Source: Verrucomicrobiota bacterium (GTDB taxonomy: Bacteria > Verrucomicrobiota > Verrucomicrobiia > Limisphaerales > UBA9464). Taken from it: a stretch of DNA of 64,000 bases. The translations under genes were made by a program, and so were the position numbers. How positions within the stretch are numbered: position 1 is the first letter of the stretch; each line of letters starts with the position of its first letter. The DNA lies in assembly GCA_017309115.1 (NCBI GenBank), contig JAFLEF010000029.1, positions 1 to 64,000 of the forward strand, read 5' to 3'. The notes beneath the pieces were generated by a model, which worked only from the letters and a program-made list of their open reading frames with translations, did not search any database and was not told where the DNA came from. Below are positions 1-64,000 of the stretch, piece after piece.

Positions 1-346
1 AGTCCCAGACTCCTCTCTCAGGACTTCACCCCCAGAGTGAGCACCCAGAATCGCATTCAACGGCGCCATGCCTCATCGCACCAATCACTTCCCAAAAAAT
101 CCACCTTCTTCAACTGCCGTTTCCAGGGTGAATCCAATCTGCGGCTCCAACGGCCTCGCTCGGGCTGAGCTCGTATGGAGTACGACAACCGACTGCCGTT
201 TTCGGGCGTTGGTCGCGACTCAGCGAAAGAATGGGTGGGAGTCCACAGGATTGCGGCTCCGCAGAGCGTCGCCCTACCACGCCTCGCGTCTTCCTTACCG
301 CTTACCGCTTCGCGCTTACCGGTTTTACCTCTCCGCTCGTAGACAA
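1..346. other. Non-coding edge segment, nothing recognised
   Basis: I see no convincing gene here. The only open frame has no recognisable protein character. The stretch around 280-330 holds the simple, imperfectly repeated word 'cttaccgctt', and a related mix of such words recurs near 62.53-62.77 kb. This suggests degenerate intergenic filler common to this genome. Confidence 0.4.
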
Positions 347-381
347 CAAAAAGGGCGGCTGACCATTTCGGCCAGCCGCCC
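347..381 (-). terminator. Rho-independent terminator of the repeat protein gene
   Basis: On the minus strand a 9-bp GC stem (GGGCGGCTG at 373-381 complement, CAGCCGCCC at 353-361 complement) closes an 11-nt loop and is followed at once by a T run (348-352). It lies just beyond the stop codon of the gene ending at 400. Confidence 0.85.
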
Positions 382-399
382 CTGAAACGACCCGGGAAC

Positions 400-3282
400 T
401 TAGTCGTTCACTTGGTAGAACTGAGTGTCCCCACTCACCGGAAGCGTCACCGAGGTTTCGCTCGTGGTGGTTTCATCGGCCCACGTGCCCGTGCTCAGCG
501 AAGTGCGCTTCTGCACCGTGTACGGCGGGGTGCCACCCGACCAGGTCAGCTTGATCTGACCATCGACCAGCGAGGATTGCACCACCACCGGGACATTGAC
601 CGGAGGATAGACCACCGGGGTGTAAGCTCCGCCCGGGTTCATGATCCCGGAGTTGCCTAAGGCCGTCCAATCAACGGCCCAGTTGCCTGCGCTGGTAAAC
701 GCGCCGTAGTAGGCCGACGGCTGATAGAATCCGTTGGCGGGAGGCGTCAGGCTCGAGGTGTTGGCCGGGCTGCCCACCGCCGGGCGGGGATCCAGAACCA
801 GATCCTCTACGCGGGAGATGCCGCGGAGGAGGGGATTGACGTTGGTCGAGTTGTTATTGGCCGGGGCGAAGAGCGACGCCGGGTTGAAGTTGGGGACGGT
901 GAAGTTCCACCATAGGTTGTTTTGGAGCGTGGGATTCGCGCCCGTGGTGAAGGCGCCGCCGGTGATCGGTAGGCCGTTGAAGTCCGTGAAGATTCCGTTG
1001 TACAGCTTGGCCTGGGTGTAGGCCCGGAAGGTGAAGGCGTTGTTGCCCGAGCCCGCGCCAGCTCGTGCGCCGGCTCCGATGAGGGTCGAGTTGTAGATCT
1101 CCCAATTCGACACCGGAACGCCCAAACCGGTCACCCGATCCTGCGGCTCGCCGTTGATCTCCATTCCCTTTTCCACGCTGTTGGCCGGCTGAATGCCGAA
1201 CCAGAACTGGTTCTTGCCGCTGTAGCCTTGGTCTGCATCGAACTGCTCGTCCTGATTCAAGGCACTGACCAGATACCGCGTGTTCACCGTTCCGCCGAAG
1301 AACTCAAATCCGTCATCCGAGTTGGCGTACACTTCGACGTACTCCACCGTCGTTCCGCGTCCCACCCCGCACAGGGACAGACCGTTCACTTCCTTGTTCG
1401 ATTCCAGCAGCTTGCCACCGTGCCGGATCGACACATAGCGGATCACCCCGGAGGAGTCGTCGTCGTCCGCTCCACCGTAGCGGTTCACAAACTGTCCGCC
1501 CGGCCCCTGCGTGTCCGGCAACCCTTCGTAAATGTCATACTTCGGCGTCGCCGCGTCGCCCGCCGCATTCACCGCGTTGTTAATCCGCGCCTTGCCCAGG
1601 ACGATTATTCCACCCCACAGCTGCACGTCGTCCGGTCCCAAATCCGTCGGATCGGTGACGTCATCCTCTTCCGCCGTGAAAATGATCGGGTTCTGCGGCG
1701 TGCCTTCGGCGATCAACTTGCCGCCTTGGGAAATGAACAGATTGCCAAAGTTCCCGCTGGTCGTTCCCGGGACACCCTTGACCACCGTTCCCGGTTCGAT
1801 GCGCAGTTCGGCTCCGTCCACCACGTACACAAACCCCTGGAGCACGTACGTGTTGGTCGAGCTCCACACCGTCGTCCCAGTCAGATAACCCGCAGGAACG
1901 TTCACCACATTGGTCCGCGGCGGGAGGAAGCCGGCCGAATCCAGTGCCGTCCAATTGCGAAGCCACAGATTTTGTCCGTCGAACGCGCCGCGATATGGAG
2001 CGATCAAGTAGAACCCATCCCGCGGGGTCTCTTTGGCACCGCTCCAGGCGGGACTGTCGGGTTGAAGCAGCGGATTCAGACCGCCGTCCTCGGTGCGGGA
2101 GATACCGCGGAGGAGAGGATTAACGTTGGTCGAGTTGTTGTTGTCGGCGGCGAAGAGCGAGGCCGGGCTGAAGTTGGGGACGGTGAAGTTCCACCACAGG
2201 TTATTCTGCACCGTCGGATTGGCGCCGGTGGTGAAGGCGCCGCCGGTGACGGGCTGTCCGTTGAAGTCGGTGAAGATGCCGTTATACAGCTTGACCTGGG
2301 TATAGGCTCGGAACGTGAAGGCATTGTTGCCCGAGCCGGCTCCGGATCGGGCGCCGGCACCGATGAGGGTCGCGTTGTAGATCTCCCAGTTCGAGACCGG
2401 AACGCCCAGACCGGTCACCCGATCCTGCGGCTCGCCGTTGATCTCCATGCCCTTTTCCACGCTGTTGGCCGGCTGAATGCCAAACCAGAACTGGTTCTTG
2501 CCGCTGTAGCCTTGGTCTGCATCGAACTGTTCGTCTTGATTGAAGGCGCTGACCAAATACCGGGTGTTCACCGTTCCGCCGAAGAACTCAAATCCGTCAT
2601 CCGAGTTGGCGTACACTTCGACGTATTCCACCGTCGTTCCGCGTCCCACCCCGCAGAGGGACAGACCGTTCACTTCCTTGTTCGATTCCAGCAGCTTGCC
2701 ACCGTGCCGGATCGACACGTAGCGGATCACCCCGGAGGAGTCGTCGTCGTCCGCCCCACCGTAGCGGTTCACAAACTGTCCGCCCGGCCCCTGCGTGTCC
2801 GGCAACCCTTCGTAAATGTCATACTTCGGCGTCGCCGCGTCGCCCGCCGCATTCACCGCGTTGTTAATCCGCGCCTTGCCCAGGACGATTATTCCACCCC
2901 ACAGCTGCACGTCGTCCGGTCCCAAATCCGTCGGATCGGTGACGTCATCCTCTTCCGCCGTGAAAATGATCGGGTTCTGCGGCGTGCCTTCGGCGATCAA
3001 CTTGCCGCCTTGGGAAATGAACAGATTGCCAAAGTTCCCGCTGGTCGTTCCCGGAACACCCTTGACCACCGTTCCCGGTTCGATGCGCAGTTCGGCTCCG
3101 TCCACCACGTACACGAACCCTTGGAGCACGTACGTGTTCGTCGATTTCCAAACCGTCGTCCCAGTCAGATAACCCGCAGGAACGTTGATGGTGTCGGCCA
3201 AGGCCGGAGAAAGTGCGGCGAGCGCCGGCAGAAGTCCGGCCAAGAGCCGGGCGTTCCACCCTTTTGAATTCAATGTGTTCAT
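400..3282 (-). CDS. Secreted two-unit beta-helix-like protein (internal tandem duplication)
   Basis: 960 residues. A signal peptide (about residues 1-29, ending ALA) is followed by two nearly identical units of 428 residues, each starting at VPAGYLTGTTVW and carrying VDGAELRIEPGTVVKG and AEGTPQNPIIFTAEEDD. Such ladders are typical of extracellular right-handed beta-helix proteins. The last ~60 residues (VQSSLVDGQIKLTWSGGTPPYTVQKRTSL) look like a small C-terminal Ig/Fn3-type module that is common in exported Verrucomicrobia proteins. No catalytic motif is recognised, so the role is unknown and probably surface or extracellular. Monocistronic, with its own terminator. No clear ribosome site is seen; the start is chosen for the signal peptide. 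Confidence 0.85.
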   Translation of the reverse strand: MNTLNSKGWNARLLAGLLPALAALSPALADTINVPAGYLTGTTVWKSTNTYVLQGFVYVVDGAELRIEPGTVVKGVPGTTSGNFGNLFISQGGKLIAEGTPQNPIIFTAEEDDVTDPTDLGPDDVQLWGGIIVLGKARINNAVNAAGDAATPKYDIYEGLPDTQGPGGQFVNRYGGADDDDSSGVIRYVSIRHGGKLLESNKEVNGLSLCGVGRGTTVEYVEVYANSDDGFEFFGGTVNTRYLVSAFNQDEQFDADQGYSGKNQFWFGIQPANSVEKGMEINGEPQDRVTGLGVPVSNWEIYNATLIGAGARSGAGSGNNAFTFRAYTQVKLYNGIFTDFNGQPVTGGAFTTGANPTVQNNLWWNFTVPNFSPASLFAADNNNSTNVNPLLRGISRTEDGGLNPLLQPDSPAWSGAKETPRDGFYLIAPYRGAFDGQNLWLRNWTALDSAGFLPPRTNVVNVPAGYLTGTTVWSSTNTYVLQGFVYVVDGAELRIEPGTVVKGVPGTTSGNFGNLFISQGGKLIAEGTPQNPIIFTAEEDDVTDPTDLGPDDVQLWGGIIVLGKARINNAVNAAGDAATPKYDIYEGLPDTQGPGGQFVNRYGGADDDDSSGVIRYVSIRHGGKLLESNKEVNGLSLCGVGRGTTVEYVEVYANSDDGFEFFGGTVNTRYLVSALNQDEQFDADQGYSGKNQFWFGIQPANSVEKGMEINGEPQDRVTGLGVPVSNWEIYNSTLIGAGARAGAGSGNNAFTFRAYTQAKLYNGIFTDFNGLPITGGAFTTGANPTLQNNLWWNFTVPNFNPASLFAPANNNSTNVNPLLRGISRVEDLVLDPRPAVGSPANTSSLTPPANGFYQPSAYYGAFTSAGNWAVDWTALGNSGIMNPGGAYTPVVYPPVNVPVVVQSSLVDGQIKLTWSGGTPPYTVQKRTSLSTGTWADETTTSETSVTLPVSGDTQFYQVND
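788..1896 (-). repeat. Tandem repeat copy 2 (C-terminal unit of the beta-helix-like gene)
   Basis: This matches 2072-3180 at a constant offset of 1284 bases (428 codons). The part from about 1450 to 1790 is nearly base-for-base identical to its partner. Divergence is greater toward 788-1100. The pattern suggests a recent in-frame duplication or ongoing gene conversion. Confidence 0.9.
2072..3180 (-). repeat. Tandem repeat copy 1 (N-terminal unit of the beta-helix-like gene)
   Basis: Partner of 788-1896 at an offset of 1284 bases. The upstream boundary of the duplicated block is sharp at the codons for PAGYLTG, just after the signal peptide (around 3180). Confidence 0.9.
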
Positions 3283-3453
3283 CGGTATTGATTCGTCGGA
3301 TGCCGCGATCGAGGACCTCCCTGGATTAGGGCATCTCCGGAACCCCAGACGGATGGGGGGACGGCGCTACGAACCAATGTCTGCCGTGTTACATGACGGC
3401 AACGATGTGGGGAGTCTGGTCCGTGATTATGAGGGATTCTGGTCCCCAAGAAG

Positions 3454-3574
3454 GGCGTCGACAAGAGATGGGAAACAGGACCAACGCGCTAATTGCGCTA
3501 CGGGCCAAGTTTATCGGCCCGACCGGATTCTCACCGGCAACCTTTGGCGTGTAGTTTCCCGGGCATTCGACGCC
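3454..3574 (-). ncRNA. Y-RNA-like element 4, with permuted tRNA-like domain
   Basis: Minus-strand RNA of 121 nt. The outer stem GGCGUCGA (3567-3574) pairs perfectly with UCGACGCC (3454-3461). An asymmetric internal loop has AUGCCC on the 5' side and AUCUCUUG on the 3' side. The inner stem GGGAAA/UUUCCC is 3555-3560 with 3470-3475. The domain above it reads, in order: T-arm-like hairpin (3522-3538, 5-bp stem, 7-nt loop), an acceptor-like 8-bp stem (3514-3521 with 3501-3508, two non-Watson-Crick or wobble positions at most) closed by a 5-nt loop, the dinucleotide UA, then a D-arm-like hairpin (3486-3498, GCGC stems). This is the order of a tRNA opened at the anticodon and closed at the acceptor. 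It resembles YrlA-type bacterial Y RNAs. The T-loop lacks the canonical UUCRA. Confidence 0.8.
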
Positions 3575-3610
3575 GGAAAGAGGTGCCCGGATGCATCCGA
3601 GCGGCGTGGT

Positions 3611-3623
3611 CTCCCGAAGGGAG
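3611..3623 (-). other. Small hairpin flanking Y-like element 3 (downstream side)
   Basis: CUCCC and GGGAG arms enclose UUC on the minus strand. Together with 3681-3694 it brackets the compact element 3 and overlaps the end of its outer stem. It may be a processing signal or an alternative fold. Confidence 0.5.
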
Positions 3624-3685
3624 AGTCGACGAGGGTTGATCGAGACGGACAGTTTTGTATGTAGTCTCGGTCGCATTCGACTCCC
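3619..3685 (-). ncRNA. Y-RNA-like element 3, compact hairpin
   Basis: Minus-strand RNA of about 61-67 nt. The outer stem GAGUCGA (3677-3683) pairs with UCGACUC (3623-3629). The internal loop keeps the AUGC (5') and CUCG (3') features of the other elements. The inner stem CGAGAC/GUCUCG is 3664-3669 with 3641-3646. The apical loop (3647-3663) begins UACAU and ends UGUCC, as in element 1. There is no tRNA-like insert. The shared words GAAUGC and GACUACA tie it to the other three elements. Confidence 0.72.
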
Positions 3686-3694
3686 ACAAGGGAG
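3681..3694 (-). other. Small hairpin flanking Y-like element 3 (upstream side)
   Basis: CUCCC and GGGAG arms enclose UUGU on the minus strand. It shares three bases with the 5' arm of element 3, so this hairpin and the full outer stem of element 3 compete. It mirrors the hairpin at 3611-3623. Confidence 0.5.
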
Positions 3695-3695
3695 A

Positions 3696-3824
3696 AGCAA
3701 CGACAAGGGGTGGGAAACGTTTTCCAATGCTCTGATGGTTGAGCTACGGAACGGCGTTCACCGTCCCGGCCGGAGTTTCACCGGCAACCTTTGGAGTCAT
3801 GTAGTTCCCCGGGCATTCGTCGCC
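3696..3824 (-). ncRNA. Y-RNA-like element 2, with permuted tRNA-like domain
   Basis: Minus-strand RNA of about 128 nt. The outer stem GCGACGA (3817-3823) pairs with UCGUUGC (3697-3703) with one G-U. The internal loop again has AUGCCC versus ACCCCUUG. The inner stem GGGGAAC/GUUUCCC is 3804-3810 with 3712-3718. Above it lie a T-arm-like hairpin (3769-3785, GCCGG/CCGGC, 7-nt loop), an acceptor-like stem (3761-3768 with 3747-3754, closed by a 6-nt loop), UA, and a D-arm-like hairpin (3729-3744, GCUC/GAGC with an 8-nt loop). The acceptor-to-D segment reads exactly like the 5' end of an ordinary tRNA. Most paired positions differ from element 4 but still pair, which argues for selection on the fold. 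Confidence 0.82.
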
Positions 3825-3834
3825 AGAGTGAGTT

Positions 3835-3902
3835 GGGGCCGACAAGGTCGAGTTAGTTGAGACGGACATTTAACAGATGTAGTCCCAATGGCATTCAGCC
3901 CC
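3835..3902 (-). ncRNA. Y-RNA-like element 1, compact hairpin
   Basis: Minus-strand RNA of 68 nt, first of the array after the rsr stop codon. The outer stem GGGGCUGA (3895-3902) pairs with UCGGCCCC (3835-3842), with one U-G. The internal loop has AUGCCA on the 5' side and a purine/pyrimidine-mixed 3' side ending CCUUG. The inner stem UUGGGAC/GUCUCAA is 3882-3888 with 3857-3863. The apical loop starts UACAU and ends UGUCC. There is no tRNA-like domain. The internal-loop words are shared with elements 2-4 and probably mark the Rsr-binding site, by analogy with the Ro-binding stem of known Y RNAs. Confidence 0.75.
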
Positions 3903-3919
3903 GAAAATTGGTTTCAAAC

Positions 3920-3950
3920 GGGCCGGCGACGACGGCATCGCCGCCGGCCC
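3920..3950 (-). other. Strong hairpin between rsr and the Y-like array
   Basis: A 9-bp perfect GC stem (3920-3928 with 3942-3950) lies 20 bases after the rsr stop codon. On the minus strand it is followed by GTTTGAAACC, with no T run, so it is a poor intrinsic terminator. It may protect the mRNA 3' end, slow transcription or mark a processing point between mRNA and Y RNAs. Confidence 0.6.
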
Positions 3951-3969
3951 TTACATATCCTCTCCGACA

Positions 3970-5523
3970 TTACAACGCCTGAGATTCGATCAAGCCGACC
4001 CAGTGATCGGCGTGGAGTTCGCCCTGGGCGAACAGCGACAGGATTTCGAACACCGAGTCCGAGAATCCCCCGACATTCAGGATGTCGGCGCGTTCCCGAG
4101 CCTGGGTCGAGCCATACGGCTGGAGATCCAGGCAGACCAGACGCGCCCGCGGATTGCGCCGACGGAAGGTCTCCCATTCCGCCTGGGTCGCGGTGCTGCG
4201 GCCTCCGCCCTCGGCGTCGACCCAGCTCATGTTGTCCGAGACCATGACCACCAAGTCCGCCTCGGCCCGCTCCTGATTCAGCCAGCGGAACGGAGCGCTG
4301 CAGTTGGTCCCACCGCTGGGCAGTTGGGCCAGGACCTGGGCGTTGGCCAGAACGGTGTTCCGCGCCTTAAGCTTCACCGGAACCACGTCGTCCGAGAACG
4401 GCAGAACCAGCGTTTGCGGATTCTTCCGCACCAGAGCAGCCGCCACCAGTGCCGCCACATCCAGACAACGAACGGCCGTGGTGCTGCCCCGCCGATGACC
4501 CGTGACCGGTGAGAGCATCGACCCGGATACGTCCGGGCAGACCACCACCCGGCCCTGGATCACGGGCACGTTGGCCAGCGCGACTTCCATCGCTTGCTGC
4601 AAGGCATTCCGAACTTCGCCCGGAACACCCTCGACTGCCTGCATGTGGGCCATCATCAGCTGATACGGGAACACCCGCGCCGACCGGATCGCCTCCGGAT
4701 CCCGCAAGCGCTCCACGATCTGGAGCGTCAGCTTGCGGTTCGCGAACACGCCGTGACGGGCAAACGTGTTCAGATTCATCCGGGTCATTTGCCATGGAGC
4801 TCGCCGGGCGATGGCCATCCAGTCCGTCTCGCTCAGGGTCAACGAGGTCAGCATCTGGAACGGCACGTCGGGTACCTGCGTGGTTTCCCCGCGCTTGAAG
4901 GCCTCGAACTGTCGGACGCACTCCGGCAGCGCCGCGGCGTCATAGGGCCGGTTCAACAGCCATCCGTACAACGCCGCCCGAGAAGGAGTCGACGGCCGCG
5001 GATGCACCATCTTTACGATGTCCGCGAGGGACGGGTTCTGCCCGACCGAGGCCCGGAACAGCTGCTCATCCGTCCGGGATTCCAGCCACTGAAGCACCAG
5101 CTTCTTCGGCACCGTTCCCAGCGACTTCCGAGCGACGGCACCGGAGCGGAGAATCTGCACGAAGTTCCGGACCATTCGTCCGTCATCGCAGACCCGCGGG
5201 AACACCGCCTTCAGATGCGCCGGGCTCAGTACGCTCAGCGCGGCGCACAGCAGGGCGGGCATGTCCTTCATGTGGCCTTGGGTCCGGCTGAAGAGAGCGA
5301 CCTTCGCGGTGAACTCCGGTCCGACTGCACTGGCCAGTTCGAGCACCCGCTCCAGCTGGGTTTCAGCGGTCGCGTAGAAGGTGCTGTTCAGACAACCGGT
5401 GACGGCGTACTGCGCGAGCGCCTGCTTCGGCGGGAGAGCGTAAGCCGGTCCGCCGGCTTCGTTGACCGTGTCGGTCGGGGTCAGGGCCCGGAGGAGGCTC
5501 GAGAATAATGTGGGGTTCGCCAT
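3970..5523 (-). CDS. rsr: Ro60-family RNA-binding protein Rsr (TROVE + vWA)
   Basis: 517 residues. Orthologue of the Ro autoantigen: an N-terminal TROVE domain (about 1-325, all-helical HEAT-like ring that holds misfolded or single-stranded RNA ends and binds Y RNA on its outer face) and a C-terminal vWA domain (about 325-517) with an intact MIDAS: DVSGSM near 331-336, a Thr in GGTNCS near 406, and SD near 429-430. Start chosen at 5523 because AAGGA lies 7 bases upstream and the sigma-54 promoter at 5556-5573 excludes the longer reading from 5586. Bacterial Rsr-Y RNA complexes aid rRNA maturation and RNA decay with PNPase and are often induced by damage. Four Y-RNA-like elements follow directly downstream on the same strand. 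No rtcB or PNPase gene is in view. Confidence 0.95.
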   Translation of the reverse strand: MANPTLFSSLLRALTPTDTVNEAGGPAYALPPKQALAQYAVTGCLNSTFYATAETQLERVLELASAVGPEFTAKVALFSRTQGHMKDMPALLCAALSVLSPAHLKAVFPRVCDDGRMVRNFVQILRSGAVARKSLGTVPKKLVLQWLESRTDEQLFRASVGQNPSLADIVKMVHPRPSTPSRAALYGWLLNRPYDAAALPECVRQFEAFKRGETTQVPDVPFQMLTSLTLSETDWMAIARRAPWQMTRMNLNTFARHGVFANRKLTLQIVERLRDPEAIRSARVFPYQLMMAHMQAVEGVPGEVRNALQQAMEVALANVPVIQGRVVVCPDVSGSMLSPVTGHRRGSTTAVRCLDVAALVAAALVRKNPQTLVLPFSDDVVPVKLKARNTVLANAQVLAQLPSGGTNCSAPFRWLNQERAEADLVVMVSDNMSWVDAEGGGRSTATQAEWETFRRRNPRARLVCLDLQPYGSTQARERADILNVGGFSDSVFEILSLFAQGELHADHWVGLIESQAL

Positions 5524-5555
5524 AACGATCCTTTTCGATGCGTTCGGGAACCTGA

Positions 5556-5573
5556 TTGCACCCCGCGTGCCAG
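5556..5573 (-). promoter_or_regulatory. Sigma-54 (-24/-12) promoter of rsr
   Basis: The minus strand reads CTGGCACGCGGGGTGCAA. Against the consensus YTGGCACGNNNNTTGCW it has one mismatch (T to G in the -12 element), and the GG and GC doublets are 10 bases apart as required. The predicted transcript starts near 5546, giving a leader of about 23 nt that contains the AAGGA ribosome site of rsr. Confidence 0.8.
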
Positions 5574-5662
5574 GCGATTGAATCACCTATGGAAGCACTG
5601 CCTATCAACGCTTTAGGCGGGAATCTTCGATCCACACAGGTCAGCGATCGACGAAAGCGTTC

Positions 5663-5693
5663 GCTTATCCGCGGCAACCTTGGCTTATCCGCG
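5663..5693 (-). promoter_or_regulatory. Pair of direct repeats, candidate activator sites for rsr
   Basis: The 11-base word CGCGGATAAGC occurs twice on the minus strand (5683-5693 and 5663-5673), with start points exactly 20 bases apart, about two helical turns. They lie roughly 115-150 bases upstream of the predicted transcription start. That is the usual place for enhancer-binding-protein sites of sigma-54 promoters. Confidence 0.6.
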
Positions 5694-5721
5694 AGGCAGT
5701 TTCACGGATGACCAGTCGCGC

Positions 5722-7275
5722 TTAGTCCGCCGGGCAGGGCGACTGAATCTGGAGTTTTTCCCGGACCGGGCTGCTCGTCGTCTCCAACGTGGCAAGCGCC
5801 TGCTCGTTCAGGTCGACGGTGAGTTGCCACGTCTTCCGGGTCTGCCACCAAACCCAATACACCAGAAACCGGCCCAACGCCGTCGTCAGCGCGGCGATGG
5901 GCCCAATGATGAAATCGGTCATTATCAAGGCCACACAGGCCGCCAGAAGTCCGACACCCAGGGTCGCTTCAATGACGGTGGTCCGCACAATTCCAGGGAC
6001 CTTGGCCTTCATGAATTTGTTGGTTCGCACGAACGGAGCATCGTGATCGAACAGGCACTTCACCCAACTGCTGCTGAAGATCCACCCCAAACCCAGGTGG
6101 GTAAAGAAGGCGAGGCTGATCTCCCGAAGACTGTGACCCTCGTGACGCAAACTGTAGAAAAGCGTTCCAAAGCGCAGGACCATGAACGTCGAAAGCGTGA
6201 ACCCGGCCAGCACGATGAGATAAGGATGCCAGGGGTGCATCCATTCCATCAGAGCCAAGGGAGCGAGTAGAATCAGGGTCAGACTGGGAAGGAGGTTGAA
6301 GTTAAACCAGGCCGTCAGGTGAACAAGGTAGCCAACCTTTTGGCGGAAACTGAGGTCGTTCCCGAGCAGAAGTCTTCGCCAGTTGAGTTTGAGGATCTGG
6401 GCATTGCCAAACGCCCAGCGCCAGCGCTGTTTCTTCAATCCCTCGAGGTCGTGAGGCATCAGGCCGCGGCCAATGACCTCGTTCGCGTAAACGGACCGAT
6501 AACCGGCAGAATTGAGTCGGAATCCCAGGTCCGCATCTTCGGTGACCACCTGGGTGTCAAATCCATTGACCGCTTCCAAAGCGGAGACCCGCAGCAGGCT
6601 CAAGGTGCCCGTCGAAGGCACACAGCCAAGCCGATTGGCCATATTCATATAGCCAGCGAAGAAGTGTTTGAAATCAAGGGCCATGCCCGCGTTGCCCGGA
6701 CCGACATTCCGATATTCCTGCGGAAACTGGACCAAGCCGACATCGTCTCCGCAGTGGCTCAGGGCCCGTTTCAATGCGCGCCGCTCGACGACGTAGTCGG
6801 CATCGACGACAAAAATAAACTCAGCCCGCGGATCCATGAACTGCCGTGCCCAGTTCATGGCGCCAGCTTTGGCCCCCTTGAGTCCTTCGACATGGAGGAA
6901 TCTGAACTTCGATCCGTACTCCCGACAGAGGGCTTCAATCGGACGCCAAACCGCCTCGTCCTGAGTGTTGTTGTCGATGACCAACACCTCGTAGTTCCGC
7001 CAGTGCAGATGTCGGAGGGAATTGAGGGTTTCCCTCAGTACCTCCGGCGGCTCGTTGTGAGCCGGCACGTGCACCGAAACAAACGGTTCATCCGAGCCTC
7101 GGCGCTCAGGTTTAGGTGTCACTCGCTGGAATCGGCAGGTGACTAACTGCAAACCTAATATTGCAAGATGCAGGACAAAATTCACGACGGCCAACGCCAC
7201 GTGAATCACTGGAAACAAAAGCAGCACCAGAACACCGCCAAGCGCAGCCAACGTCAGAGTAAATCGGTTCCACAT
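5722..7275 (-). CDS. Membrane GT2 processive-type glycosyltransferase
   Basis: 517 residues. An N-terminal membrane hairpin (about 5-45) is followed by a cytoplasmic GT2 domain: VHVPAHNEP near 68, a DAD metal/sugar site at 158-160 (FVVDADY), TEDAD at 245-249 with the catalytic acid, and QRWRWAFG at 283-290. At least three or four hydrophobic segments follow (about 315-480). This is the layout of cellulose-synthase-like and glucan-synthase GT2 enzymes, so it probably makes or extends a surface polysaccharide from a nucleotide sugar. There is no PilZ domain and no cellulose operon around it. Same strand as rsr, but rsr has its own promoter. Substrate cannot be told. Confidence 0.88.
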   Translation of the reverse strand: MWNRFTLTLAALGGVLVLLLFPVIHVALAVVNFVLHLAILGLQLVTCRFQRVTPKPERRGSDEPFVSVHVPAHNEPPEVLRETLNSLRHLHWRNYEVLVIDNNTQDEAVWRPIEALCREYGSKFRFLHVEGLKGAKAGAMNWARQFMDPRAEFIFVVDADYVVERRALKRALSHCGDDVGLVQFPQEYRNVGPGNAGMALDFKHFFAGYMNMANRLGCVPSTGTLSLLRVSALEAVNGFDTQVVTEDADLGFRLNSAGYRSVYANEVIGRGLMPHDLEGLKKQRWRWAFGNAQILKLNWRRLLLGNDLSFRQKVGYLVHLTAWFNFNLLPSLTLILLAPLALMEWMHPWHPYLIVLAGFTLSTFMVLRFGTLFYSLRHEGHSLREISLAFFTHLGLGWIFSSSWVKCLFDHDAPFVRTNKFMKAKVPGIVRTTVIEATLGVGLLAACVALIMTDFIIGPIAALTTALGRFLVYWVWWQTRKTWQLTVDLNEQALATLETTSSPVREKLQIQSPCPAD

Positions 7276-7712
7276 GTTTAAAAAAGGGCAGCAATTGATT
7301 CCCTCGCGAACGATCCGTCGAACGGGCGTTCGCGGTCTTGAGCCTCCAGAAGTCTGAGATTACGCCAGTTGGCGAAGCCCGACCCCGGCAAGACTTCTAA
7401 GGTAAGCGATTTCAGCGCCACCGCGCTACCGGTTTGTTCGCAAACATGGTTCCAGAATTCCCTGGCCCGCATGTTTCACAGGCTTCGTCACGAGGCGCAG
7501 CCACAGCCCGACTAACAAGGCGACCGAAGCGACTCCGGGCGATATGCAGGAATACCGTCCACCGAGGCCCGTGGGGCCAACGCCTCGCCACCAGACGTGC
7601 TTTCCACCAACCGCCGCCGCCAGCGTAGGAAACATCCGCGCCAGAACCTGATCACGACGAGACCCACCGCCGATGGGGAGTTCGAGCGGGGTAGGTGCCC
7701 GATTCCGCCGAC
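7276..7712. other. Spacer without a convincing gene
   Basis: About 440 bases between the GT2 gene and the ilvD terminator. Several short frames exist on both strands, but they overlap each other and none shows a recognisable family, signal peptide or ribosome site. It presumably holds the GT2 promoter on the minus strand, for which I see no clear -35/-10. Confidence 0.5.
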
Positions 7713-7754
7713 AAAAAAACCGAGCGGCTGGAAACTCAATCCAGCACGCTCGGT
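7713..7754 (-). terminator. Rho-independent terminator of ilvD
   Basis: On the minus strand ACCGAGCG (7747-7754) pairs with CGCTCGGT (7719-7726), an inner stem GCTGGA/TCCAGC extends it, and seven Ts follow (7713-7719). It sits about 20 bases after the ilvD stop. Confidence 0.93.
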
Positions 7755-7773
7755 TGATCTCGCGGCCGCTCGT

Positions 7774-9504
7774 TCAGAACTGCCGGTCGGTCACGGCGCC
7801 TTCGCTGGCCGAACTCACCAAGGCAGCATACTTGGCCAGCACCCCACGACGATAGTTCGGCTTGGGCTGCTTCCACTTTCGCAGCCGAGCGTCGAGTTCC
7901 TTGGCGGGAACACCCAGGTCGATGGTGCGCTTCTCAGCATCGATCACAATGGGATCGCCATTGCGAATCACGGCGATCGGTCCGCCATCAAACGCCTCGG
8001 GCGTGACGTGGCCAATCACGAATCCGTGCGATCCGCCGCTGAACCGGCCGTCGGTAATCAAGGCCACTTCCTTGCCCAAACCCTTGCCCATAATCGCGCT
8101 GGTCGGCGAAAGCATTTCGCGCATGCCCGGCCCGCCCTTGGGTCCTTCGCCCCGCACGATGATCACGTGCCCCGCCTTCACTTTGCCGTTCAGGATGCCC
8201 TGCAAGGCATCCTCCTCACGCTCGAACACAATAGCGCGGCCCGAAAACTGGAGTCCTTCTTTGCCGGAGATCTTGCCCACCGCGCCGCCCGGACAGAGGT
8301 TGCCACGGAAGACGACCAGATGGCTGGTCGGCTTGATCGGGTTGTCGAAGCCCCGGACGATGTCTTGGCCTTTCGGATAACTCGGAGCGCCCTTCAGATT
8401 CGCCCGCATCGTCTTTCCGGTAACGGTCATCACGTCGCCGTGCAATAGGCCTTCGTCCAGCAGCATCTTCATCAGCGGCACCGTGCCACCAATCTCAACC
8501 AACCGGGCCATGACGTACTTTCCGGACGGCTTGAGATCCGCCAGTACCGGCACGCGTTTTCCCAGGCGGGTCCAGTCATCCAGCGTGAGTTTCACCCCGG
8601 CGCAGTGGGCCATTGCGATAAGATGCATGACAGCATTGGTGGAACCGCCGAGGGCAATGACCAGCGTCATGGCGTTCTCGAAGGCCTCACGCGTCATGAT
8701 GTCGCGCGGCTTGATGCCTTTGCGAATCAGGTTGAGCACGGCGGCCCCAGCGGTCTCGCAATCCAGGGTCTTCTCCCGTGACACGGCGGCCTGAGCCGAG
8801 GAATTGGGGAGACTCATTCCGAGGGCTTCGATGGCGCTGGCCATGGTGTTGGCGGTGTACATGCCGCCGCAGGATCCGGCTCCCGGAATGGCCACTTCGG
8901 CGACGCGTTCGACGTCTTCGGCCGAACAGGCGCCGGCGGCATTCTTGCCCACTGCTTCGAAGATGTTCACCAAGTCAACGTCCTTGCCGTCGAGTTCGCC
9001 GGGCAGAATCGTGCCGCCATAAACGAACAGCGAAGGCCGGTTCAGTCGGCCCATGGCCATGATGCAGCCGGGCATGTTCTTGTCGCATCCGCCCACGGCG
9101 ACGAAACCGTCAAAACCCTGACAGCCCACCACGGTCTCAATTGAATCGGCAATCACCTCCCGAGAGACCAGGGAATACTTCATACCCTCAGTACCCATCG
9201 AGATGCCATCGGAGATGGTGATCGTGTTGAAGACCACCGCCTTGCCGCCGGCTTCATTGATGCCCTGGGCCACGCTCACCGCCAGCTGGTCGATGTGCAT
9301 ATTGCAGGGCGTCACCATGCTCCAGGTGGAGGCCACCCCGACCTGCGACTTCTGGAAGTCCTCCTTCTTAAATCCGGTGGCATACAACATGCCACGGCTC
9401 GGGGCGCGCTCGATGCCATCGACCACAATGGACGAAAAGGTACGGGCGGCGGCGGGAGTGCGGGACGATTTGGCCTTGGAGGCCTTTTTGGCAGATGAAC
9501 TCAT
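7774..9504 (-). CDS. ilvD: Dihydroxy-acid dehydratase
   Basis: 576 residues, usual length. Catalyses dehydration of 2,3-dihydroxy-isovalerate and dihydroxy-methylvalerate to the 2-keto acids of valine, leucine and isoleucine synthesis, in the cytoplasm. Family marks: the Fe-S cysteines in TPCNMH (about 67) and [10 protein letters not shown] (about 138-147), a conserved cysteine in [11 protein letters not shown], and the C-terminal [19 protein letters not shown] block. A Lys/Ser/Ala-rich extension of about 20 residues precedes the conserved start. It stands alone with its own terminator and is divergent from the CRTAC1-like gene. No other ilv/leu gene is in the window. Confidence 0.97.
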
Positions 9505-9656
9505 GATGCGGACCCCGAGTGTGCGAAAGTCCGGACGCAGGCAAAGGGGAAAGTGCGTGCTTTGGGGACTGGACGTGGAGAATGACGGAAGTCCGGAGTG
9601 GCCAATTGCGTTGGGCTCGTGGCTCCGGTAAATCCCCCCGTCCCCTCCATTAACTG

Positions 9657-11579
9657 ATGCACCTCATGAATTCCGCTGTGATTCGATTGCTGTTACCCGG
9701 TCTCGCTTGGGTCCTGACCAACGGCATTGGTCTGGCCCAACAAGTGCACTCCGTTCAGGACGACGCCCAGGTCGTGGCATTGCTCCGGGACGCCGCCGCC
9801 GCCCAGACCGCGAGCGCCGGTTCGTTCAAGCCTTACCACCAGTTTCGTTTCACCGATCGGCAACCGGAAAGCGGCATCGAATTCGTTTACCGGATGACCG
9901 ATGACTCCGGCCGGGCTGAAAAGGCCATTCACTATGACCACGGATCCGGGGTGGCGGCAGCAGATGTCGATGGCGATGGTTGGGTGGACCTTTACTTCGG
10001 AAATCAGATTGGAGGCAACCAACTGTGGCGCAATCTAGGCGGCGGCAAGTTTGCCAACATTACCGAATCAGCCGGCGTGGCCGTGAAAGGTCGGGTGACG
10101 GCCGGAGTGGCCTTTGCCGATCTCGACAACGACGGGGACCCGGACCTCGTAGTCGCCACGGTGCGCGACGGGAATGTGATCTTCGAAAACCAGGGACAGA
10201 GCCGTTTCGTGGACCGCACGTCCGCCGCCGGCTGGACCTCTCGCTGGCATTCCTCCGGCATCGCGGTCCTGGATTTCAACAAGGATGGCCGTTCGGACAT
10301 TCTGATCACCAGTATCGGCAAGTTCAGTTCGGACGTTCGCACCAATGAATACTGGGTCGGTCTGACCAACGCCTTCAGCGGCCATCTGTTTCCGGACCGG
10401 AGCGAGCCCTGCGTCCTGTATCGCAATGACGGAAACTGGAAGTTCACCGAAGTGGCTCAGGAGATGGGAGTCGCACAAGCGGGTTGGAGCGGCGATGCCT
10501 CCTCGTGCGACATCAATGACGACGGTTGGCCGGACCTGTACGTCCTGAACATGCAGGGCGATGACCACCTGTTCGTCAACATGGAGGGAAAGCGATTCGA
10601 GAACCAAACCGCGAAATACTTCCCGAAATCCCCCTGGGGCGCGATGGGCATCGGGGTCTTCGACTACAACTTGGATGGTCGCTTCGACTATCTGCTCACC
10701 GACATGCATTCGGACATGACCGGCGGGCAGTCTCAGTTGCGCCGGGGTTTCAACAGCGGCGTCGAGCGGGCGAAGTCGGAGGCTTGGTGTTCCGTCACCT
10801 GGACGGATGAATTCCTGCAAGGCGCCTCCAACAACATTTTCGGCAACGCGTTCTATGTGAATCAGGGCGGGGGCCGCTTTGTGGAGAGTTCCGATCGGGT
10901 GGGCTTGGAGACGTACTGGCCCTGGGGCGTGAGCGTTGGTGATGCGAATGCCGATGGCTGGGAGGATGTGATGGTCACCTCCGGCATGGGGTATCCGTTC
11001 AGCTACGCGGTGAATTCACTGCTGCTCAATGATGGCGCCCGATTCCGCAATGCCGAGTTCCTGCTCGGACTAGAACCCCGCCGCGCCCAGCGGGTCTCCA
11101 AGGAAAGCTTCACGCTCGATCTGGATGGCGACGACCGCCAGCACGCGTTGGGCAAGGGTCGTACCGGCAAACTTCTAGTCCGCTCTTCCTTGAGCACGCG
11201 CTCGGCGGCGTTCGTGGATCTCGACAACGACGGCGACCTCGACCTAGTTACCAACGAATTCGACGACGTGCCGCAGGTGCTGTTTAGCGACCTCGCCCAA
11301 CGACGGAATCTCCAATTCCTAAAGGTCCAACTGGTGGGAACGACCTCGAATCGCAGCGGCCTCGGCGCGGTGGTTCGCGTGAAGGCGGGGAACCGTCAGT
11401 TCAGCCGATACCTGCACGCCAAATCCGGCTACCTCGCCCAAAGCGATCTGCCGCTGTACTTCGGACTGGGCGAGGACGTCGCGTCCGAGGTTCAGGTGAA
11501 ATGGCCTTCGGGCCGAAGTCAGACCGTGCCGGTTAGCCTCCGCAACGGACTGCTCCGCGTGGAGGAACCGGCGAACTGA
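9657..11579 (+). CDS. Secreted CRTAC1-like FG-GAP/VCBS and ASPIC/UnbV protein
   Basis: 640 residues. Signal peptide (about 1-28, ending GLAQ), then repeated FG-GAP/VCBS blades with Ca-binding DxDxDG loops ([64 protein letters not shown]), and a C-terminal ASPIC/UnbV domain ([11 protein letters not shown] ... [13 protein letters not shown]). This is an integrin-alpha-like beta propeller outside the cytoplasmic membrane. The family is very abundant in Verrucomicrobia and Planctomycetes, mostly of unknown function. Convergent with lysA, with only 16 bases between the stops. The start at 9657 was kept; a second ATG lies three codons inside. Confidence 0.88.
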
Positions 11580-11595
11580 GCCGGGACAACCGGAG

Positions 11596-12891
11596 TTACT
11601 TCCAGTTCGCCACACTCTCGTTGGCCCAGATGTCGGCGGTCGTCTGGCGCTTCCGCACCAGCGCGGACTTCTTGCCCTTGACCAGGACTTCGGCGGCCAG
11701 AGAACGGGAGTTGTAGTTCGATCCCATCACCGAGCCATAGGCCCCGGCGCTGAGCAACGCGAGGTAATCCCCTTCGCCCACCTTCGGGAGCGGACGATCC
11801 TTGGCGAAGTAGTCGCCGGATTCGCAGATTGGCCCGACGACATCGGAAGAAATCGGGGCGCCCTTCGAACGCTTCAGGGGAACGATCTGGTGATAACTGT
11901 CATAGAACGCCGGGCGGATCAGGTCGTTCATGGCGGCGTCCACGATCACGAAGTTCTTCTTGCCGGTGCGCTTGATGTATTCGACCCGGGTAAGGAGGGC
12001 GCCCGCGTTGCCGGTGAGGAATCGGCCGGGTTCCAGCAGGATCTTGAGACCCAGCGGCTGGAGCAACGGCACAAGGGTTTTGGCGTAGGTCTCCGGGGTA
12101 AGAATCTTGCGGGCCGGAGCGGTCTTCCACCACTGCGGATCTCCACTCTCGAGCGCCGGATTGTACACGATGCCGAGGCCGCCCCCGATGCTGAAGAAAT
12201 CGAAGCCGTGCTTGGCGTTCAGCCGCGCGACGAGCGGCGCCACCTTCTCGACGGCGAGGCGAAAGGGTTTAACATCCGTGAGCTGCGAACCGATGTGCAT
12301 TTGCAGACCGCGCAGACGGAGATTGGGCAGGCGGGCCGCCCGGGCGTACACGGCTTCGATCTGTTCGAAGGCGATGCCAAACTTGTTCGCGTAGGTGCCG
12401 GTGGTGATTTTGGCGTGGGTGCCGGCATCGACATTGGGATTCACCCGGACCGCGACCGGCGCGATCTTCTTGTGCTTCAGGGCCACCTTGCTGATTCGCT
12501 TTAGCTCGGCCTCCGACTCGACGTTGAAGCAGTAGATGTCCTGGGACAGCGCGTAGGCGATTTCCTCTTCAGTCTTCCCCACCCCGGCGAACACGCACTT
12601 CCGGGGATCACCCCCGGCCGCAATCACGCGCTGGATTTCCCCGGCACTCACGGTGTCAAAGCCGCTTCCCAGATTGGCCAGCGTGTTGATCACGGCCAGA
12701 TTGGAATTCGACTTCATGGCGAAGCAGATCAGGTGTTCGAGCGGCGAGAGAGCCTGATCCAGCTTGGTGAAGTGATCGGTCAGCGTCTCCTGCGAGTAGA
12801 CGTAAAGCGGCGTCCCATACTTTTTGACGAGGCTGGTGAGCGGGACGCTTTCGCACTGCAACTGATTTTGGACGTAACGAAACGAATGCAC
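11596..12891 (-). CDS. lysA: Diaminopimelate decarboxylase
   Basis: 431 residues from a GTG start. PLP enzyme of the alanine-racemase fold that decarboxylates meso-diaminopimelate to lysine. Seen: CFAMKSN with the PLP lysine, the glycine-rich phosphate site FFSIGGGLGI, EPGRFLTGNAGALL, and the catalytic CESGDYFAKDR block near the C-terminus. The frame is open upstream to 13134, but that part reads as junk and would overlap the next gene. Homologues begin with a 'MHxFRY' segment, matched here by VHSFRYVQNQL at the GTG (12889-12891). No good ribosome site is seen, so the start is the least certain part. Confidence 0.93.
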   Translation of the reverse strand: MHSFRYVQNQLQCESVPLTSLVKKYGTPLYVYSQETLTDHFTKLDQALSPLEHLICFAMKSNSNLAVINTLANLGSGFDTVSAGEIQRVIAAGGDPRKCVFAGVGKTEEEIAYALSQDIYCFNVESEAELKRISKVALKHKKIAPVAVRVNPNVDAGTHAKITTGTYANKFGIAFEQIEAVYARAARLPNLRLRGLQMHIGSQLTDVKPFRLAVEKVAPLVARLNAKHGFDFFSIGGGLGIVYNPALESGDPQWWKTAPARKILTPETYAKTLVPLLQPLGLKILLEPGRFLTGNAGALLTRVEYIKRTGKKNFVIVDAAMNDLIRPAFYDSYHQIVPLKRSKGAPISSDVVGPICESGDYFAKDRPLPKVGEGDYLALLSAGAYGSVMGSNYNSRSLAAEVLVKGKKSALVRKRQTTADIWANESVANWK

Positions 12892-12965
12892 GGGGCCGCG
12901 TTGTGCCAGAGCCGGGGCCGCGTTGGAAGGCGGGAAAAAACAAGCTGAGAGCTGAGAGCTCTCAA

Positions 12966-14399
12966 CTACACCGCCACCACCGCCTGAATCACCTCGCCGT
13001 GGACATCCGTGAGGCGGCGATTGGCACCGTTGTGACGAAACGTCAGGCCTTCGTGATTGAGTCCGAGCAGATGCAGGACGGTCGCATGGAAGTCGTAGGT
13101 GGTGGTGGCATCCCGGCCGGTTTTCCAGGACCACTCATCGCTCTCTCCGTAAGCGACACCCGGCCTTACACCCGCCCCCGCCATCCAGCCCACGAAGGTG
13201 CCGCCATTGTGATCCCGACCTTCGCTGCCCTGAGAGAACGGCATTCGGCCGAACTCGGTGTTCCACAGCACCAGCGTGTCCTCCAGCAGCCCCCGCGCCC
13301 GCAAATCCTGTAACAACGCGGCGATGGGCTGATCGGTGGCGGCGCACATCGGCGGTAGTTCTTTCTGAATGTTGGTGTGATTGTCCCAATTGCCGGTGGG
13401 CCCGCCCGCGCCGCTCCAGATCTGCACAAAACGCACTCCTCGTTCCACCAACCGTCGGGCGAGCAAACATCTCCGGCCAAAGTCCGCCGTCACCGTGTTG
13501 TCGAGTCCGTACAGACGCCGGGTCAGCGGACTCTCGCCATCTAGTGCCAGCACCTCCGGCGCGCTCAACTGCATCTTGGCCGCCAGCTCATAGGCCTGAA
13601 TACGGGCCTCCAGCCGGCTGTCGCCTTCGGTCGCCGCCGCGTGCCGACGATTCAACTTTTCCAGCAAGTCCAGTCCCGCCCGATCCGCCGCCGGCGTGAT
13701 GTAGGCCGCGGCGTCCGGTGCTTTCAGATCCGCCATGGGGGCCGGCAAATGCGCCTGAACCACCGTTCCCTGATGCGACACGGGAAGAAAGCCAGCACTG
13801 AAGTTTCCGCGCTGATTGTACGGCAGCCCCTTCCCATCGGGCAGCACGACGAAGGCTGGAAGGTTGTCCGCCTCGGAGCCCAATGCATAACTGACCCACG
13901 AGCCCAGACAGGGAAATCCGGGGAGCAGAAACCCGGTGTTCATCAGATAACTTCCCGGACCGTGCACGTTGGTCCGGGACTCCATGGCCATCAGGAAGGC
14001 CATTTGATCCACACACTGGGCGAGATTGGGCAGGACGCTGCTGACCCAGCGTCCGGACTCCCCGTATTGGCGAAACTCGAAGGGCGGTTTGAGAATCTTG
14101 CCGGGCTCGCTGGTGGGCGCTTCGATGCGCTGGCCGGCCCCGGGATTGAAGGTTTCGCCAGCCTGTTGGAACAGCGCCGGCTTGTAGTCGAACAGATCCA
14201 TCTGGCTTGCCCCGCCGTTCATGAACAGCTGGATCACCCGTCGGACTTTCGGAATCTGGGGCGGGGGATTCGCTGGCGACGCTGCGAGCAAACCCTCCTG
14301 ACCCAACAGTTGCGCCAAGGCCGCTCCGCCCAAGCCACCGCCCAGTCGCCCAAGAAAGTCCCGACGGGACGAACGGATCCAAGGAGTGGGCGCGTTCAT
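12966..14399 (-). CDS. DUF1501 protein (Tat-exported sulfatase-like)
   Basis: 477 residues. A Tat signal (RSSRRDFLGRLGGGLGGAALAQLL, R-R-D-F-L at about 11-16) is followed by a DUF1501 domain, an alkaline-phosphatase/sulfatase-fold family. Segments seen include VIQLFMNGGASQMDLFDYKP, VHGPGSYLMNTGF, and TLVLWNTEFGRMPFSQGSEGRDHN. Its start lies 4 bases after the stop of the DUF1549/DUF1553 gene, so the two are co-transcribed. This pairing is a hallmark of Planctomycetes and Verrucomicrobia and is thought to serve breakdown of complex (often sulfated) polysaccharides in the periplasm, though no biochemical role is firm. Confidence 0.92.
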   Translation of the reverse strand: MNAPTPWIRSSRRDFLGRLGGGLGGAALAQLLGQEGLLAASPANPPPQIPKVRRVIQLFMNGGASQMDLFDYKPALFQQAGETFNPGAGQRIEAPTSEPGKILKPPFEFRQYGESGRWVSSVLPNLAQCVDQMAFLMAMESRTNVHGPGSYLMNTGFLLPGFPCLGSWVSYALGSEADNLPAFVVLPDGKGLPYNQRGNFSAGFLPVSHQGTVVQAHLPAPMADLKAPDAAAYITPAADRAGLDLLEKLNRRHAAATEGDSRLEARIQAYELAAKMQLSAPEVLALDGESPLTRRLYGLDNTVTADFGRRCLLARRLVERGVRFVQIWSGAGGPTGNWDNHTNIQKELPPMCAATDQPIAALLQDLRARGLLEDTLVLWNTEFGRMPFSQGSEGRDHNGGTFVGWMAGAGVRPGVAYGESDEWSWKTGRDATTTYDFHATVLHLLGLNHEGLTFRHNGANRRLTDVHGEVIQAVVAV

Positions 14400-14403
14400 A
14401 CGA

Positions 14404-17076
<2,673 letters not shown>

Positions 17077-17158
17077 TCGGGCGAGCTTGAGGACGCTACC
17101 GAGCCCGCCCGAGTCCGACAACGCGGGAGCGAAGGAAATCAGCTCGGTGGACAGCCCT

Positions 17159-17773
17159 TCAATTCTCCGGGTGATCGAGCAATTCCGAGAGTCGGGCGCC
17201 CAGCAGGTCCGGCAGCCGAGTGAGCCAGCTTTCGTCCACCAACCCCAATTCGATGAGATCTCGCAAATGGGTGCGGTCCTTATCGCGAAATGACGTCAGT
17301 TTCATGCGCACCAACCCGGACAGACTGACCAACCGAAACTGATCACCCTCCTCGGAGTCGGTAACGTCGGGCGCCGGGTAAAGGCTGTCAGATCGAACCC
17401 GTTCACCCGCCAAAATGATGTGAAGCGCATCGCGCGCACTGGCCGTAGGTCCATCCAGAAAAGCGTCGATATGTCCCCCTGTTCCCAAACTGCTGATGCG
17501 GCGATAAAGGAATCCCGCCTGGGCGAGAGCCAGTTTCGCGGCCTCGAGATCATTTCGGCGCAGCAACAAGTCCACATCGCGCGTGGTTCGCACCGCCGCT
17601 TCATCCACTCGCGAAACCCAGGCGGCTACGGCATTGCCCCCAACCACAGCATACGGAATTCCTGCCTCTTCCAAAGCTTTCGCCGCCCTCAAGAGCCGTT
17701 CACGGACCTTTTCCACGGAACGAATCATCCGCTCCCAGGATACCGGAGCAAGCGCGGGCCGTGTCATGCCCAT
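17159..17773 (-). CDS. Nucleotidyltransferase-fold protein (MNT/AbiEii-like)
   Basis: 204 residues. The polymerase-beta nucleotidyltransferase core is visible: VVGGNAVAAW (about 43-52), then TRDVDLLL with the DxD metal pair (about 65-68), as in MNT and AbiEii-type proteins. A later helix (LVSLSGLVRMKLTSFRDKDRTHLRDLIELG) is typical for this group. There is no HEPN partner next to it, so a toxin-antitoxin role cannot be claimed. It may be an orphan antitoxin/toxin or a housekeeping NTase. The stop is 82 bases before the DUF1549 gene start. Start at 17773 is uncertain; codons for MIRSVEKVRERLL (at about 17728) would also serve. Confidence 0.75.
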   Translation of the reverse strand: MGMTRPALAPVSWERMIRSVEKVRERLLRAAKALEEAGIPYAVVGGNAVAAWVSRVDEAAVRTTRDVDLLLRRNDLEAAKLALAQAGFLYRRISSLGTGGHIDAFLDGPTASARDALHIILAGERVRSDSLYPAPDVTDSEEGDQFRLVSLSGLVRMKLTSFRDKDRTHLRDLIELGLVDESWLTRLPDLLGARLSELLDHPEN

Positions 17774-17897
17774 GGGAAATAGTCGAAGGGTCTCCGGGTC
17801 GCCAGTGCGTTTTCCACAAGTGCCTCAGTTAGGTTTCTATCCCTACCGTCACCCTTCCTGGCTTCCCAATTCACCCGGCATTCGCGAGCGTTCGCCT

Positions 17898-20129
17898 GTG
17901 GTTGCCCGTGTCACCCTCGATCTGACCCTGCGGCGCGAGTTTGACTACGCGATTCCGGAGGAGCTGAGGTCTGTTGTCACGGTGGGATCGCGGGTAAAGG
18001 TGCCCTTCTCGCATCGGGAAGTCCTCGGAGTCGTCACCGAACTCGCCGACACCTCGCCCCACACCAATCTCAAGCCCATCCTGCGGGTCATCGGGGAACA
18101 AAGCCTCGTGACGCCCCGGGTGCTCGAACTGGCCCGGTGGATGGCCGAGTACTACTGCTGCCCCGTTGAGGCCGCCTTGAAGAGCGTTCTGCCCGAAGCC
18201 GTCCGGCAGGAGGAAGCCGGATGGCGGGAACGGCTGCACGTCCACGCGCTCGAGCCCGTCGGCGAGCCGCCCAAGCTGACTCCCCGGCAGAAGGCGATCT
18301 GGAACATCATTGAGGAGTGGCGCGAGATGCCCCTCACGGAACTGGTCCGCCTGGGAGAAACGACTGCGGAAACCGTGCGCAAGCTGGAGGACAAGGGCCT
18401 CGTGATCATCGCGCCCAAGCGGAGCGAACGCGATCCGTACGCCCTGGAACGCTTCACGCCCACGCAACCGCTCGACCTGAACCCGGATCAGCAACGCGCC
18501 CTGACCGCCATTCTCGGCGCCATGAAGGCTCCCCGGACTCCGGATTCGCCACCGGGAACCTTCCTGCTCCACGGCGTCACGGGTTCGGGCAAGACCGAGA
18601 TTTATCTCCAGGCGATTGCCGAAACCCTGGCAGCCGGGAAGGGCGCCATCGTGCTGGTGCCGGAGATTTCCCTCACGCCCCAGACGGTCGAACGCTTCAA
18701 GGCCCGGTTCTCCAGCGGTCCGCACCAAACGCTGGTCGCGGTGCTGCACAGCCAATTGGGAACGGGCGAACGTCACGACGAATGGCACAAGATTCGCCAG
18801 GGCCGGGCACGCATCGTGATTGGCGCGCGGTCGGCGGTGTTCGCTCCGGTGGATCCCCTGGGACTCATCATCGTGGATGAGGAACACGAGCATTCCTACA
18901 AGCAGGAAGAAGCTCCGCGGTATCACGCCCGGGATGTGGCCGTGGTCCGCGGCCAGAGGGAAGGTGCGGTGGTGGTTTTGGGTTCGGCCACGCCTTCCCT
19001 TGAGAGCTACTACAACGCGAAGCGCGGCAAGTATCAGCTGCTGGAAATGCCCGGACGCGTCACGGAAACTCGGCTGCCCATTGTGCGGGTGGTGGATCTC
19101 CGTCAGGAACATCGGAAGGCCCGCGGCGGCGCTCCGGCAATCTTCTCGTCCCAGTTGCGCGAGGCGATTCAACTGCGGTTGGACCGCGCGGAGCAGACCA
19201 TGCTGTTCCTGAATCGCCGGGGCTATTCCACCAACCTTCAGTGCGAAAAGTGTGGGTACGTCGCGGGTTGTCCGAATTGTAGTGTCACGCTGACCTTCCA
19301 TCGCAAGGCTCAGCAGCTGCGCTGTCACATTTGCGGCCATGAGGCGGTCGTGCCGACGGAGTGTCCCGACTGCAAGAACCCCGCGATTCGCTACTCGGGC
19401 TTGGGCACGGAGCGGGTGGAGGATGTTCTGTCCCGCCTGTTCCCCAAGGCCCGGGTGAAGCGGATGGATTCCGACACGCTGCAGCGCAAGGACGATTACC
19501 GGAAGGTCCTGACCGACTTTCGCACCGGCAAAATCGACATCCTGGTGGGCACGCAAATGATCGCGAAGGGTCTTCATTTTCCCAACGTCACCCTGGTGGG
19601 GATCATTCATGCCGACCTAAGCCTGCACGTGCCGGACTTCCGGGCGGGGGAACGCACCTTCCAACTGCTGACCCAGGTGAGTGGTCGGGCTGGTCGGGGG
19701 GATGTGGAAGGGGAGGTTTTTGTTCAGACCTTCACACCGTTCCATCCGGCGATTCAGTTTGCCCGGCGTCACGACTATCTGGGCTTTTACGATCAGGAGA
19801 TGGAATTCCGGGAGCAGTTGAAGTACCCGCCTTGGTCGCGGGTGGCGTTGTTGACTTTGAAGGGCCGCAATGAAGACAAGGTGAAGTTCTCCGCCGACCA
19901 TTTGCGCAAGACGTTGGACACGCGACTGGCGGCGTGGCGGGACCTGGTGATTGCGGGACCCGCACCGGCGCCCCTGTTGAAGGCCGAGAGCTTCTTTCGG
20001 TATCAGCTGATGATTCGCACCAAGGCGATGGCCCGGTTGAGTCGGGAACTGGCGGCGTTGGAGGCGGAATTGACCTGGCCGGACGACATACGGCTGACCG
20101 TGGACGTGGATCCGGTGAACCTTGTGTGA
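17898..20129 (+). CDS. priA: Primosomal replication restart helicase PriA
   Basis: About 743 residues from a GTG at 17898. PriA loads the replicative helicase at stalled forks. Visible: N-terminal DNA-binding part (VTLDLTLRREFDYAIPEEL), Walker A HGVTGSGKTEIY, DEEH in VDEEHEHSYKQEEAPRYHARD, eight zinc cysteines in CEKCGYVAGCPNC ... CHICGHEAVVPTECPDC, and the motif V/VI segment TQMIAKGLHFPNVTLVGI ... QVSGRAGR. The frame is open upstream to 17583, which would overlap the opposite-strand nucleotidyltransferase gene and reads as junk. The GTG start gives the family's normal length. Confidence 0.95.
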   Translation: MVARVTLDLTLRREFDYAIPEELRSVVTVGSRVKVPFSHREVLGVVTELADTSPHTNLKPILRVIGEQSLVTPRVLELARWMAEYYCCPVEAALKSVLPEAVRQEEAGWRERLHVHALEPVGEPPKLTPRQKAIWNIIEEWREMPLTELVRLGETTAETVRKLEDKGLVIIAPKRSERDPYALERFTPTQPLDLNPDQQRALTAILGAMKAPRTPDSPPGTFLLHGVTGSGKTEIYLQAIAETLAAGKGAIVLVPEISLTPQTVERFKARFSSGPHQTLVAVLHSQLGTGERHDEWHKIRQGRARIVIGARSAVFAPVDPLGLIIVDEEHEHSYKQEEAPRYHARDVAVVRGQREGAVVVLGSATPSLESYYNAKRGKYQLLEMPGRVTETRLPIVRVVDLRQEHRKARGGAPAIFSSQLREAIQLRLDRAEQTMLFLNRRGYSTNLQCEKCGYVAGCPNCSVTLTFHRKAQQLRCHICGHEAVVPTECPDCKNPAIRYSGLGTERVEDVLSRLFPKARVKRMDSDTLQRKDDYRKVLTDFRTGKIDILVGTQMIAKGLHFPNVTLVGIIHADLSLHVPDFRAGERTFQLLTQVSGRAGRGDVEGEVFVQTFTPFHPAIQFARRHDYLGFYDQEMEFREQLKYPPWSRVALLTLKGRNEDKVKFSADHLRKTLDTRLAAWRDLVIAGPAPAPLLKAESFFRYQLMIRTKAMARLSRELAALEAELTWPDDIRLTVDVDPVNLV

Positions 20130-20183
20130 GTTTTCGCGGTGGGAACGAGGGCAGTGTTTGACGCCTAGGGGAGCCCGTTTACC

Positions 20184-21437
20184 GTGCCTGCCACCATGAA
20201 GGCACTGACCCTTTCCCTCGTTTCTCTATCCTTGGCGTCGAGCGCCTGGGCGGCCGACTGGCCGATGTTCCGCGGCCCGGATCAAACCGGGGTCTCCTCC
20301 GAAAAGAACTGGCTGGGTGCCTGGCCGGGCGGTCAGCCGAAGCAGTTGTGGAAGAAGTCGGTAGGAACGGGTTATTCGTCCATGTCGGTGGCGGACGGAA
20401 AGCTTTTCACGGTGGGCAACGCCAACGATCAGGACACGATCTATTGCTTCGACGCCAACACCGGGGCGGAAGTCTGGAAGGTCTCCTATCCTCAGAAGTT
20501 AGACCCGAAGTATTACGAAGGTGGGCCGAGTGCGACCCCGACCATCGCCAACGGTCGGTTGTATTTCATCAGCAAGCAGGGGGAAGTTCGCTGCCTGGAC
20601 GCGGCGACGGGCAAGGAGATTTGGCTCCGGAACATTCGCAAGGAATACGGCGTGGAGGAGCCGGAATGGGGCTTTGCCGGTTCGCCTCTAGTTCAGGGCA
20701 ACGCGGTCTTTCTGAATGCGGGTTCCCACGGGATCGCCTTGGAAACGACCAAGGGCGACAAGCTCTGGGCCTCGGGCAAGGACGCCGCGGGCTACGCCAC
20801 CCCGGTCAAGTTCACCTTTAATGGCCAACCGGCTCTGGCGGTTTTCGGCGCCAAGTCCCTGGTGATTGTGGATCCCAAATCGGGGCAGGAATTGTCCCGA
20901 TTCCCGTGGGAGACCCAGTACGACGTGAATGCCCCTGACCCGGTGGTGGTGGGCAGCGACCTGTTCATCACGTCAGGCTACAAGTTCCTGGAAGGTCCCG
21001 GCACTGGGGCATCCGGGGCGCTGGTCCGTCCGGCCGCCGGCAAATCCCAGAAAGTTTGGCATTCCAAGGAGATGGCGAGCCAGCTGTCCACGCCCGTCCT
21101 GCTGGGAGGAAACCTTTACGGCATCTCCGGCAACGGCGACCGGCCGGGACACTTGCGGTGTCTGGACGCCAAGACCGGTGAGGTGAAGTGGAGTTCGCCC
21201 GCCGCGCCCATGGGCAACCTGACGGCCGCCGATGGCAAGCTGATCTGGATCACGGGCAACGGGGAACTGGTGGTCGTGGAAGCCTCCCCTTCCGCATACA
21301 AAGAGATTGTCCGGGCTCAGGTCTCCGGCGGCAAAGTCTGGTCTGCACCGGTGTTGGCCAACGGCAAACTCTACGTCCGGAATTCCAAAGGAGACGTGGT
21401 GTGCGTGGACGTGAAGGGCACTGGTCCTGTCAGTTAA
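20184..21437 (+). CDS. Exported PQQ-type beta-propeller protein
   Basis: 417 residues. Signal peptide (MKALTLSLVSLSLASSAWAA), then PQQ-like repeats forming a beta propeller (TIYCFDANTGAEVWKVSYP, EVRCLDAATGKEIWL, LRCLDAKTGEVKWSS, VVCVDVKGTG). This is the WadM/BamB-like outer family common in Verrucomicrobia beside catabolic genes. No catalytic residue of quinoprotein dehydrogenases can be assigned, so it may be a scaffold. Start GTG 20184 is supported by AGGGGAG 10 bases upstream; the ATG at 20196 is the alternative. It stands 54 bases after priA and could be read from the priA transcript. Confidence 0.85.
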   Translation: MPATMKALTLSLVSLSLASSAWAADWPMFRGPDQTGVSSEKNWLGAWPGGQPKQLWKKSVGTGYSSMSVADGKLFTVGNANDQDTIYCFDANTGAEVWKVSYPQKLDPKYYEGGPSATPTIANGRLYFISKQGEVRCLDAATGKEIWLRNIRKEYGVEEPEWGFAGSPLVQGNAVFLNAGSHGIALETTKGDKLWASGKDAAGYATPVKFTFNGQPALAVFGAKSLVIVDPKSGQELSRFPWETQYDVNAPDPVVVGSDLFITSGYKFLEGPGTGASGALVRPAAGKSQKVWHSKEMASQLSTPVLLGGNLYGISGNGDRPGHLRCLDAKTGEVKWSSPAAPMGNLTAADGKLIWITGNGELVVVEASPSAYKEIVRAQVSGGKVWSAPVLANGKLYVRNSKGDVVCVDVKGTGPVS

Positions 21438-21561
21438 TAATTGGCCGGATGGCGTCCCCTTCCCGCACTTCCTCTTCGAAGGAACTTGGCTTTCTTCGAT
21501 AGAGGAACCGCGCCCAATCGGTACGCGGTCGCCGCACTAGCCGAGGGGTGCCCACCCACCC

Positions 21562-22662
21562 TCAGTGTTGGCCGGCGGCAAAAAATTCGCGTACCAATCC
21601 AATCACATAATCCACCTGCACTTCGGTCAACTCGGGATACATCGGGAGCGGCAGGATTCGACGGGAAACTGACTCGGCCACCGGGTACTCGCCGCGAGCC
21701 CAACCGTAGTCTTCATAGCACTTCTGCAGATGGAGTGGCTGCGGATAGTAGATCAGCGTGGGCACGCCGCGCTCAGCCAGGAAGGCCTGGAGTTCGTCGC
21801 GGCGATCCAGCAGCAGGGCGAACACGTGGTAAATGTGCGTGCTGCCAGGCGAGGTCAGCGGAAGTTCCACTGGCAGGTCCGCGAGGCCCGCCGCATAGCG
21901 CGCCGCCCAGACACCCCGCTGCGCATTACCGGCCTGCAGATGCGGCAGCTTGACACGCAGGATCGCTGCCTGGAGTTCATCGAGCCGGGAATTCCATCCG
22001 TGCAGATCATGATGATATCGGCGCTCAATGCCGTGAACACGCAGCATCTTCAGCAGCTTGGCGCGATTCTCCTCCTGGGTCAGCACCATGCCGCCATCGC
22101 CGGCGGCGCCGAGGTTCTTCGTCGGATAAAAACTGAGACACCCGAACTCGCCTTGCCCACCCACCGGCCGGCCCCGGTACTCGGTGCCGATGGCCTGGGC
22201 GCAGTCTTCCACCAAGGGAAGTCCCAGAGCCTTCAATTCATCCAGAGGCGCCGCCTGACCAAAGAGGTGCACCGGAAGAATCGCTTTGGTGCGAGGAGTC
22301 ACTCGCCGAGCGACTTCCTCGGGATCGACGGTGAAATACCGCGGATGAATGTCGGCGAAGACAATCCGCGCGCCCAGCTGATGAATGCTTTCCGCCGGGG
22401 CGATGTAGGTGAACGGCGTGGTGATGACTTCGTCGCCCGGTCCCACCCCCAGTGCCCGCAGTGCGAGGGTCAACGCGTCGGACCCACTGTTGACGCCCAC
22501 GGCAAACCGTGAACCGCAGTAAGTCGCCACCTCGGATTCAAAAGCCGCCACTTGGGGGCCCAGGATGTAGTGGCCGCGTTCCAGCACCGACTCGACAGCG
22601 GCGAGGATCTCCTTCCGGAGCACGGCGAACTGCGCTCCGGGGTTGAGGAAAGGAACATTCAT
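21562..22662 (-). CDS. DegT/DnrJ/EryC1/StrS-family sugar aminotransferase
   Basis: 366 residues, normal length. PLP-dependent transfer of an amino group to a nucleotide-linked keto-sugar (as in ArnB/WecE). Seen: VNSGSDALTLALRALGVGPGDEVI (about 58-80), PLP-contacting VEDCAQAIG (151-159), and the Schiff-base lysine in SFYPTKNLG (K182). It is the only clear nucleotide-sugar gene here, about 100 bases downstream of the PVC dehydrogenase gene, but a strong hairpin separates the two. It may serve O-antigen or glycoprotein glycan synthesis with the glycosyltransferases at 26.2 and 62.9 kb. Confidence 0.93.
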   Translation of the reverse strand: MNVPFLNPGAQFAVLRKEILAAVESVLERGHYILGPQVAAFESEVATYCGSRFAVGVNSGSDALTLALRALGVGPGDEVITTPFTYIAPAESIHQLGARIVFADIHPRYFTVDPEEVARRVTPRTKAILPVHLFGQAAPLDELKALGLPLVEDCAQAIGTEYRGRPVGGQGEFGCLSFYPTKNLGAAGDGGMVLTQEENRAKLLKMLRVHGIERRYHHDLHGWNSRLDELQAAILRVKLPHLQAGNAQRGVWAARYAAGLADLPVELPLTSPGSTHIYHVFALLLDRRDELQAFLAERGVPTLIYYPQPLHLQKCYEDYGWARGEYPVAESVSRRILPLPMYPELTEVQVDYVIGLVREFFAAGQH

Positions 22663-22707
22663 TCGGGAGGCGTCAGCAAATCACGGAGCCACCATCTCTT
22701 GGAGCGA

Positions 22708-22739
22708 AATCCCCCGGAGAGCTGGGTCTCCGAGGGATT
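22708..22739 (-). terminator. Hairpin/terminator after the PVC dehydrogenase gene
   Basis: A 13-bp stem with one G-U (22708-22720 with 22727-22739) and a 6-nt loop lies about 30 bases after the stop at 22770. On the minus strand it is followed by a short T-rich TTTCGC, so termination is likely but maybe incomplete. Confidence 0.65.
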
Positions 22740-22769
22740 GCATCGCGGCCACGAAACCGGAACCCGACC

Positions 22770-25700
22770 TCACTTCACGGAGGCGAGGAACTCAATCAAG
22801 TTGCGCAACTCCTGCTTGGTCAGCAGATCACCCATGCCTTCCGGCATGCCGCTGAGCCCCTTCTCCCGCGATTCAACATCTGACTTCTTGACGGTCACCA
22901 GACCTTCCTCGGGCGAGTTCAGCTCGATCGCGTCGGGTGTCTCGGACTTGATGATGCCCGCGTAGGCCGTGCCGTTTTTCAAGGTGAGGAGCACGCTTTC
23001 GAAGCCCTGCGCCACCGCCGCGTTGGGATGCACGATGGACTGGAGGATGTACTCCCGGCCCTTCTTGTCGGCCAATCCGGTCAACTCGGGACCAACCTCG
23101 CCGCCCTCGCCATTCACCTTGTGGCAGCGAACGCAGCTGACCTCGGCCTTCTCGAGAAAGATCTTCCGACCTTCCTCCACGCTCCCGCCCTGCAGGGTCA
23201 CCTTCCACGGCTCGACCCCGTAATCGCCCTTCGCCGCGTGGGCGGCCTTCCACTCTTCCACCAGCGGCTTCAAGGACGGCTGCTGCGTGGCGGCGTCGAG
23301 CACGTCGAGTTGCAACTCCGGCGCCACCTTGCCCGCCAGCAAATCCTTGGCCCAAGCCGTTACCAACGCCGTCGCGGCCGGACTCTGCAACTTGCCCAAG
23401 GTGGCGAAGGCATTTTGTTTCTCCGCGAGGGAACCCTTGGCAATCACCTCCGCGAGTTTGGCTGTTGGATCCGCGCTTGGGGCGGTCGGTCCCGATTTCG
23501 ATGCTATCGGCGGGACTTCCACGCTGAGCTTCAAGGCCAGCTTACGGACCGCCTCTTCCGGGTCGTTCTGGGCGGCTTCGAGTGCCGCCGCGTACTCCGG
23601 CGTCTGCAGCTGGGAGAGCGCCCGCAACGCCGCCACCCGGGTCGGACCGTCGGCCTGCTTCTCGCGAATCAGCGTCGCCAACGTGGCCGAGGACTCGGTC
23701 AAGCCAAGCGATCCCGCCGCCACCGCCGCCGCCGCACGAACCCGGTTGGGCGCCGAAGCCAAAAGGGAATTCGCATACGGCTTCAGTGCCTCTCCCGGAA
23801 CCTTGGCATTCCGGGCGAAGGCCGTGGGACGCCACAACCCGGTAATCCGGTCCCGACCGGAATTCTTGGGCCAGTCCGACAGCGCATCCAAGGCATCGGC
23901 CCGGAGTACTTCATCCGCCGTGTTCAGGGCCGCGAATTTCGCCAACGCCTTCGCCGTATCCACCGTGCCAAACCGGTAGTTGGCGTTGATCACCCGGCGG
24001 TTCAGGGCGCTGTTCTTTTCCGGAAGCGGTTTCTCGATCAAACCCGCCAAGGCCACCTGAGCTCCGGCGATGGGCTGATCATTGATCGCCCGCGCCGCCT
24101 CGGTCACCAAGCGTGGGTCGCTGTCGTTGACGAACGCGGCAATCTCGTTGCGTTGCAGCTTGCGCATGGCCAAGAGCACACCCATGCGCACCGACGGATT
24201 CGGATGCTTCACCGCTGCCTGCAACGCGTCGAAGTCGTTTACCCGGATCAGGGCCTGAACCGCGGCATGGCGCAGGAAGGGATCCTGATCCGCATTCGCC
24301 TCCAACAGCGCGAAGGCGGCCGGAATGGCTTCGCGCCGACCCAGCTTGCCCAGCGCAATCATGGCCAAGGAACGCACTTGCGCATCGCTGTCGGTGGTCA
24401 GCTTCAGCAACCCATCAAACGCCGGTGCGTAGGCGGCCGCACCCAACACCCGGGCGGCGTTGGCCCGCAGGTGCGGATTCGCGTCGCCCAGGATTGGCAG
24501 CAGGGCGTCCAGCTCCTCCGATCGCGGCTCGCGGGCTGGCTTGTGCGCGAAGCTCTGGATGTTGCCCAAGGCCCAGACCGCGTGCAGCCGGGCATGAATG
24601 GATTCGCCAGACTTCGCCAACTTGGCCAACGCCTTCACGTTCTTGTCACCGCGTGAGGCCAGCTCGAACTGGGCATTCTGGCGCACTCGATAGTTCGGAT
24701 GGCCCAGCAGCTTCAGGAGGTCCCGATCACTGCGTTGGGCGAATCCCTCCGCCAACAACTTGGTCGTCTCCTGCACAATCGGCTGCTGGACGGTCGCCGG
24801 ATCAAACATCCGATAGACGCGTCCCTTGCCGACCGGTTCCCAGCCATCCACCCAATCCAAGACCCAATAGGCGCCGTCGGGTCCCCAGCCGGAATCGGTG
24901 GCCGCCACCGACCAGACCATCTTCTTGTCATCAACAATCTCGAAGGTCGCGCCCTTGGGCTTCAACTTGAATGACCAGATGCCCGATCCCGTGCCGCTGC
25001 CCCGGAAATCACACAGGGTGAATGTGCCGTTCCAGTCTGGTCCCAGTCCGGTTCCCGGATAGTACGAAACACCGCTGGGTCCCGCGGAGATGTTCTTGAT
25101 CGGCGGCGTGATGTAAGCCGGCTGTGCGTCATTCTGCGGCTGCCACATCTTTTCGGAATTCCAGGGACCCCGGGGATTCGGCTGTTCCAGGAACTGCCAG
25201 CCAATGCGCCAACCACTATCACCGCCTTCGATCAGATACGTCCATCGCGCCTGGTCGCCGCCGTCGGAATTATTGTCGCCAGTGAACAAATTGCCCCACT
25301 CGTCGAAGACCAGTTCCTGCGGATTGCGCAGGCCTTCGTAGATCATCTCGAATTCCGATCCGTCCGGATTGCAGCGGAAGACGGCGCCAGCGTCCGGGTT
25401 ACCAATGGTCTTGCCGTTCTGTCGGATCATCGAGGCCCGGTCGCCGATGCTGAAGTACAGCTTGCCGTCCGGACCAAACACCAGGCCGTGGAGATCATGC
25501 CCCAGGAAGCCCACGCGAATGCCATGGCCGTAACTCAGGCTTTGTCGAAAGTCCGCGGCGCCATCCAAGTTCTCGTCCCGCAGATGCCAGACATTCGGAA
25601 TGTTGGCGAAGTAGACGTCCTTGCCCCGGGCCAACACACCCGCCGCTACGCCATCGAGCGGGGTGGCAAAGTTCTCGGCAAACACCACCGACTTGGTCGC

Positions 25701-26165
25701 CTTGCCCGAGCGGGTCGGATCGGTCAGCAACCGGATGCGTTCCGTATTCTTGTAGTAGTCCTTCATCCCGGACTCGCCGAGATGACGTTGCATCATCGCG
25801 AGACGGTCTTCGACCGACTGGCAGGCCAAATCTTCATCCAGCCAGTCCATGATTCCGCGAATATCCGGTACGCCCCGCCACGCCCGAAACGACTCCACCA
25901 CGAAGACCCGGCCATCGTCGGCAATGTCAAAGGCCACCCCGTGCGCCACATCAGGTTCCGCGGACCACAATTCGGCCTTCCAGCCGGCGGGTAGCTGAAA
26001 CCGTTTGATCGCCTTCTCGCCATCATCCGAAGCGGCGGCGAGCTTGGGAGATTCAAAACTCCCTTGGGGACCCAGCTTGTGTTGGGCAGACAACGGCCAG
26101 GACGTGGCCAGCGCCAGCGCTCCCAAAATTGCGCGGCGCATCCAAAACGAGGCGGACAACGGCAT
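22770..26165 (-). CDS. PVC-type membrane-bound dehydrogenase with HEAT repeats and cytochrome c domain
   Basis: 1131 residues. Signal peptide (MRRAILGALALATSWPLSA), a propeller-type dehydrogenase domain of the sorbosone/glucose dehydrogenase kind (about 50-480: HGVAFDIADDGRVFVVESFRAWRG, YGHGIRVGFLGHDLHGLVFGPDGKLYF, GDNNSDGGDQARWTYLIEGGDSGW), a long HEAT-like helical section (about 490-950), and a C-terminal haem domain with CVRCH (about 1011-1015) and a distal Met likely in SGMPEGM. This is the lineage-specific 'Pirellula/Verrucomicrobium' arrangement, presumed to oxidise sugars or polyols in the periplasm and pass electrons to the haem. The initiator may be the inner ATG at 26141. A second member lies at 58.2 kb. 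Confidence 0.92.
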   Translation of the reverse strand: MPLSASFWMRRAILGALALATSWPLSAQHKLGPQGSFESPKLAAASDDGEKAIKRFQLPAGWKAELWSAEPDVAHGVAFDIADDGRVFVVESFRAWRGVPDIRGIMDWLDEDLACQSVEDRLAMMQRHLGESGMKDYYKNTERIRLLTDPTRSGKATKSVVFAENFATPLDGVAAGVLARGKDVYFANIPNVWHLRDENLDGAADFRQSLSYGHGIRVGFLGHDLHGLVFGPDGKLYFSIGDRASMIRQNGKTIGNPDAGAVFRCNPDGSEFEMIYEGLRNPQELVFDEWGNLFTGDNNSDGGDQARWTYLIEGGDSGWRIGWQFLEQPNPRGPWNSEKMWQPQNDAQPAYITPPIKNISAGPSGVSYYPGTGLGPDWNGTFTLCDFRGSGTGSGIWSFKLKPKGATFEIVDDKKMVWSVAATDSGWGPDGAYWVLDWVDGWEPVGKGRVYRMFDPATVQQPIVQETTKLLAEGFAQRSDRDLLKLLGHPNYRVRQNAQFELASRGDKNVKALAKLAKSGESIHARLHAVWALGNIQSFAHKPAREPRSEELDALLPILGDANPHLRANAARVLGAAAYAPAFDGLLKLTTDSDAQVRSLAMIALGKLGRREAIPAAFALLEANADQDPFLRHAAVQALIRVNDFDALQAAVKHPNPSVRMGVLLAMRKLQRNEIAAFVNDSDPRLVTEAARAINDQPIAGAQVALAGLIEKPLPEKNSALNRRVINANYRFGTVDTAKALAKFAALNTADEVLRADALDALSDWPKNSGRDRITGLWRPTAFARNAKVPGEALKPYANSLLASAPNRVRAAAAVAAGSLGLTESSATLATLIREKQADGPTRVAALRALSQLQTPEYAAALEAAQNDPEEAVRKLALKLSVEVPPIASKSGPTAPSADPTAKLAEVIAKGSLAEKQNAFATLGKLQSPAATALVTAWAKDLLAGKVAPELQLDVLDAATQQPSLKPLVEEWKAAHAAKGDYGVEPWKVTLQGGSVEEGRKIFLEKAEVSCVRCHKVNGEGGEVGPELTGLADKKGREYILQSIVHPNAAVAQGFESVLLTLKNGTAYAGIIKSETPDAIELNSPEEGLVTVKKSDVESREKGLSGMPEGMGDLLTKQELRNLIEFLASVK

Positions 26166-26216
26166 AAGCCGGCGACCATAAAATGGACCGCCCGGGACGC
26201 AAGCCGCGCCTGCTTC

Positions 26217-27362
26217 TCAACCGTGGGATTCCGCCCCAGTCCACCGCACTTCGGATTTGGGGGCGCTCCGCCAAACCCGCCAGCCTCCCTGTCGGGCCGC
26301 CGCAACCGCCACCGCCAGGCGTTGATCCGACTCCGCCATCCAATGACGAAATCGAGCGCGGGCCATCCGGTTGGGCGATACCTCCAGAAGACGATCCAAA
26401 TCAAATCGTTGGCCGGCGATGGCCAGACCACAGTGTTCGGCATCGACCGCATTCAACGCCTGTTCAATGTGGCCCTCCACCGGCACCGCCAAGACGGGTT
26501 TCCCCAACCAGGCAGCTTCAGAGACCGCCTCGAAGCCCGCCGTACAAACCACGCCCCGGCAGCGGGCCATGAAGTCCAGGAACCGCTCTCCGTGCAGGGT
26601 ATGAAAGGTCAGGGTCGAGTCCACCCGCTCGACCGCAGGCGCCTGCAGTCGATCGTAGAAGCAGTGGAGCGGAATCTCGGGATTTCGCGCGTGCCACGCT
26701 TCCAGATCCCGCCGATAGCCTTCATTGAGCAGATAGACCAGGAGGAAGTCCCCCGGTTCCGGTGTCCGGTGAAACAGTTCCTCTCGCAGCAACGGTGGCC
26801 CCACCCAGCAACCTTGATCCGCTTGGTCGGTGGTTCGATAGAACGAGAGAGCGTACTTCGTCGCGCGACATCCCGTGGCCGCCACATATTGCCGCAAACC
26901 CCATTGTTGAAGTCGACGCTCGGCCAACGAGACGTACGTTGGATGATCCAGCAGGAACTGATGCCCAATCGCCAATACCGGCGTCGCCGGCGACTCCCGG
27001 CGACTGAACCAGCCCACCATCGGCTCCAGGAAGTTGACGATTAGATCGGGCTTCAGCTGTCGCACCGACTCACGCAGCAGGGTCTGACCAGCGGCCAACT
27101 CCCGCCAACGGCTCACCAGTTGCCAGAGGGTGGCGGGGAGATTCACCGACCGACCGCAGGAAAACACGAAACCCGGGCTAGCGAGCCGCTGCACCGGGAC
27201 TTCAAACCCGGATTCAAAATAGGCCGGCCAGTTCCGGCTCCGATTCGTCCCGGCTAGGACGCCGACCACCTGGTGACCGTGACGTCGGCTCCACTGCTGG
27301 AATGCCAGCGCCTGGGTCATGTGCCCCCGACCCTCTCCTTGTACTGCAAGCAGTAGTCTCAT
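26217..27362 (-). CDS. GT-B glycosyltransferase (MurG/GT28-like)
   Basis: 381 residues. The N-terminus MRLLLAVQGEGRGHMTQAL is the glycine-rich acceptor loop of GT28/MJ1255-like enzymes. The C-terminal half has the donor-site block VVCTAGFEAVSEAAWLGKPVLAVPVEGHIEQALNA. It probably moves a sugar from a UDP-sugar to a lipid or glycan acceptor at the inner membrane face. The start codon (27360-27362) lies inside the upstream phosphatase gene, so 149 bases overlap in different frames. Only a weak GGAGA lies upstream. Order upstream to downstream: phosphatase, this enzyme, PVC dehydrogenase (51-base gap). Confidence 0.87.
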   Translation of the reverse strand: MRLLLAVQGEGRGHMTQALAFQQWSRRHGHQVVGVLAGTNRSRNWPAYFESGFEVPVQRLASPGFVFSCGRSVNLPATLWQLVSRWRELAAGQTLLRESVRQLKPDLIVNFLEPMVGWFSRRESPATPVLAIGHQFLLDHPTYVSLAERRLQQWGLRQYVAATGCRATKYALSFYRTTDQADQGCWVGPPLLREELFHRTPEPGDFLLVYLLNEGYRRDLEAWHARNPEIPLHCFYDRLQAPAVERVDSTLTFHTLHGERFLDFMARCRGVVCTAGFEAVSEAAWLGKPVLAVPVEGHIEQALNAVDAEHCGLAIAGQRFDLDRLLEVSPNRMARARFRHWMAESDQRLAVAVAAARQGGWRVWRSAPKSEVRWTGAESHG

Positions 27363-28083
27363 GAAAATTGAGCAGCTGAAATCTCCCGGAAAAGTCCTCC
27401 ACCAGTGCTGTGCAGCTCTCCACCCAATCACCGCAATTCAGATATTGAACTCCTTGGATGCTGCGGATTTCTGCCCGATGAATATGGCCGCAGATGACCC
27501 CGTACGCCCGATGCTGCCGCGCCAACTGCACCATGCCTTCCTCAAACCCTGTCACATATCGGACCGCGGACTTGGTATTCTGCTTCAGATACGCCGAGAC
27601 CGACCAGTAGCCGAAGCCGAGTCGGCGTCGGATCCGATTGAAGTAGGTATTGAAGACCAGAATCGCCTCGTAAAGTCGGGCTCCCACCCGCTCGAGAAGC
27701 CGGTTGAATTGAACCAGGCCGTCCAATTGATGGCCATGGATCACCAGATATCGACGGCGATCGGCCGTTACGTGAACAGCATGGGGAACAATCTTGACTC
27801 CCCCCACATTGAGCCCGGTGAAATCCTGAAGGAACTCATCGTGGTTCCCATGCACGTAAATGACCCGGGTATCCTTGCGATTCTTCCGGAGGATTTTCTG
27901 AATGACGGTGTTGGCATCTTCACTCCAGTGCCATCGGCGTTTCAGTTCCCAGCCATCAATAAAGTCTCCGACGAGGTAGAGATACTGACACTCATTCTGA
28001 CGCAAAAACTCGAGGAGGGGGCCGGTCTGGGAGTGACGACTCCCCAGGTGCACATCCGAAATCCAGATCGAGCGGTAATTCAT
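27214..28083 (-). CDS. LpxH-like metallophosphoesterase (UDP-2,3-diacylglucosamine pyrophosphatase family)
   Basis: 289 residues. Calcineurin-like metal motifs in order: SDVHLGS (about 9-15), VGDFIDGW (38-45), VHGNHDEF (76-83), HGHQLD (about 115), and ICGHIHRA (about 198). It matches the UDP-2,3-diacylglucosamine diphosphatase group, which cleaves the pyrophosphate in lipid A synthesis; several relatives act on other substrates. The conserved part ends near YLNCGDWVESCTALVEDFSGRFQLL (about 243). The last ~45 residues are proline/arginine-rich, low in character and fully overlapping the start of the next gene, so they may be a read-through tail after loss of an original stop. Confidence 0.88.
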   Translation of the reverse strand: MNYRSIWISDVHLGSRHSQTGPLLEFLRQNECQYLYLVGDFIDGWELKRRWHWSEDANTVIQKILRKNRKDTRVIYVHGNHDEFLQDFTGLNVGGVKIVPHAVHVTADRRRYLVIHGHQLDGLVQFNRLLERVGARLYEAILVFNTYFNRIRRRLGFGYWSVSAYLKQNTKSAVRYVTGFEEGMVQLARQHRAYGVICGHIHRAEIRSIQGVQYLNCGDWVESCTALVEDFSGRFQLLNFHETTACSTRRGSGAHDPGAGIPAVEPTSRSPGGRRPSRDESEPELAGLF

Positions 28084-28311
28084 GATGTCCGGGAATCAGC
28101 GTCTGAAGCCCGAACTATTAACCCTCAAACTAACACCACTTCCTCTAGCTGAGCTCAAGAGGTATCAGCCTCCGTTACTCTCAATTAACCCGTTCGCCTT
28201 ATCTGCCACTTCTTCGTGACTCAACAAGTGCCGTGGCCGGGTTTTCGAAAGAGTGCCAACAACCTGGGGGCGGGGGTTCGGCGAGCTTCGGAAAACCTTG
28301 GGACTTGCCAG
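28084..28311. other. Divergent intergenic region
   Basis: It lies between the LpxH-like gene (minus) and the transglycosylase (plus) and is locally AT-richer than its surroundings (28.08-28.22 kb: taaccctcaaactaacacca and beyond), as expected for two promoters. No consensus boxes can be assigned with confidence. Confidence 0.4.
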
Positions 28312-28890
28312 ATGCATTTCGGAACGCGATTCCCTTCGGCCGTGAACCGAACCCGCTGGATCCTGCTCTTAGTCCTCCTTGTGGTGGACTTGGGCGTGCT
28401 CCTGGTCTGGCGCTTCCGCCGGGAACATCGGTTCGATGACCTTATTCGCACCGCCGCCCGCCAGTATGGCTTGCCTCCGGCCCTGGTGAAGGCCGTGGTT
28501 TGGCAGGAGAGCCGCTTTGATCCCGACGCCCGAGGGTCGGTCGGGGAACTGGGCCTGATGCAAGTGACCGAGGACGCCGCCTTGGAGTGGGCGAACTCCG
28601 CGAAAGTTCCCCAGTTCTCCCGGGAACATCTGTTGGACCCCCGCACCAATACGCTGGCTGGCGCGTATTACTTGGCCAAGGTGCTGCGCCGCTACACCAA
28701 TTCCGACAACCCGCTCCCCTACGCCCTGGCCGACTACAACGCCGGCCGCGGTAACGTGCTCCGCTGGATGACCGGTCCGGCCACCACCAACAGCCAAGCA
28801 TTCCGGGACGCCGTGGGTTTTCCCTCCACCCGCGCCTACATCGACGCCGTCTCGGACCGCTACCAATACTACCGCCGCGAAACACCCTGA
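28312..28890 (+). CDS. Membrane-anchored lytic transglycosylase (SLT domain)
   Basis: About 192 residues from ATG 28312; a GTG at 28342 is the alternative, and the frame is open to 28216. One transmembrane segment (ILLLVLLVVDLGVLLVW) is followed by an SLT/GH23 domain: YGLPPALVKAVVWQESRFDPDA with the catalytic glutamate in WQESRF, GELGLMQV, and ALADYNAGRGNVLRW. It cleaves peptidoglycan glycan strands with formation of 1,6-anhydroMurNAc, periplasmic side. Upstream of the YdcF-like gene by 58 bases, so the two cell-wall genes are probably co-transcribed. Confidence 0.9.
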   Translation: MHFGTRFPSAVNRTRWILLLVLLVVDLGVLLVWRFRREHRFDDLIRTAARQYGLPPALVKAVVWQESRFDPDARGSVGELGLMQVTEDAALEWANSAKVPQFSREHLLDPRTNTLAGAYYLAKVLRRYTNSDNPLPYALADYNAGRGNVLRWMTGPATTNSQAFRDAVGFPSTRAYIDAVSDRYQYYRRETP

Positions 28891-28948
28891 GCCGGGTTGA
28901 GACTGGGTTCCGCCTTGGTCCGTTCCGTTCCTTCGATACCCTCGGCCC

Positions 28949-29731
28949 GTGGTCCAAACGGTCCTCTCCTCCCTGAACGCCCTGACGGATCCCATGGGCT
29001 TCCTTTGGGCGCTCCTCCTCGCGTCCATCCTGGTGGCGCTGTGGCGGCGCAACGGCTGGCTCTTCGGCGTCAGTCTCGGACTGCTGATGTTCCTCCAAAT
29101 TGTGGCCGGCACCAACCTGTCCCGCTTGCTGATCGGCCGCCTGGAGGCCCCCTATGATCCCCGCCGGCGCCCGCCACTGGAGTCGGCCGACGCGGTGGTC
29201 ATGCTCGGCGGGACCCTGGACTACGGACCCCGCGAACGGCTGGGCGTGAACGTCGGCGAACCCGCTGACCGGATCCTGACTGCCGTCGAATTGGTGCGCG
29301 AAGGCAAGGCACCCGTCCTGGTCCTCAGCAGTGCGCCGTATCTGCTGAACGATCAGTTCCGCGGCGACTCGGAACTTATCGCCCACTGGCTGCGCCGCTG
29401 GAATCTGCCACCGGGCGAGCTGGTCCGCCTGCCCCTCTGTCGCAACACCCACGACGAAGCCGTGGAAACTGCTGCCCTCATGCAGCAACGCGGCTGGAAG
29501 CGCATCATCCTGGTGACCTCCGCCTACCATCTGCGCCGGGCCGAAGCCACCTTCCGGCAAGCGGGCGTAACGAATCTGGTTCCCTTCGGCTGTGATTTTC
29601 AGGGCGTGGATCCCACCCAGGGGCGATGGGAATGGCAGGGCATTCCGCGGGTTAATCCCTTGATGATTTTGAACTATTGGACCCACGAACAGGTGGGTTG
29701 GTGGTACTACGGATTCCGCGGTTGGCGATGA
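28949..29731 (+). CDS. YdcF/ElyC-like DUF218 membrane protein
   Basis: 260 residues from a GTG start. Two N-terminal membrane segments (about 15-32 and 35-55), then a DUF218 domain: ADAVVMLGGTLDYG (about 80), PADRILTAVELVREGKAPVLVLSSAP, CRNTHDEAVETAALMQQRGWKRIILVTSAYHLRRAEATFR (conserved S-x-x-H-x-x-R). Relatives such as ElyC/SanA act in envelope integrity and undecaprenyl-phosphate-linked steps. Follows the transglycosylase gene, in keeping with a cell-wall role. The exact reaction is unknown for the family. Confidence 0.88.
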   Translation: MVQTVLSSLNALTDPMGFLWALLLASILVALWRRNGWLFGVSLGLLMFLQIVAGTNLSRLLIGRLEAPYDPRRRPPLESADAVVMLGGTLDYGPRERLGVNVGEPADRILTAVELVREGKAPVLVLSSAPYLLNDQFRGDSELIAHWLRRWNLPPGELVRLPLCRNTHDEAVETAALMQQRGWKRIILVTSAYHLRRAEATFRQAGVTNLVPFGCDFQGVDPTQGRWEWQGIPRVNPLMILNYWTHEQVGWWYYGFRGWR

Positions 29732-29850
29732 TCCGACCGGGAACCGGCGCCTGAGATCGGTGGGTCGCGGCCGTTGCTTCCTCGGTTCCCAGCGTTGACC
29801 GCACTTCCCGAGTGGGTTACGTGTCCGCCATCGTCAGCAGTTCATTGCCC

Positions 29851-30057
29851 ATGAAAACCTCCCTACTACCCCGTCTGCTCCTGGCCGCATTTGCGCTGGG
29901 AGTGGCCTTGATGAGCAGCGGATGCGGCACCACGCAGCGCAGTGCTTCGGCGCCGATTCCGCCCAACTGGTACGATTCGTACTACTATCGGGACGGCCAC
30001 CTCGTGGTACCGAACCTTCCCCAAAGCCCGCCGGCCGTCGGCGTGTGGGATCAATAA
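29851..30057 (+). CDS. Small lipoprotein
   Basis: 68 residues from ATG 29851 (the frame is open to 29812). Hydrophobic signal LLPRLLLAAFALGVALMSSGC with a lipobox-like SSGC, so the cysteine would be lipidated. The short mature part is rich in Tyr and Pro (PPNWYDSYYYRDGHLVVPNLPQSPPAVGVWDQ). No family recognised. Its own terminator follows directly. Confidence 0.7.
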   Translation: MKTSLLPRLLLAAFALGVALMSSGCGTTQRSASAPIPPNWYDSYYYRDGHLVVPNLPQSPPAVGVWDQ

Positions 30058-30084
30058 GCGATCCCCAACCTTTATCGATCCAAG

Positions 30085-30118
30085 AGCCGCTCAGGAGTCA
30101 CTCCTCGGCGGCTTTTTT
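30085..30118 (+). terminator. Rho-independent terminator of the small lipoprotein gene
   Basis: AGCCGC (30085-30090) pairs with GCGGCT (30108-30113), an inner AGGAGT/ACTCCT stem extends it, and six Ts follow. Confidence 0.92.
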
Positions 30119-30233
30119 CTGCGGCGTCGAACCACCTCCCATTCTCGCCGGCTCGACGGTCCGCGTGAATTCCAGTGACCGACGCGCTCGGAATCTCACT
30201 ACCGAGGTTTGGACCCGCGGACGAGTCGCTTGC

Positions 30234-30258
30234 GCGTATCCTGATCCTTCCGATACGC
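30234..30258. other. Inverted repeat upstream of tRNA-Leu
   Basis: GCGTATC (30234-30240) and GATACGC (30252-30258) form a perfect 7-bp inverted repeat with an 11-nt spacer, about 90 bases before the tRNA. It could be an operator or a weak hairpin. The rest of 30119-30345 shows nothing assignable. Confidence 0.35.
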
Positions 30259-30345
30259 TTTGAAGCGTTCGGGGGACTGATCTTGTTGCGGCCTTCATCA
30301 AGGACCGGCGGGAGTAGTCGTTCGGAGTTCTGGAAGCTTCGGTGT

Positions 30346-30429
30346 GCGGGCGTGGCGAAATGGCAGACGCGCCAGACTTAGGATCTGGTTCCGCAAGGAG
30401 TGGAGGTTCAAGTCCTCTCGCCCGCACCA
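30346..30429 (+). tRNA. tRNA-Leu (anticodon UAG)
   Basis: Full cloverleaf of 84 nt including an encoded CCA. Acceptor GCGGGCG pairs with CGCCCGC, D-arm in GTGGCGAAATGGCAGACGC, anticodon stem CCAGA/TCTGG with loop CTTAGGA (anticodon TAG), a long variable arm (class II, as expected for Leu), and T-loop GTTCAAGTC. Reads CUA codons. An accessory gene block starts directly downstream. Confidence 0.97.
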
Positions 30430-30611
30430 ATCTTATTGGCCTGAGTCTTCACGACGTAGATCTGCAACGGCAGAAAAGGGGCAGAAGCCAGGCATTTACG
30501 AGTCTACGGAGACCTAAAATCGCGGTGGGCTAAATGTGCAGATTTTCCGAGCCCACCAACCACCAACCCTTTATTGCACCACGGATGCAGCCCCTGCGCA
30601 CTGGAGATGCA

Positions 30612-31247
30612 TCACGCTTCGGAGAAAAGGAAGTCGGCGCCTAACTGACGCCGCAAGCTTTCTATGCTGGAATCAATGCCTACGAGACAATCCCCCGGAC
30701 GATCAGTAAAAGCCGGCGAAAGGATGCATGCGAGTCGCTTGTCCGAGCAGTTTAACCCGCCGAAGCGCTCCGCCACTAACCCAGGGCCGTACGACTCAAT
30801 TAGCCGACGGGTAACCGCTTCAATACAGATAATCTTGCCGGCGACTGCGGCCCGAATTCGTTCCAACCGGGCATCCGTGGCAACCGCAAGCATTGCTCGC
30901 TTGTCGTTGGAAGCCAGAAAGTAAAATGACTGCTCGGAGGCGAGTCCGTAAAGCACCGCTTCCCCGTCGTCTACGTTGGGAACATTGGCAAATTGGTTCA
31001 AGATCGTAACCGCCGGACATTCTGCGAGAGCTGGAACTCGGCCGCATTGCTCCAGTGCGCGACTTCGGACCTCGGGAGAATATTTCAGAAGGCTCTTGGC
31101 CGGCCTCCGAAGCATGAATTCCAGTGCCTGGAGTCGCAGGACGCTACCAAAGTCGAACCCAAGAGCTTCAATTCCAGGCTGGAGATAACCCGCCCCGGCG
31201 AGCAGGATAAAGGCGTCGTTATCAATGAGCAGACGCCGCTGACTCAT
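30612..31247 (-). CDS. PIN-like protein, partner of the ImmA/IrrE-type protease
   Basis: 211 residues. Acidic residues in PIN-like spacing: LLIDNDAF (D9, D11), NVDDGEAVLYG (D93, D94, E96) and LASNDKRAML (D115), the last resembling the S/T-x-D-x-x of PIN RNases. The N-terminus begins with a hydrophobic beta strand ending in Asp, as in PIN folds. It starts 3 bases after the stop of the upstream protease gene, so it is translationally coupled. Family membership is inferred from motifs, not certain. It is a probable toxin or nuclease effector of a two-gene module. Confidence 0.62.
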   Translation of the reverse strand: MSQRRLLIDNDAFILLAGAGYLQPGIEALGFDFGSVLRLQALEFMLRRPAKSLLKYSPEVRSRALEQCGRVPALAECPAVTILNQFANVPNVDDGEAVLYGLASEQSFYFLASNDKRAMLAVATDARLERIRAAVAGKIICIEAVTRRLIESYGPGLVAERFGGLNCSDKRLACILSPAFTDRPGDCLVGIDSSIESLRRQLGADFLFSEA

Positions 31248-31250
31248 TGT

Positions 31251-32276
31251 CTAGGCTAGACAATTGATGCCGAACAGCGGCAGCAGTTCTGCCACGGATC
31301 CGGGTAATTCTACTGCATCCTGGCGAGGCAAACGTCGCGCGAGAGCTCCAGCGATGATTTCCCGTCCTCCGGTGTTCATGTTCATCAGCTTCAGCGCGTT
31401 AACAGCTACCCCCATCCGATTCGCAGTTTTGCCGTAGATCAATGCCAACGTCCCGGCATGAATTGAGGAACGTTTCTGTTGGCTGAGTGCGGCCGCTGCC
31501 AACTTCGATCCATCCATGCCGGGCCGAGGCGCGATTTTCGGATCCCGTTGCCCGGTCAGCAGTTCCAATGCGTCCCCGTCCGCTACTTCTTCATCTTTGT
31601 CTTCGGTGGCACCCTCAAAACTTGCCTCGCAAAGAATTGCACCTCCCGGCTTAACGTGCCCGCGGATGACATGTGAGACTTCGTGCGCGAGGTGAAACGC
31701 CAACCGCGCCGGCTCGTCGTGGCCCGAGGCCAGTACAACGACGGGTCGGTCGCCTTCGTAAGATGCCATCCCGGCAAACTTCTTGGCGGCGGCTGGTAGG
31801 GGACCGTAATGAAATACTGCAATGCCATGAGACCAGCACGCATCCAGCAATCCTCCCAAATCTACGGTAGGATTCCGTTCCAACACCCATTTGCGAAGCG
31901 CTACTGCAGTAAGATTGGCGGGCAGTGGGGACAAATTTTGCAGGTGCGGCATAACCATTCGCACCGCGTTTCGTGCCGCCACCATGCCAGGCGCCAAGTC
32001 CTCTCGCTCGGTTCCACGTTTGGCCCGTTTGAGGCGAATTGCGCTAACGTCCGGAAGCGATAACGCCTTGGAAACATCCACCAAATCCCCTAGCGGCAGG
32101 CTTAGTCGTTGGGCAATTCTGAGCTGCATTTGCGCCAGCGAAGCTGGGTTATGCGCCAGCGAATCATCCCACCAATCGGGCAAAACGGCGTGCCGAAGGA
32201 AGACATCATCGTAACCGACCCGCTTCAGCCGATGAAATAAGCCCCGAAGCGGGCTGGCTGTGGCTGTGGTAGGCAT
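31251..32276 (-). CDS. ImmA/IrrE-family metallopeptidase
   Basis: 341 residues. Zinc-protease helix LAFHLAHEVSHVIRGH with HEVSH at 198-202 (COG2856/ImmA-IrrE fold). The N-terminal ~100 residues are helical and hold no clear HTH. The C-terminal part (LAAAALSQQKRSSIHAGTLALIYGKTANRMGVAVNALKLMN) is typical for family members that are encoded with a small partner. Such proteases commonly cleave a repressor or an antitoxin (ImmA on ImmR, IrrE on DdrO). First gene of a coupled pair with the PIN-like gene. Sits downstream of tRNA-Leu in a block of lower GC than its surroundings. Confidence 0.8.
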   Translation of the reverse strand: MPTTATASPLRGLFHRLKRVGYDDVFLRHAVLPDWWDDSLAHNPASLAQMQLRIAQRLSLPLGDLVDVSKALSLPDVSAIRLKRAKRGTEREDLAPGMVAARNAVRMVMPHLQNLSPLPANLTAVALRKWVLERNPTVDLGGLLDACWSHGIAVFHYGPLPAAAKKFAGMASYEGDRPVVVLASGHDEPARLAFHLAHEVSHVIRGHVKPGGAILCEASFEGATEDKDEEVADGDALELLTGQRDPKIAPRPGMDGSKLAAAALSQQKRSSIHAGTLALIYGKTANRMGVAVNALKLMNMNTGGREIIAGALARRLPRQDAVELPGSVAELLPLFGINCLA

Positions 32277-32608
32277 AGGAAAAGTGTGGTTTGCGACGTA
32301 GATCTCGGCGAAGAGAATCTACACCTACGTGGATACGCCACCAAAGGGAAATCCGGCCCCACATGATACTGGGGTTTCAATGTCAGCGGAGGAGGCGATC
32401 GAGGAGGAGATCTTCCATGCTCCTTCGGGTTAGTTGGCGCGTGTGGCCGTGATTTTGCCACCCAACTCACCAGCGTCCACGAGATCGCGAATCCACTGGG
32501 GGGAGAGAGCCCACCGCGCTTCAATCACGGAGGATCGCTGTCTGCGCTACCTGGATTCCCACCAACTCGACAGCCCGGCTCATCGGGCAAGACTACCATG
32601 CAGACAAG
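32277..32608. other. Intergenic region in the accessory block
   Basis: About 330 bases. Short frames only, none recognisable. It should hold the promoter of the protease/PIN pair on the minus strand (around 32.28-32.35 kb, AT-rich). No terminator or repeat is clear. Confidence 0.4.
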
Positions 32609-33037
32609 CTAAGTCGCGTCCCCGGCGCACGACGACGGTCCAAACGGGTCGATTCGCCGGTATGTCTGGTCGAAATAGATAACTTTGAACCGGTGTTCCA
32701 ATACCTCAGGAGGTTCCGTCCCCAAGAGTCGTTCACGAAGCCGGCGGTCATCATCAAATGCTCCAGTAGGAAGATCCCCGTATCCGTAAACAGACGGGGA
32801 TTTCGATAACCTGGCCGAAGTCGATCGGGTCACAGTCCATAACTCACGAAGCAGTGCAAAAATCGATGTGGGATCTATAGCCAACGCGCATCGTGATCTG
32901 CAGTAAACTTCGGTCCACCGGGACGAAAACAATGATCTTGGCCCTTTCCAGGTTGTGCGGTCGTGCCCAAATCCGCTCCGGGATAGCCTTGGGACCGCCT
33001 GTAGAGCTGAAGTCCCCGAATTGTTGCAGCGGCGCAA
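32609..33037 (-). pseudogene. Possible hypothetical or frame-shifted continuation
   Basis: The open frame gives 142 residues. Its second half (YGYGDLPTGAFDDDRRLRERLLGTEPPEVLEHRFKVIYFDQTYRRIDPFG) reads like real protein, while the first half is arginine/serine noise and overlaps the end of the Abi-alpha-like gene in another frame. It could be the remains of a gene whose start was lost, or a shifted tail of the upstream gene. No family recognised. Confidence 0.28.
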
Positions 33038-33651
33038 ACCCCCTTGGCTAGACTTTCAGTAGCCGAAAAGGGCGAAGGATGGACAAGGCCCGAAATCTTC
33101 AGTTCATGCAGTTCTGCATCGATCACCAAGGGCGGAACGGAGGGGAATTTGGGTAAAGTCAATTCGCTGTTGATAACCCAACAGCCAGTTTCTTCCGTAC
33201 CATTTTCGATCACCAACTTGGTTTCTTGAGCAGACCATTCCAATAGAGCGGCCTGAAGTGGCGTCATCTTGCTCAACAAGTTGACCCAGAGAAGCTCACT
33301 GTTGTCCGAAGACGCTTCTTTGCTGACCGACGCGACGAGCCCGCCCCACATTTTCTGAATTCTGTCATCCGCCGACTTTGAGGCCTCGTCGAGCGCCCGA
33401 AACGTAAACTCTTCGGGGAGTTGGACAGGAGCATCCCCTTTCCCACAATCTTCGAGGTTCTTTTGCGCGGCCGCCAAAACCTTAGCAAAATTCAAAGCCC
33501 GAAAACCTTTATACCCTGACCCCAAGTCTTGCCCAATCGCGTCACCAATTGGGTTCGTGCAACGAGACAAGAATCCGCCAACACACTTCGCGAGCTCCGG
33601 GGCGATGTGCTTTGAAGCCGCAAAAAGAACCACTCCAGTTACTACATCCAT
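32875..33651 (-). CDS. DUF4393/Abi-alpha-like protein
   Basis: 258 residues. The central block (RIQKMWGGLVASVSKEASSDNSELLWVNLLSKMTPLQAALLEWSA) matches the pattern of DUF4393 (Abi-alpha) proteins: a helix with a conserved W, then 'x-L-L-x-x-L-x-P-x-x-A-x-L-L-x'. N-terminal hydrophobic helix (MDVVTGVVLFAASKHIAPELAKCVGGFL). The usual family ending (GLQLYRR, like 'LTPFGxxFxxAC') is followed by ~35 extra residues of low character, so the true end may have shifted. Family members are linked to abortive infection or are of unknown role. It lies beside the ImmA/PIN pair on the same strand. Confidence 0.55.
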   Translation of the reverse strand: MDVVTGVVLFAASKHIAPELAKCVGGFLSRCTNPIGDAIGQDLGSGYKGFRALNFAKVLAAAQKNLEDCGKGDAPVQLPEEFTFRALDEASKSADDRIQKMWGGLVASVSKEASSDNSELLWVNLLSKMTPLQAALLEWSAQETKLVIENGTEETGCWVINSELTLPKFPSVPPLVIDAELHELKISGLVHPSPFSATESLAKGVCAAATIRGLQLYRRSQGYPGADLGTTAQPGKGQDHCFRPGGPKFTADHDARWL

Positions 33652-33748
33652 ATTTTTAACGATTAGTTAATGGTTCGATCGAAATCGGAGGACTCCGAAG
33701 TCTTTCCATCTGACTCGCCGATCTTCACTCGCCGAGCCCAATAAACAA

Positions 33749-36700
33749 CTACTGGACCAGTTCCAAACTCAGCCGTCCGAACTGAGTCGATCTCTCCGTC
33801 ACCGGTTCGGGTGACCTCCAAAGTTCGGTGACGCCTTCGGACATCGGGATCGACTGCGCCAGAACTCCCGGCTGCCAGACGCCCGAAACCTCCCCGGCAA
33901 ACTCAGCGCGCCAAGACGCGCCGACGAGATCCAAACGCCGGGTGAAAGACACAGTCAGGTACTCGCCCGGGACTCCCTTGACCGTTAGCGTTCGCAGTTC
34001 CCCCGAGAGAAGCCGAGTCGTCGCAGGCAGCAGCGGATGCGAATTCAGCAGATACTCCAGCAGGTTCGGCAGGCCGTCCCCGTCGGCGTCGTCAACCGGA
34101 TTCACGACTCCCGGGTAGGCGACCTTCCAGGCATAAAAGGAGGTTCCCTCACCTGACCCCGGGCTGCCGCCCAAGGCCGCACTGGCCTTCCAACTGGCCG
34201 GGAGATTTGGATCCGGGCGCAGGGTCGGCTGTCGCAACGTCAGGGTCCGGCCTTCTCCATCCGCCTCCGCTGGCCATGGCGCGGAGTCGCCGTAGGCAAA
34301 ACTCAGAATCGGAGTGGCGGCGCCATAACTCAGGGTCACGCGTTCGCCGCTGTTGCGAAAATTGTCGGCCGTTTCCCCGGCGATCAGACTCTCCCAATTC
34401 ATGCCGTAGCGAGAGCGGAACGCCGCCCGATTGCGCACCGCCAACGCATATCCGCCGGCCGGAATCGTCCAGCCGTCGGGAAACACGAAGTCGATGCCTT
34501 CGTTGAACTGAAGCCCGGTCAAATCCAAAGGCGCAGTCCCGACGTTGTTCAGTTCGATCCACTCGAAGTCGTCGCTGGAAAAGCCCGCCGCAAACTCCGC
34601 CGGAGTGGCGGGTGCCGGATTGTAGTTCAGTTCACTCACCACCAGCGCAGTTCGATAGAGGGCCACGTCGGGAACTCCGGCGACGAACTGCACCGCCGGC
34701 GACCAACGGCTCCAGCGACCGGTGTTGTCCAAATACCGCACGCGAGCCCGGTAGGTGTGCCCGGGCTGACACACGGAGACTGGGAATCGCAGGTTCGTCA
34801 CCCGGTTGCTGATGACCGCCGTGCGGTAGAGTTCGGTCGCCTCGTAGGTGAACGGGTCGCCGTCCCGATAGCCGGACACACCGGGCGCCGCGATTTCACC
34901 CAAGCGCCACTGGACGCCGGCGAAGGACTCGGCTCCCTGGGGATCGGCGAAGTCGCTGGCCGTAAACGTCAGGTCGTTGACCGGAAATCCGTTCCGGCCC
35001 GAGAAGCCCAAAGTAGGCCGCTGAGGGACCGCCGGGTCAGCCGCCTCGAGTTCCAAATAATTGTAGCCATAGCCGCGCTGGTCGCCGTCCCCGACGGAGA
35101 ATCCAGTAGGGTCGGTGTCCGTCGCATAGTCCACCAGGAACCGGCAGACGCCGGCAAAGTCCGCCGTGGCATACGTGCGAGTCCAACTCCCACCAATGCG
35201 ATCGTCGCCCGCCACCCGGGGCAGATAAAAGCGGCCGGTGTGTCCGCCCGTAGTGCGGGGGTGGTAGTTCCACAGGTACTGGTCCAACACATCCCAGCCC
35301 GCCGACTCGCCGGCGGGTTGGATGATTCGGCGGTACTCTTCCACCAGTTGCCCAATCTGACCGCCCGTGATCGACGCATCCTCGCAGATTAAGTCCAGCA
35401 ACTCCCGGCAGCGGTTGCGGAGTTCCAATCGAATGCTCGGAATGGTGAGGCAGTTCCTCTGATCAATAGTCCCGCTCCAGTGCGTTTCCGGGAAGTACAT
35501 CATGTCTAGATCCCAGGGAATCGGCAGCCAACGGCCATCGGAACCGCGGTGGTAGAAGTAGTGGTTCCACCCCTCGCGCAGATCGACATTGCCGGTGATG
35601 CGGTTGGCGGCGTGAAACCCGTAGTACGAGGGCAAGTCGAGGTTGGCGCGCCACCACGCCTCATTCGCCGGCGTGTTGGCCGTCCGGGACTGCGAACCAT
35701 CGCGAAAGCTGTTCCAATCGCTAACATCACGCGGGTGCGTGGCGCCCTGATGGGTCTTGTCCCCTTCATTGCCCACGATGTGATAGACGCTGCCGTCGGG
35801 AAGTTCTCGTTCGTCCAGGAAGGATCCGTCGGGATCCTCGACGGCCAGGTACAATCCCCAGAGATCACTGGAATACTGTCCGTCAAAACTGCCGCTCGGA
35901 CTGAAGGGATCACTCACGGTGACTCCCGCGGTGGCCGATTCCGCCGCCCGACGAATCACCCGCAGTCCGAGGTGATGCATCTTGGGCGAAGGCGCTCCCG
36001 CGAATTCGAAAATGCGCGCCGAAACCACTTCATCGAGACCCGCCCAACCGCGAAAGACCGGATTCCACGGACTCGCGCAGGCGTGCATCGTGAAGGTGTC
36101 CCAAGTCTGACTGTAGGGTCTTCCCCAGGAATCGCGGGCGGCAAATCCGCGAGCTCGGTTGAAGCGAAACCGCCACTTGTTCTTGCCCGATTGGTAGGTC
36201 GAGGCGCTGCCTTTGTTGTGGTATCGGATGTGGTCGTACACCTGACCGTCATAGACCAGCGTTCCCCACATGCGAACGGTATCGAAAGACCCGTTGTACT
36301 GACTGTTAAGAACATCGCTCTCGTTGACGAGGAGGTGATAGGCCGGCAACGAACTCAGCAAGCTGGGCGGGAACGTGGTGGGAGTGCCGGACGGCGGGCG
36401 ATTGCGAGCCGTCCAGGCCGGCAGGCCGCCATAGACGAAGTAGGCGAAGTTCGGCTGCTCGTCGTCGGGATACGGAACAGAAACCGCCGCGGTTCCATCG
36501 GTGGCGGTGATGCGATAGCGGATCAGTCGCCGGTGCTCCTGAAGCAGCGCCGGCAGCGTGGCCGAGAAGGTGCCGTCGCCAGCCACCGCATCGCCGCCGG
36601 TTCCCGCATCGTTCATCGGGACTTCACTCCAGGACGTTTCGTAAGCCGGGTCCGACTTACGAAGGTAGCTGCCCGGTTGAACGAGCTGATACCGCAAGGT

Positions 36701-37915
36701 GACTCCGGCGACGCCGTCGGGATCGGTGATGCGAGCGGAGACGACGACGGGAACTCCCGGTGTCGGCTGCTCCGGGGTGTGCTGCACCTGGCGAATCTGC
36801 GGCGGAACCACCGTGGTGAAGACCGAGTTGGTCGCCCCTGGAGTTCCCGCGCTAGCCCCGGCGATCAGCTCGGCATCGATCAACAGATCGGAACTCCCGA
36901 GGGAGGTATTGAAGACCTGCAGCGCCAAGACATTGGTTCCCACCCGAAGTCCGGAGGAACCTTCGAGGGAGAACTCTTGAAACGAGGCCGGTTCGGGAGC
37001 GTTCTCGGTGACGAAGCCGGACTCGCTTGCGCCGCCATTGAACACCGGGGTGCCGCTGGTGCGCAGCGAAGGCGTGACGGGAACGCCGTTGATCCACGCC
37101 ACGCAGCCATCATCCACCCGGAGTCGCAGCACCGCCCCGCTCGGAACTCCACCGGGCGGCAGGACGAAGGTCTTGCGAAGGAAGACCGACCAGTACACGC
37201 CCTGCATCCCGGTGAGCGGCGTGAGGATATCCGGTTCCCCGTAGCCCAGCGGCAGCCGACCGGCCGTTTGCCAAGTGGCATCCTCGACAAAGGCGGTGGT
37301 TCGCCAGGCGCTCGTGGGCGCCGACGCCTCGGAGGTACCGGGGCGGAAGCGCCAGTCGGACGCTCCGCGCGGAATCAGAACCCGGGTCGCGCCCGAGCGC
37401 CAGGAGCCGCCCAAGTCGTTGTCGAGCGACGGATTCAGGAGTTCCAGGCTGGGTCCTTCGCCCCGAGCAGACGTCGGCCAGGGAAACCCGGCGCCAAAAG
37501 TCACTTCATCGATGACTTGTCCGGTGGCATTCCGCAGCTGAATCCGTTCGCCACTATTGCGGAGGGAACCCGTCCAGGGACCCAGGGGAACCTGCGCGTA
37601 CTTCGCCTGAAAGTGGGCCGTGTTCTGGGCCACCACCCGGAAGCCCCCGGCCGGTATTGAAGTTCCCGCCGGAAAGGTGAACTCCACGCCGTCCTCCAAC
37701 CGCCAGCCCCCCAGCTCAACCGGCGTTGGGCCGACATTGTGCAATTCGATGAATTCCTCCTGCCGGGTCCGGTCCGCCGGGTCGTAATGGATCTCGTTGA
37801 TGACGACCTGGGCGCGAGCCACGAAGGCAGCACAGACGGACAGGAGCTGGAGGAGACGCCACATGGACCACGGTGACGCTAGCCATAGCGGGCCATTGCG
37901 CAATGTCCTCCTCAT
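33749..37915 (-). CDS. Large secreted LTD-CotH protein
   Basis: About 1388 residues from 37915 (SD-like GGGGA 6-7 bases upstream); ATG 37864 gives a shorter signal peptide (MWRLLQLLSVCAAFVARAQ). Domains: first lamin-tail domain (VVINEIHYDPADRTRQEEFIELHN, about 36-140), carbohydrate/Ig-like modules, a CotH kinase-like domain (about 560-870: YHNKGSASTYQSGKNKWRFRFN ... IPWDLDMMYFPETHW), a second lamin-tail domain (VVSELNYNP ... WIELNNVGTAPLDLTG), then a Ca-binding DADGDGLPNLLEYLL segment, which is common near the C-terminus of exported Verrucomicrobia proteins. CotH-type kinases phosphorylate proteins in Bacillus spores; here the role is unknown. Divergent from the sigma-fusion gene, 103 bases between starts. 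Confidence 0.9.
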   Translation of the reverse strand: MRRTLRNGPLWLASPWSMWRLLQLLSVCAAFVARAQVVINEIHYDPADRTRQEEFIELHNVGPTPVELGGWRLEDGVEFTFPAGTSIPAGGFRVVAQNTAHFQAKYAQVPLGPWTGSLRNSGERIQLRNATGQVIDEVTFGAGFPWPTSARGEGPSLELLNPSLDNDLGGSWRSGATRVLIPRGASDWRFRPGTSEASAPTSAWRTTAFVEDATWQTAGRLPLGYGEPDILTPLTGMQGVYWSVFLRKTFVLPPGGVPSGAVLRLRVDDGCVAWINGVPVTPSLRTSGTPVFNGGASESGFVTENAPEPASFQEFSLEGSSGLRVGTNVLALQVFNTSLGSSDLLIDAELIAGASAGTPGATNSVFTTVVPPQIRQVQHTPEQPTPGVPVVVSARITDPDGVAGVTLRYQLVQPGSYLRKSDPAYETSWSEVPMNDAGTGGDAVAGDGTFSATLPALLQEHRRLIRYRITATDGTAAVSVPYPDDEQPNFAYFVYGGLPAWTARNRPPSGTPTTFPPSLLSSLPAYHLLVNESDVLNSQYNGSFDTVRMWGTLVYDGQVYDHIRYHNKGSASTYQSGKNKWRFRFNRARGFAARDSWGRPYSQTWDTFTMHACASPWNPVFRGWAGLDEVVSARIFEFAGAPSPKMHHLGLRVIRRAAESATAGVTVSDPFSPSGSFDGQYSSDLWGLYLAVEDPDGSFLDERELPDGSVYHIVGNEGDKTHQGATHPRDVSDWNSFRDGSQSRTANTPANEAWWRANLDLPSYYGFHAANRITGNVDLREGWNHYFYHRGSDGRWLPIPWDLDMMYFPETHWSGTIDQRNCLTIPSIRLELRNRCRELLDLICEDASITGGQIGQLVEEYRRIIQPAGESAGWDVLDQYLWNYHPRTTGGHTGRFYLPRVAGDDRIGGSWTRTYATADFAGVCRFLVDYATDTDPTGFSVGDGDQRGYGYNYLELEAADPAVPQRPTLGFSGRNGFPVNDLTFTASDFADPQGAESFAGVQWRLGEIAAPGVSGYRDGDPFTYEATELYRTAVISNRVTNLRFPVSVCQPGHTYRARVRYLDNTGRWSRWSPAVQFVAGVPDVALYRTALVVSELNYNPAPATPAEFAAGFSSDDFEWIELNNVGTAPLDLTGLQFNEGIDFVFPDGWTIPAGGYALAVRNRAAFRSRYGMNWESLIAGETADNFRNSGERVTLSYGAATPILSFAYGDSAPWPAEADGEGRTLTLRQPTLRPDPNLPASWKASAALGGSPGSGEGTSFYAWKVAYPGVVNPVDDADGDGLPNLLEYLLNSHPLLPATTRLLSGELRTLTVKGVPGEYLTVSFTRRLDLVGASWRAEFAGEVSGVWQPGVLAQSIPMSEGVTELWRSPEPVTERSTQFGRLSLELVQ

Positions 37916-38018
37916 GGCATCCCCGAATTGGATGCCAGCGCCTCCCTGGTCCGCGAACGCGATTGGGACAAATGGTGCCGCGTTACTTTCCCCGGTCACC
38001 GGGGATAGGATTACAGTG

Positions 38019-40274
38019 ATGACGGACGGGGAATTGTTGAGCGCTTATGCGCACGAGGGATCGGAAAGCGCCTTTGCGACGCTGGTGAGCCGCTACGTGG
38101 GCTTGGTCCATTCCGTGGCCAGTCGGCAGATTCCCGACTCAGCCCTGGCCGAAGACATTACCCAGTCCGTATTCGTCCTCCTCGCCCGCCAAGCGCGCCG
38201 CCTGACGAAACATCCGTCACTGGCTGGGTGGCTTCACCAGACGGCCTGGCAGATGGCGGCCCGGGCGACCCGGGCAGAAATCCGGAGACGTCGCCGGGAA
38301 ATCGCAGCCAGCCAAACCCTCTACGACGGTCCCGCCATGCCCACCCCTCCCGACCCAACCCTGCTCGTCTCGCTGCTCGACGAGGCTTTGCAGGATCTGC
38401 CCGAACCGGACCGCACCGCGATCGTCCAACGTTACCTGCTCCGTCGACCCTTTCGCGAAGTGGGCGCAGCCCTGGGAACGACCGACGCCGCGGCGAAGAT
38501 GCGCGTTCGGCGCGCCCTGGATCATTTGAGGAACTGGCTGGCCCGCCGGGGAATCACGTGTTCGCCAGCGGCGCTCGCCAGCGCCCTAACGCACCAGGGA
38601 ATGACCTCGGTTTCACCGGCCCTGGCGGCCCGCGTTACCAGCGCCGCCCTGCAAACCGGGGGCGCGCTTCCACTTTCCCTGTTTCTCCAAGGCTTACTCA
38701 GCGTCATGAATGGAACCAAACTGACTGTAATCGTCATCTCCGCGGCCCTCATCGCTGCGTTTTCGATCGCGACCTCTCGTCTGTGGCGCGGAAGCCTGGC
38801 CGGACACGAGGACTCCAGCCAGCCGAGCGTCGATGGCGGAACACAGGATTTATCGGCTCAAAAGGCACTTGGAGCCCAGCGGCGATTGGGGGATGCACCG
38901 CCAAAACAACCGGTCATGGCGGAGGATTTAACGCTCGCCCGTCAGCGCTTGCGCGAGGCGTTGACGGCTCCTCCGCTAGAGGATGAAAAATTTCCCGGTC
39001 CGAATCCCGCCGTACTTGAGGCGATGACGGCGTTTGGGAATTGGCAGGGTGAGCTGTTTGTCGCCCTTCAAGAAGTGCTTCTGGATCCCAACACGAGTCA
39101 CCCGAAACAATACCTCGTACAGACTCGTGCGTTTGACGCCCTGGGGAGCATGGACAAAAACCTTCCGAGGTTGCTCCCCTTCCTGTGGCAGGCCACGCAT
39201 GAAGGGAATTGGGGCGGTCGGCTCGGCGCCTTCATGGCCCTCAAAAGACTGGGCTTTGATTCCTCGGACCTGCCCGCGTTAACCCGGCTCCTCCGGGAAT
39301 CGTCCACTGGCGGTTCTCCCGCCCTGCGGATGTTTCTTCCAGAGGCGATTCAAGAGTTGATCCTTCGGAATCCTACCGCCGCCTCGGAGCATTTAGGGGG
39401 ACTCGTTCAAACCCTTAACGAGGCGAGTGATCTCAGGACCCGCTTCAGCGCCGCCAGCACTCTGTTAGGAACCCCGTCCGTCGTCGATTCGCGGGTGATC
39501 GAAACCCTCCGTCAGGGACTACGGGAAGGGCTGAATGTCTCTCCCACGGACTACCGCGGAATGTATGTGAACGCCGCCATCCAGCATGCGAGGGCCGCGG
39601 CCGAAGCGGCGAAACCACTCGTTCCCGACCTGCTCGTCGTGGCGCGCACCAGCCATAAAGACTACGAGCGGGATCAAGCTTGGCAGGCGATTGATCAAAT
39701 CCAACCGGAACTACGGACGGAACTGCCAGATCTCGACGAAGCGCTGACCCGGATCGCGGGGGTCCAACAGCTCCGCGAGACCGTGACCGACGGTTTTGGA
39801 ACGCAGGAGGATCTGGTTCGCGCCTTGAGCGAACCGGCGACCGCATTGAAAGCCGCCATCAGCCTCGGCGAAAGCGGCGTGAACGCACCCGAGATCATTC
39901 CGGCCATGCTCGCCGCCCTCCCGTCGATGAAGGAGGAGGATCGGGAGAAAGTGGTTAAAGCGATTAGGCAGCTCAATCCGCAGATGACGGTCGAGCGGGT
40001 TCCCTCGGACGTGATGGTTGAAGGAGTGATTTTCGCCAATTCCGCCTTGGATCGGCGACCCAACGCCCTGCGGGATCCGCGGGTCGAGCAAGTGCTACTG
40101 GATCAAGAGGCGTTCAACACGTGGCGCACGCCCGACGAGATTCTGGGGGTCATGAAGAAGCTGGCGGAGCTGGATGCCGAGACGGCGCGCGCCTTCGCGG
40201 ACGGCTTGGCGGAGAAGGACGCCGTTCTGGCCAGCCGAGCCCGGCAGTTTCTCCCGCCCGCCACTCCACCGTGA
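38019..40274 (+). CDS. ECF sigma factor fused to a membrane-anchored helical-repeat domain
   Basis: 751 residues. The start at 38019 is backed by TAGGA 8-9 bases upstream; the frame is open to 37797, but that part overlaps the divergent gene. Sigma-2 region at about 14-85 (FATLVSRYVGLVHSVASRQ, LAEDITQSVFVLLARQA, WLHQTAWQMA) and sigma-4 at about 115-175 (DLPEPDRTAIVQRYL, FREVGAALGTTDAAAKMRVRRALDHLRNWL). A single hydrophobic segment (VIVISAALIAAFSIAT, 236-252) follows, then ~490 residues of Arg/Glu-rich helices with HEAT-like spacing. An attached C-terminal domain across the membrane could control sigma release, an arrangement frequent in Verrucomicrobia. A decayed relative lies at 47.5-48.1 kb. 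Confidence 0.88.
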   Translation: MTDGELLSAYAHEGSESAFATLVSRYVGLVHSVASRQIPDSALAEDITQSVFVLLARQARRLTKHPSLAGWLHQTAWQMAARATRAEIRRRRREIAASQTLYDGPAMPTPPDPTLLVSLLDEALQDLPEPDRTAIVQRYLLRRPFREVGAALGTTDAAAKMRVRRALDHLRNWLARRGITCSPAALASALTHQGMTSVSPALAARVTSAALQTGGALPLSLFLQGLLSVMNGTKLTVIVISAALIAAFSIATSRLWRGSLAGHEDSSQPSVDGGTQDLSAQKALGAQRRLGDAPPKQPVMAEDLTLARQRLREALTAPPLEDEKFPGPNPAVLEAMTAFGNWQGELFVALQEVLLDPNTSHPKQYLVQTRAFDALGSMDKNLPRLLPFLWQATHEGNWGGRLGAFMALKRLGFDSSDLPALTRLLRESSTGGSPALRMFLPEAIQELILRNPTAASEHLGGLVQTLNEASDLRTRFSAASTLLGTPSVVDSRVIETLRQGLREGLNVSPTDYRGMYVNAAIQHARAAAEAAKPLVPDLLVVARTSHKDYERDQAWQAIDQIQPELRTELPDLDEALTRIAGVQQLRETVTDGFGTQEDLVRALSEPATALKAAISLGESGVNAPEIIPAMLAALPSMKEEDREKVVKAIRQLNPQMTVERVPSDVMVEGVIFANSALDRRPNALRDPRVEQVLLDQEAFNTWRTPDEILGVMKKLAELDAETARAFADGLAEKDAVLASRARQFLPPATPP

Positions 40275-40375
40275 ATTCGTTTTCAGCCGTACGAACTTCG
40301 TTGATGACGCTCCGCGTTCCTTCCGTCGGAAAGGTCGCTCTGTTCGCAGGCCCTTTCAGAATCTCACCAAATCCT

Positions 40376-41116
40376 ATGAAACTTCGATCCTGCCGCCTCG
40401 TGGCAGCGCTGGCTCCTCTGCTTCTGCTGAGCGCCTGCGCCCAGCCCTCCCGGCCTTCTTCCCCCTCCACCCCGCCGGTGGTTCGAGGCCAGATCCTGTT
40501 CGAAGGGGAGGTCCCACCCACCCGGTACACCACGCCGCCTCCGCCCTTGGATGCCGTCTTCCCGCAGGGCATTCCGTACACGCGCTACCAGGTCAGCCCA
40601 GATCGCGGTCTGGCCGAAGTGGTCGTGTCCGTGGTGAATCCACCTGCTGATCGCCCTGCGCCGCCGACCTCGCCTCAGTTCATGAGCATCTCCAACACGA
40701 TTTGCGTTCCGCGCGTGTTGGCCGTTCAAACCAACCAGACGGTGGTGTTCCAGGTGCGGGGCGATCGGATGTTCAACCTGAACGCCACTTCAGGCCGCCC
40801 CGGCGGAGGGTTTAATCAGGCAGTGACCGGAAACATGGATTTCGAGCGGGTGTTTCCGGAGGCCGGAGCGCGGTATCGGCTCATGGACAATGTGCACGTC
40901 TGGCTCACCGCCACCATCTGGGCCTTCGATCACCCGTGGTTCGCCGTCACGGATGCCAAGGGAACCTTCGAACTGCCGCCCCTGCCGCCCGGTCGCTACA
41001 CCGTTCAGATTGAGCATCGGGCCGCGGGACGAATCACCCGGGAGATTGAGGTCCCCGGGGCAGGCGAATCGCTGGTTTGGACCCTTCCGGCCAAAACAAA
41101 TCCGGCGGAACTCTGA
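40376..41116 (+). CDS. Lipoprotein with cupredoxin-like and CarboxypepD_reg-like parts
   Basis: 246 residues. Lipoprotein signal MKLRSCRLVAALAPLLLLSAC (lipobox LSAC). The rest resembles the 'methylamine-utilisation/plastocyanin-like' proteins: ISNTICVPRVLAVQTNQTVVFQVRGDRMFNL, then RLMDNVHVWLTATIWAFDHPWFAVTDAKGTFELPPLPPGRYTVQIEH, in which the last part is a carboxypeptidase-regulatory-like fold. Relatives usually have a Cys-x-x-His type copper site before 'W'; here Asn precedes Val-His, so copper binding is doubtful. Follows the sigma fusion by 101 bases. Confidence 0.75.
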   Translation: MKLRSCRLVAALAPLLLLSACAQPSRPSSPSTPPVVRGQILFEGEVPPTRYTTPPPPLDAVFPQGIPYTRYQVSPDRGLAEVVVSVVNPPADRPAPPTSPQFMSISNTICVPRVLAVQTNQTVVFQVRGDRMFNLNATSGRPGGGFNQAVTGNMDFERVFPEAGARYRLMDNVHVWLTATIWAFDHPWFAVTDAKGTFELPPLPPGRYTVQIEHRAAGRITREIEVPGAGESLVWTLPAKTNPAEL

Positions 41117-41176
41117 CGAGTCCCGCCGGTTGCGAAACACTCCGCCCGTTCGCGAAGCGTTGTTGATCGATCCATT

Positions 41177-42592
41177 CTACTCCACTGCCTGGACCTGCGG
41201 AATTTTCCAACTGCCGTCCAACAACGACGGCGGGGTCGTCTTCGGCCAATAGAGTCGCATCATGAGGATGAATTGATCCTTGGGCGCAGGCAGCCAGTTG
41301 GATTCCTTGTCGGCTCCCGGACTCTCATTCTGGATGTAGAGATCCACCGAACCGTCGGCGTTGGGCTTCAGATTCTGGCGGGCGCTGATGCTGTATCGAT
41401 TCAGAGGATTGGCGACGAAGAAGTAATCCTTGTCGTACATGGTCAGGGACCAGAATCCATTGGCCGGTGGCAGCTGGCCTTTCGGAAAGTGCATCACGTA
41501 CTGTTTCTGACCCGAATAGGTACCGAGAATTGAGGGCCCTTCGGAGGTCGGATACACCGCATCCTCGGGACGATTGGCGCCAAGCCCGATAGCGGTGATC
41601 AAGGCGCGTTGCAGGTACTTCGTTCCGTAGACTCCAGTTTCGGTGGTGAAGAGCCAGCCGTTATGGAACTTGAGGTCACCCGCGATGATGCCTTCCTTCA
41701 TCCACCGCATGATTCGATCCACTCCCATCTTCGGGACCACCGAAAACGCATCTTTGGCCAACGGCCCGAGCTTTTCGCGGTTGAAGGGCTGACCCGGCAC
41801 AATTCCAAGCTTCGCCATTTTGGCCAGCATCGGCTTGTCGGCGGCCGCCGGCGGATTGTCCTTCATCAACTTCGCCAACAGCGTGAAGTACTCATCCACG
41901 CCCAACGAGTTGACCTGTTCCCGGACCGCCGTCTTCATGTCGATGGTGGGGTCCACGACTCCTGGAGGTGGGGTGTAGGGCTTGCCGTAGGAGCTGAGGG
42001 GCACCACGGAAATTTGGTCCTGCAACGCGTGCACCGCCGCGTAGTCCTCCGGCGTCCCGGTGCAATAGATGCGGCCCAACAGCCAAACCAACGAGGTCGG
42101 CGACTTGTATTCTTTCACGCCCGCTGGCAGGGATCCTTTCCAGCCCGGCCCGGTGATGGCGTAGGTTTGTGCCCCGGTTCCCGTGGTTCGCTTGCCCGGC
42201 ACCTGGAACACGTCGGTCCATCCGTCGAGCATCGGGAACAGGTAATACCGGCCCTTGGCGTCCGGCAGACTCAGCACCCATGGCTCCTTGCCCACGTCAA
42301 TGAAGGCCGTGGTGTACAACGTGTCGGCGTTGGGTGCGGTGACATCACGGAACGAGGCATCCGGATACTCTCGCATCCGGACGAACTGCCCCATGGGAGC
42401 CCGGCTCCCATTGGGTTCGCGAACATTGGTCATGACCCGACGGGTCATCTCCATGGTGACCAGCGGATAGCCGTACACGTAGGCGTCAATCCCATCTGGG
42501 ACCGCTTCAAACGCGTTCTCCTTGGCCTGAAGAACCCAAGGCGCAAACGCCAGAACGGCGCAGGCGAGGATACTTTGTAGACTTGTTTTCAT
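41177..42592 (-). CDS. DUF1254/DUF1214 exported protein (paralogue 2)
   Basis: 471 residues from the ATG at 42592 (a second ATG at 42607). Signal peptide MKTSLQSILACAVLAFAPWVLQA. DUF1254 (about 35-170: YGYPLVTMEMTRRVMTN, APNADTLYTTAFIDVGKEPWVLSLPD, YYLFPMLDGWTDVFQVPGKRTTGTG) and DUF1214 (about 340-450: PPANGFWSLTMYDKDYFFVANPLNRYSI ... LYIQNESPG). Function unproven for the family; often beside sulfatases or transporters. Last of four genes on the minus strand, 44 bases after its paralogue stop. Confidence 0.92.
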   Translation of the reverse strand: MKTSLQSILACAVLAFAPWVLQAKENAFEAVPDGIDAYVYGYPLVTMEMTRRVMTNVREPNGSRAPMGQFVRMREYPDASFRDVTAPNADTLYTTAFIDVGKEPWVLSLPDAKGRYYLFPMLDGWTDVFQVPGKRTTGTGAQTYAITGPGWKGSLPAGVKEYKSPTSLVWLLGRIYCTGTPEDYAAVHALQDQISVVPLSSYGKPYTPPPGVVDPTIDMKTAVREQVNSLGVDEYFTLLAKLMKDNPPAAADKPMLAKMAKLGIVPGQPFNREKLGPLAKDAFSVVPKMGVDRIMRWMKEGIIAGDLKFHNGWLFTTETGVYGTKYLQRALITAIGLGANRPEDAVYPTSEGPSILGTYSGQKQYVMHFPKGQLPPANGFWSLTMYDKDYFFVANPLNRYSISARQNLKPNADGSVDLYIQNESPGADKESNWLPAPKDQFILMMRLYWPKTTPPSLLDGSWKIPQVQAVE

Positions 42593-42636
42593 AGGACTCA
42601 CGTTCATCCGGGAAACTCTCCCGCGCCGTCACGCGG

Positions 42637-44073
42637 TCAGTTGACCTTCACGACCCCGGGCGGATTCCAACTGCCCGAACCCGCCGGCAGAATGGAAGGA
42701 GACTCCGTACGTGGCCAATACAGCCGCATGACCAAATACGCCGTGTCGTTCGGAGCCGGCAGCCAGTTGGCTTCCTTGTCAGCTCCGGGGCTGTCCTTCT
42801 GGATGTAGAGGGTCAGGGAACCGTCGGGGTTACGCTTCATCGACGGCACCATTGGGGAGTTGATCAGGTAGCGATTAATCGGGTTCTTGATCAAGAATTG
42901 GGTTTTGCCGTCATACATCGTCACCGACCAGAACGCGTTGACCGGCGGCGTCTGACCCGCCGGGAAGGTCAAGGTATAGCGATGCTTGCTGGTATCGAGG
43001 ACCGCGCCGGAGACATCCTGCCGGGTCATCGGATACATCGCCTCGTCGGCATTGTTGCCGTAGATTCCACCTTCAGCAGCGGCGGCGCGTTTCAGCCAAT
43101 CGCCGTTATAGAACTCGGCATCGCCGAAGAGGGAGCCAACCTTCCAGTTATTGATATTCTTCATGCCGCTTTCCAGATAGGCCGCCACTTTGGCCTCGCC
43201 GGATTTTACGCCGGCCAAGACGGCCGCACGCTGTTCGGGCGTCAACGCGTTAGCGGAAGTCTTCTTGCCGGGACCAATGCCGAGGTGGGCCATCTTCGCC
43301 CGAATGTCCCGGTCCAGAGACGACTCCGGCACGAACTCCAAAGCCGCATCGAGATACGCCAAAAAGTTTTCCTTAATGCCCTTGGTCGTGGCCGGGAGGA
43401 AATTGATCTTGGGGGCGGCCGGAGGAGCCGGACGATTCAGATACGCCGACAACGGCCGAACTTTGTATCCCGACTGCACTTTGACCACGTTCGGCATGTC
43501 ATCCGGATTGAACAACTGGGTCCGGAAGATGGTGAGCCCGAAGGGCGTCGTGGAATGGAACACTTTCTTGATTCCGGGAGGAACCGATCCCTTCCAATCC
43601 GGACCCACGACCAGGAAGTCTCCCGCGTCATTGCCCGTCGCGCGACTGCCGATGTAGCCGTAGTTGTAGGTGTTCCCGTCCGTCAACTGGACCGAGTAGT
43701 AGCGGGATTTCTCCACCGCCGGAACGGAGATCACCATGGGCTCAGCTCGCAGATCGAGCCACAGCATGGAATACGGCGTGTCACTGTTGGGGGTCACGAC
43801 CGCCGTATCTTTGTAGGTAAATACCCGCGCTTCATTCGCGATGGTGTTGAACGGGCCCTTGTACTGGGACGAGTTTTTGTCGACGCAAAACTCGTTCATG
43901 ACCGCATAGTTCATCACCAAGGGCAGACCATAAATAAAGGTCTCCTCGGCGATGGCTTGAATCTCCTTAGGAGACGGCGCGGCAGCTTGGACTGTGACGG
44001 AACTGGTCTGCCATCCGGCAAACAGCACTGAAGCCGCGAGTAAAATACTCGAGGAATTGTTTTTGGGTGTCAT
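42637..44073 (-). CDS. DUF1254/DUF1214 exported protein (paralogue 1)
   Basis: 478 residues. Signal peptide (MTPKNNSSSILLAASVLFAGWQTSSVTVQA), DUF1254 (TFIYGLPLVMNYAVMNEF, TPNSDTPYSMLWLDLRAEPMVISVP, YYSVQLTDGNTYNYGYIGSRATGND) and DUF1214 (PVNAFWSVTMYDGKTQFLIKNPINRYLI ... LYIQKDSPGADKEANWLPAPN). Third gene of the operon, 43 bases after the sulfatase stop. It and the downstream gene share the same domain order and many short blocks, so they are tandem paralogues. Substrate unknown. Confidence 0.92.
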   Translation of the reverse strand: MTPKNNSSSILLAASVLFAGWQTSSVTVQAAAPSPKEIQAIAEETFIYGLPLVMNYAVMNEFCVDKNSSQYKGPFNTIANEARVFTYKDTAVVTPNSDTPYSMLWLDLRAEPMVISVPAVEKSRYYSVQLTDGNTYNYGYIGSRATGNDAGDFLVVGPDWKGSVPPGIKKVFHSTTPFGLTIFRTQLFNPDDMPNVVKVQSGYKVRPLSAYLNRPAPPAAPKINFLPATTKGIKENFLAYLDAALEFVPESSLDRDIRAKMAHLGIGPGKKTSANALTPEQRAAVLAGVKSGEAKVAAYLESGMKNINNWKVGSLFGDAEFYNGDWLKRAAAAEGGIYGNNADEAMYPMTRQDVSGAVLDTSKHRYTLTFPAGQTPPVNAFWSVTMYDGKTQFLIKNPINRYLINSPMVPSMKRNPDGSLTLYIQKDSPGADKEANWLPAPNDTAYLVMRLYWPRTESPSILPAGSGSWNPPGVVKVN

Positions 44074-44116
44074 GTGAGATAGTCGGGAAGAAAGAAAGAA
44101 AGAGGTAAGGCTGGAA

Positions 44117-46624
44117 TTATTTGGAGTCAGCCGCAGAGGCCTGCGCCGCTTCCAGTTTCTGGATGTCCTGCGGACTCAATTGGGGACGATCCACGTTGAT
44201 CGTCACCTTGTTCAGCTTGCCAGTGAAGGCGAACGGCGGTTGGTAATCCGCATCATTCACGCCGGTCAGAGTATCCGATCCCACGTCGAAGCTCTCGTCC
44301 CACTGCAGGATCATCGGCAGAGTGTGCGGCAGGGTGATCGTTTGGACCTCCTGGCCATCCACCTTCAGCGTTCCAGTGCCGCTCTGGCCCAGACCGCTCA
44401 GGTTGTTGAAGAGGAGAGTGCCCACTCCGAGACCGTCGTATTTAAAGTCGAACTCCAGTACATGGCGTCCCGGCGACAGGGCTTTCGGCCCTTCCCACTT
44501 AACGCGACGTAAATCAATGAGGTTCCACAGGAACACGGGTTTGCCCTTGAGCAGGTAGAATCCGTAACCGGCGAACCGACCACCCGAGGTCAGCATCATG
44601 CCCTCGGCCCCACCCGCCGGAACTTCGATGTCGGCGGTGATCGTGTAGGAACTGTTCAGAATGAACGGAGAGTCGCCCTGGGGCAGACCCACCATCGGCC
44701 GGGTGTAAACGAACTCGGTGCGGCCCGCGGTGATATTGGGTCGGGGCGCCACAATGCGGGCGGCGACCGAAGCATCCAACGGGAAGACCTCATACTTCTT
44801 GGCCTCCTGAATGAAGATCTTCTTTAACTCCTTCACCTTGTCCGGATGTTGATCCGCAATGTTCTGGGATTGGCTGAAGTCGGTGTTCAGGTTGTACAAC
44901 TCGAGGACCTGATTGTTGAGCGGGTCGGCGTTCGCCGCGCCGAACGCCTCCCACGGAGCGCGATTCACCTTGGTGCTGAGCAGCCAACCTTCGTGGTAAA
45001 GCGCCCACTGACCCATCATTTCGAAGTACTGAGTCTTGTGTCGGGTCGGGGCCTTGGCGTTCTTCGCGTCGAACGTGTATGCGAGGCTCGTGCCCTCAAT
45101 CGGCTGCTGCTTGATGCCATCGACGTATTCCGGTGCCTGGATGCCAGTCACCTCGAGGAGCGTGGGAACAATGTCGATCACGTGGCAGAACTGTTCCCGC
45201 AGAGCGCCCTGATCCTTGATGTGACCCGGCCAGGAAATGGTCATGCACTGACGAACGCCACCCAGTTTCGAGGCGTTCTGCTTGAACCAGGTAAACGGCG
45301 TGTCGAAAGCCCAGGACCAACCGGCCGACATGTGGTTGTACGTCTGTTCGGTTCCCCACACGTCGTACCACTTCATCTGATCCGCCACCGGCACGCTGAC
45401 GCCATTGAAGAAGGCCACCTCGTTGGGCGTGCCCAGCGGTCCACCCTCGGCGCTCGTGCCGTTGTCGCCGTTGATATAAATGATGATCGTGTCCTCCAGC
45501 TTGCCCATGTCTTCGATCGCTTGGACGACCCGGCCGATTTCGTGATCGGTGTAGGCGGCATAGGCGGCGAACACTTCCACCTGGCGGATGAACAGCTTCC
45601 TCTCCTCCGCCGTGCAGTCGTCCCAGTTCTTGATGACATTGGTTGGCCACGGCTCGAGCTGGGTGTTGGCCGGGATCACTCCCAGGCGCTTCTGATTCTC
45701 AAAAATCCGGTCCCGCAGTTTGTTCCAACCGTCGTCGAACAGGTGCATCGAACGAATCTTGTCCACCCATTCCTGAGTCGGGTGATGCGGCGCGTGCGTG
45801 CCGCCGGGAACGAAGTAGCAGAAGAACGGCTTGGTCGGATCGATCTGATCAATCCGGTTGAGGTAGTCGATGGCGTCATCCGCCATGCCGGTGATCAGGT
45901 TCCATCCCGGCTTACCCTGGAAGGGATAGATCTGGGTGGTGTTGCGGAAGAGGTTGGGCTGCCACTGGTTGGCGTCGCCGCCAATGAACCCGTAAAAGTA
46001 GTCGAAGCCCTGTCCAATCGGCCAGTTTTCGAAGGGCCCGATCTGGCTCGCGGCGAACGCCGGCACATTGTGGTCCTTGCCAAACCACGACGTCGCATAG
46101 CCGTTCTCTTTCAGTATCCGGCCGATCGTCGTCTTGTCCTTCGGAATGATGCTGTTGTAGCCGGGAAACCCGGTGGACTGCTCGGAAATCACGCCGAAAC
46201 CGACGGAATGATGATTTCGACCGGTGATGAGGGCCGCGCGAGTGGGTGAACACAGCGCGGTGGAGTGAATGTTGTTATAGCGCAGTCCCGTCTTGGCCAA
46301 GCGATCCATGGTGGGCGTCGGAATTACGCCGCCGAACGTGCTCGGAACTCCAAACCCGGAGTCGTCGGTCATGACCAACAACACGTTGGGCGCCTTCTTG
46401 GGCGGGACCACCCGGGGTGCCCACCACGGTTTGGACTTCAGTGCGGAGTCCTTGATGACGCCGCCAAACTTGGGATCCGGCGGAGGCAATTGTTTGCCAC
46501 TGATGGTGGTGGTGGCGCTGGGGGAACCCAAAGTGCCGGTCACTTGTTGCGCCGCCAGCGACGAGGCGAACAGCAGCGTTAAGGCAACGATGGATTCGCG
46601 CAGACGAAATGGGAGTGCGAGCAT
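44117..46624 (-). CDS. Arylsulfatase
   Basis: 835 residues. Signal peptide (about 1-25, SSLAAQ), sulfatase domain with the metal-binding NVLLVMTDDSGFG (D87, D88) and the formylglycine motif CSPTRAALITGR (C125 is the residue to be oxidised by a maturase, which is not in this window), FVPGGTHAPHHP, and IIIYINGDNGTSAEGGP. The C-terminal extension (about 660-820, VYTRPMVGLPQGDSPFILNSSYTITADIEVPAGG) is typical for the large PaAtsA/Pseudomonas-type group of ~800 residues. Hydrolyses sulfate esters in the periplasm or outside. Second gene of the operon, 32 bases after the first. Confidence 0.95.
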   Translation of the reverse strand: MLALPFRLRESIVALTLLFASSLAAQQVTGTLGSPSATTTISGKQLPPPDPKFGGVIKDSALKSKPWWAPRVVPPKKAPNVLLVMTDDSGFGVPSTFGGVIPTPTMDRLAKTGLRYNNIHSTALCSPTRAALITGRNHHSVGFGVISEQSTGFPGYNSIIPKDKTTIGRILKENGYATSWFGKDHNVPAFAASQIGPFENWPIGQGFDYFYGFIGGDANQWQPNLFRNTTQIYPFQGKPGWNLITGMADDAIDYLNRIDQIDPTKPFFCYFVPGGTHAPHHPTQEWVDKIRSMHLFDDGWNKLRDRIFENQKRLGVIPANTQLEPWPTNVIKNWDDCTAEERKLFIRQVEVFAAYAAYTDHEIGRVVQAIEDMGKLEDTIIIYINGDNGTSAEGGPLGTPNEVAFFNGVSVPVADQMKWYDVWGTEQTYNHMSAGWSWAFDTPFTWFKQNASKLGGVRQCMTISWPGHIKDQGALREQFCHVIDIVPTLLEVTGIQAPEYVDGIKQQPIEGTSLAYTFDAKNAKAPTRHKTQYFEMMGQWALYHEGWLLSTKVNRAPWEAFGAANADPLNNQVLELYNLNTDFSQSQNIADQHPDKVKELKKIFIQEAKKYEVFPLDASVAARIVAPRPNITAGRTEFVYTRPMVGLPQGDSPFILNSSYTITADIEVPAGGAEGMMLTSGGRFAGYGFYLLKGKPVFLWNLIDLRRVKWEGPKALSPGRHVLEFDFKYDGLGVGTLLFNNLSGLGQSGTGTLKVDGQEVQTITLPHTLPMILQWDESFDVGSDTLTGVNDADYQPPFAFTGKLNKVTINVDRPQLSPQDIQKLEAAQASAADSK

Positions 46625-46656
46625 TGGGAAGGGAGGGGAAACGACAAAAAGAGAGG

Positions 46657-47340
46657 TCAGTTGTTTTGGTTGAGGTAGTCGTAGTTATGGACCTGGATCG
46701 ATAGATTCTTGGCCGGGATGTCCACCGTGGCGTACTGGAGGTAATTGAGTCCGCTGCTAAGGGCACGAAACGTGGCCGTCGCATTGACCTGATTCCCCTC
46801 CGAGTCGGTGGTCACGATCGTCATCTTCCGGACGGCGCGGGTCGGGCCATAAATCCAGATCGACAAGGTGTCGCCGGGCTGCACCACGCTGCCCCCGGTG
46901 AACTGCAGGTCACCGGTGGGTCCCGGGGCAGGTAGCGGGGAATTGCTGACGAAATTAATGACCGCGCCGGCGGTGGGGAGAGTGTATTTGTCCAGCAGGG
47001 TGAGGATGTCCTTGAGGTACTTCTCCAGATCGTCCCGCCGTCGTTCCGCAATGCGCCGCCGGAGGAATCCGTGAGGTAGAGGAGCGCCGGAATCATTGAG
47101 CACCGTCCGCTGGATCTGGTTGTTCGGACCGTAAAGGCACTGGTCGATCCGGGTGTCTTCAACCGATCCGTTGGAGAGCACTTCGATGCGGCAATTCCAG
47201 GAGTACTGCTGCATCAGGGCCGCATTGCGCTGCCGGGCGGCGATGATGCTGTTGGCCAAGCCTTCATTGGGAACCTGCGCCCAGGCACTGAACAAAGCGG
47301 CGCCCAGCAGCAAGACCACCCAAACTAATCGAGAATTCAC
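46657..47340 (-). CDS. Exported hypothetical protein at the head of the sulfatase operon
   Basis: 227 residues. Signal peptide MNSRLVWVVLLLGAALFSAWAQ, then a helix-rich part with arginine clusters (RRRIAERRRDDLEKYLKDILTLLDKY) and a beta-rich C-terminal half (DTLSIWIYGPTRAVRKMTIVTTDSEGNQVNATATFRALSSGLNYLQYATVDIP). No family recognised. Its stop lies 32 bases before the sulfatase start, so it leads the four-gene unit sulfatase-DUF1254-DUF1254. It may be a periplasmic accessory factor; that is inference from position only. Confidence 0.82.
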   Translation of the reverse strand: MNSRLVWVVLLLGAALFSAWAQVPNEGLANSIIAARQRNAALMQQYSWNCRIEVLSNGSVEDTRIDQCLYGPNNQIQRTVLNDSGAPLPHGFLRRRIAERRRDDLEKYLKDILTLLDKYTLPTAGAVINFVSNSPLPAPGPTGDLQFTGGSVVQPGDTLSIWIYGPTRAVRKMTIVTTDSEGNQVNATATFRALSSGLNYLQYATVDIPAKNLSIQVHNYDYLNQNN

Positions 47341-47506
47341 GGGATTGAAACGGCGACGAAACCCCGGTTGCTGCCGTTTTGCCCGAGAACGCGAGAGCGC
47401 GCTGGATCAGGATCCACTTTCAGCTTAGATCATTTCGTCGACGCCCGACCCTACGAAAAACGACTTCACACTGACTATTGAACTTTGGTCTAAGCCAGCG
47501 GTCGGC

Positions 47507-48072
47507 CTACTGAGGCGCATTGGTGGCCGTCCCTTTTCGCTCAGCTTCGAAGGCGCTGAAGTCCCCCGTGGAATTCTTCAAGGTCTGCACCGAGCCATCG
47601 AGCAGGCAGTAGTTTCGCTCCCAAGTGCCATCAGGTAATTGCCGCGCTGCCTTTTCTCGAAAGAAGATGAGATTGGCTTCCGCCTCAGAGATGGCCCGGT
47701 CGTGGGGAAAAAACTCGAACTGATCGAGCCCAATTCCGCCGGGCAAGGTGCCGTCTGCGGCCAGTGGGATTTCCGCCCTGAACTCGTCGAACGAAGTGGG
47801 TAGGCGATACTGGTTGTCTACAGAAAAAATCCGGGCGGCGCGCGGTACAACCAACCTGCCAACACGGCGTGGGCGGGAATCTGCCCGGCCTTGCGCGCCA
47901 GATCGCAAAAGACCACCTGAGCGACATCCCGGGCGATGTCGGCATTGCCGCTGACCCGTCGGGCGGCGGCCCAGACCAGATTGCAGTGCCGCCGGACCAG
48001 TTCCGCGAACGCTTCCTCCACGCCTTGGTCAGCGTAGCGGCGCAGGAGTTCGGCATCAGAAAGCGGTGACAT
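47507..48072 (-). pseudogene. Decayed ECF sigma-fusion gene with internal deletion
   Basis: The 5' part (48072 down to about 47840) encodes MSPLSDAELLRRYADQGVEEAFAELVRRHCNLVWAAARRVSGNADIARDVAQVVFCDLARKAG ... GWLYRA, a sigma-2 region like that at 38.0 kb. It then stops (LYRAPPGFFL). In another frame the 3' part (about 47840-47507) encodes DNQYRLPTSFDEFRAEIPLAADGTLPG ... YCLLDGSVQTLKNSTGDFSAFE, the kind of C-terminal piece seen in Verrucomicrobia sigma-fusion proteins. The middle (sigma-4, membrane segment) is missing and the junction shifts frame, so the gene is dead or expresses only a sigma-2 stub. Confidence 0.72.
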
Positions 48073-48323
48073 CGTCGGTTCCGAGAGAACACCCGCCCCG
48101 GAACATTTCCGACACGGCAAATTGCCGAGAGAAGGCGCAACCCCGTGACAGTCACGCAAAAGCTCAGCCGCCGGGCGCATTTCCTCAGTGTTTCCGGCAA
48201 CGCAGCCGAGTTTGCCGTTGACGATGGTTTTGCCGGACGCGTTGATTTGGAAACCGTTTCCGCCGCGCTGCGCCCTTCATGGGGTCCATCCGTACCGGCA
48301 ACGTCTTTGCCTCCAGAATTTCC

Positions 48324-49436
48324 ATGAGCCGAAAACTAAACTTGGCGATCGTCGGACTCGGCTTCGGGTCCGAGTTCATTCCCATCTATCAACGGCACCC
48401 GCAGGCCAACATGTATGCCATCTGCCAGCGGTCGAAGGACAAACTCGACGCCGTCGGCAAGGCCTTCGGCGTGGAGAAGCGCTACCAAAGTTTTGAGGAT
48501 CTGATCCGGGATCCGCACGTGGACGCCGTGCACATCAACTCCCCGATTCACCTGCACGCCTCGCAGTCCATCGCCGCCCTCCGCGCCGGCAAACACGTAG
48601 CCTGCACCGTTCCCGCCTGCACCACGTTGGAGGAAGCCCGCGAAATCGTGAAGGCCAGCAAGGAGAGCGGGAAGAAGTACATGATGATGGAGACGGTGGT
48701 GTGGAGCCGGGAGTATTTGTACGTCCGCTCCCTCCGCGATTCCGGCAAGCTGGGCCGCATCCAGTTTGTTCGGGGCAGCCATCTCCAGAACATGGCCGGT
48801 TGGCCGGGATACTGGGAAGGTCTTCCGCCCATGCACTACGCCACCCACTGCGTCAGCCCTTGCCTGGGCATCGTGAATGGCGAAGCGGAATTCGTGTCCT
48901 GCCTGGGTTCCGGCCGCATTTCCGAAGCCCGAATCGCGAAGTACGGCTCGCCCTTCTCCTTCGAAACGGCCCACTTCAAGGTGCGCAATCAAGACATCGC
49001 CGGCGAAGTCACCCGGTATCTGTTCGACGCCGCGCGTCAGTATCAGGAGAGCTTCGACTGCTATGGCTCCGAGACCTCTTTCGAGTGGCAGCTGACCGAA
49101 CACGACGATCCGGTGCTGCACGTGGGCGGCGAGAAGGTGGAGAAGGTGAAGATTCCCGACTTCGCGCATTTGCTGCCGGAAGGCATTCGGGAGTTCACGA
49201 CCAAGTGCGTGTACGACCTGGCGGAAAACGCCCATCTGAGCTTCATCCAAGGCAGCGGACACGGCGGCAGTCATCCGCACTTGGCGCATGAGTTCATCAG
49301 CGCGGTCCTCGAGAACCGACCCAGCTTCCCTGACGTTTATCAGTCGGTGAACTGGACCATGGTCGGCATTCTGGCCCACGAATCCGCCCTGCGCAGCGGC
49401 GAGAAGATGCATCTGCCGAACTTCCGCGGCGTTTGA
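48324..49436 (+). CDS. Gfo/Idh/MocA-family NAD(P)-dependent oxidoreductase
   Basis: 370 residues from ATG 48324. Rossmann N-terminus LNLAIVGLGFGSEFIPIYQRHP (GxGxGxx), then VDAVHINSPIHLHASQSIAALRAGKHVACTVPACTTLEEA, the typical 'E/A-K-P' region here replaced by CTVPA, and a C-terminal beta domain. Oxidises a sugar or cyclitol hydroxyl with NAD(P). The usual EKP lysine is not seen at that site (VACTVPAC), so the catalytic set differs from most members. Divergent from the sigma pseudogene and 221 bases before an MFS transporter that may import its substrate. No signal peptide, so cytoplasmic. Confidence 0.9.
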   Translation: MSRKLNLAIVGLGFGSEFIPIYQRHPQANMYAICQRSKDKLDAVGKAFGVEKRYQSFEDLIRDPHVDAVHINSPIHLHASQSIAALRAGKHVACTVPACTTLEEAREIVKASKESGKKYMMMETVVWSREYLYVRSLRDSGKLGRIQFVRGSHLQNMAGWPGYWEGLPPMHYATHCVSPCLGIVNGEAEFVSCLGSGRISEARIAKYGSPFSFETAHFKVRNQDIAGEVTRYLFDAARQYQESFDCYGSETSFEWQLTEHDDPVLHVGGEKVEKVKIPDFAHLLPEGIREFTTKCVYDLAENAHLSFIQGSGHGGSHPHLAHEFISAVLENRPSFPDVYQSVNWTMVGILAHESALRSGEKMHLPNFRGV

Positions 49437-49467
49437 GCCAACCGGGCGTTTCCGGTTGAAGACGTAT

Positions 49468-49499
49468 CGGGGCCTGCCCAAGCGGGCCCCGTTTCGTTT
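49468..49499 (+). terminator. Terminator after the Gfo/Idh/MocA gene
   Basis: GGGGCC (49469-49474) pairs with GGCCCC (49485-49490) around a 10-nt loop and is followed by GTTTCGTTTG, a broken T tract. It lies about 30 bases after the stop at 49436. Confidence 0.7.
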
Positions 49500-49657
49500 G
49501 GAAACTTGGCCCGTTCGGGCGCGTTGATTCGCGACTCCCTGTGCCGAGTTACGGATCCGACGCGCCTACCCCAGCTTTCGAAAAGGAATTGTAGACCGTC
49601 CTACCGCAGTTCGGTTTACTTCGCCGACCACTCTCTCAAAAACAGCACAGTTCCTCT

Positions 49658-51097
49658 ATGAGTAACGATAAAACCAACCCCAATCGCCTGTTGTGGGCGG
49701 GGTTCATGGCGATCCTCGCAGCCGGTGTCGGCTTTGGCGTCCGCGGCGGCATTCTGTCCGACTGGGGCGCCCAATACGGCTTCACCCAAACCGAGTTGGG
49801 CGAAGTCACCGGCTTCGGGCTCGTCGGGTTCGGCGTCGTCATTTTGATCGGCGCTCTGCTCGCTGACATCGTCGGCTACGGAAAGCTGATGGTCTCGGCC
49901 TTTATCTGCCATTTTGCGTCCGCTGTGCTCACGCTGTTCGCCACGGCTGCCTTCGCCAAAGGCGGCAAGGAAGCGGCCTATAGCTGCTTGAAGTGGGGTA
50001 TGATTTTGTTCTCGGTCGGCAACGGTTTGGCCGAAGCGGTCGTCAATCCGCTGGTGGCCTCGCTCTTCCCGAAAAACCGCACTCACTACCTGAACATTCT
50101 GCACGCCGGTTGGCCGGCCGGCTTGGTGCTGGGCGCTCTGGCGTCCTACTTCCTCGTGGGCAAGGCCCGTTGGGAAATTCAATGGGCGCTGTTCCTCATT
50201 CCGGTCGTTATCTACGGCGCCATGTGCCTGGGACAACACTTCCCGAAATCCGAAGCGTCGGAAAAGGGTGTCAGCTTCGGCGAAATGTTGGCCGAGTTTG
50301 CCGCTCCCTTGCTGTTGCTCCTGTTGTTCATCCACGCCCTGGTCGGCTACGTCGAACTGGGAACCGACTCCTGGATCTCCAACATCACCGGCAACATCCT
50401 GGCCAGCCCGCAAAGCGGTCTGCTGCTCTTCGTTTACACCTCGACCCTGATGTTCGTTCTGCGGTTCTTCGCCGGACCCATCGTTCACAAGATCTCTCCT
50501 CCGGGATTGCTCTTCGTCAGCGCGATCTTCGGCGCCACTGGTTTGTTGCTCTTGGGTAGCGCCCAAGGCGCCGTTGGCTGCGTGATCGCGGCCACGGTCT
50601 ACGGCATCGGCAAGACCTTCCTCTGGCCGACGATGCTGGGCGTGGTTTCGGACCGGTTCCCCAAGGGCGGCGCCATCACCATCGGCGCCATCGGCGGTAT
50701 CGGCATGTTGAGCGCCGGCTTCCTCGGCGGTCCGGGCATTGGCTACAAGCAGGACTTCTTCGCCTCCAATCACCTGAAGGCCAACGCGCCGGAAGTTTAT
50801 CAGGAGTTCAAGGCGCCGAATGAGAATCGGTTCCTCTTCTTCCCGGCCATTGTCGGCTTGGAAGGCAGCAAGGTCGCCGCCGTCCGAAACACTCCCGCCG
50901 AGAAACGCACTCCAGCCCAGGTGAAGGTGCACGATGCCGATCTCCACGGTGGCCGTTCCGCCCTCAAAGCGACCGCTGCTGTCCCCGCGCTGATGGCCTT
51001 CCTCTATCTCCTCATCCTCCTCTACTTCAAGGCCAAGGGTGGTTACAAGCCGGTCCACATCGAAGGTACCGGCCACAACGCCCACGAAGTGGCGTAG
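49658..51097 (+). CDS. MFS transporter
   Basis: 479 residues with 12 or so hydrophobic segments and the family's loop 2-3 region (LLADIVGYGKLMVSAF). Start MSNDKTNPNRLLWAGFMAILAAGVGFGVRGGILSDWGAQYGFTQTELG. A long hydrophilic stretch (about 370-440, NHLKANAPEVYQEFKAPNENRFLFFP ... PAQVKVHDADLHGG) precedes the last helices, unusual for short MFS members but seen in Verrucomicrobia relatives. Its substrate is unknown; the neighbouring sugar-type oxidoreductase suggests a sugar or sugar acid. It has its own terminator. Confidence 0.92.
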   Translation: MSNDKTNPNRLLWAGFMAILAAGVGFGVRGGILSDWGAQYGFTQTELGEVTGFGLVGFGVVILIGALLADIVGYGKLMVSAFICHFASAVLTLFATAAFAKGGKEAAYSCLKWGMILFSVGNGLAEAVVNPLVASLFPKNRTHYLNILHAGWPAGLVLGALASYFLVGKARWEIQWALFLIPVVIYGAMCLGQHFPKSEASEKGVSFGEMLAEFAAPLLLLLLFIHALVGYVELGTDSWISNITGNILASPQSGLLLFVYTSTLMFVLRFFAGPIVHKISPPGLLFVSAIFGATGLLLLGSAQGAVGCVIAATVYGIGKTFLWPTMLGVVSDRFPKGGAITIGAIGGIGMLSAGFLGGPGIGYKQDFFASNHLKANAPEVYQEFKAPNENRFLFFPAIVGLEGSKVAAVRNTPAEKRTPAQVKVHDADLHGGRSALKATAAVPALMAFLYLLILLYFKAKGGYKPVHIEGTGHNAHEVA

Positions 51098-51118
51098 GGC
51101 TTCCCCTTCCCAAGCCAG

Positions 51119-51146
51119 GCGGCTCCCTCACCGGAGCCGCTTTTTT
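51119..51146 (+). terminator. Rho-independent terminator of the MFS gene
   Basis: GCGGCTCC (51119-51126) pairs with GGAGCCGC (51133-51140), a 6-nt loop lies between, and six Ts follow. Confidence 0.95.
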
Positions 51147-51224
51147 ATTGTCCCGGATTCTGCGGTCGGGGGCGGAAGAAGCTGAGAGTTGGGAGGAGCG
51201 AAAACCGGTGAACCGGATCTGCGT

Positions 51225-52085
51225 TCAGAACGCGAAGAACTCAAACGTTCCGACGAATCCCGCCACCGCATGCTCCCCTTCGGGTTCCGCCGGCAGGTGG
51301 CTCCCCAAAATATCCCGGGACGCCGCGCTCATTAGACACCGCCGTTGCAGGCTGGCGGCCAATTTCTCCATGCGGAAAATGAAATTCACCTCGGGACCGG
51401 ATAGGCTTTCTTCACCCATTGAAGGAGCGCCTCCCATGAAGACCTGTCCGCAATGGAGCACGATGCGGAAGGGTGGTTGGGCTGCGGTTTGCAATTGCTT
51501 CAACTCGGTCAGCGCCTTGAGCAACGGTCCCCGATCGGCTTCGCCCGCCGGCCAATAGGCGAAGAAGCCATCTCCCAAATACTTGTTGATACTGCCGCCA
51601 TTGCCCTCGATGACCTGTTTGCAGTTCGAAAACCAGCGTCCGGTGATTACCGGCAACTGCTCAGCCGTGACGGCTCGTCCCAACTCAGTGGAACCTTCAA
51701 TGTCCGCCAGCAACAACCAACAGTTGGCCGAACGAATATCCATCAACGTCCGGTCCGCCAATTCCCCCGACAGCGCCGTGTCCGTGGCCTTCTGACAAAA
51801 CTTCATCAGGGCCGACCCAATCTGGATCGCCGCGCCGTCACTCAGTGGCACCGGCTGCGCCACGCGACGGCCATTCAAATAGGTTCCGTTGCTGCTGCCC
51901 AAATCCACCAGCCAATACTCATTTTCGCCTTGGCGATGGATGACGGCGTGCTTGCGCGACACCTTGTCATCCCGCAGGACGAGCTGGTTGTTGGTCGCTC
52001 GACCGATGGAACACGAGCCTTGAACAGGCACGATCGGCGCGCCTGCCTGCTCGATCCAGGCCCGGACTTCACGTGGTTCATTCAT
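51225..52085 (-). CDS. FHA-domain protein with class III nucleotide cyclase-like domain
   Basis: 286 residues. The FHA domain (about 20-95) shows GR-x-x-x-N (SIGRATNNQLVL), SRKHAVI and LVDLGSSNGTYLNGRRV, the phosphothreonine-binding set. The second domain (about 115-265) resembles class III cyclases: CWLLLADIEGSTEL, then GGSINKYLGDGFFAYWP with the second metal Asp. The usual transition-state residues cannot be confirmed, so it may be a degenerate cyclase. It is a cytosolic signalling protein, divergent from the sigma-54 response regulator next door, perhaps linked with it or with a Ser/Thr kinase elsewhere. Confidence 0.87.
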   Translation of the reverse strand: MNEPREVRAWIEQAGAPIVPVQGSCSIGRATNNQLVLRDDKVSRKHAVIHRQGENEYWLVDLGSSNGTYLNGRRVAQPVPLSDGAAIQIGSALMKFCQKATDTALSGELADRTLMDIRSANCWLLLADIEGSTELGRAVTAEQLPVITGRWFSNCKQVIEGNGGSINKYLGDGFFAYWPAGEADRGPLLKALTELKQLQTAAQPPFRIVLHCGQVFMGGAPSMGEESLSGPEVNFIFRMEKLAASLQRRCLMSAASRDILGSHLPAEPEGEHAVAGFVGTFEFFAF

Positions 52086-52327
52086 TTCGAAACGACTGCC
52101 AAAAGGTAATCAGCGCGCCCACAAGCACAACGCAGTAATCACTTCGTTTGCAGACAAGTCACCTGGAGCCATTCGGCCCGGACGTCTTCGTTCCGGACAA
52201 ATTCCGGCCAAAGTCGGCCGATTTCCGCAAAAAGCCACCTTGCCAGCCCCTCCCACCACCCAGTCCGACCCGCGGCTCCCCACGAGGAACTTGGTTCTCG
52301 CTCCGCCTTGAAGCATTCTCCCACCTC

Positions 52328-53821
52328 ATGGCTATCACCGTCCTCTCTGGACTGAGCATTCTGGTCGTGGAAGACGAACCCCTTCTGCGGCGGCATCTGG
52401 CCGCCACTTTGGAGCGGATGGGTGCCGACGTTTCCACCACCGACTCCATCCGCGCCGCCCGCCAAATGGCCGGGGAACTCAGCTTCGATTTCGTCCTGCT
52501 CGACGTAAACCTGCCCGATGGCCGGGGGGTGGATCTGCTCAAGGAAGGCGTCTTCGGCTCCAACACCGGAGCGATCGTCATGACCGGCGAAGGCGGCATC
52601 TCCGGCGCGGTGGAGGCCATGAAACTGGGCGCCCTCGACTACCTCACCAAACCCTTCGAACCCGAGGCGTTGGCCGTCGTCCTCGCCCGGGCACGTCAGC
52701 AGAAGCAATCCGCCCGGGTCACCGAACATCGCCGGACCGATACACCGGAGTCTTCGTTTTTCTTCGGCGCGGCTCTGTCCGGTCTGGAACTTCAGCTGAG
52801 CCGCATCATGGGGGCCGATCAGCGCCTCCAGGGCAGCGGGGCCACCCTGCCGCCGGTCCTGATCCAGGGTGAAACCGGTACGGGCAAAACCACCATTGCC
52901 CGTTGGCTGCACAGCCATGGCCCCCGCAGCACCGGCCCGCTCGTTGAAGCCAATTGCGCCGCCATCCCCGAGAGCCTGGCGGAATCGGAGTTGTTCGGAC
53001 ACGAGAAGGGGGCCTTTACCGATGCCCGCAGCGCTCGGATGGGACTGTTTGAGGCCGCGAGTGGCGGCACTCTGTTCCTGGATGAACTGGCTTCGCTGAC
53101 CCTGCCCCTCCAAGCCAAGCTGCTCACTGCCTTGGAAGATCGAAAAGTCCGACGCGTCGGTGGCAATCGGGACATTCCGGTCGACGTACGCGTGATCACC
53201 GCCGCCAATCGCGACCTCAAGGAACTCGTGCGGGACGGTCGATTTCGCGAGGATCTCTACCATCGACTCGACTTGTTTCGGATTATTCTGCCCCCCCTGC
53301 GCGAGCGGGGAGCCGATATTCTCCGCCTCGCCGATTCCCTCATGAGCCGACTCGCCCGGCGCCATCGCCTGCCGATCCGCCAGATTTCCGATCTCGGCAA
53401 GCGACGGCTCCTGGCCTACGGCTGGCCGGGTAATGTGCGTGAACTCGCCCACGAATTGGAACGGGCTTTGGTGTTTGAGGACGGCGAACTGTTGAATTTC
53501 GACCAACTCCTGGGAGCCAGCGGGATGTTACCCCCAGTTCCCACCGCGATATCGGCGCCAACCCGCCCGCTGGGAACCTCCACCAATGACTGGTTCAACC
53601 CCCTGTACCGCTTTCCCGACCAGGGATTCCTACTCGAAGAGGCGATTCTCCGCCTGATTCATCATGCTCTGGCCCAGACGCATGGCAATGTCTCCGGGGC
53701 CGCCCGACTACTCGGCGTGTCGCGGGATTATCTGCGCTATCGGCTGGGTGGGTGGAAGGAAGCCCCGAAGTCCGAGTCGGCTGCGAGTGCCCATTTGGGG
53801 GAAGCCCCCCAAGATTCCTGA
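52328..53821 (+). CDS. Sigma-54-dependent response regulator (NtrC family)
   Basis: 497 residues from ATG 52328; the frame is open to 52148 but reads as junk upstream. Receiver (about 8-125) with E15-D16 in VVEDEP, phospho-Asp D59 in LLDVNLPDG and TKPFEPE. AAA+ domain with GETGTGKT, GGTLFLDELASL (Walker B), and FREDLYHRLDLFRI, then a C-terminal Fis-type HTH (GNVSGAARLLGVSRDYLRYRL). The sigma-54 contact loop reads GAFTDA, not GAFTGA, a variant seen in some activators. Probable target: the adjacent gene at 54004, whose upstream region holds a -24/-12 promoter. The sensor kinase at 55666 is a likely partner. Confidence 0.93.
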   Translation: MAITVLSGLSILVVEDEPLLRRHLAATLERMGADVSTTDSIRAARQMAGELSFDFVLLDVNLPDGRGVDLLKEGVFGSNTGAIVMTGEGGISGAVEAMKLGALDYLTKPFEPEALAVVLARARQQKQSARVTEHRRTDTPESSFFFGAALSGLELQLSRIMGADQRLQGSGATLPPVLIQGETGTGKTTIARWLHSHGPRSTGPLVEANCAAIPESLAESELFGHEKGAFTDARSARMGLFEAASGGTLFLDELASLTLPLQAKLLTALEDRKVRRVGGNRDIPVDVRVITAANRDLKELVRDGRFREDLYHRLDLFRIILPPLRERGADILRLADSLMSRLARRHRLPIRQISDLGKRRLLAYGWPGNVRELAHELERALVFEDGELLNFDQLLGASGMLPPVPTAISAPTRPLGTSTNDWFNPLYRFPDQGFLLEEAILRLIHHALAQTHGNVSGAARLLGVSRDYLRYRLGGWKEAPKSESAASAHLGEAPQDS

Positions 53822-53915
53822 ATTCGAGAGGGTTGCGACCCGATTGGGAAAAGCGATCCAGTCAAGAAACACCTTGTTTCGAATGTGTTAGAAACTTCTG
53901 AGTCAAATTTGGCAG

Positions 53916-53932
53916 TTGGCACTGCGCTAGCA
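53916..53932 (+). promoter_or_regulatory. Sigma-54-type promoter of the coiled-coil protein gene
   Basis: TTGGCACTGCGCTAGCA keeps TTGGCAC at -24 and GC of the -12 box 10 bases from GG (53918-53919 and 53930-53931). It differs from the consensus at G7 and at the first T pair of TTGC. Predicted start near 53943, leader of about 60 bases. It lies directly after the gene for a sigma-54 activator, which fits a local circuit. Confidence 0.65.
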
Positions 53933-54003
53933 GAGAATTGGAACGCATAGACGATGCGGAAAACCCGGGCACCCAGGGGCGTTCCGGAATCAGAAAGCAA
54001 ACC

Positions 54004-54435
54004 ATGAAACGAATCAGTCTCAGATTTCTCGCGTGGGGACTTTCCCTGCTCGTGGTTGGGGCGGTTCGCTCAGCGGACACGACCTTGGATGTGGGGAATC
54101 CCGCCGCCGACGTTCCTGAGATCAAGCTGCCCGCCGGAACCACGATCCCGGCTGACGTGAAGGGCCTCGTGGAGACCTTCCAGGCGCAAGCGCAGGAGTA
54201 CATCAAGCAGCAGCGCGAACTGGCCAAGCAGGCCAAAGGGGCGTCGAAAGACGAAAAGCAACGGCTTTTGGACCAGATCAAGTCCAACCGGAAGAACTTC
54301 CTCGATCAAACCAAAGAGATCCGCAACGACATCAAGGAGCGAATTAAGGAATTGAAGCGGGACATCAGCGAAAGCCGGCCTCAAGCCGCTGGAGCCGGTG
54401 AATCCGGTGGCCGACGACGCCACGGACGGGATTGA
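54004..54435 (+). CDS. Small exported coiled-coil protein
   Basis: 143 residues from ATG 54004. Signal peptide MKRISLRFLAWGLSLLVVGAVRSA, then a short linker and a long charged helix (about 60-125: VKGLVETFQAQAQEYIKQQRELAKQAKGASKDEKQRLLDQIKSNRKNFLDQTKEIRNDIKERIKELKRD) predicted as coiled coil. Small Arg-rich tail. No family recognised; periplasmic. Expressed from the sigma-54-type promoter at 53916 and closed by a strong terminator at 54468, so it is the likely direct target of the regulator upstream. Confidence 0.8.
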   Translation: MKRISLRFLAWGLSLLVVGAVRSADTTLDVGNPAADVPEIKLPAGTTIPADVKGLVETFQAQAQEYIKQQRELAKQAKGASKDEKQRLLDQIKSNRKNFLDQTKEIRNDIKERIKELKRDISESRPQAAGAGESGGRRRHGRD

Positions 54436-54467
54436 TTCCCGGATCGAAACTCCACCATTTGACACAC

Positions 54468-54504
54468 GTCCGGCGACCCCTCCAAGGTCGCCGGACTTAT
54501 TTTG
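54468..54504 (+). terminator. Rho-independent terminator of the coiled-coil gene
   Basis: A perfect 11-bp stem (54468-54478 with 54486-54496) with a 7-nt loop and TTATTTTG after it. It lies inside the leader of the beta-barrel gene, so it sets that gene apart or allows only partial read-through. Confidence 0.85.
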
Positions 54505-54509
54505 TCCTC

Positions 54510-55649
54510 TTGAGCCGAAGTGTCTCCGTTACCCGTTGGTGGCTCGCCCTGACCCTTCCAGGGCTGGGATGGGCGGGACCGTATGAGTTTCCTCCGGTGA
54601 TGTTGGAGCCCAGCCCGATTCAACTCTGGGATACCACCCTGACGCTCCGGTCCGGCGGTGGCCACAACAGCAATCCCTCCCTCGCCAACCTTCCCTCCGC
54701 CCGCCAACCCTCCGCTTTTCTCGAATACGGAGGAGAACTGATGTTCTTTCGTCTGCCCACCGGAGGCGACAACGCCTTCATCTTCCTTTCCGGTGATGAC
54801 CGCCGATACCTCAGCGCCGAGAATGTCCCGGGCGAACAAAACTTCGTCGCCTTGGCGTCCTACACCCATGACTCGCCCAGCTGGTGGAAGGCCGGCGCGG
54901 TGGTCTCGTATGTCTATCTGAACCAGGTGATTGACCTATCCGAAATCGATTCCGGTATCGGCACCGCCCAGGTGAAGGGCAACACCATCAATTTTCGGCC
55001 TATGTGGGGCGGAACGTGGGACACCAACTGGCTCGCCCAACTCGAACTTCCCCTCAACCGGCAGATGTTCACCACAGAAGCCACTGGCGACTTTCTGGAG
55101 CTCGGCCCGCAAGTCACGCTCACGCGGAATCTGGCCCGTTCCTCCCAAGTTTCCCTCAGTTATGCCTGGCTCCGCCGAGCCTTCGACAACGTCCCCCTGC
55201 GGGAGATCAATGGAACCCCGCTGCCCGGAACCCTGGAAGTCCTGAACTACAACCACCTCAACCTGCGCTGGCGTCAGAATTGGGATGCCGACAAACACTG
55301 GTCGAGCACCGCCCGGCTCGGATTCACCACTGCGCGGGACAACGGTCCGGGCTACTACGACTTTAATCGCTACCGGGCGAGCGGCGTCGTCCGGTACGAG
55401 CGGAACCGTTGGGCCCTCGAGTTCGAAGGGGGAGCGCTCTGGAGTGACTACCTCCTACAGTCCGTCTCCAGCACCAATCTGGAACCCCGTTCGCAACGCA
55501 ACGTCTTCGCTGTGGTGGAGTTCGAATATCTGGTCTGGCGGACGCTGAAATGGAACGCGAGTTTTGCTTACGACCAGTCTGTCGGTAACGTCGCTCTGGA
55601 CACTTACCTCTCCCGCACCGTAACCACTGGGCTGGAATGGGAGTTTTGA
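54510..55649 (+). CDS. Outer-membrane beta-barrel protein
   Basis: About 379 residues if read from TTG 54510; the frame is open to 54432. Signal-like stretch (VTRWWLALTLPGLGWAGP), then many alternating strands (LAQLELPLNRQM, SQVSLSYAWLRRAF, NLRWRQNWDADKHWSSTARLGF, RASGVVRYERNRWALEFEGGALW) and a final aromatic residue (GLEWEF), the C-terminal Phe signature of barrels sorted by BamA. No enzyme motif. Probably a porin-like or surface protein. The start is uncertain: only TTG codons fit and the terminator at 54468 precedes it. Confidence 0.72.
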   Translation: MSRSVSVTRWWLALTLPGLGWAGPYEFPPVMLEPSPIQLWDTTLTLRSGGGHNSNPSLANLPSARQPSAFLEYGGELMFFRLPTGGDNAFIFLSGDDRRYLSAENVPGEQNFVALASYTHDSPSWWKAGAVVSYVYLNQVIDLSEIDSGIGTAQVKGNTINFRPMWGGTWDTNWLAQLELPLNRQMFTTEATGDFLELGPQVTLTRNLARSSQVSLSYAWLRRAFDNVPLREINGTPLPGTLEVLNYNHLNLRWRQNWDADKHWSSTARLGFTTARDNGPGYYDFNRYRASGVVRYERNRWALEFEGGALWSDYLLQSVSSTNLEPRSQRNVFAVVEFEYLVWRTLKWNASFAYDQSVGNVALDTYLSRTVTTGLEWEF

Positions 55650-55665
55650 TCCCCAGTCTGTTGTC

Positions 55666-57039
55666 GTGAAGTTGACCGTTCCCAATCGCTGGTTGCCCCT
55701 GTTCGGCATCCTGCTCGCCCTGCTGTTGCTGGCGGGCGCGGTCGTCCACACCCGCAGTCTGGTGCGGACCGAGTTTGGGGACCAGTTGGCCCGGCGCGAT
55801 GCCACCCTACTGGCCGGCCTCTTGGAACAGCGGTTGAAGGACGTCGAGGAAGAGGCTCCGGACGACCCCCTTCTCGCCATCCTCGAGACCGCCTCGCTCA
55901 CCAATCTTCCCGGCGTCATGTCCGTCGGTCTGTTCGACACCAACGGGACTCATGTCGACGGACTGCCGTTCTTAGCGACCGACCTCGATCTGGCGGAAGC
56001 CGATGTCCAAGTGGTGAACAGTGGCCAACGGGTGAGTCGCTTCGAGTTTCTTCCCAATCTTGAAGAGGAATTCCTGCTGCCGCCCACTTTGGATCCCGGA
56101 CCCCGGGGATTCCCCGTGCTCGAAGTCATTCTGCCCCTGCCCGATTCCTCCGGCGAACAAGCCGGCATGGTTCGCTTCCTCATGCAGGCGGATTCCCTGG
56201 CGCAAGAGTTTGACGCCATGGACCGGACCCTGCGCCGCCAGGCACTCATGGGATTTATGCTGGCGGGTCTGGCCATGACGGTCGGACTGGCTTTTGTCTT
56301 TCATCGACTGGTGGACACCCAACGCCAGTTGGTCACCGCCAACCGGGAACTGACCTTGGCCGCCAAAACCGCCGCCGTGGGTGCGGTCATGTCCCACCTG
56401 CTCCACGGTCTCAAGAATCCCCTGGCCGGTCTGCAACAGTTCGTTACCGCCCAGGCAACTGTGCCGGATCCAGATCTGGACTGGGCCGATGCCAAAGATT
56501 CCACCCGGCGGATGCGCACCATGATTGATGACGTGACCCGCCTGCTACGGGAGGATTCCGGGCTCGTCAGTTACGAGATCTCTCCCTCCGAACTGCTGGA
56601 ACACCTCCAACGCCGCCTTTCCCCGCTCGCCCGCGAACAAAAGGTCAACCTCGAGCTGGACTGCCAGTGCGAGCACGTCCTGCTCAATCGCACCGCCAAC
56701 TTAGTCACCCTGATTCTGGAAAACCTCGCGACCAACGCCCTCCAAGCGACTCCAGAAGGCCACCAGGTCGTCCTTTCGGCCCGCCAAGAGGAACACTGGA
56801 TTCGTTTTCGCGTTCAGGACGAGGGAACGGGTTTGCCGGAATCCGTTCGCGACCGGTTGTTTACACCCACCTTATCCTCCAAGGACGGCGGAACCGGCCT
56901 GGGACTCGCCCTGAGCCGACAGCTGGCGCGCATTCTCGGTGCCGAATTGGAACTGGAGAAATCGGGTTCCGAAGGAAGCGTCTTTTCCCTGCGAATCAGC
57001 CCCCAGTCCGAACCCCAGCCCATCACCGAACTGTCCTGA
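55666..57039 (+). CDS. Sensor histidine kinase
   Basis: 457 residues from a GTG at 55666. Transmembrane segments at about 8-28 and 193-213 with a periplasmic sensor in between (no family recognised), then a HisKA-like region VMSHLLHGLKNPLAG (H247 the likely phosphoacceptor; the residue after it is Gly instead of the usual Glu), and HATPase_c with N-box LENLATNALQATP, G1 DEGTGLP and G2 GGTGLGLALS. Start lies 16 bases after the beta-barrel stop. Convergent with the Sua5-type gene, with one base between the stops. It probably phosphorylates the NtrC-type regulator at 52328. Confidence 0.9.
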   Translation: MKLTVPNRWLPLFGILLALLLLAGAVVHTRSLVRTEFGDQLARRDATLLAGLLEQRLKDVEEEAPDDPLLAILETASLTNLPGVMSVGLFDTNGTHVDGLPFLATDLDLAEADVQVVNSGQRVSRFEFLPNLEEEFLLPPTLDPGPRGFPVLEVILPLPDSSGEQAGMVRFLMQADSLAQEFDAMDRTLRRQALMGFMLAGLAMTVGLAFVFHRLVDTQRQLVTANRELTLAAKTAAVGAVMSHLLHGLKNPLAGLQQFVTAQATVPDPDLDWADAKDSTRRMRTMIDDVTRLLREDSGLVSYEISPSELLEHLQRRLSPLAREQKVNLELDCQCEHVLLNRTANLVTLILENLATNALQATPEGHQVVLSARQEEHWIRFRVQDEGTGLPESVRDRLFTPTLSSKDGGTGLGLALSRQLARILGAELELEKSGSEGSVFSLRISPQSEPQPITELS

Positions 57040-57040
57040 A

Positions 57041-58066
57041 TCACTCCGCCGCCGACGCGCGCCGCAGTCGGTCGGCAATGCCCACCCATTCCGGCGCGTC
57101 TGGGAGTTCCTCCACGACAATCAGCCGGGCCCCCATTTCATCGCAGCGGTGCAGTTCGGCGTATAACGCCCGCGCAAAGGCCTCGGCATCGTCCGGGATC
57201 AACATCACCTGCGGATACCGTCCGCTCAGGGGAATCTGGGTGTGCACCAGAATGCAGACCTGCTCCGGTGTCACCTGAAGTTCCGCTACCCGCCGCGCCA
57301 GTTCCGCTTCATCACGCCATTTCCACACCACCAATCGGGCCTGTGGGGAATAGTGGCGGGGAAGCAGTCCAGGGCTGCGCAGGACCTTCGGGGCAGGACT
57401 GGTTCGCGGCCCGGTCGCCTGAACCGCCGCGGCCGCGGCCACGGCTCGAATGGCGGGTTCGGTAATCATGCCCGGCCGGAGAATCACCGGTGTCGCCCCC
57501 GTCACATCCACCACCGTGCTTTCGATGCCCACATTGCAATCCCCGCCATCAACGACGAGCGGCAACTGCGCGCCAAGTTGGGACAACACGTGACCGGCAT
57601 TGGTCGGGGAAAGCCGGTTGGCCAGATTGGCACTGGGGGCCGCGAGCGGAAAGCCACACGCCCGGATCACCCCCTGCATGAACGGGTGCTGCGGCCACCG
57701 AATGCCCACGGTGGGACCACCGGAGGTCACCAGGTCGGGAATTCGGCCAGATTTGTTCACCACCAGGGTCAACGGACCCGGCCAGAAGGCCGCGCCCAGG
57801 GTATCGGCCAGATCGGGCCAGTCAGCGGCACACGCCCGGGCCATCTCGGCGGACGCCACGTGGACGATAATCGGATTGTGGGCAGGCCGACCCTTCAACG
57901 CATAGATCTTCGCGACGGCCTCGGGATCAAACGCATTGGCCGCGAGTCCGTAAACCGTCTCAGTCGGCACGCCCACGACCTGACCGGCCCGCAACAGGGT
58001 CGCGGCGCGGTCAATGGCAGCGGCCAACAAGGCCGGCGTGTGCGTGGGCAGAACTTCAGCGGACAT
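57041..58066 (-). CDS. Threonylcarbamoyl-AMP synthase (Sua5/YciO/YrdC)
   Basis: 341 residues from ATG 58066. YrdC-like domain (about 10-200: VGVPTETVYGLAANAFD, KIYALKGRPAHNPIIVHVAS, FWPGPLTLVVNKSG, VGIRWPQHP, PLAAPSANLANRLSPT, VVDGGDCNVGIESTVVDVTG) followed by a Sua5-type C-terminal domain (LLPRHYSPQARLVVW ... VGIADRLRRASAAE). It makes threonylcarbamoyl-AMP from Thr, bicarbonate and ATP for t6A37 of ANN-decoding tRNAs. The frame is open to 58384, but that part would overlap the divergent gene and looks unrelated. Confidence 0.94.
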   Translation of the reverse strand: MSAEVLPTHTPALLAAAIDRAATLLRAGQVVGVPTETVYGLAANAFDPEAVAKIYALKGRPAHNPIIVHVASAEMARACAADWPDLADTLGAAFWPGPLTLVVNKSGRIPDLVTSGGPTVGIRWPQHPFMQGVIRACGFPLAAPSANLANRLSPTNAGHVLSQLGAQLPLVVDGGDCNVGIESTVVDVTGATPVILRPGMITEPAIRAVAAAAAVQATGPRTSPAPKVLRSPGLLPRHYSPQARLVVWKWRDEAELARRVAELQVTPEQVCILVHTQIPLSGRYPQVMLIPDDAEAFARALYAELHRCDEMGARLIVVEELPDAPEWVGIADRLRRASAAE

Positions 58067-58229
58067 CGCGGGGAGATGGTTGAACCACACTGCCGGCGGA
58101 AGGGGAAGCCCTCTTCCTGGGACGTGGAACCCCGATGAACCCCGCGGGTTCACCCCGCCGGTCACGTTTGCTTCCGTCGGACCAAACCCGGACTGGGAAT
58201 TCCACCGACCTCCGGTACGCTTCTCCCCA

Positions 58230-61151
58230 GTGTTTCCCCGCCTCTTAGTCTGGTGTGCCGCCTGGATCCTTCTGTGGTCTGGCGTGGGCCTGTTTTCGGC
58301 CCAGGCCGTGGTCAGCGAAGACTCCCTTCCCGAGCAAACGCAGTGGATCACCGCCAACGCCACCGAACGTCCCGGAGCCGCCACGTTTGAGCGCCCGTTC
58401 TCCCTGGAGACCGGTCTGGTGAAGGCCGTCCTGCTCGCCGCCGCCGATCAACAGGCCACCTTGAGTCTCAACGGCATTCCGGTCGGCACAGTTCAAGGGT
58501 TCCAAAAAGCGGTGACCTTGGACGTCACCCGCTGGGTGCGTCCCGGCACCAATCTGTTGACGGTCTCCGCCACCAACAGCACCGGGCCTGCCACGTGTCG
58601 GGTCCTGCTGGAACTCGCCCTGGCCGACGGCCGGCAACATTGGGTCGTGACGGACGCCTCCTGGCAGGTCCGGCCCACGGCTCCCGCCGCGGCGACGCCC
58701 GCAGTGGCTCGGGGACCTGCGGGTCAGGCGCGGTGGGGAAACCCCTTCGCCGCCACGAAATCGGCCGATGCCTACAACAGCTGGATGCTCGCTCAGGGCG
58801 CCCAGTTTGCCACGGATCCCGCCACCTTCAGCGTTCAGCCCGGCTTCCAGGTGGACCGCCTGCGCTCCGCCCAACCGGACGAAGATTCCTGGATCGCCCT
58901 CGCCTTCGATCCCCAGGGCCGGCTCACGGTCGCCAAGGAGAAAAAGGGTCTGCTCCGCTTCACCCTCGGTTCCAAACAGGTCGAGCAGGTCGAGGTCATT
59001 GAAGACACCTTGCAGGAATGTCGCGGACTGCTCTACGCCCATGACAGCCTCTACGTGAACGCCAACAACAGCCGGGGATTCTTCCGGCTGCGGGACTTGG
59101 ATGGCGACGGCCGCTACGAAGACAAAAAACTCCTGCTCGCGACCGAAGGCGGCGTCGGCCACGGACGCAATCAACTGCGACTCGGTCCCGACGGACTGAT
59201 CTACCTGGTGCACGGCGATGACGTGGTCTTGCCAAAAACCCTGGGAGCCGATTCCCCCGTCCAACAAATGGCCAACGATCAGTTGGTCCCGACTCTGGAT
59301 CCCAAGGCGCCGCTCCGAGTGTCCCGCTTCATGCAAGTCGGACACGTGCTCCAAACCGACAAAGACGGCTCTTTCTTTAAGCTGTATGCCGGTGGACTGC
59401 GAAATCCGATGGACATCGCGTTCAATGCGGACGGCGAGATGTTTACCTACGAAGCCGACATGGAACGGGACATCGGCGCGCCCTGGTATCGTCCGACCCG
59501 GGTGCTCCATCTGGTTCCGGGCGGTGACTACGGGTGGCGCCGCGGCCCGGGTAATCTGCCTCCGTATAGTCCCGACATCTGGCCGGCCGCCCTGGACATT
59601 GGAGTCGGCTCACCCACAGGCATTGCGTTTGGGGAAGGCACGCAGTTCCCCGAACCCTATCGCCGGGCCCTGTTCCTCGGAGACTGGTCCTATGGCCGCA
59701 TTCTGGCGGTCCAACTCCAGCCCCAAGGCGCCACCTACGCCGCGACTTCTACGGAGTTCCTCGCCGGCCGCCCCCTGAACATCACCGACCTGACGTTTGG
59801 ACCCGACGGTGCCCTGTACTTCGTGACGGGCGGTCGGGGAACGAAGTCCGGCCTCTATCGCGTCTCTTGGAAGGGGGAGGTTGCCAAACCCTCGGAACCC
59901 TCGCCGGACCCAGCCGCGGAGTCGGCGCGTCAGTTGCGGCGTCGACTGGAACAATTGGTCCCGCCCACGTCCGAACGGGTCGATGAAGTCTGGGCTCAAC
60001 TCACTCATTCTGATCGTTGGATCCGGCAGGCCGCGCGACTGGCTCTCGAACGCCTGCCCGTCGAGACCTGGGGCAAACGAGCCGTCCAGGAAACCAATTC
60101 AGCCGTCGCTCTGAACGCCCTGGTCGCGCTCGTCCGCCTCGCCGCCCCTCCTGCGCAGCCCTATCTGCAAAGCCGGGTGCAACAGGCCGACTGGGCTCAA
60201 CTCAGCCCGTCCGATCAGTTGGCGGGCCTGCGGGTCTTATCCATTTCGCTCACCCGCTTCGGCGCTCCCACCAATCCGCTGGTGGCCCCCCTGCAAAACC
60301 GACTGCTTAGCATCTATCCCTCTCCGGATCCCCTCGTGAACCGGGAGTTGTGCCGGGTGCTGGTCCACCTCCGCGCCCCCGGAGTCCTGGAGAAATCCCT
60401 ACCGTTGCTCCAGCAGTCCACCGACCCAGAGGAACGGCTCCACTATCTGATGACCCTGTGGTCTCTGCGCGAGGACTGGAACCTGGAACGTTGGAAGATC
60501 TACTTCACCGCCCTGCGCCAAGCCGAGCAGGAACAGGGCGCCCGCGACTACTTCACAACGCTGAAGTTCCTCCGCAACAGTCTCACCAATCAAATGGGCT
60601 CCGGCGAGCGGCTCGCCTTGGGTGACTTGTTCACGTCACCGGGCAAGCCCGCGACCCTGATCGCCCCGGTCAACTCCAGTGGCACGGTCTGGAAGTTGTC
60701 CGACTTCAACTTCCAGTCAGACACCCCACCGTCAGCCGCCAAAGGGCACGAGGTCTTTGTGGCCGCCGGATGCGCCCAGTGTCACCGGGCCGGACAGGAG
60801 GGAGGATTGATTGGTCCCGATCTCACGGCGGTGTCCTCGCGGTTCGGACGGCAGGATTTGCTCGACCACATCCTCAATCCCACCAAAGCCGTGGATGAAA
60901 AGTACCGTCTGGCGGTGGTCACCCTAACCGATGGAACCGAAGTGAGTGGTACCGTGGAACGAGAGGGTGAGGTTCTGCTGATTCAACCGGTCGAACCGGA
61001 CCTGGATCCGGTGGAGATTCCGTCGGCACGAATTCGGTCGCGTACGTGGTCGGACGTGTCCCCCATGCCGTCGGGTCTGCTGGACGCCTTCCGCAAAGAA
61101 CAGGTGTACGACCTGCTGGCGTTCCTGGAATCCCTCCGACCCCAACCCTGA
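58230..61151 (+). CDS. PVC-type membrane-bound dehydrogenase with cytochrome c (second copy)
   Basis: 973 residues from a GTG at 58230. Signal peptide VFPRLLVWCAAWILLWSGVGLFSAQA, an N-terminal carbohydrate-binding-like part (AVLLAAADQQATLSLNGIPVGTVQGF), sorbosone-dehydrogenase-like propeller (about 200-560: VDRLRSAQPDEDSWIALAFDPQGRLTVAKEKKG, NPMDIAFNADGEMFTYEADMERDIG), HEAT-like repeats (about 580-800) and a haem domain with CAQCH (about 848-852). Same architecture as the gene at 22.8-26.2 kb plus the N-terminal extra part. Periplasmic oxidation of sugars/polyols is inferred. Convergent neighbours: none; downstream lies the remnant block. Confidence 0.9.
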   Translation: MFPRLLVWCAAWILLWSGVGLFSAQAVVSEDSLPEQTQWITANATERPGAATFERPFSLETGLVKAVLLAAADQQATLSLNGIPVGTVQGFQKAVTLDVTRWVRPGTNLLTVSATNSTGPATCRVLLELALADGRQHWVVTDASWQVRPTAPAAATPAVARGPAGQARWGNPFAATKSADAYNSWMLAQGAQFATDPATFSVQPGFQVDRLRSAQPDEDSWIALAFDPQGRLTVAKEKKGLLRFTLGSKQVEQVEVIEDTLQECRGLLYAHDSLYVNANNSRGFFRLRDLDGDGRYEDKKLLLATEGGVGHGRNQLRLGPDGLIYLVHGDDVVLPKTLGADSPVQQMANDQLVPTLDPKAPLRVSRFMQVGHVLQTDKDGSFFKLYAGGLRNPMDIAFNADGEMFTYEADMERDIGAPWYRPTRVLHLVPGGDYGWRRGPGNLPPYSPDIWPAALDIGVGSPTGIAFGEGTQFPEPYRRALFLGDWSYGRILAVQLQPQGATYAATSTEFLAGRPLNITDLTFGPDGALYFVTGGRGTKSGLYRVSWKGEVAKPSEPSPDPAAESARQLRRRLEQLVPPTSERVDEVWAQLTHSDRWIRQAARLALERLPVETWGKRAVQETNSAVALNALVALVRLAAPPAQPYLQSRVQQADWAQLSPSDQLAGLRVLSISLTRFGAPTNPLVAPLQNRLLSIYPSPDPLVNRELCRVLVHLRAPGVLEKSLPLLQQSTDPEERLHYLMTLWSLREDWNLERWKIYFTALRQAEQEQGARDYFTTLKFLRNSLTNQMGSGERLALGDLFTSPGKPATLIAPVNSSGTVWKLSDFNFQSDTPPSAAKGHEVFVAAGCAQCHRAGQEGGLIGPDLTAVSSRFGRQDLLDHILNPTKAVDEKYRLAVVTLTDGTEVSGTVEREGEVLLIQPVEPDLDPVEIPSARIRSRTWSDVSPMPSGLLDAFRKEQVYDLLAFLESLRPQP

Positions 61152-61256
61152 GGAAGGCGAATGGAACAGCGAACTCCGGTCCACCTCGATTCGCGAGGTG
61201 TCACGGACTTCGATGTTCAACCTCTGAACCGGCACTCGCCAAAGACACTGATGAAC

Positions 61257-61607
61257 CTAATCCACATGGGCTGAGGCCGCAGCTAAGTCCGGTGCCGCCG
61301 CCGCCTGTCGAAGCCAACGCCGCAGTTGGCCGGGGTCCGTGCAGGAATCCAAACGAGCTGTCAATTCGGGGGGAATCTGATCGAACCGGGTGGAAAGCAC
61401 GTCTCGGATAGCATCTCGCAGAGCCTCAATCTGGCCCGTCTGAAGACCCTCTTGGTGACCTTCTCTCCGGCCTTCTTGGCGGCCCTCCTGACGGCCTTCC
61501 TGACGCGCGAAACGTTCGAAGCTGGTGACGAAGGGCATAATCTTCTCCGGTTGTAGTTTCAGTAGTTCCTGACGAAAGGAGTGTTCCTGGGGTGGCGACA
61601 ACGGCAA
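61257..61607 (-). pseudogene. C-terminal remnant of an Rpn/PD-(D/E)XK transposase-like protein
   Basis: 116 residues. The tail of the 'Rpn family recombination-promoting nuclease/putative transposase' is recognisable: a run of Q-E-G-R repeats (RQEGRQEGRQEGRREGHQEG), a helix EALRDAIRDVLSTRFDQIPPELTARLDSCTDPGQLRRWLRQAAAAPDL. The N-terminal nuclease half (D-E-K core) is absent and the upstream sequence to 61656 contains only short frames. It is thus a 5'-truncated fragment, likely non-functional. Confidence 0.7.
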
Positions 61608-61745
61608 GAGCCAATCCCTTTCTCCACAAAAAACGTAATGCCCTTCTCTTGAGCATCCCGGAGAACCTCTGGCAGGAGTGTGTTCACGTTTCAGTCGAAC
61701 GCTGCGAATCGCCGGCCGCGATCGGAAGCGGGCGCTGGCTGCGAA
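61608..61745. other. Spacer of unclear content
   Basis: No gene or signal seen; the short frames overlap other reading frames. It probably belongs to the decayed Rpn-like gene. Confidence 0.3.
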
Positions 61746-61994
61746 TCAACCATGATCTGATCCTCCAACGTCTCCAGGATCGTGAGTATGGCTCACATCG
61801 TCGAGCTCAGGATTCAACTCTCCAGAACTGCCCGTTTGCGCCAGATCTCTTTCGCGATGACGATCCCAAAAGCGCCAGGATGCGACGGTGACGATGAGAA
61901 GAAGGAGCAGGAGCGCAATGAGTCGGTGGCCCGAATAACCCACGAACATGCACCCCACAAACGACGCCGTAATTAGATAGTCGAGAAGTTTCAT
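61746..61994 (-). CDS. Small membrane protein (hypothetical)
   Basis: 82 residues. Two likely membrane segments (LLDYLITASFVGCMFVGYSG and IALLLLLLIVTVASWRFW), then a charged tail (DRHRERDLAQTGSSGELNPELDD ...). ATG at 61994. Hydrophobic character and a clear positive/negative pattern argue for a real protein, but no family is recognised and the gene lies in a stretch of remnants. Could be a small orphan or another fragment. Confidence 0.4.
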   Translation of the reverse strand: MKLLDYLITASFVGCMFVGYSGHRLIALLLLLLIVTVASWRFWDRHRERDLAQTGSSGELNPELDDVSHTHDPGDVGGSDHG

Positions 61995-62200
61995 GTGCGT
62001 GAAGCTGATGAACGCTACGGGTCAATGACCCCGCGCGATTGACTCATGAATCATTCGAGACCCTATGGCTCGACGGTGTGCGGTCTAGTGTGGGTGACGA
62101 GCCGGTGCAGCGTGGGTTAAACTCCGCCGAAGCGGAGTCCAGAGCCAGAAGGTTGTGGACCAACGAATCACTCCGCCGATCGAACAACAGATAATGCCCT

Positions 62201-62494
62201 ATGAACTCGTCACCCACGAAGAAAACCATTAAGTACGTCGGACTTGATGTCCACGCGGAAACCATCGCTGTGGCCCTCGCCGATTCCTCCGGTGAACCCC
62301 GCTCTTACGGGAACATTCCGGCCCATACCGCCGCCCTCGACAAGCTCCACAAACGGCTCCTCCAGGACGCCTCCGAGGTTCGCTACGTCTATGAGGCTGG
62401 TCCCACCGGGTTTGCCCTCTGCCGTCATCTCCGCTCCCGAAACGTCGTCTCCGGATCTATACCCACGTGCAAAGCCGCCCGGGAATCGGGGTGA
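62201..62494 (+). mobile_element. Truncated IS110-family transposase
   Basis: 97 residues. The N-terminal DEDD start of an IS110 transposase is clear: KYVGLDVHAETIAVALADSSGEPRSYGNIP, then LDKLHKRLLQDASEVRYVYEAGPTGFALCRHLRSRN. At about residue 83 homology ends (SGSIPTCKAARESG) and the rest of the DEDD domain and the Tnp_IS116/110/902 part are missing. So this is a 5' remnant only. No terminal repeats are expected for this family; the left end, upstream about 62.05-62.2 kb, may hold the old IS edge. Confidence 0.85.
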
Positions 62495-62852
62495 GGAGTC
62501 CGTTGGACTAGCTGAGAGCTGAGAGGTAAAGCAGGGAAGCGGTAAGGTCAGAGATTCGAGCCCTTCATTCGATTCGTAGTTTCGCTTCTCACCCCGCGCC
62601 CTCCGCGCCCTCCGCGGGAGATCTTCAGATATTTGTTAGCGTGTTGATGGGGGGTGCATGGATGGGGCTATTCGACGCGCCACTCGCCGGGACGAAAAGC
62701 GGTAGCTCCACTGCGTTGCGCAACCGCACTCCAAACGCTTCGCGCTCCCTTTACCGCCTCTCCAAGTCTCCCCCTCGCACTTTCTCCCCTTCTCTTCTCC
62801 CCATCTCTTTCCTGTTTTCCTGTGTTCCAGATTAATCCCGGCGGGGGGCGAC
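62495..62852. other. Non-coding filler beside the IS remnant
   Basis: About 360 bases with no supported gene. It has simple words such as 'gctgagagctgagagg' (also near 12.94 kb) and 'ccctccgcgccctccgcggg' (62.60-62.62 kb), typical of degenerate intergenic sequence in this genome. Confidence 0.45.
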
Positions 62853-63872
62853 TTAGTTCCGGAGTCTGGGCGTACAACTACTCAGCAACTGAACCGCCAG
62901 ACCCACCGGGAGTCCTCGCAAGGCCCAATGTCCCATTCCCATGACCCGCACAAAACGGCCGGGCGTCGTTCGGAAATCCAACCAGGGACAGGGAACCTCA
63001 ATTTCCTCCCGATACTTGCGGGCCGCGGCCACAAAGGGTGAAATCTCCTGCAACAGCTGCCGAAAGAACCAATACCGAGAGGAGACGTCGAATCGCGGGT
63101 CCAGCAAGACCCATGGCTTGAGGGCTAGGGCGTGAAGCATGGGGGGGTGGGGGCAAAACAGTCCGCGCAAACGCTCCCTGGGCGAATAGACCAAAGCCCC
63201 ACCACTGTGAATGAGGTCCACTCCCGCCTTCAGGACCTTCACCGGGACATTCGAAAAGTCGCGGCAGGCGAGCACGACGTTGAGGACGTCTTGGTCGGAA
63301 AGTGCGTAGAACGGGGGCTTCGGCTCGGGAACTCGATACCATTTTCGATAACGCTCGTCGGCCAACCATTTTTCCCACCGTTCCAAAAGGGGAATATGGA
63401 GCGGCGTCGCCCGTAAGACACAGCTGTTAAGCGTGAAGGGAAAACTTCGCCCAATAGGCTCACCCCAGGCCTTGATCCGGCCATCCGTGCCCTGATTCGT
63501 GACGCACGCCGGTTCTTGCGCCACCACAAATTCTTCCGGCGCCAAATTCGCGAAAATAGGCCGCGGATCCCCCTCTAAAAGGATGTCGGTATCCAACCAC
63601 ACCACCTGGGGATGCCCCGCCCGCAATAACGGCAACATGGCGTGCGGTTTGCAGTTCCAGGCATCGGCCCCTTCCAACCGCTCTTCCACCAGTTGAATGT
63701 CCGGATAGTTCCGCAGCCAACGGCGCAACGACTCCGACGCCTTGGCGTTATAAAAGACCGACCGAGTTCCCGGACAGTGGCGCCGAAGACTCGCCACCAG
63801 TAGGCGAACTCCGACTTCCACCTCAGGGCGGTCCTCAGAAAAACAGAAGGTGATAGGCAGGGGAGCAGGCAT
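62853..63872 (-). CDS. Glycosyltransferase with DxD site (GT8/nucleotide-diphospho-sugar-like)
   Basis: 339 residues from the ATG at 63872 (the frame is open to 63914). N-terminus MPAPLPITFCFSEDRPEVEVGVRLLVASLRRHCPG, then VVWLDTDILLEGDP with the DxD-like DTD (about 91-93) for metal and sugar, LNSCVLRATPLHIPLLERWEKWL, and SDQDVLNVVLA as the catalytic-side acid block. Soluble, no membrane segment. Probable surface-glycan sugar transferase. It is the last gene in view; 63.87-64.00 kb shows nothing else. Confidence 0.72.
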   Translation of the reverse strand: MPAPLPITFCFSEDRPEVEVGVRLLVASLRRHCPGTRSVFYNAKASESLRRWLRNYPDIQLVEERLEGADAWNCKPHAMLPLLRAGHPQVVWLDTDILLEGDPRPIFANLAPEEFVVAQEPACVTNQGTDGRIKAWGEPIGRSFPFTLNSCVLRATPLHIPLLERWEKWLADERYRKWYRVPEPKPPFYALSDQDVLNVVLACRDFSNVPVKVLKAGVDLIHSGGALVYSPRERLRGLFCPHPPMLHALALKPWVLLDPRFDVSSRYWFFRQLLQEISPFVAAARKYREEIEVPCPWLDFRTTPGRFVRVMGMGHWALRGLPVGLAVQLLSSCTPRLRN

Positions 63873-64000
63873 ACGCAAGCGGTGGGGAGCTTGGCAAATT
63901 TCTAACCTCCCCATCCTCTAAGAATCGACGATCAGGATCAAGCATCCTTATAAGTTCTCAGAGACACTTGTGGCCAACCGCCGATCCGTCGGATCTCAAG
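63873..64000. other. Window edge, upstream region of the last gene
   Basis: It probably carries the promoter of the glycosyltransferase on the minus strand. No further gene is visible before the end. Confidence 0.3.

Follow-up and report, generated by a model that had tools for sequence, protein, structure and literature searches.

In Salmonella, as described in the available portions of PMC7790460, the operon rsr-yrlBA-rtcBA carries rsr followed by the Y RNAs YrlB and then YrlA. In Deinococcus, according to the available portions of PMC4726728 and PMC8394870, which describe Rsr binding, tethering and gating, a Y RNA tethers Rsr to PNPase. The locus described here lies at 3454–5523 of a 64,000-nucleotide stretch of DNA from a Verrucomicrobiota bacterium, referred to below in its entirety as the window. 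We consider it probable (about 0.72) that we are dealing with an rsr-Y RNA locus whose array has re-expanded and supplies Rsr with several ligands, some serving as caps and others as tethers. At the level of sequence, its four RNAs have the same covarying outer stem, two of them with a tRNA-like domain and two without one. The features are as follows.

3973..5523, minus strand: rsr, encoding a 517-residue Ro60-family protein (TROVE + vWA; Pfam domains above the curated cut-offs)
3920..3950, minus strand: GC-rich hairpin without a U tract, between the rsr stop and E1 (direct reading of the sequence)
3835..3902, minus strand: E1, compact Y RNA (R3 match, 55.4 bits, E 2.8e-14; fold)
3696..3824, minus strand: E2, YrlA-type with a permuted-tRNA domain (Rfam YrlA 47.8 bits at 3694-3823; R2 94.0 bits)
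3622..3684, minus strand: E3, compact Y RNA (R3 match, 54.4 bits, E 6e-14)
3454..3574, minus strand: E4, YrlA-type, paralogue of E2 (Rfam YrlA 57.6 bits at 3452-3573; R2 92.2 bits)

The product of rsr is of the Ro60 type, with scores of 69.7 bits for vWA_Ro60 (cut-off 27.7) and 31.9 for TROVE (cut-off 23) in Pfam. In its DVSGS motif, which we take to be the metal-site motif, Asp331, Ser333, and Ser335 are invariant in ten aligned sequences, including that of the window. An alternative, longer frame of this gene has a GTG start at 5586. The four Y-RNA-like elements, E1–E4, follow downstream on the same (minus) strand, E1 beginning 68 bases after the end of the stop codon, so that the array is encoded beside rsr as is expected of bacterial Y RNAs. 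The gap between rsr and the first Y RNA contains a helix of at least eight uninterrupted pairs in 47 of the 52 loci in which this gap measures 40–300 bases (window included), compared to 25.6 expected from shuffles. The original prediction of a Ro60-family gene with TROVE and vWA domains is thus upheld by both Pfam matches, and that of four Y-RNA-like RNAs at this place on the rsr strand is upheld by the folds and covariance matches. Their common plan is also as predicted, consisting of an outer stem, an internal loop that bears AAUGC in its 5' strand and CUUG or CUCG in its 3' strand, an inner stem, and ACUACA, and so is the alternation of two types, compact (E1, E3) and tRNA-like (E2, E4).

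Elements E2 and E4 align end to end with the Rfam family YrlA (RF02553) on the minus strand (E 2.1e-8 and 3e-11, respectively), with which they share the outer and inner stems, the internal loop with AAUGC, ACUAC, a T arm, an acceptor-like stem, a D arm, and adjacency to rsr. They differ from it in that their scores (47.8 and 57.6) do not reach the gathering score of 69, and in the loss of UC from the T loop and GG from the D loop. The domain has the architecture of a tRNA severed in its anticodon arm and joined up again, running through the T arm, the acceptor 3' strand, a short loop, the acceptor 5' strand, and the D arm. In E2, the acceptor-like stem comprises 7 bp, the T loop reads UGAAACU, and the D loop AACCAUCA; the corresponding loops of E4 are UGAGAAU and AAUUA. 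The YrlA-type model R2, whose training rows include both elements, recovers them in their own genome at E ≤ 1e-9. A third match to the Rfam YrlA model in this genome (contig C55, 29.7 bits) is, by sequence reading, a pair of adjacent tRNA genes. Among the R2 matches listed, a few are evident tRNA genes. From the T arm through the acceptor 3' strand and the loop to the acceptor 5' strand, the parts follow one another as in the permuted tmRNA (RF04321), which gave no match in window positions 3430-3970 at E up to 10; a relative, L044, matches it weakly (20.8 bits, E 0.077), far under the cut-off of 47.

The compact elements were recognized with R3, a covariance model of the compact class built from 38 sequences, with the window excluded from training. 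Besides E1 and E3, R3 yields a single further hit in the window when E values as high as 10 are admitted (E = 1), and in the whole genome (7.5 Mb, E ≤ 0.001, searched with stricter filters than the window) it finds only E1 (3.3e-12) and E3 (7.1e-12). The class to which they belong is broad and occurs in several phyla. E1 and E3 resemble YrlB (RF02565, counted as compact from the 78-position model of Rfam) in plan, in size class, and in the first place after rsr, as in rsr-yrlBA. Their assignment to that family was nevertheless rejected, as no Rfam family, YrlB included, matched either element in a search of 541 bases with E values up to 10. No YrlB match was obtained in E. coli genomes either, and a compact element of L044 matches YrlB with an E of 3.5e-4 and 31.7 bits (cut-off 97). 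Compared with rsr-yrlBA-rtcBA, as far as that operon is described in the available portions of its source, the window retains the order of rsr, compact RNA, and tRNA-like RNA, whereas the compact and tRNA-like pair is present twice and no rtcB adjoins it, a gene that accompanies 46 of the 63 related loci.

Pairing is maintained in relatives while the paired bases change, again as predicted. In the compact class, 96.5% of cells are paired, compared to 73.6% in shuffles, and both partners are altered in 15 of 18 pairs; without the window, the values are 97.1% and 76.0%. In the YrlA class, 98.5% are paired, compared to 76.6% in shuffles, and 26 of 33 pairs are changed on both sides. Selection of the aligned rows made use of the outer stem (and, in the YrlA class, of the T arm and acceptor), but not of the inner stem, which in the compact class is 92.9% paired, with changes on both sides in six of its eight pairs. 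Matches to R2 are present in 16 of 146 related genomes, and 14 of those 16 are among the 20 genomes with an Rsr match (the genome of the window being counted), leaving two with a YrlA-type match and no Rsr match (G116 and G124) and six with the reverse. All 283 R1 matches lie on the rsr strand, and a single R2 match among those listed lies on the opposite strand (L092:11683-11816, 31.0 bits).

The sample of relatives comprised the best 80 of 390 loci. Among the matches listed, the commonest number of Y RNAs in the 76 loci of the subfamily that have 1 kb or more of sequence downstream of the gene is four (26 loci), with a range of 0–7 and with five to seven elements in 22 loci. Ten further Verrucomicrobiota loci carry 2–8 elements, at least four in nine of them and eight in the largest. 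Four elements cannot therefore be considered a peculiarity of this genome, as had been supposed; of the proposal of an undescribed variation of the Rsr system, the array itself stands, but its novelty is diminished, since arrays are usual in this branch of the Ro60 family. The element lists combine the R1 and R2 matches listed, with 22 further R2 rows left out; dropped from them were three R2 rows (L058:3758, L058:7724, and L092:11683, the last at 31 bits), two R1 rows (L101:7636 and L026:6999, E 0.01-0.04), and L005–L008, which represent the same places as L024, L025, L027, and L028. Three upstream elements that resemble tRNA genes (L067:3729, L041:4861, L093:5044), filed in neither class, are outside these downstream counts.

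Elements were classed by score and length as compact (R1 match of at most 84 bases), YrlA-type (R2 of at least about 62 bits), or other. With this classification, in which some elements are surely misfiled (the first element of L072, filed as compact, holds a T arm), a compact element is first in 51 of 72 arrays (mean of 5000 shuffles 20.2, highest 36) and 52 of the 72 end with a YrlA-type element (29.4 on average in the shuffles, 43 at most). The order, with compact elements first and tRNA-like elements last, is conserved.

Of 68 well-parsed elements, 53 were aligned together with E2 and E4. In a phylogenetic tree, E2 and E4 are sisters (100/94) and fall within a group (93/93) that also holds the third elements of L024, from the same genus, and of L025. 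The branch of E4 is longer than that of E2 (0.27 and 0.064, in a tree whose bootstrap had not settled). For E1 and E3 the mutual value is 0.61, compared to 0.71 and 0.67 with their best other counterparts, so that they are no closer to each other than to these. Duplication of a whole compact and YrlA unit is supported for E2/E4 and unsupported for E1/E3; the alternation is thus in part the result of duplication of one tRNA-like element.

The feature that sets the window apart, on which the original prediction was silent, is the joint loss of the elbow signature, as neither E2 nor E4 has UC in the T loop or GG in the D loop. Among the matches listed, 114 of 136 YrlA-type elements could be parsed (first set), and of these 105 keep UC and 100 keep GG. 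GG is absent in eight of the nine elements without UC, compared to six of the 105 with it. These losses, together with the long branch of E4 as a copy of E2, could be taken to indicate that E2–E4 are decaying duplicates and that only one or two of the four elements are functional. This seems unlikely to us, since the main stems of E2–E4 still close in the predicted folds and the score of E3 nearly equals that of E1; moreover, the coupling of both losses across lineages (8/9) fits a contact that was dispensed with better than random decay. Since the bases of the D-loop/T-loop contact are lost, the tRNA-like domain in this lineage would be a scaffold rather than a substrate for enzymes that require the tRNA elbow.

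Other tRNA signatures vary among the relatives. The triplet CCA is found exactly at positions 74-76 in 11 of 113 elements of the first set and in 13 of 52 of a second set after removal of duplicate loci, compared to 1 in 64 expected (p = 2e-6 and 1e-12, values that are too small because related loci were treated as independent), while four other offsets give 0 to 4. The second set comprised 106 R2 matches, of which 57 were parsed and distinct, and 54 rows remained after removal of duplicates (L104 is identical to L086 of the first set, and seven viral contigs repeat others). The pair G3:U70 is present in 25 of the 114 elements of the first set, accompanied by A73 in 24 of 25 (29 of 89 otherwise) and by G1:C72 and G2:C71 in all 25 (15 of 89 others). 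This excess was not replicated in the second set, with G3:U70 in 4 of 54 rows (4 of 57 before duplicate removal) and A73 in two of these four, compared to 16 of the 50 others. Alanine identity, strong in the first set, is thus not claimed for the family. In E2, the 3:70 pair is U:A and position 73 is G, and in E4 they are G:C and A, so that the alanine set is absent from both.

As some elements retain a properly placed CCA and, in several phyla, G3:U70 with A73, some YrlA-type RNAs of relatives, E2 and E4 excluded, could be processed like a permuted tmRNA, with the loop cut, a CCA end generated, and alanine attached. We regard this as quite improbable: apart from the failure of the G3:U70 excess in the second set, descent from a captured tRNA-Ala would yield the same pattern, most elements have no encoded CCA, and the 3' end is internal unless the loop is cut.

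A scan of 3280-5700 found no sigma-70-like promoter, and the single terminator-like match there compares with 2.1 expected by chance. The fraction of loci with an rtcB-like gene (46/63) refers to relatives with at least 3 kb downstream, and all six of the frames that were checked are Pfam RtcB. No tblastn match to rtcB at E ≤ 1e-10 is present in the window, hence none beside the array, and the rtcB of the same genome is on contig C24.

The variety of elements points to a single protein ring that works with several different RNA adaptors. On the Rsr ring, every Y RNA of an array might present its own piece of tRNA, either linking one protein to several partners or providing mimics that rival tRNA as targets of RNA-damaging nucleases, the adjoining RtcB then carrying out repair. 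The odds are in our view clearly against this reading, possible as it is. The relatives provide compact elements, T-arm forms with no recognized D arm, YrlA-type elements, forms attached by way of the D stem (12 in the alignment), and elements joined on the acceptor side, with L060 folding into D, anticodon-like, and T hairpins; the frequent rtcB-like gene fits as well. In the available portions of PMC7790460, the tRNA-like domain of YrlA is proposed as a competitive inhibitor of an anticodon nuclease, and fragments of Salmonella YrlA are described as not detected, a result that agrees with competition without proving it. The window, however, has only two of these forms, mimics that lack the elbow, and no adjacent rtcB.

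We can speculate further that the arrays of this Rsr subfamily are display sets, in which the Rsr-side stem stays constant and the translation-RNA piece attached to it can be exchanged, although we think it rather unlikely that the proposal holds. The pieces would be nothing at all (compact); the top half of a tRNA; a tRNA cut open in its anticodon arm (YrlA); a cloverleaf resembling tRNA that is attached by its D stem and has an anticodon-arm-like hairpin; a tRNA joined on the acceptor side; and, once, a fragment of 23S rRNA. On this view, some of the tRNA-like pieces in relatives could also undergo the loop cleavage and charging considered above. The window would then represent a derived state, in which the E2 type has been doubled and the elbow lost.

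In the preferred reading, that of a re-expanded array of caps and tethers, E1–E4 would be transcribed together with rsr or just after it, and the outer stem of each would bind the Rsr ring. The compact E1 and E3 would cap the ring in a minimal way, and E2 and E4, with their tRNA-like domain, may offer a further surface by which a partner is tethered or gated, by analogy with the Y RNA of Deinococcus. The locus shares with RYPER (Rsr, Y RNA, and PNPase of Deinococcus radiodurans), as described in the available portions of PMC4726728 and PMC8394870, an Rsr and a Y RNA built of a stem plus an effector part; it differs in having several Y RNAs, of two kinds.

A constant Rsr-side stem combined with a variable other end provides natural variants for assigning a function to each end, and the arrays would thereby serve the wider question of the purpose of bacterial Y RNAs. 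Relatives that carry such arrays include Chthoniobacter flavus Ellin428 (L032), Adhaeretor mobilis HG15A2 (L049), and Labrys okinawensis (L096), which have strain names and are therefore probably in culture. The arrays of L032 and L049 both run from a compact element through one classed as other to two YrlA-type elements, and CCA or G3:U70 is borne by L049:9859-10054 of Adhaeretor and L096:10221-10347 of Labrys. If the CCA and alanine signs seen in some of the relatives do mean charging, Y RNAs would form an unexpected link between RNA quality control and the translation machinery.

Directly downstream of rsr, within 450 bases and starting 68 bases past its stop codon, four RNA-like elements lie on the same strand as the gene.

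3973-5523, minus strand: rsr, with Ro60 vWA and TROVE domains above cut-off
3835-3902, minus strand: E1, compact Y-RNA-like element
3696-3824, minus strand: E2, YrlA-type (permuted-tRNA-like) element
3622-3684, minus strand: E3, compact Y-RNA-like element
3454-3574, minus strand: E4, YrlA-type element

The original prediction of an rsr gene followed by four Y-RNA-like elements on one strand was borne out by these domains and by model matches to all four elements. The Rfam YrlA family matches E2 (47.8 bits, E 2e-8) and E4 (57.6 bits, E 3e-11) from end to end, and both matches are significant although they do not reach the gathering score of 69. In Rfam, neither E1 nor E3 has a match at E up to 10. 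By eye, a 960-aa protein encoded at 400-3282 of the window contains two long, closely similar stretches; it matched no Pfam family at E <= 0.001.

Pairing in both classes was counted in alignments that include the window elements. Among 51 compact elements, 96.5% of the cells are paired, compared to 73.6% in shuffles, with both sides changed in 15 of the 18 pairs and a covariation of 0.507 (at most 0.094 when slid). The compact rows were picked by the outer stem; the inner stem, which played no part in picking, is 92.9% paired, with both-side changes in 6/8 pairs. A compact model built from 38 rows, with E1 and E3 excluded, scores these two at 55.4 and 54.4 bits, respectively, and finds no other match in their own genome at E <= 0.001. 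In the 55 YrlA-type rows, 98.5% of the cells pair versus 76.6%, a percentage biased upward for the T arm and acceptor because both were used in picking rows, and both sides changed in 26 of the 33 pairs. The proposal that pairing is kept while paired positions change thus holds for both classes. The YrlA-type layout is that of a permuted tRNA: a T arm of 5 bp leads directly into an acceptor-like stem of 7 bp, after which commonly come UA and a D stem of 4 bp.

The loci used for comparison came from searching bacterial genomes with an alignment built from seven close Rsr proteins. Of the 390 relatives, the best 80 were used; they include Verrucomicrobiota, Acidobacteriota, Planctomycetota, Myxococcota and Pseudomonadota, among others, and together with the window and loci L009 and L010 form a set of 83, 76 of which have at least 1 kb after rsr. 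Downstream of rsr, these 76 carry no element in 3 loci, one in 1, two in 11, three in 13, four in 26, five in 13, six in 5 and seven in 4. Searching 387 whole genomes from the phylum added 11 rsr loci, one a repeat of L086; the remaining ten have 2 to 8 elements each, and 9 of them at least four. Around more distant Rsr proteins (11 loci, L013-L023, ~1.5 kb flank), one to three elements were found in six loci and none in five. Viral contigs with rsr carry at least one Y RNA element in 31/49 cases, or 26/42 and up to 8 elements with repeats removed (L115-L163). The bacterial locus L110 (1-1407) has at least 8, one match running off the end of the retrieved sequence. All 283 matches of the Y RNA model R1 lie on the strand of rsr; one weak match on the opposite strand is among the YrlA-type matches listed. 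A strong YrlA-type match occurs in 16 of 146 related genomes. An Rsr match occurs in 20, and these include 14 of the 16; the other two are G116 and G124. Plasmids of Rhizobium, Methylosinus and others also carry Rsr relatives (60 records; the 40 listed are H21-H60).

The order of elements is conserved. Of the 72 arrays with at least two elements, compared with 5000 shuffles, 51 begin with a compact element (20.2 on average in the shuffles, 36 at most) and 52 end with a YrlA-type one (29.4 on average, 43 at most). Between rsr and the array, 47 of the 52 loci with a 40-300-base gap have a hairpin of 8 pairs or more, versus 25.6 in shuffles. Of the 63 loci with 3 kb or more of downstream sequence, 46 hold an rtcB-like gene within the fetched locus, and all six such frames put to Pfam were RtcB. 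The window, one of the 63, has no rtcB-like gene at the locus; a different contig of its genome carries rtcB.

In a tree of 55 YrlA-type elements, the bootstrap of which was unsettled, E2 and E4 are sisters (support 100/94), the branch of E4 being the longer. They nest with the third elements of L024, from the same genus, and L025 (93/93), and this group joins elements of L028, L029, L031 and L032 (92/98). L024 and L025 have a second YrlA-type kind (100/99 with L026) that is absent from the window. The simplest reading of these sequences is that the window lineage lost one YrlA-type kind and doubled the other. No comparable duplication could be shown for the compact pair E1/E3.

E2 and E4 also stand apart in the elbow, the D-loop/T-loop contact of tRNA. 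Among the 114 parsed YrlA-type elements, 105 have UC in the T loop and 100 have GG in the D loop; both window elements have neither. GG is absent in 8 of the 9 elements without UC versus 6 of the 105 with it (p 5e-8, with relatives counted as independent). In a second set (L013-L023 and L104-L163), the single element without UC also has no GG, and GG is absent in three with UC. This joint absence across lineages supports a real loop-loop contact in the family, which would have been lost as a unit in the window.

Other tRNA-like features vary among relatives. CCA stands at the exact tRNA position in 11/113 YrlA-type elements and, in the second set, in 13/52 without duplicate loci (13/55 before), against a chance expectation of 1 in 64. 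A G3:U70 pair is present in 25/114 elements, with A73 in 24 of these 25 versus 29 of the other 89; the combination is the alanine identity set. In the second set G3:U70 is not enriched (4/54, A73 in 2/4), so it marks some lineages only. Further forms include one that has a T arm but in which no D arm was recognised, and a D-stem-joined class, a tRNA-like cloverleaf with a hairpin in the place of the anticodon arm (12 aligned, most folding so individually). In the acceptor-side form, the tRNA parts are unpermuted and the Y stem replaces the acceptor.

D-stem-joined Y RNAs, by alignment and for most also by their own folds: L024:2628-2751, L028:9731-9857, L029:3818-3943, L031:9719-9843, L009:3237-3362, L041:3611-3741, L093:4874-5004, L088:10103-10226, L096:9939-10062, L094:6436-6560, L100:9935-10059
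D-stem-joined Y RNA, placed by alignment and not by its own fold: L035:8914-9057
Acidobacterial acceptor-side-joined Y RNAs: L060:9836-9952, L062:4474-4590, L042:2029-2145 (placed without a fold)
Acidobacterial Y RNAs, T arm not recognised: L037:9848-9972, L047:9838-9966, L050:9903-10009, L041:5373-5481, L057:7821-7936, L093:5441-5556

L060 folds as the acceptor-side form; L062 is similar in sequence with a different lowest-energy fold. The hairpin loop of L060 (9836-9952) reads CUUGAAA, resembling a Ser-UGA anticodon loop. Several acidobacterial Y RNAs without a recognised T arm share a GCCUCG motif. In a single case, L044:10296-10499, the loop resembles a conserved 23S rRNA stretch (90.6% identity over 32 bases with the 23S rRNA of E. 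coli, E 0.04; 90% over 29 bases with a site in the genome that holds the window, E 4.5e-4).

The window locus is a variant of the known rsr-yrlBA kind of system. A literature search by title and abstract start, outside which the main Y RNA papers fell, found no paper describing Y RNA arrays, and we do not claim them as previously unreported. Published work describes binding of the Y RNA lower stem by Rsr in Deinococcus and Salmonella, and tethering of PNPase and gating of substrates by Y RNA in Deinococcus (PMC4726728, PMC8394870); it describes YrlA as having D, T and acceptor arms and as a substrate of two tRNA-modifying enzymes (PMC4726728, PMC8394870, PMC7790460). By analogy, E1-E4 are most likely four putative Rsr ligands, two of which would serve as minimal caps and two as scaffolds. 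Because the elbow bases are missing from the window's scaffolds, elbow-reading enzymes are predicted to be inactive on them.
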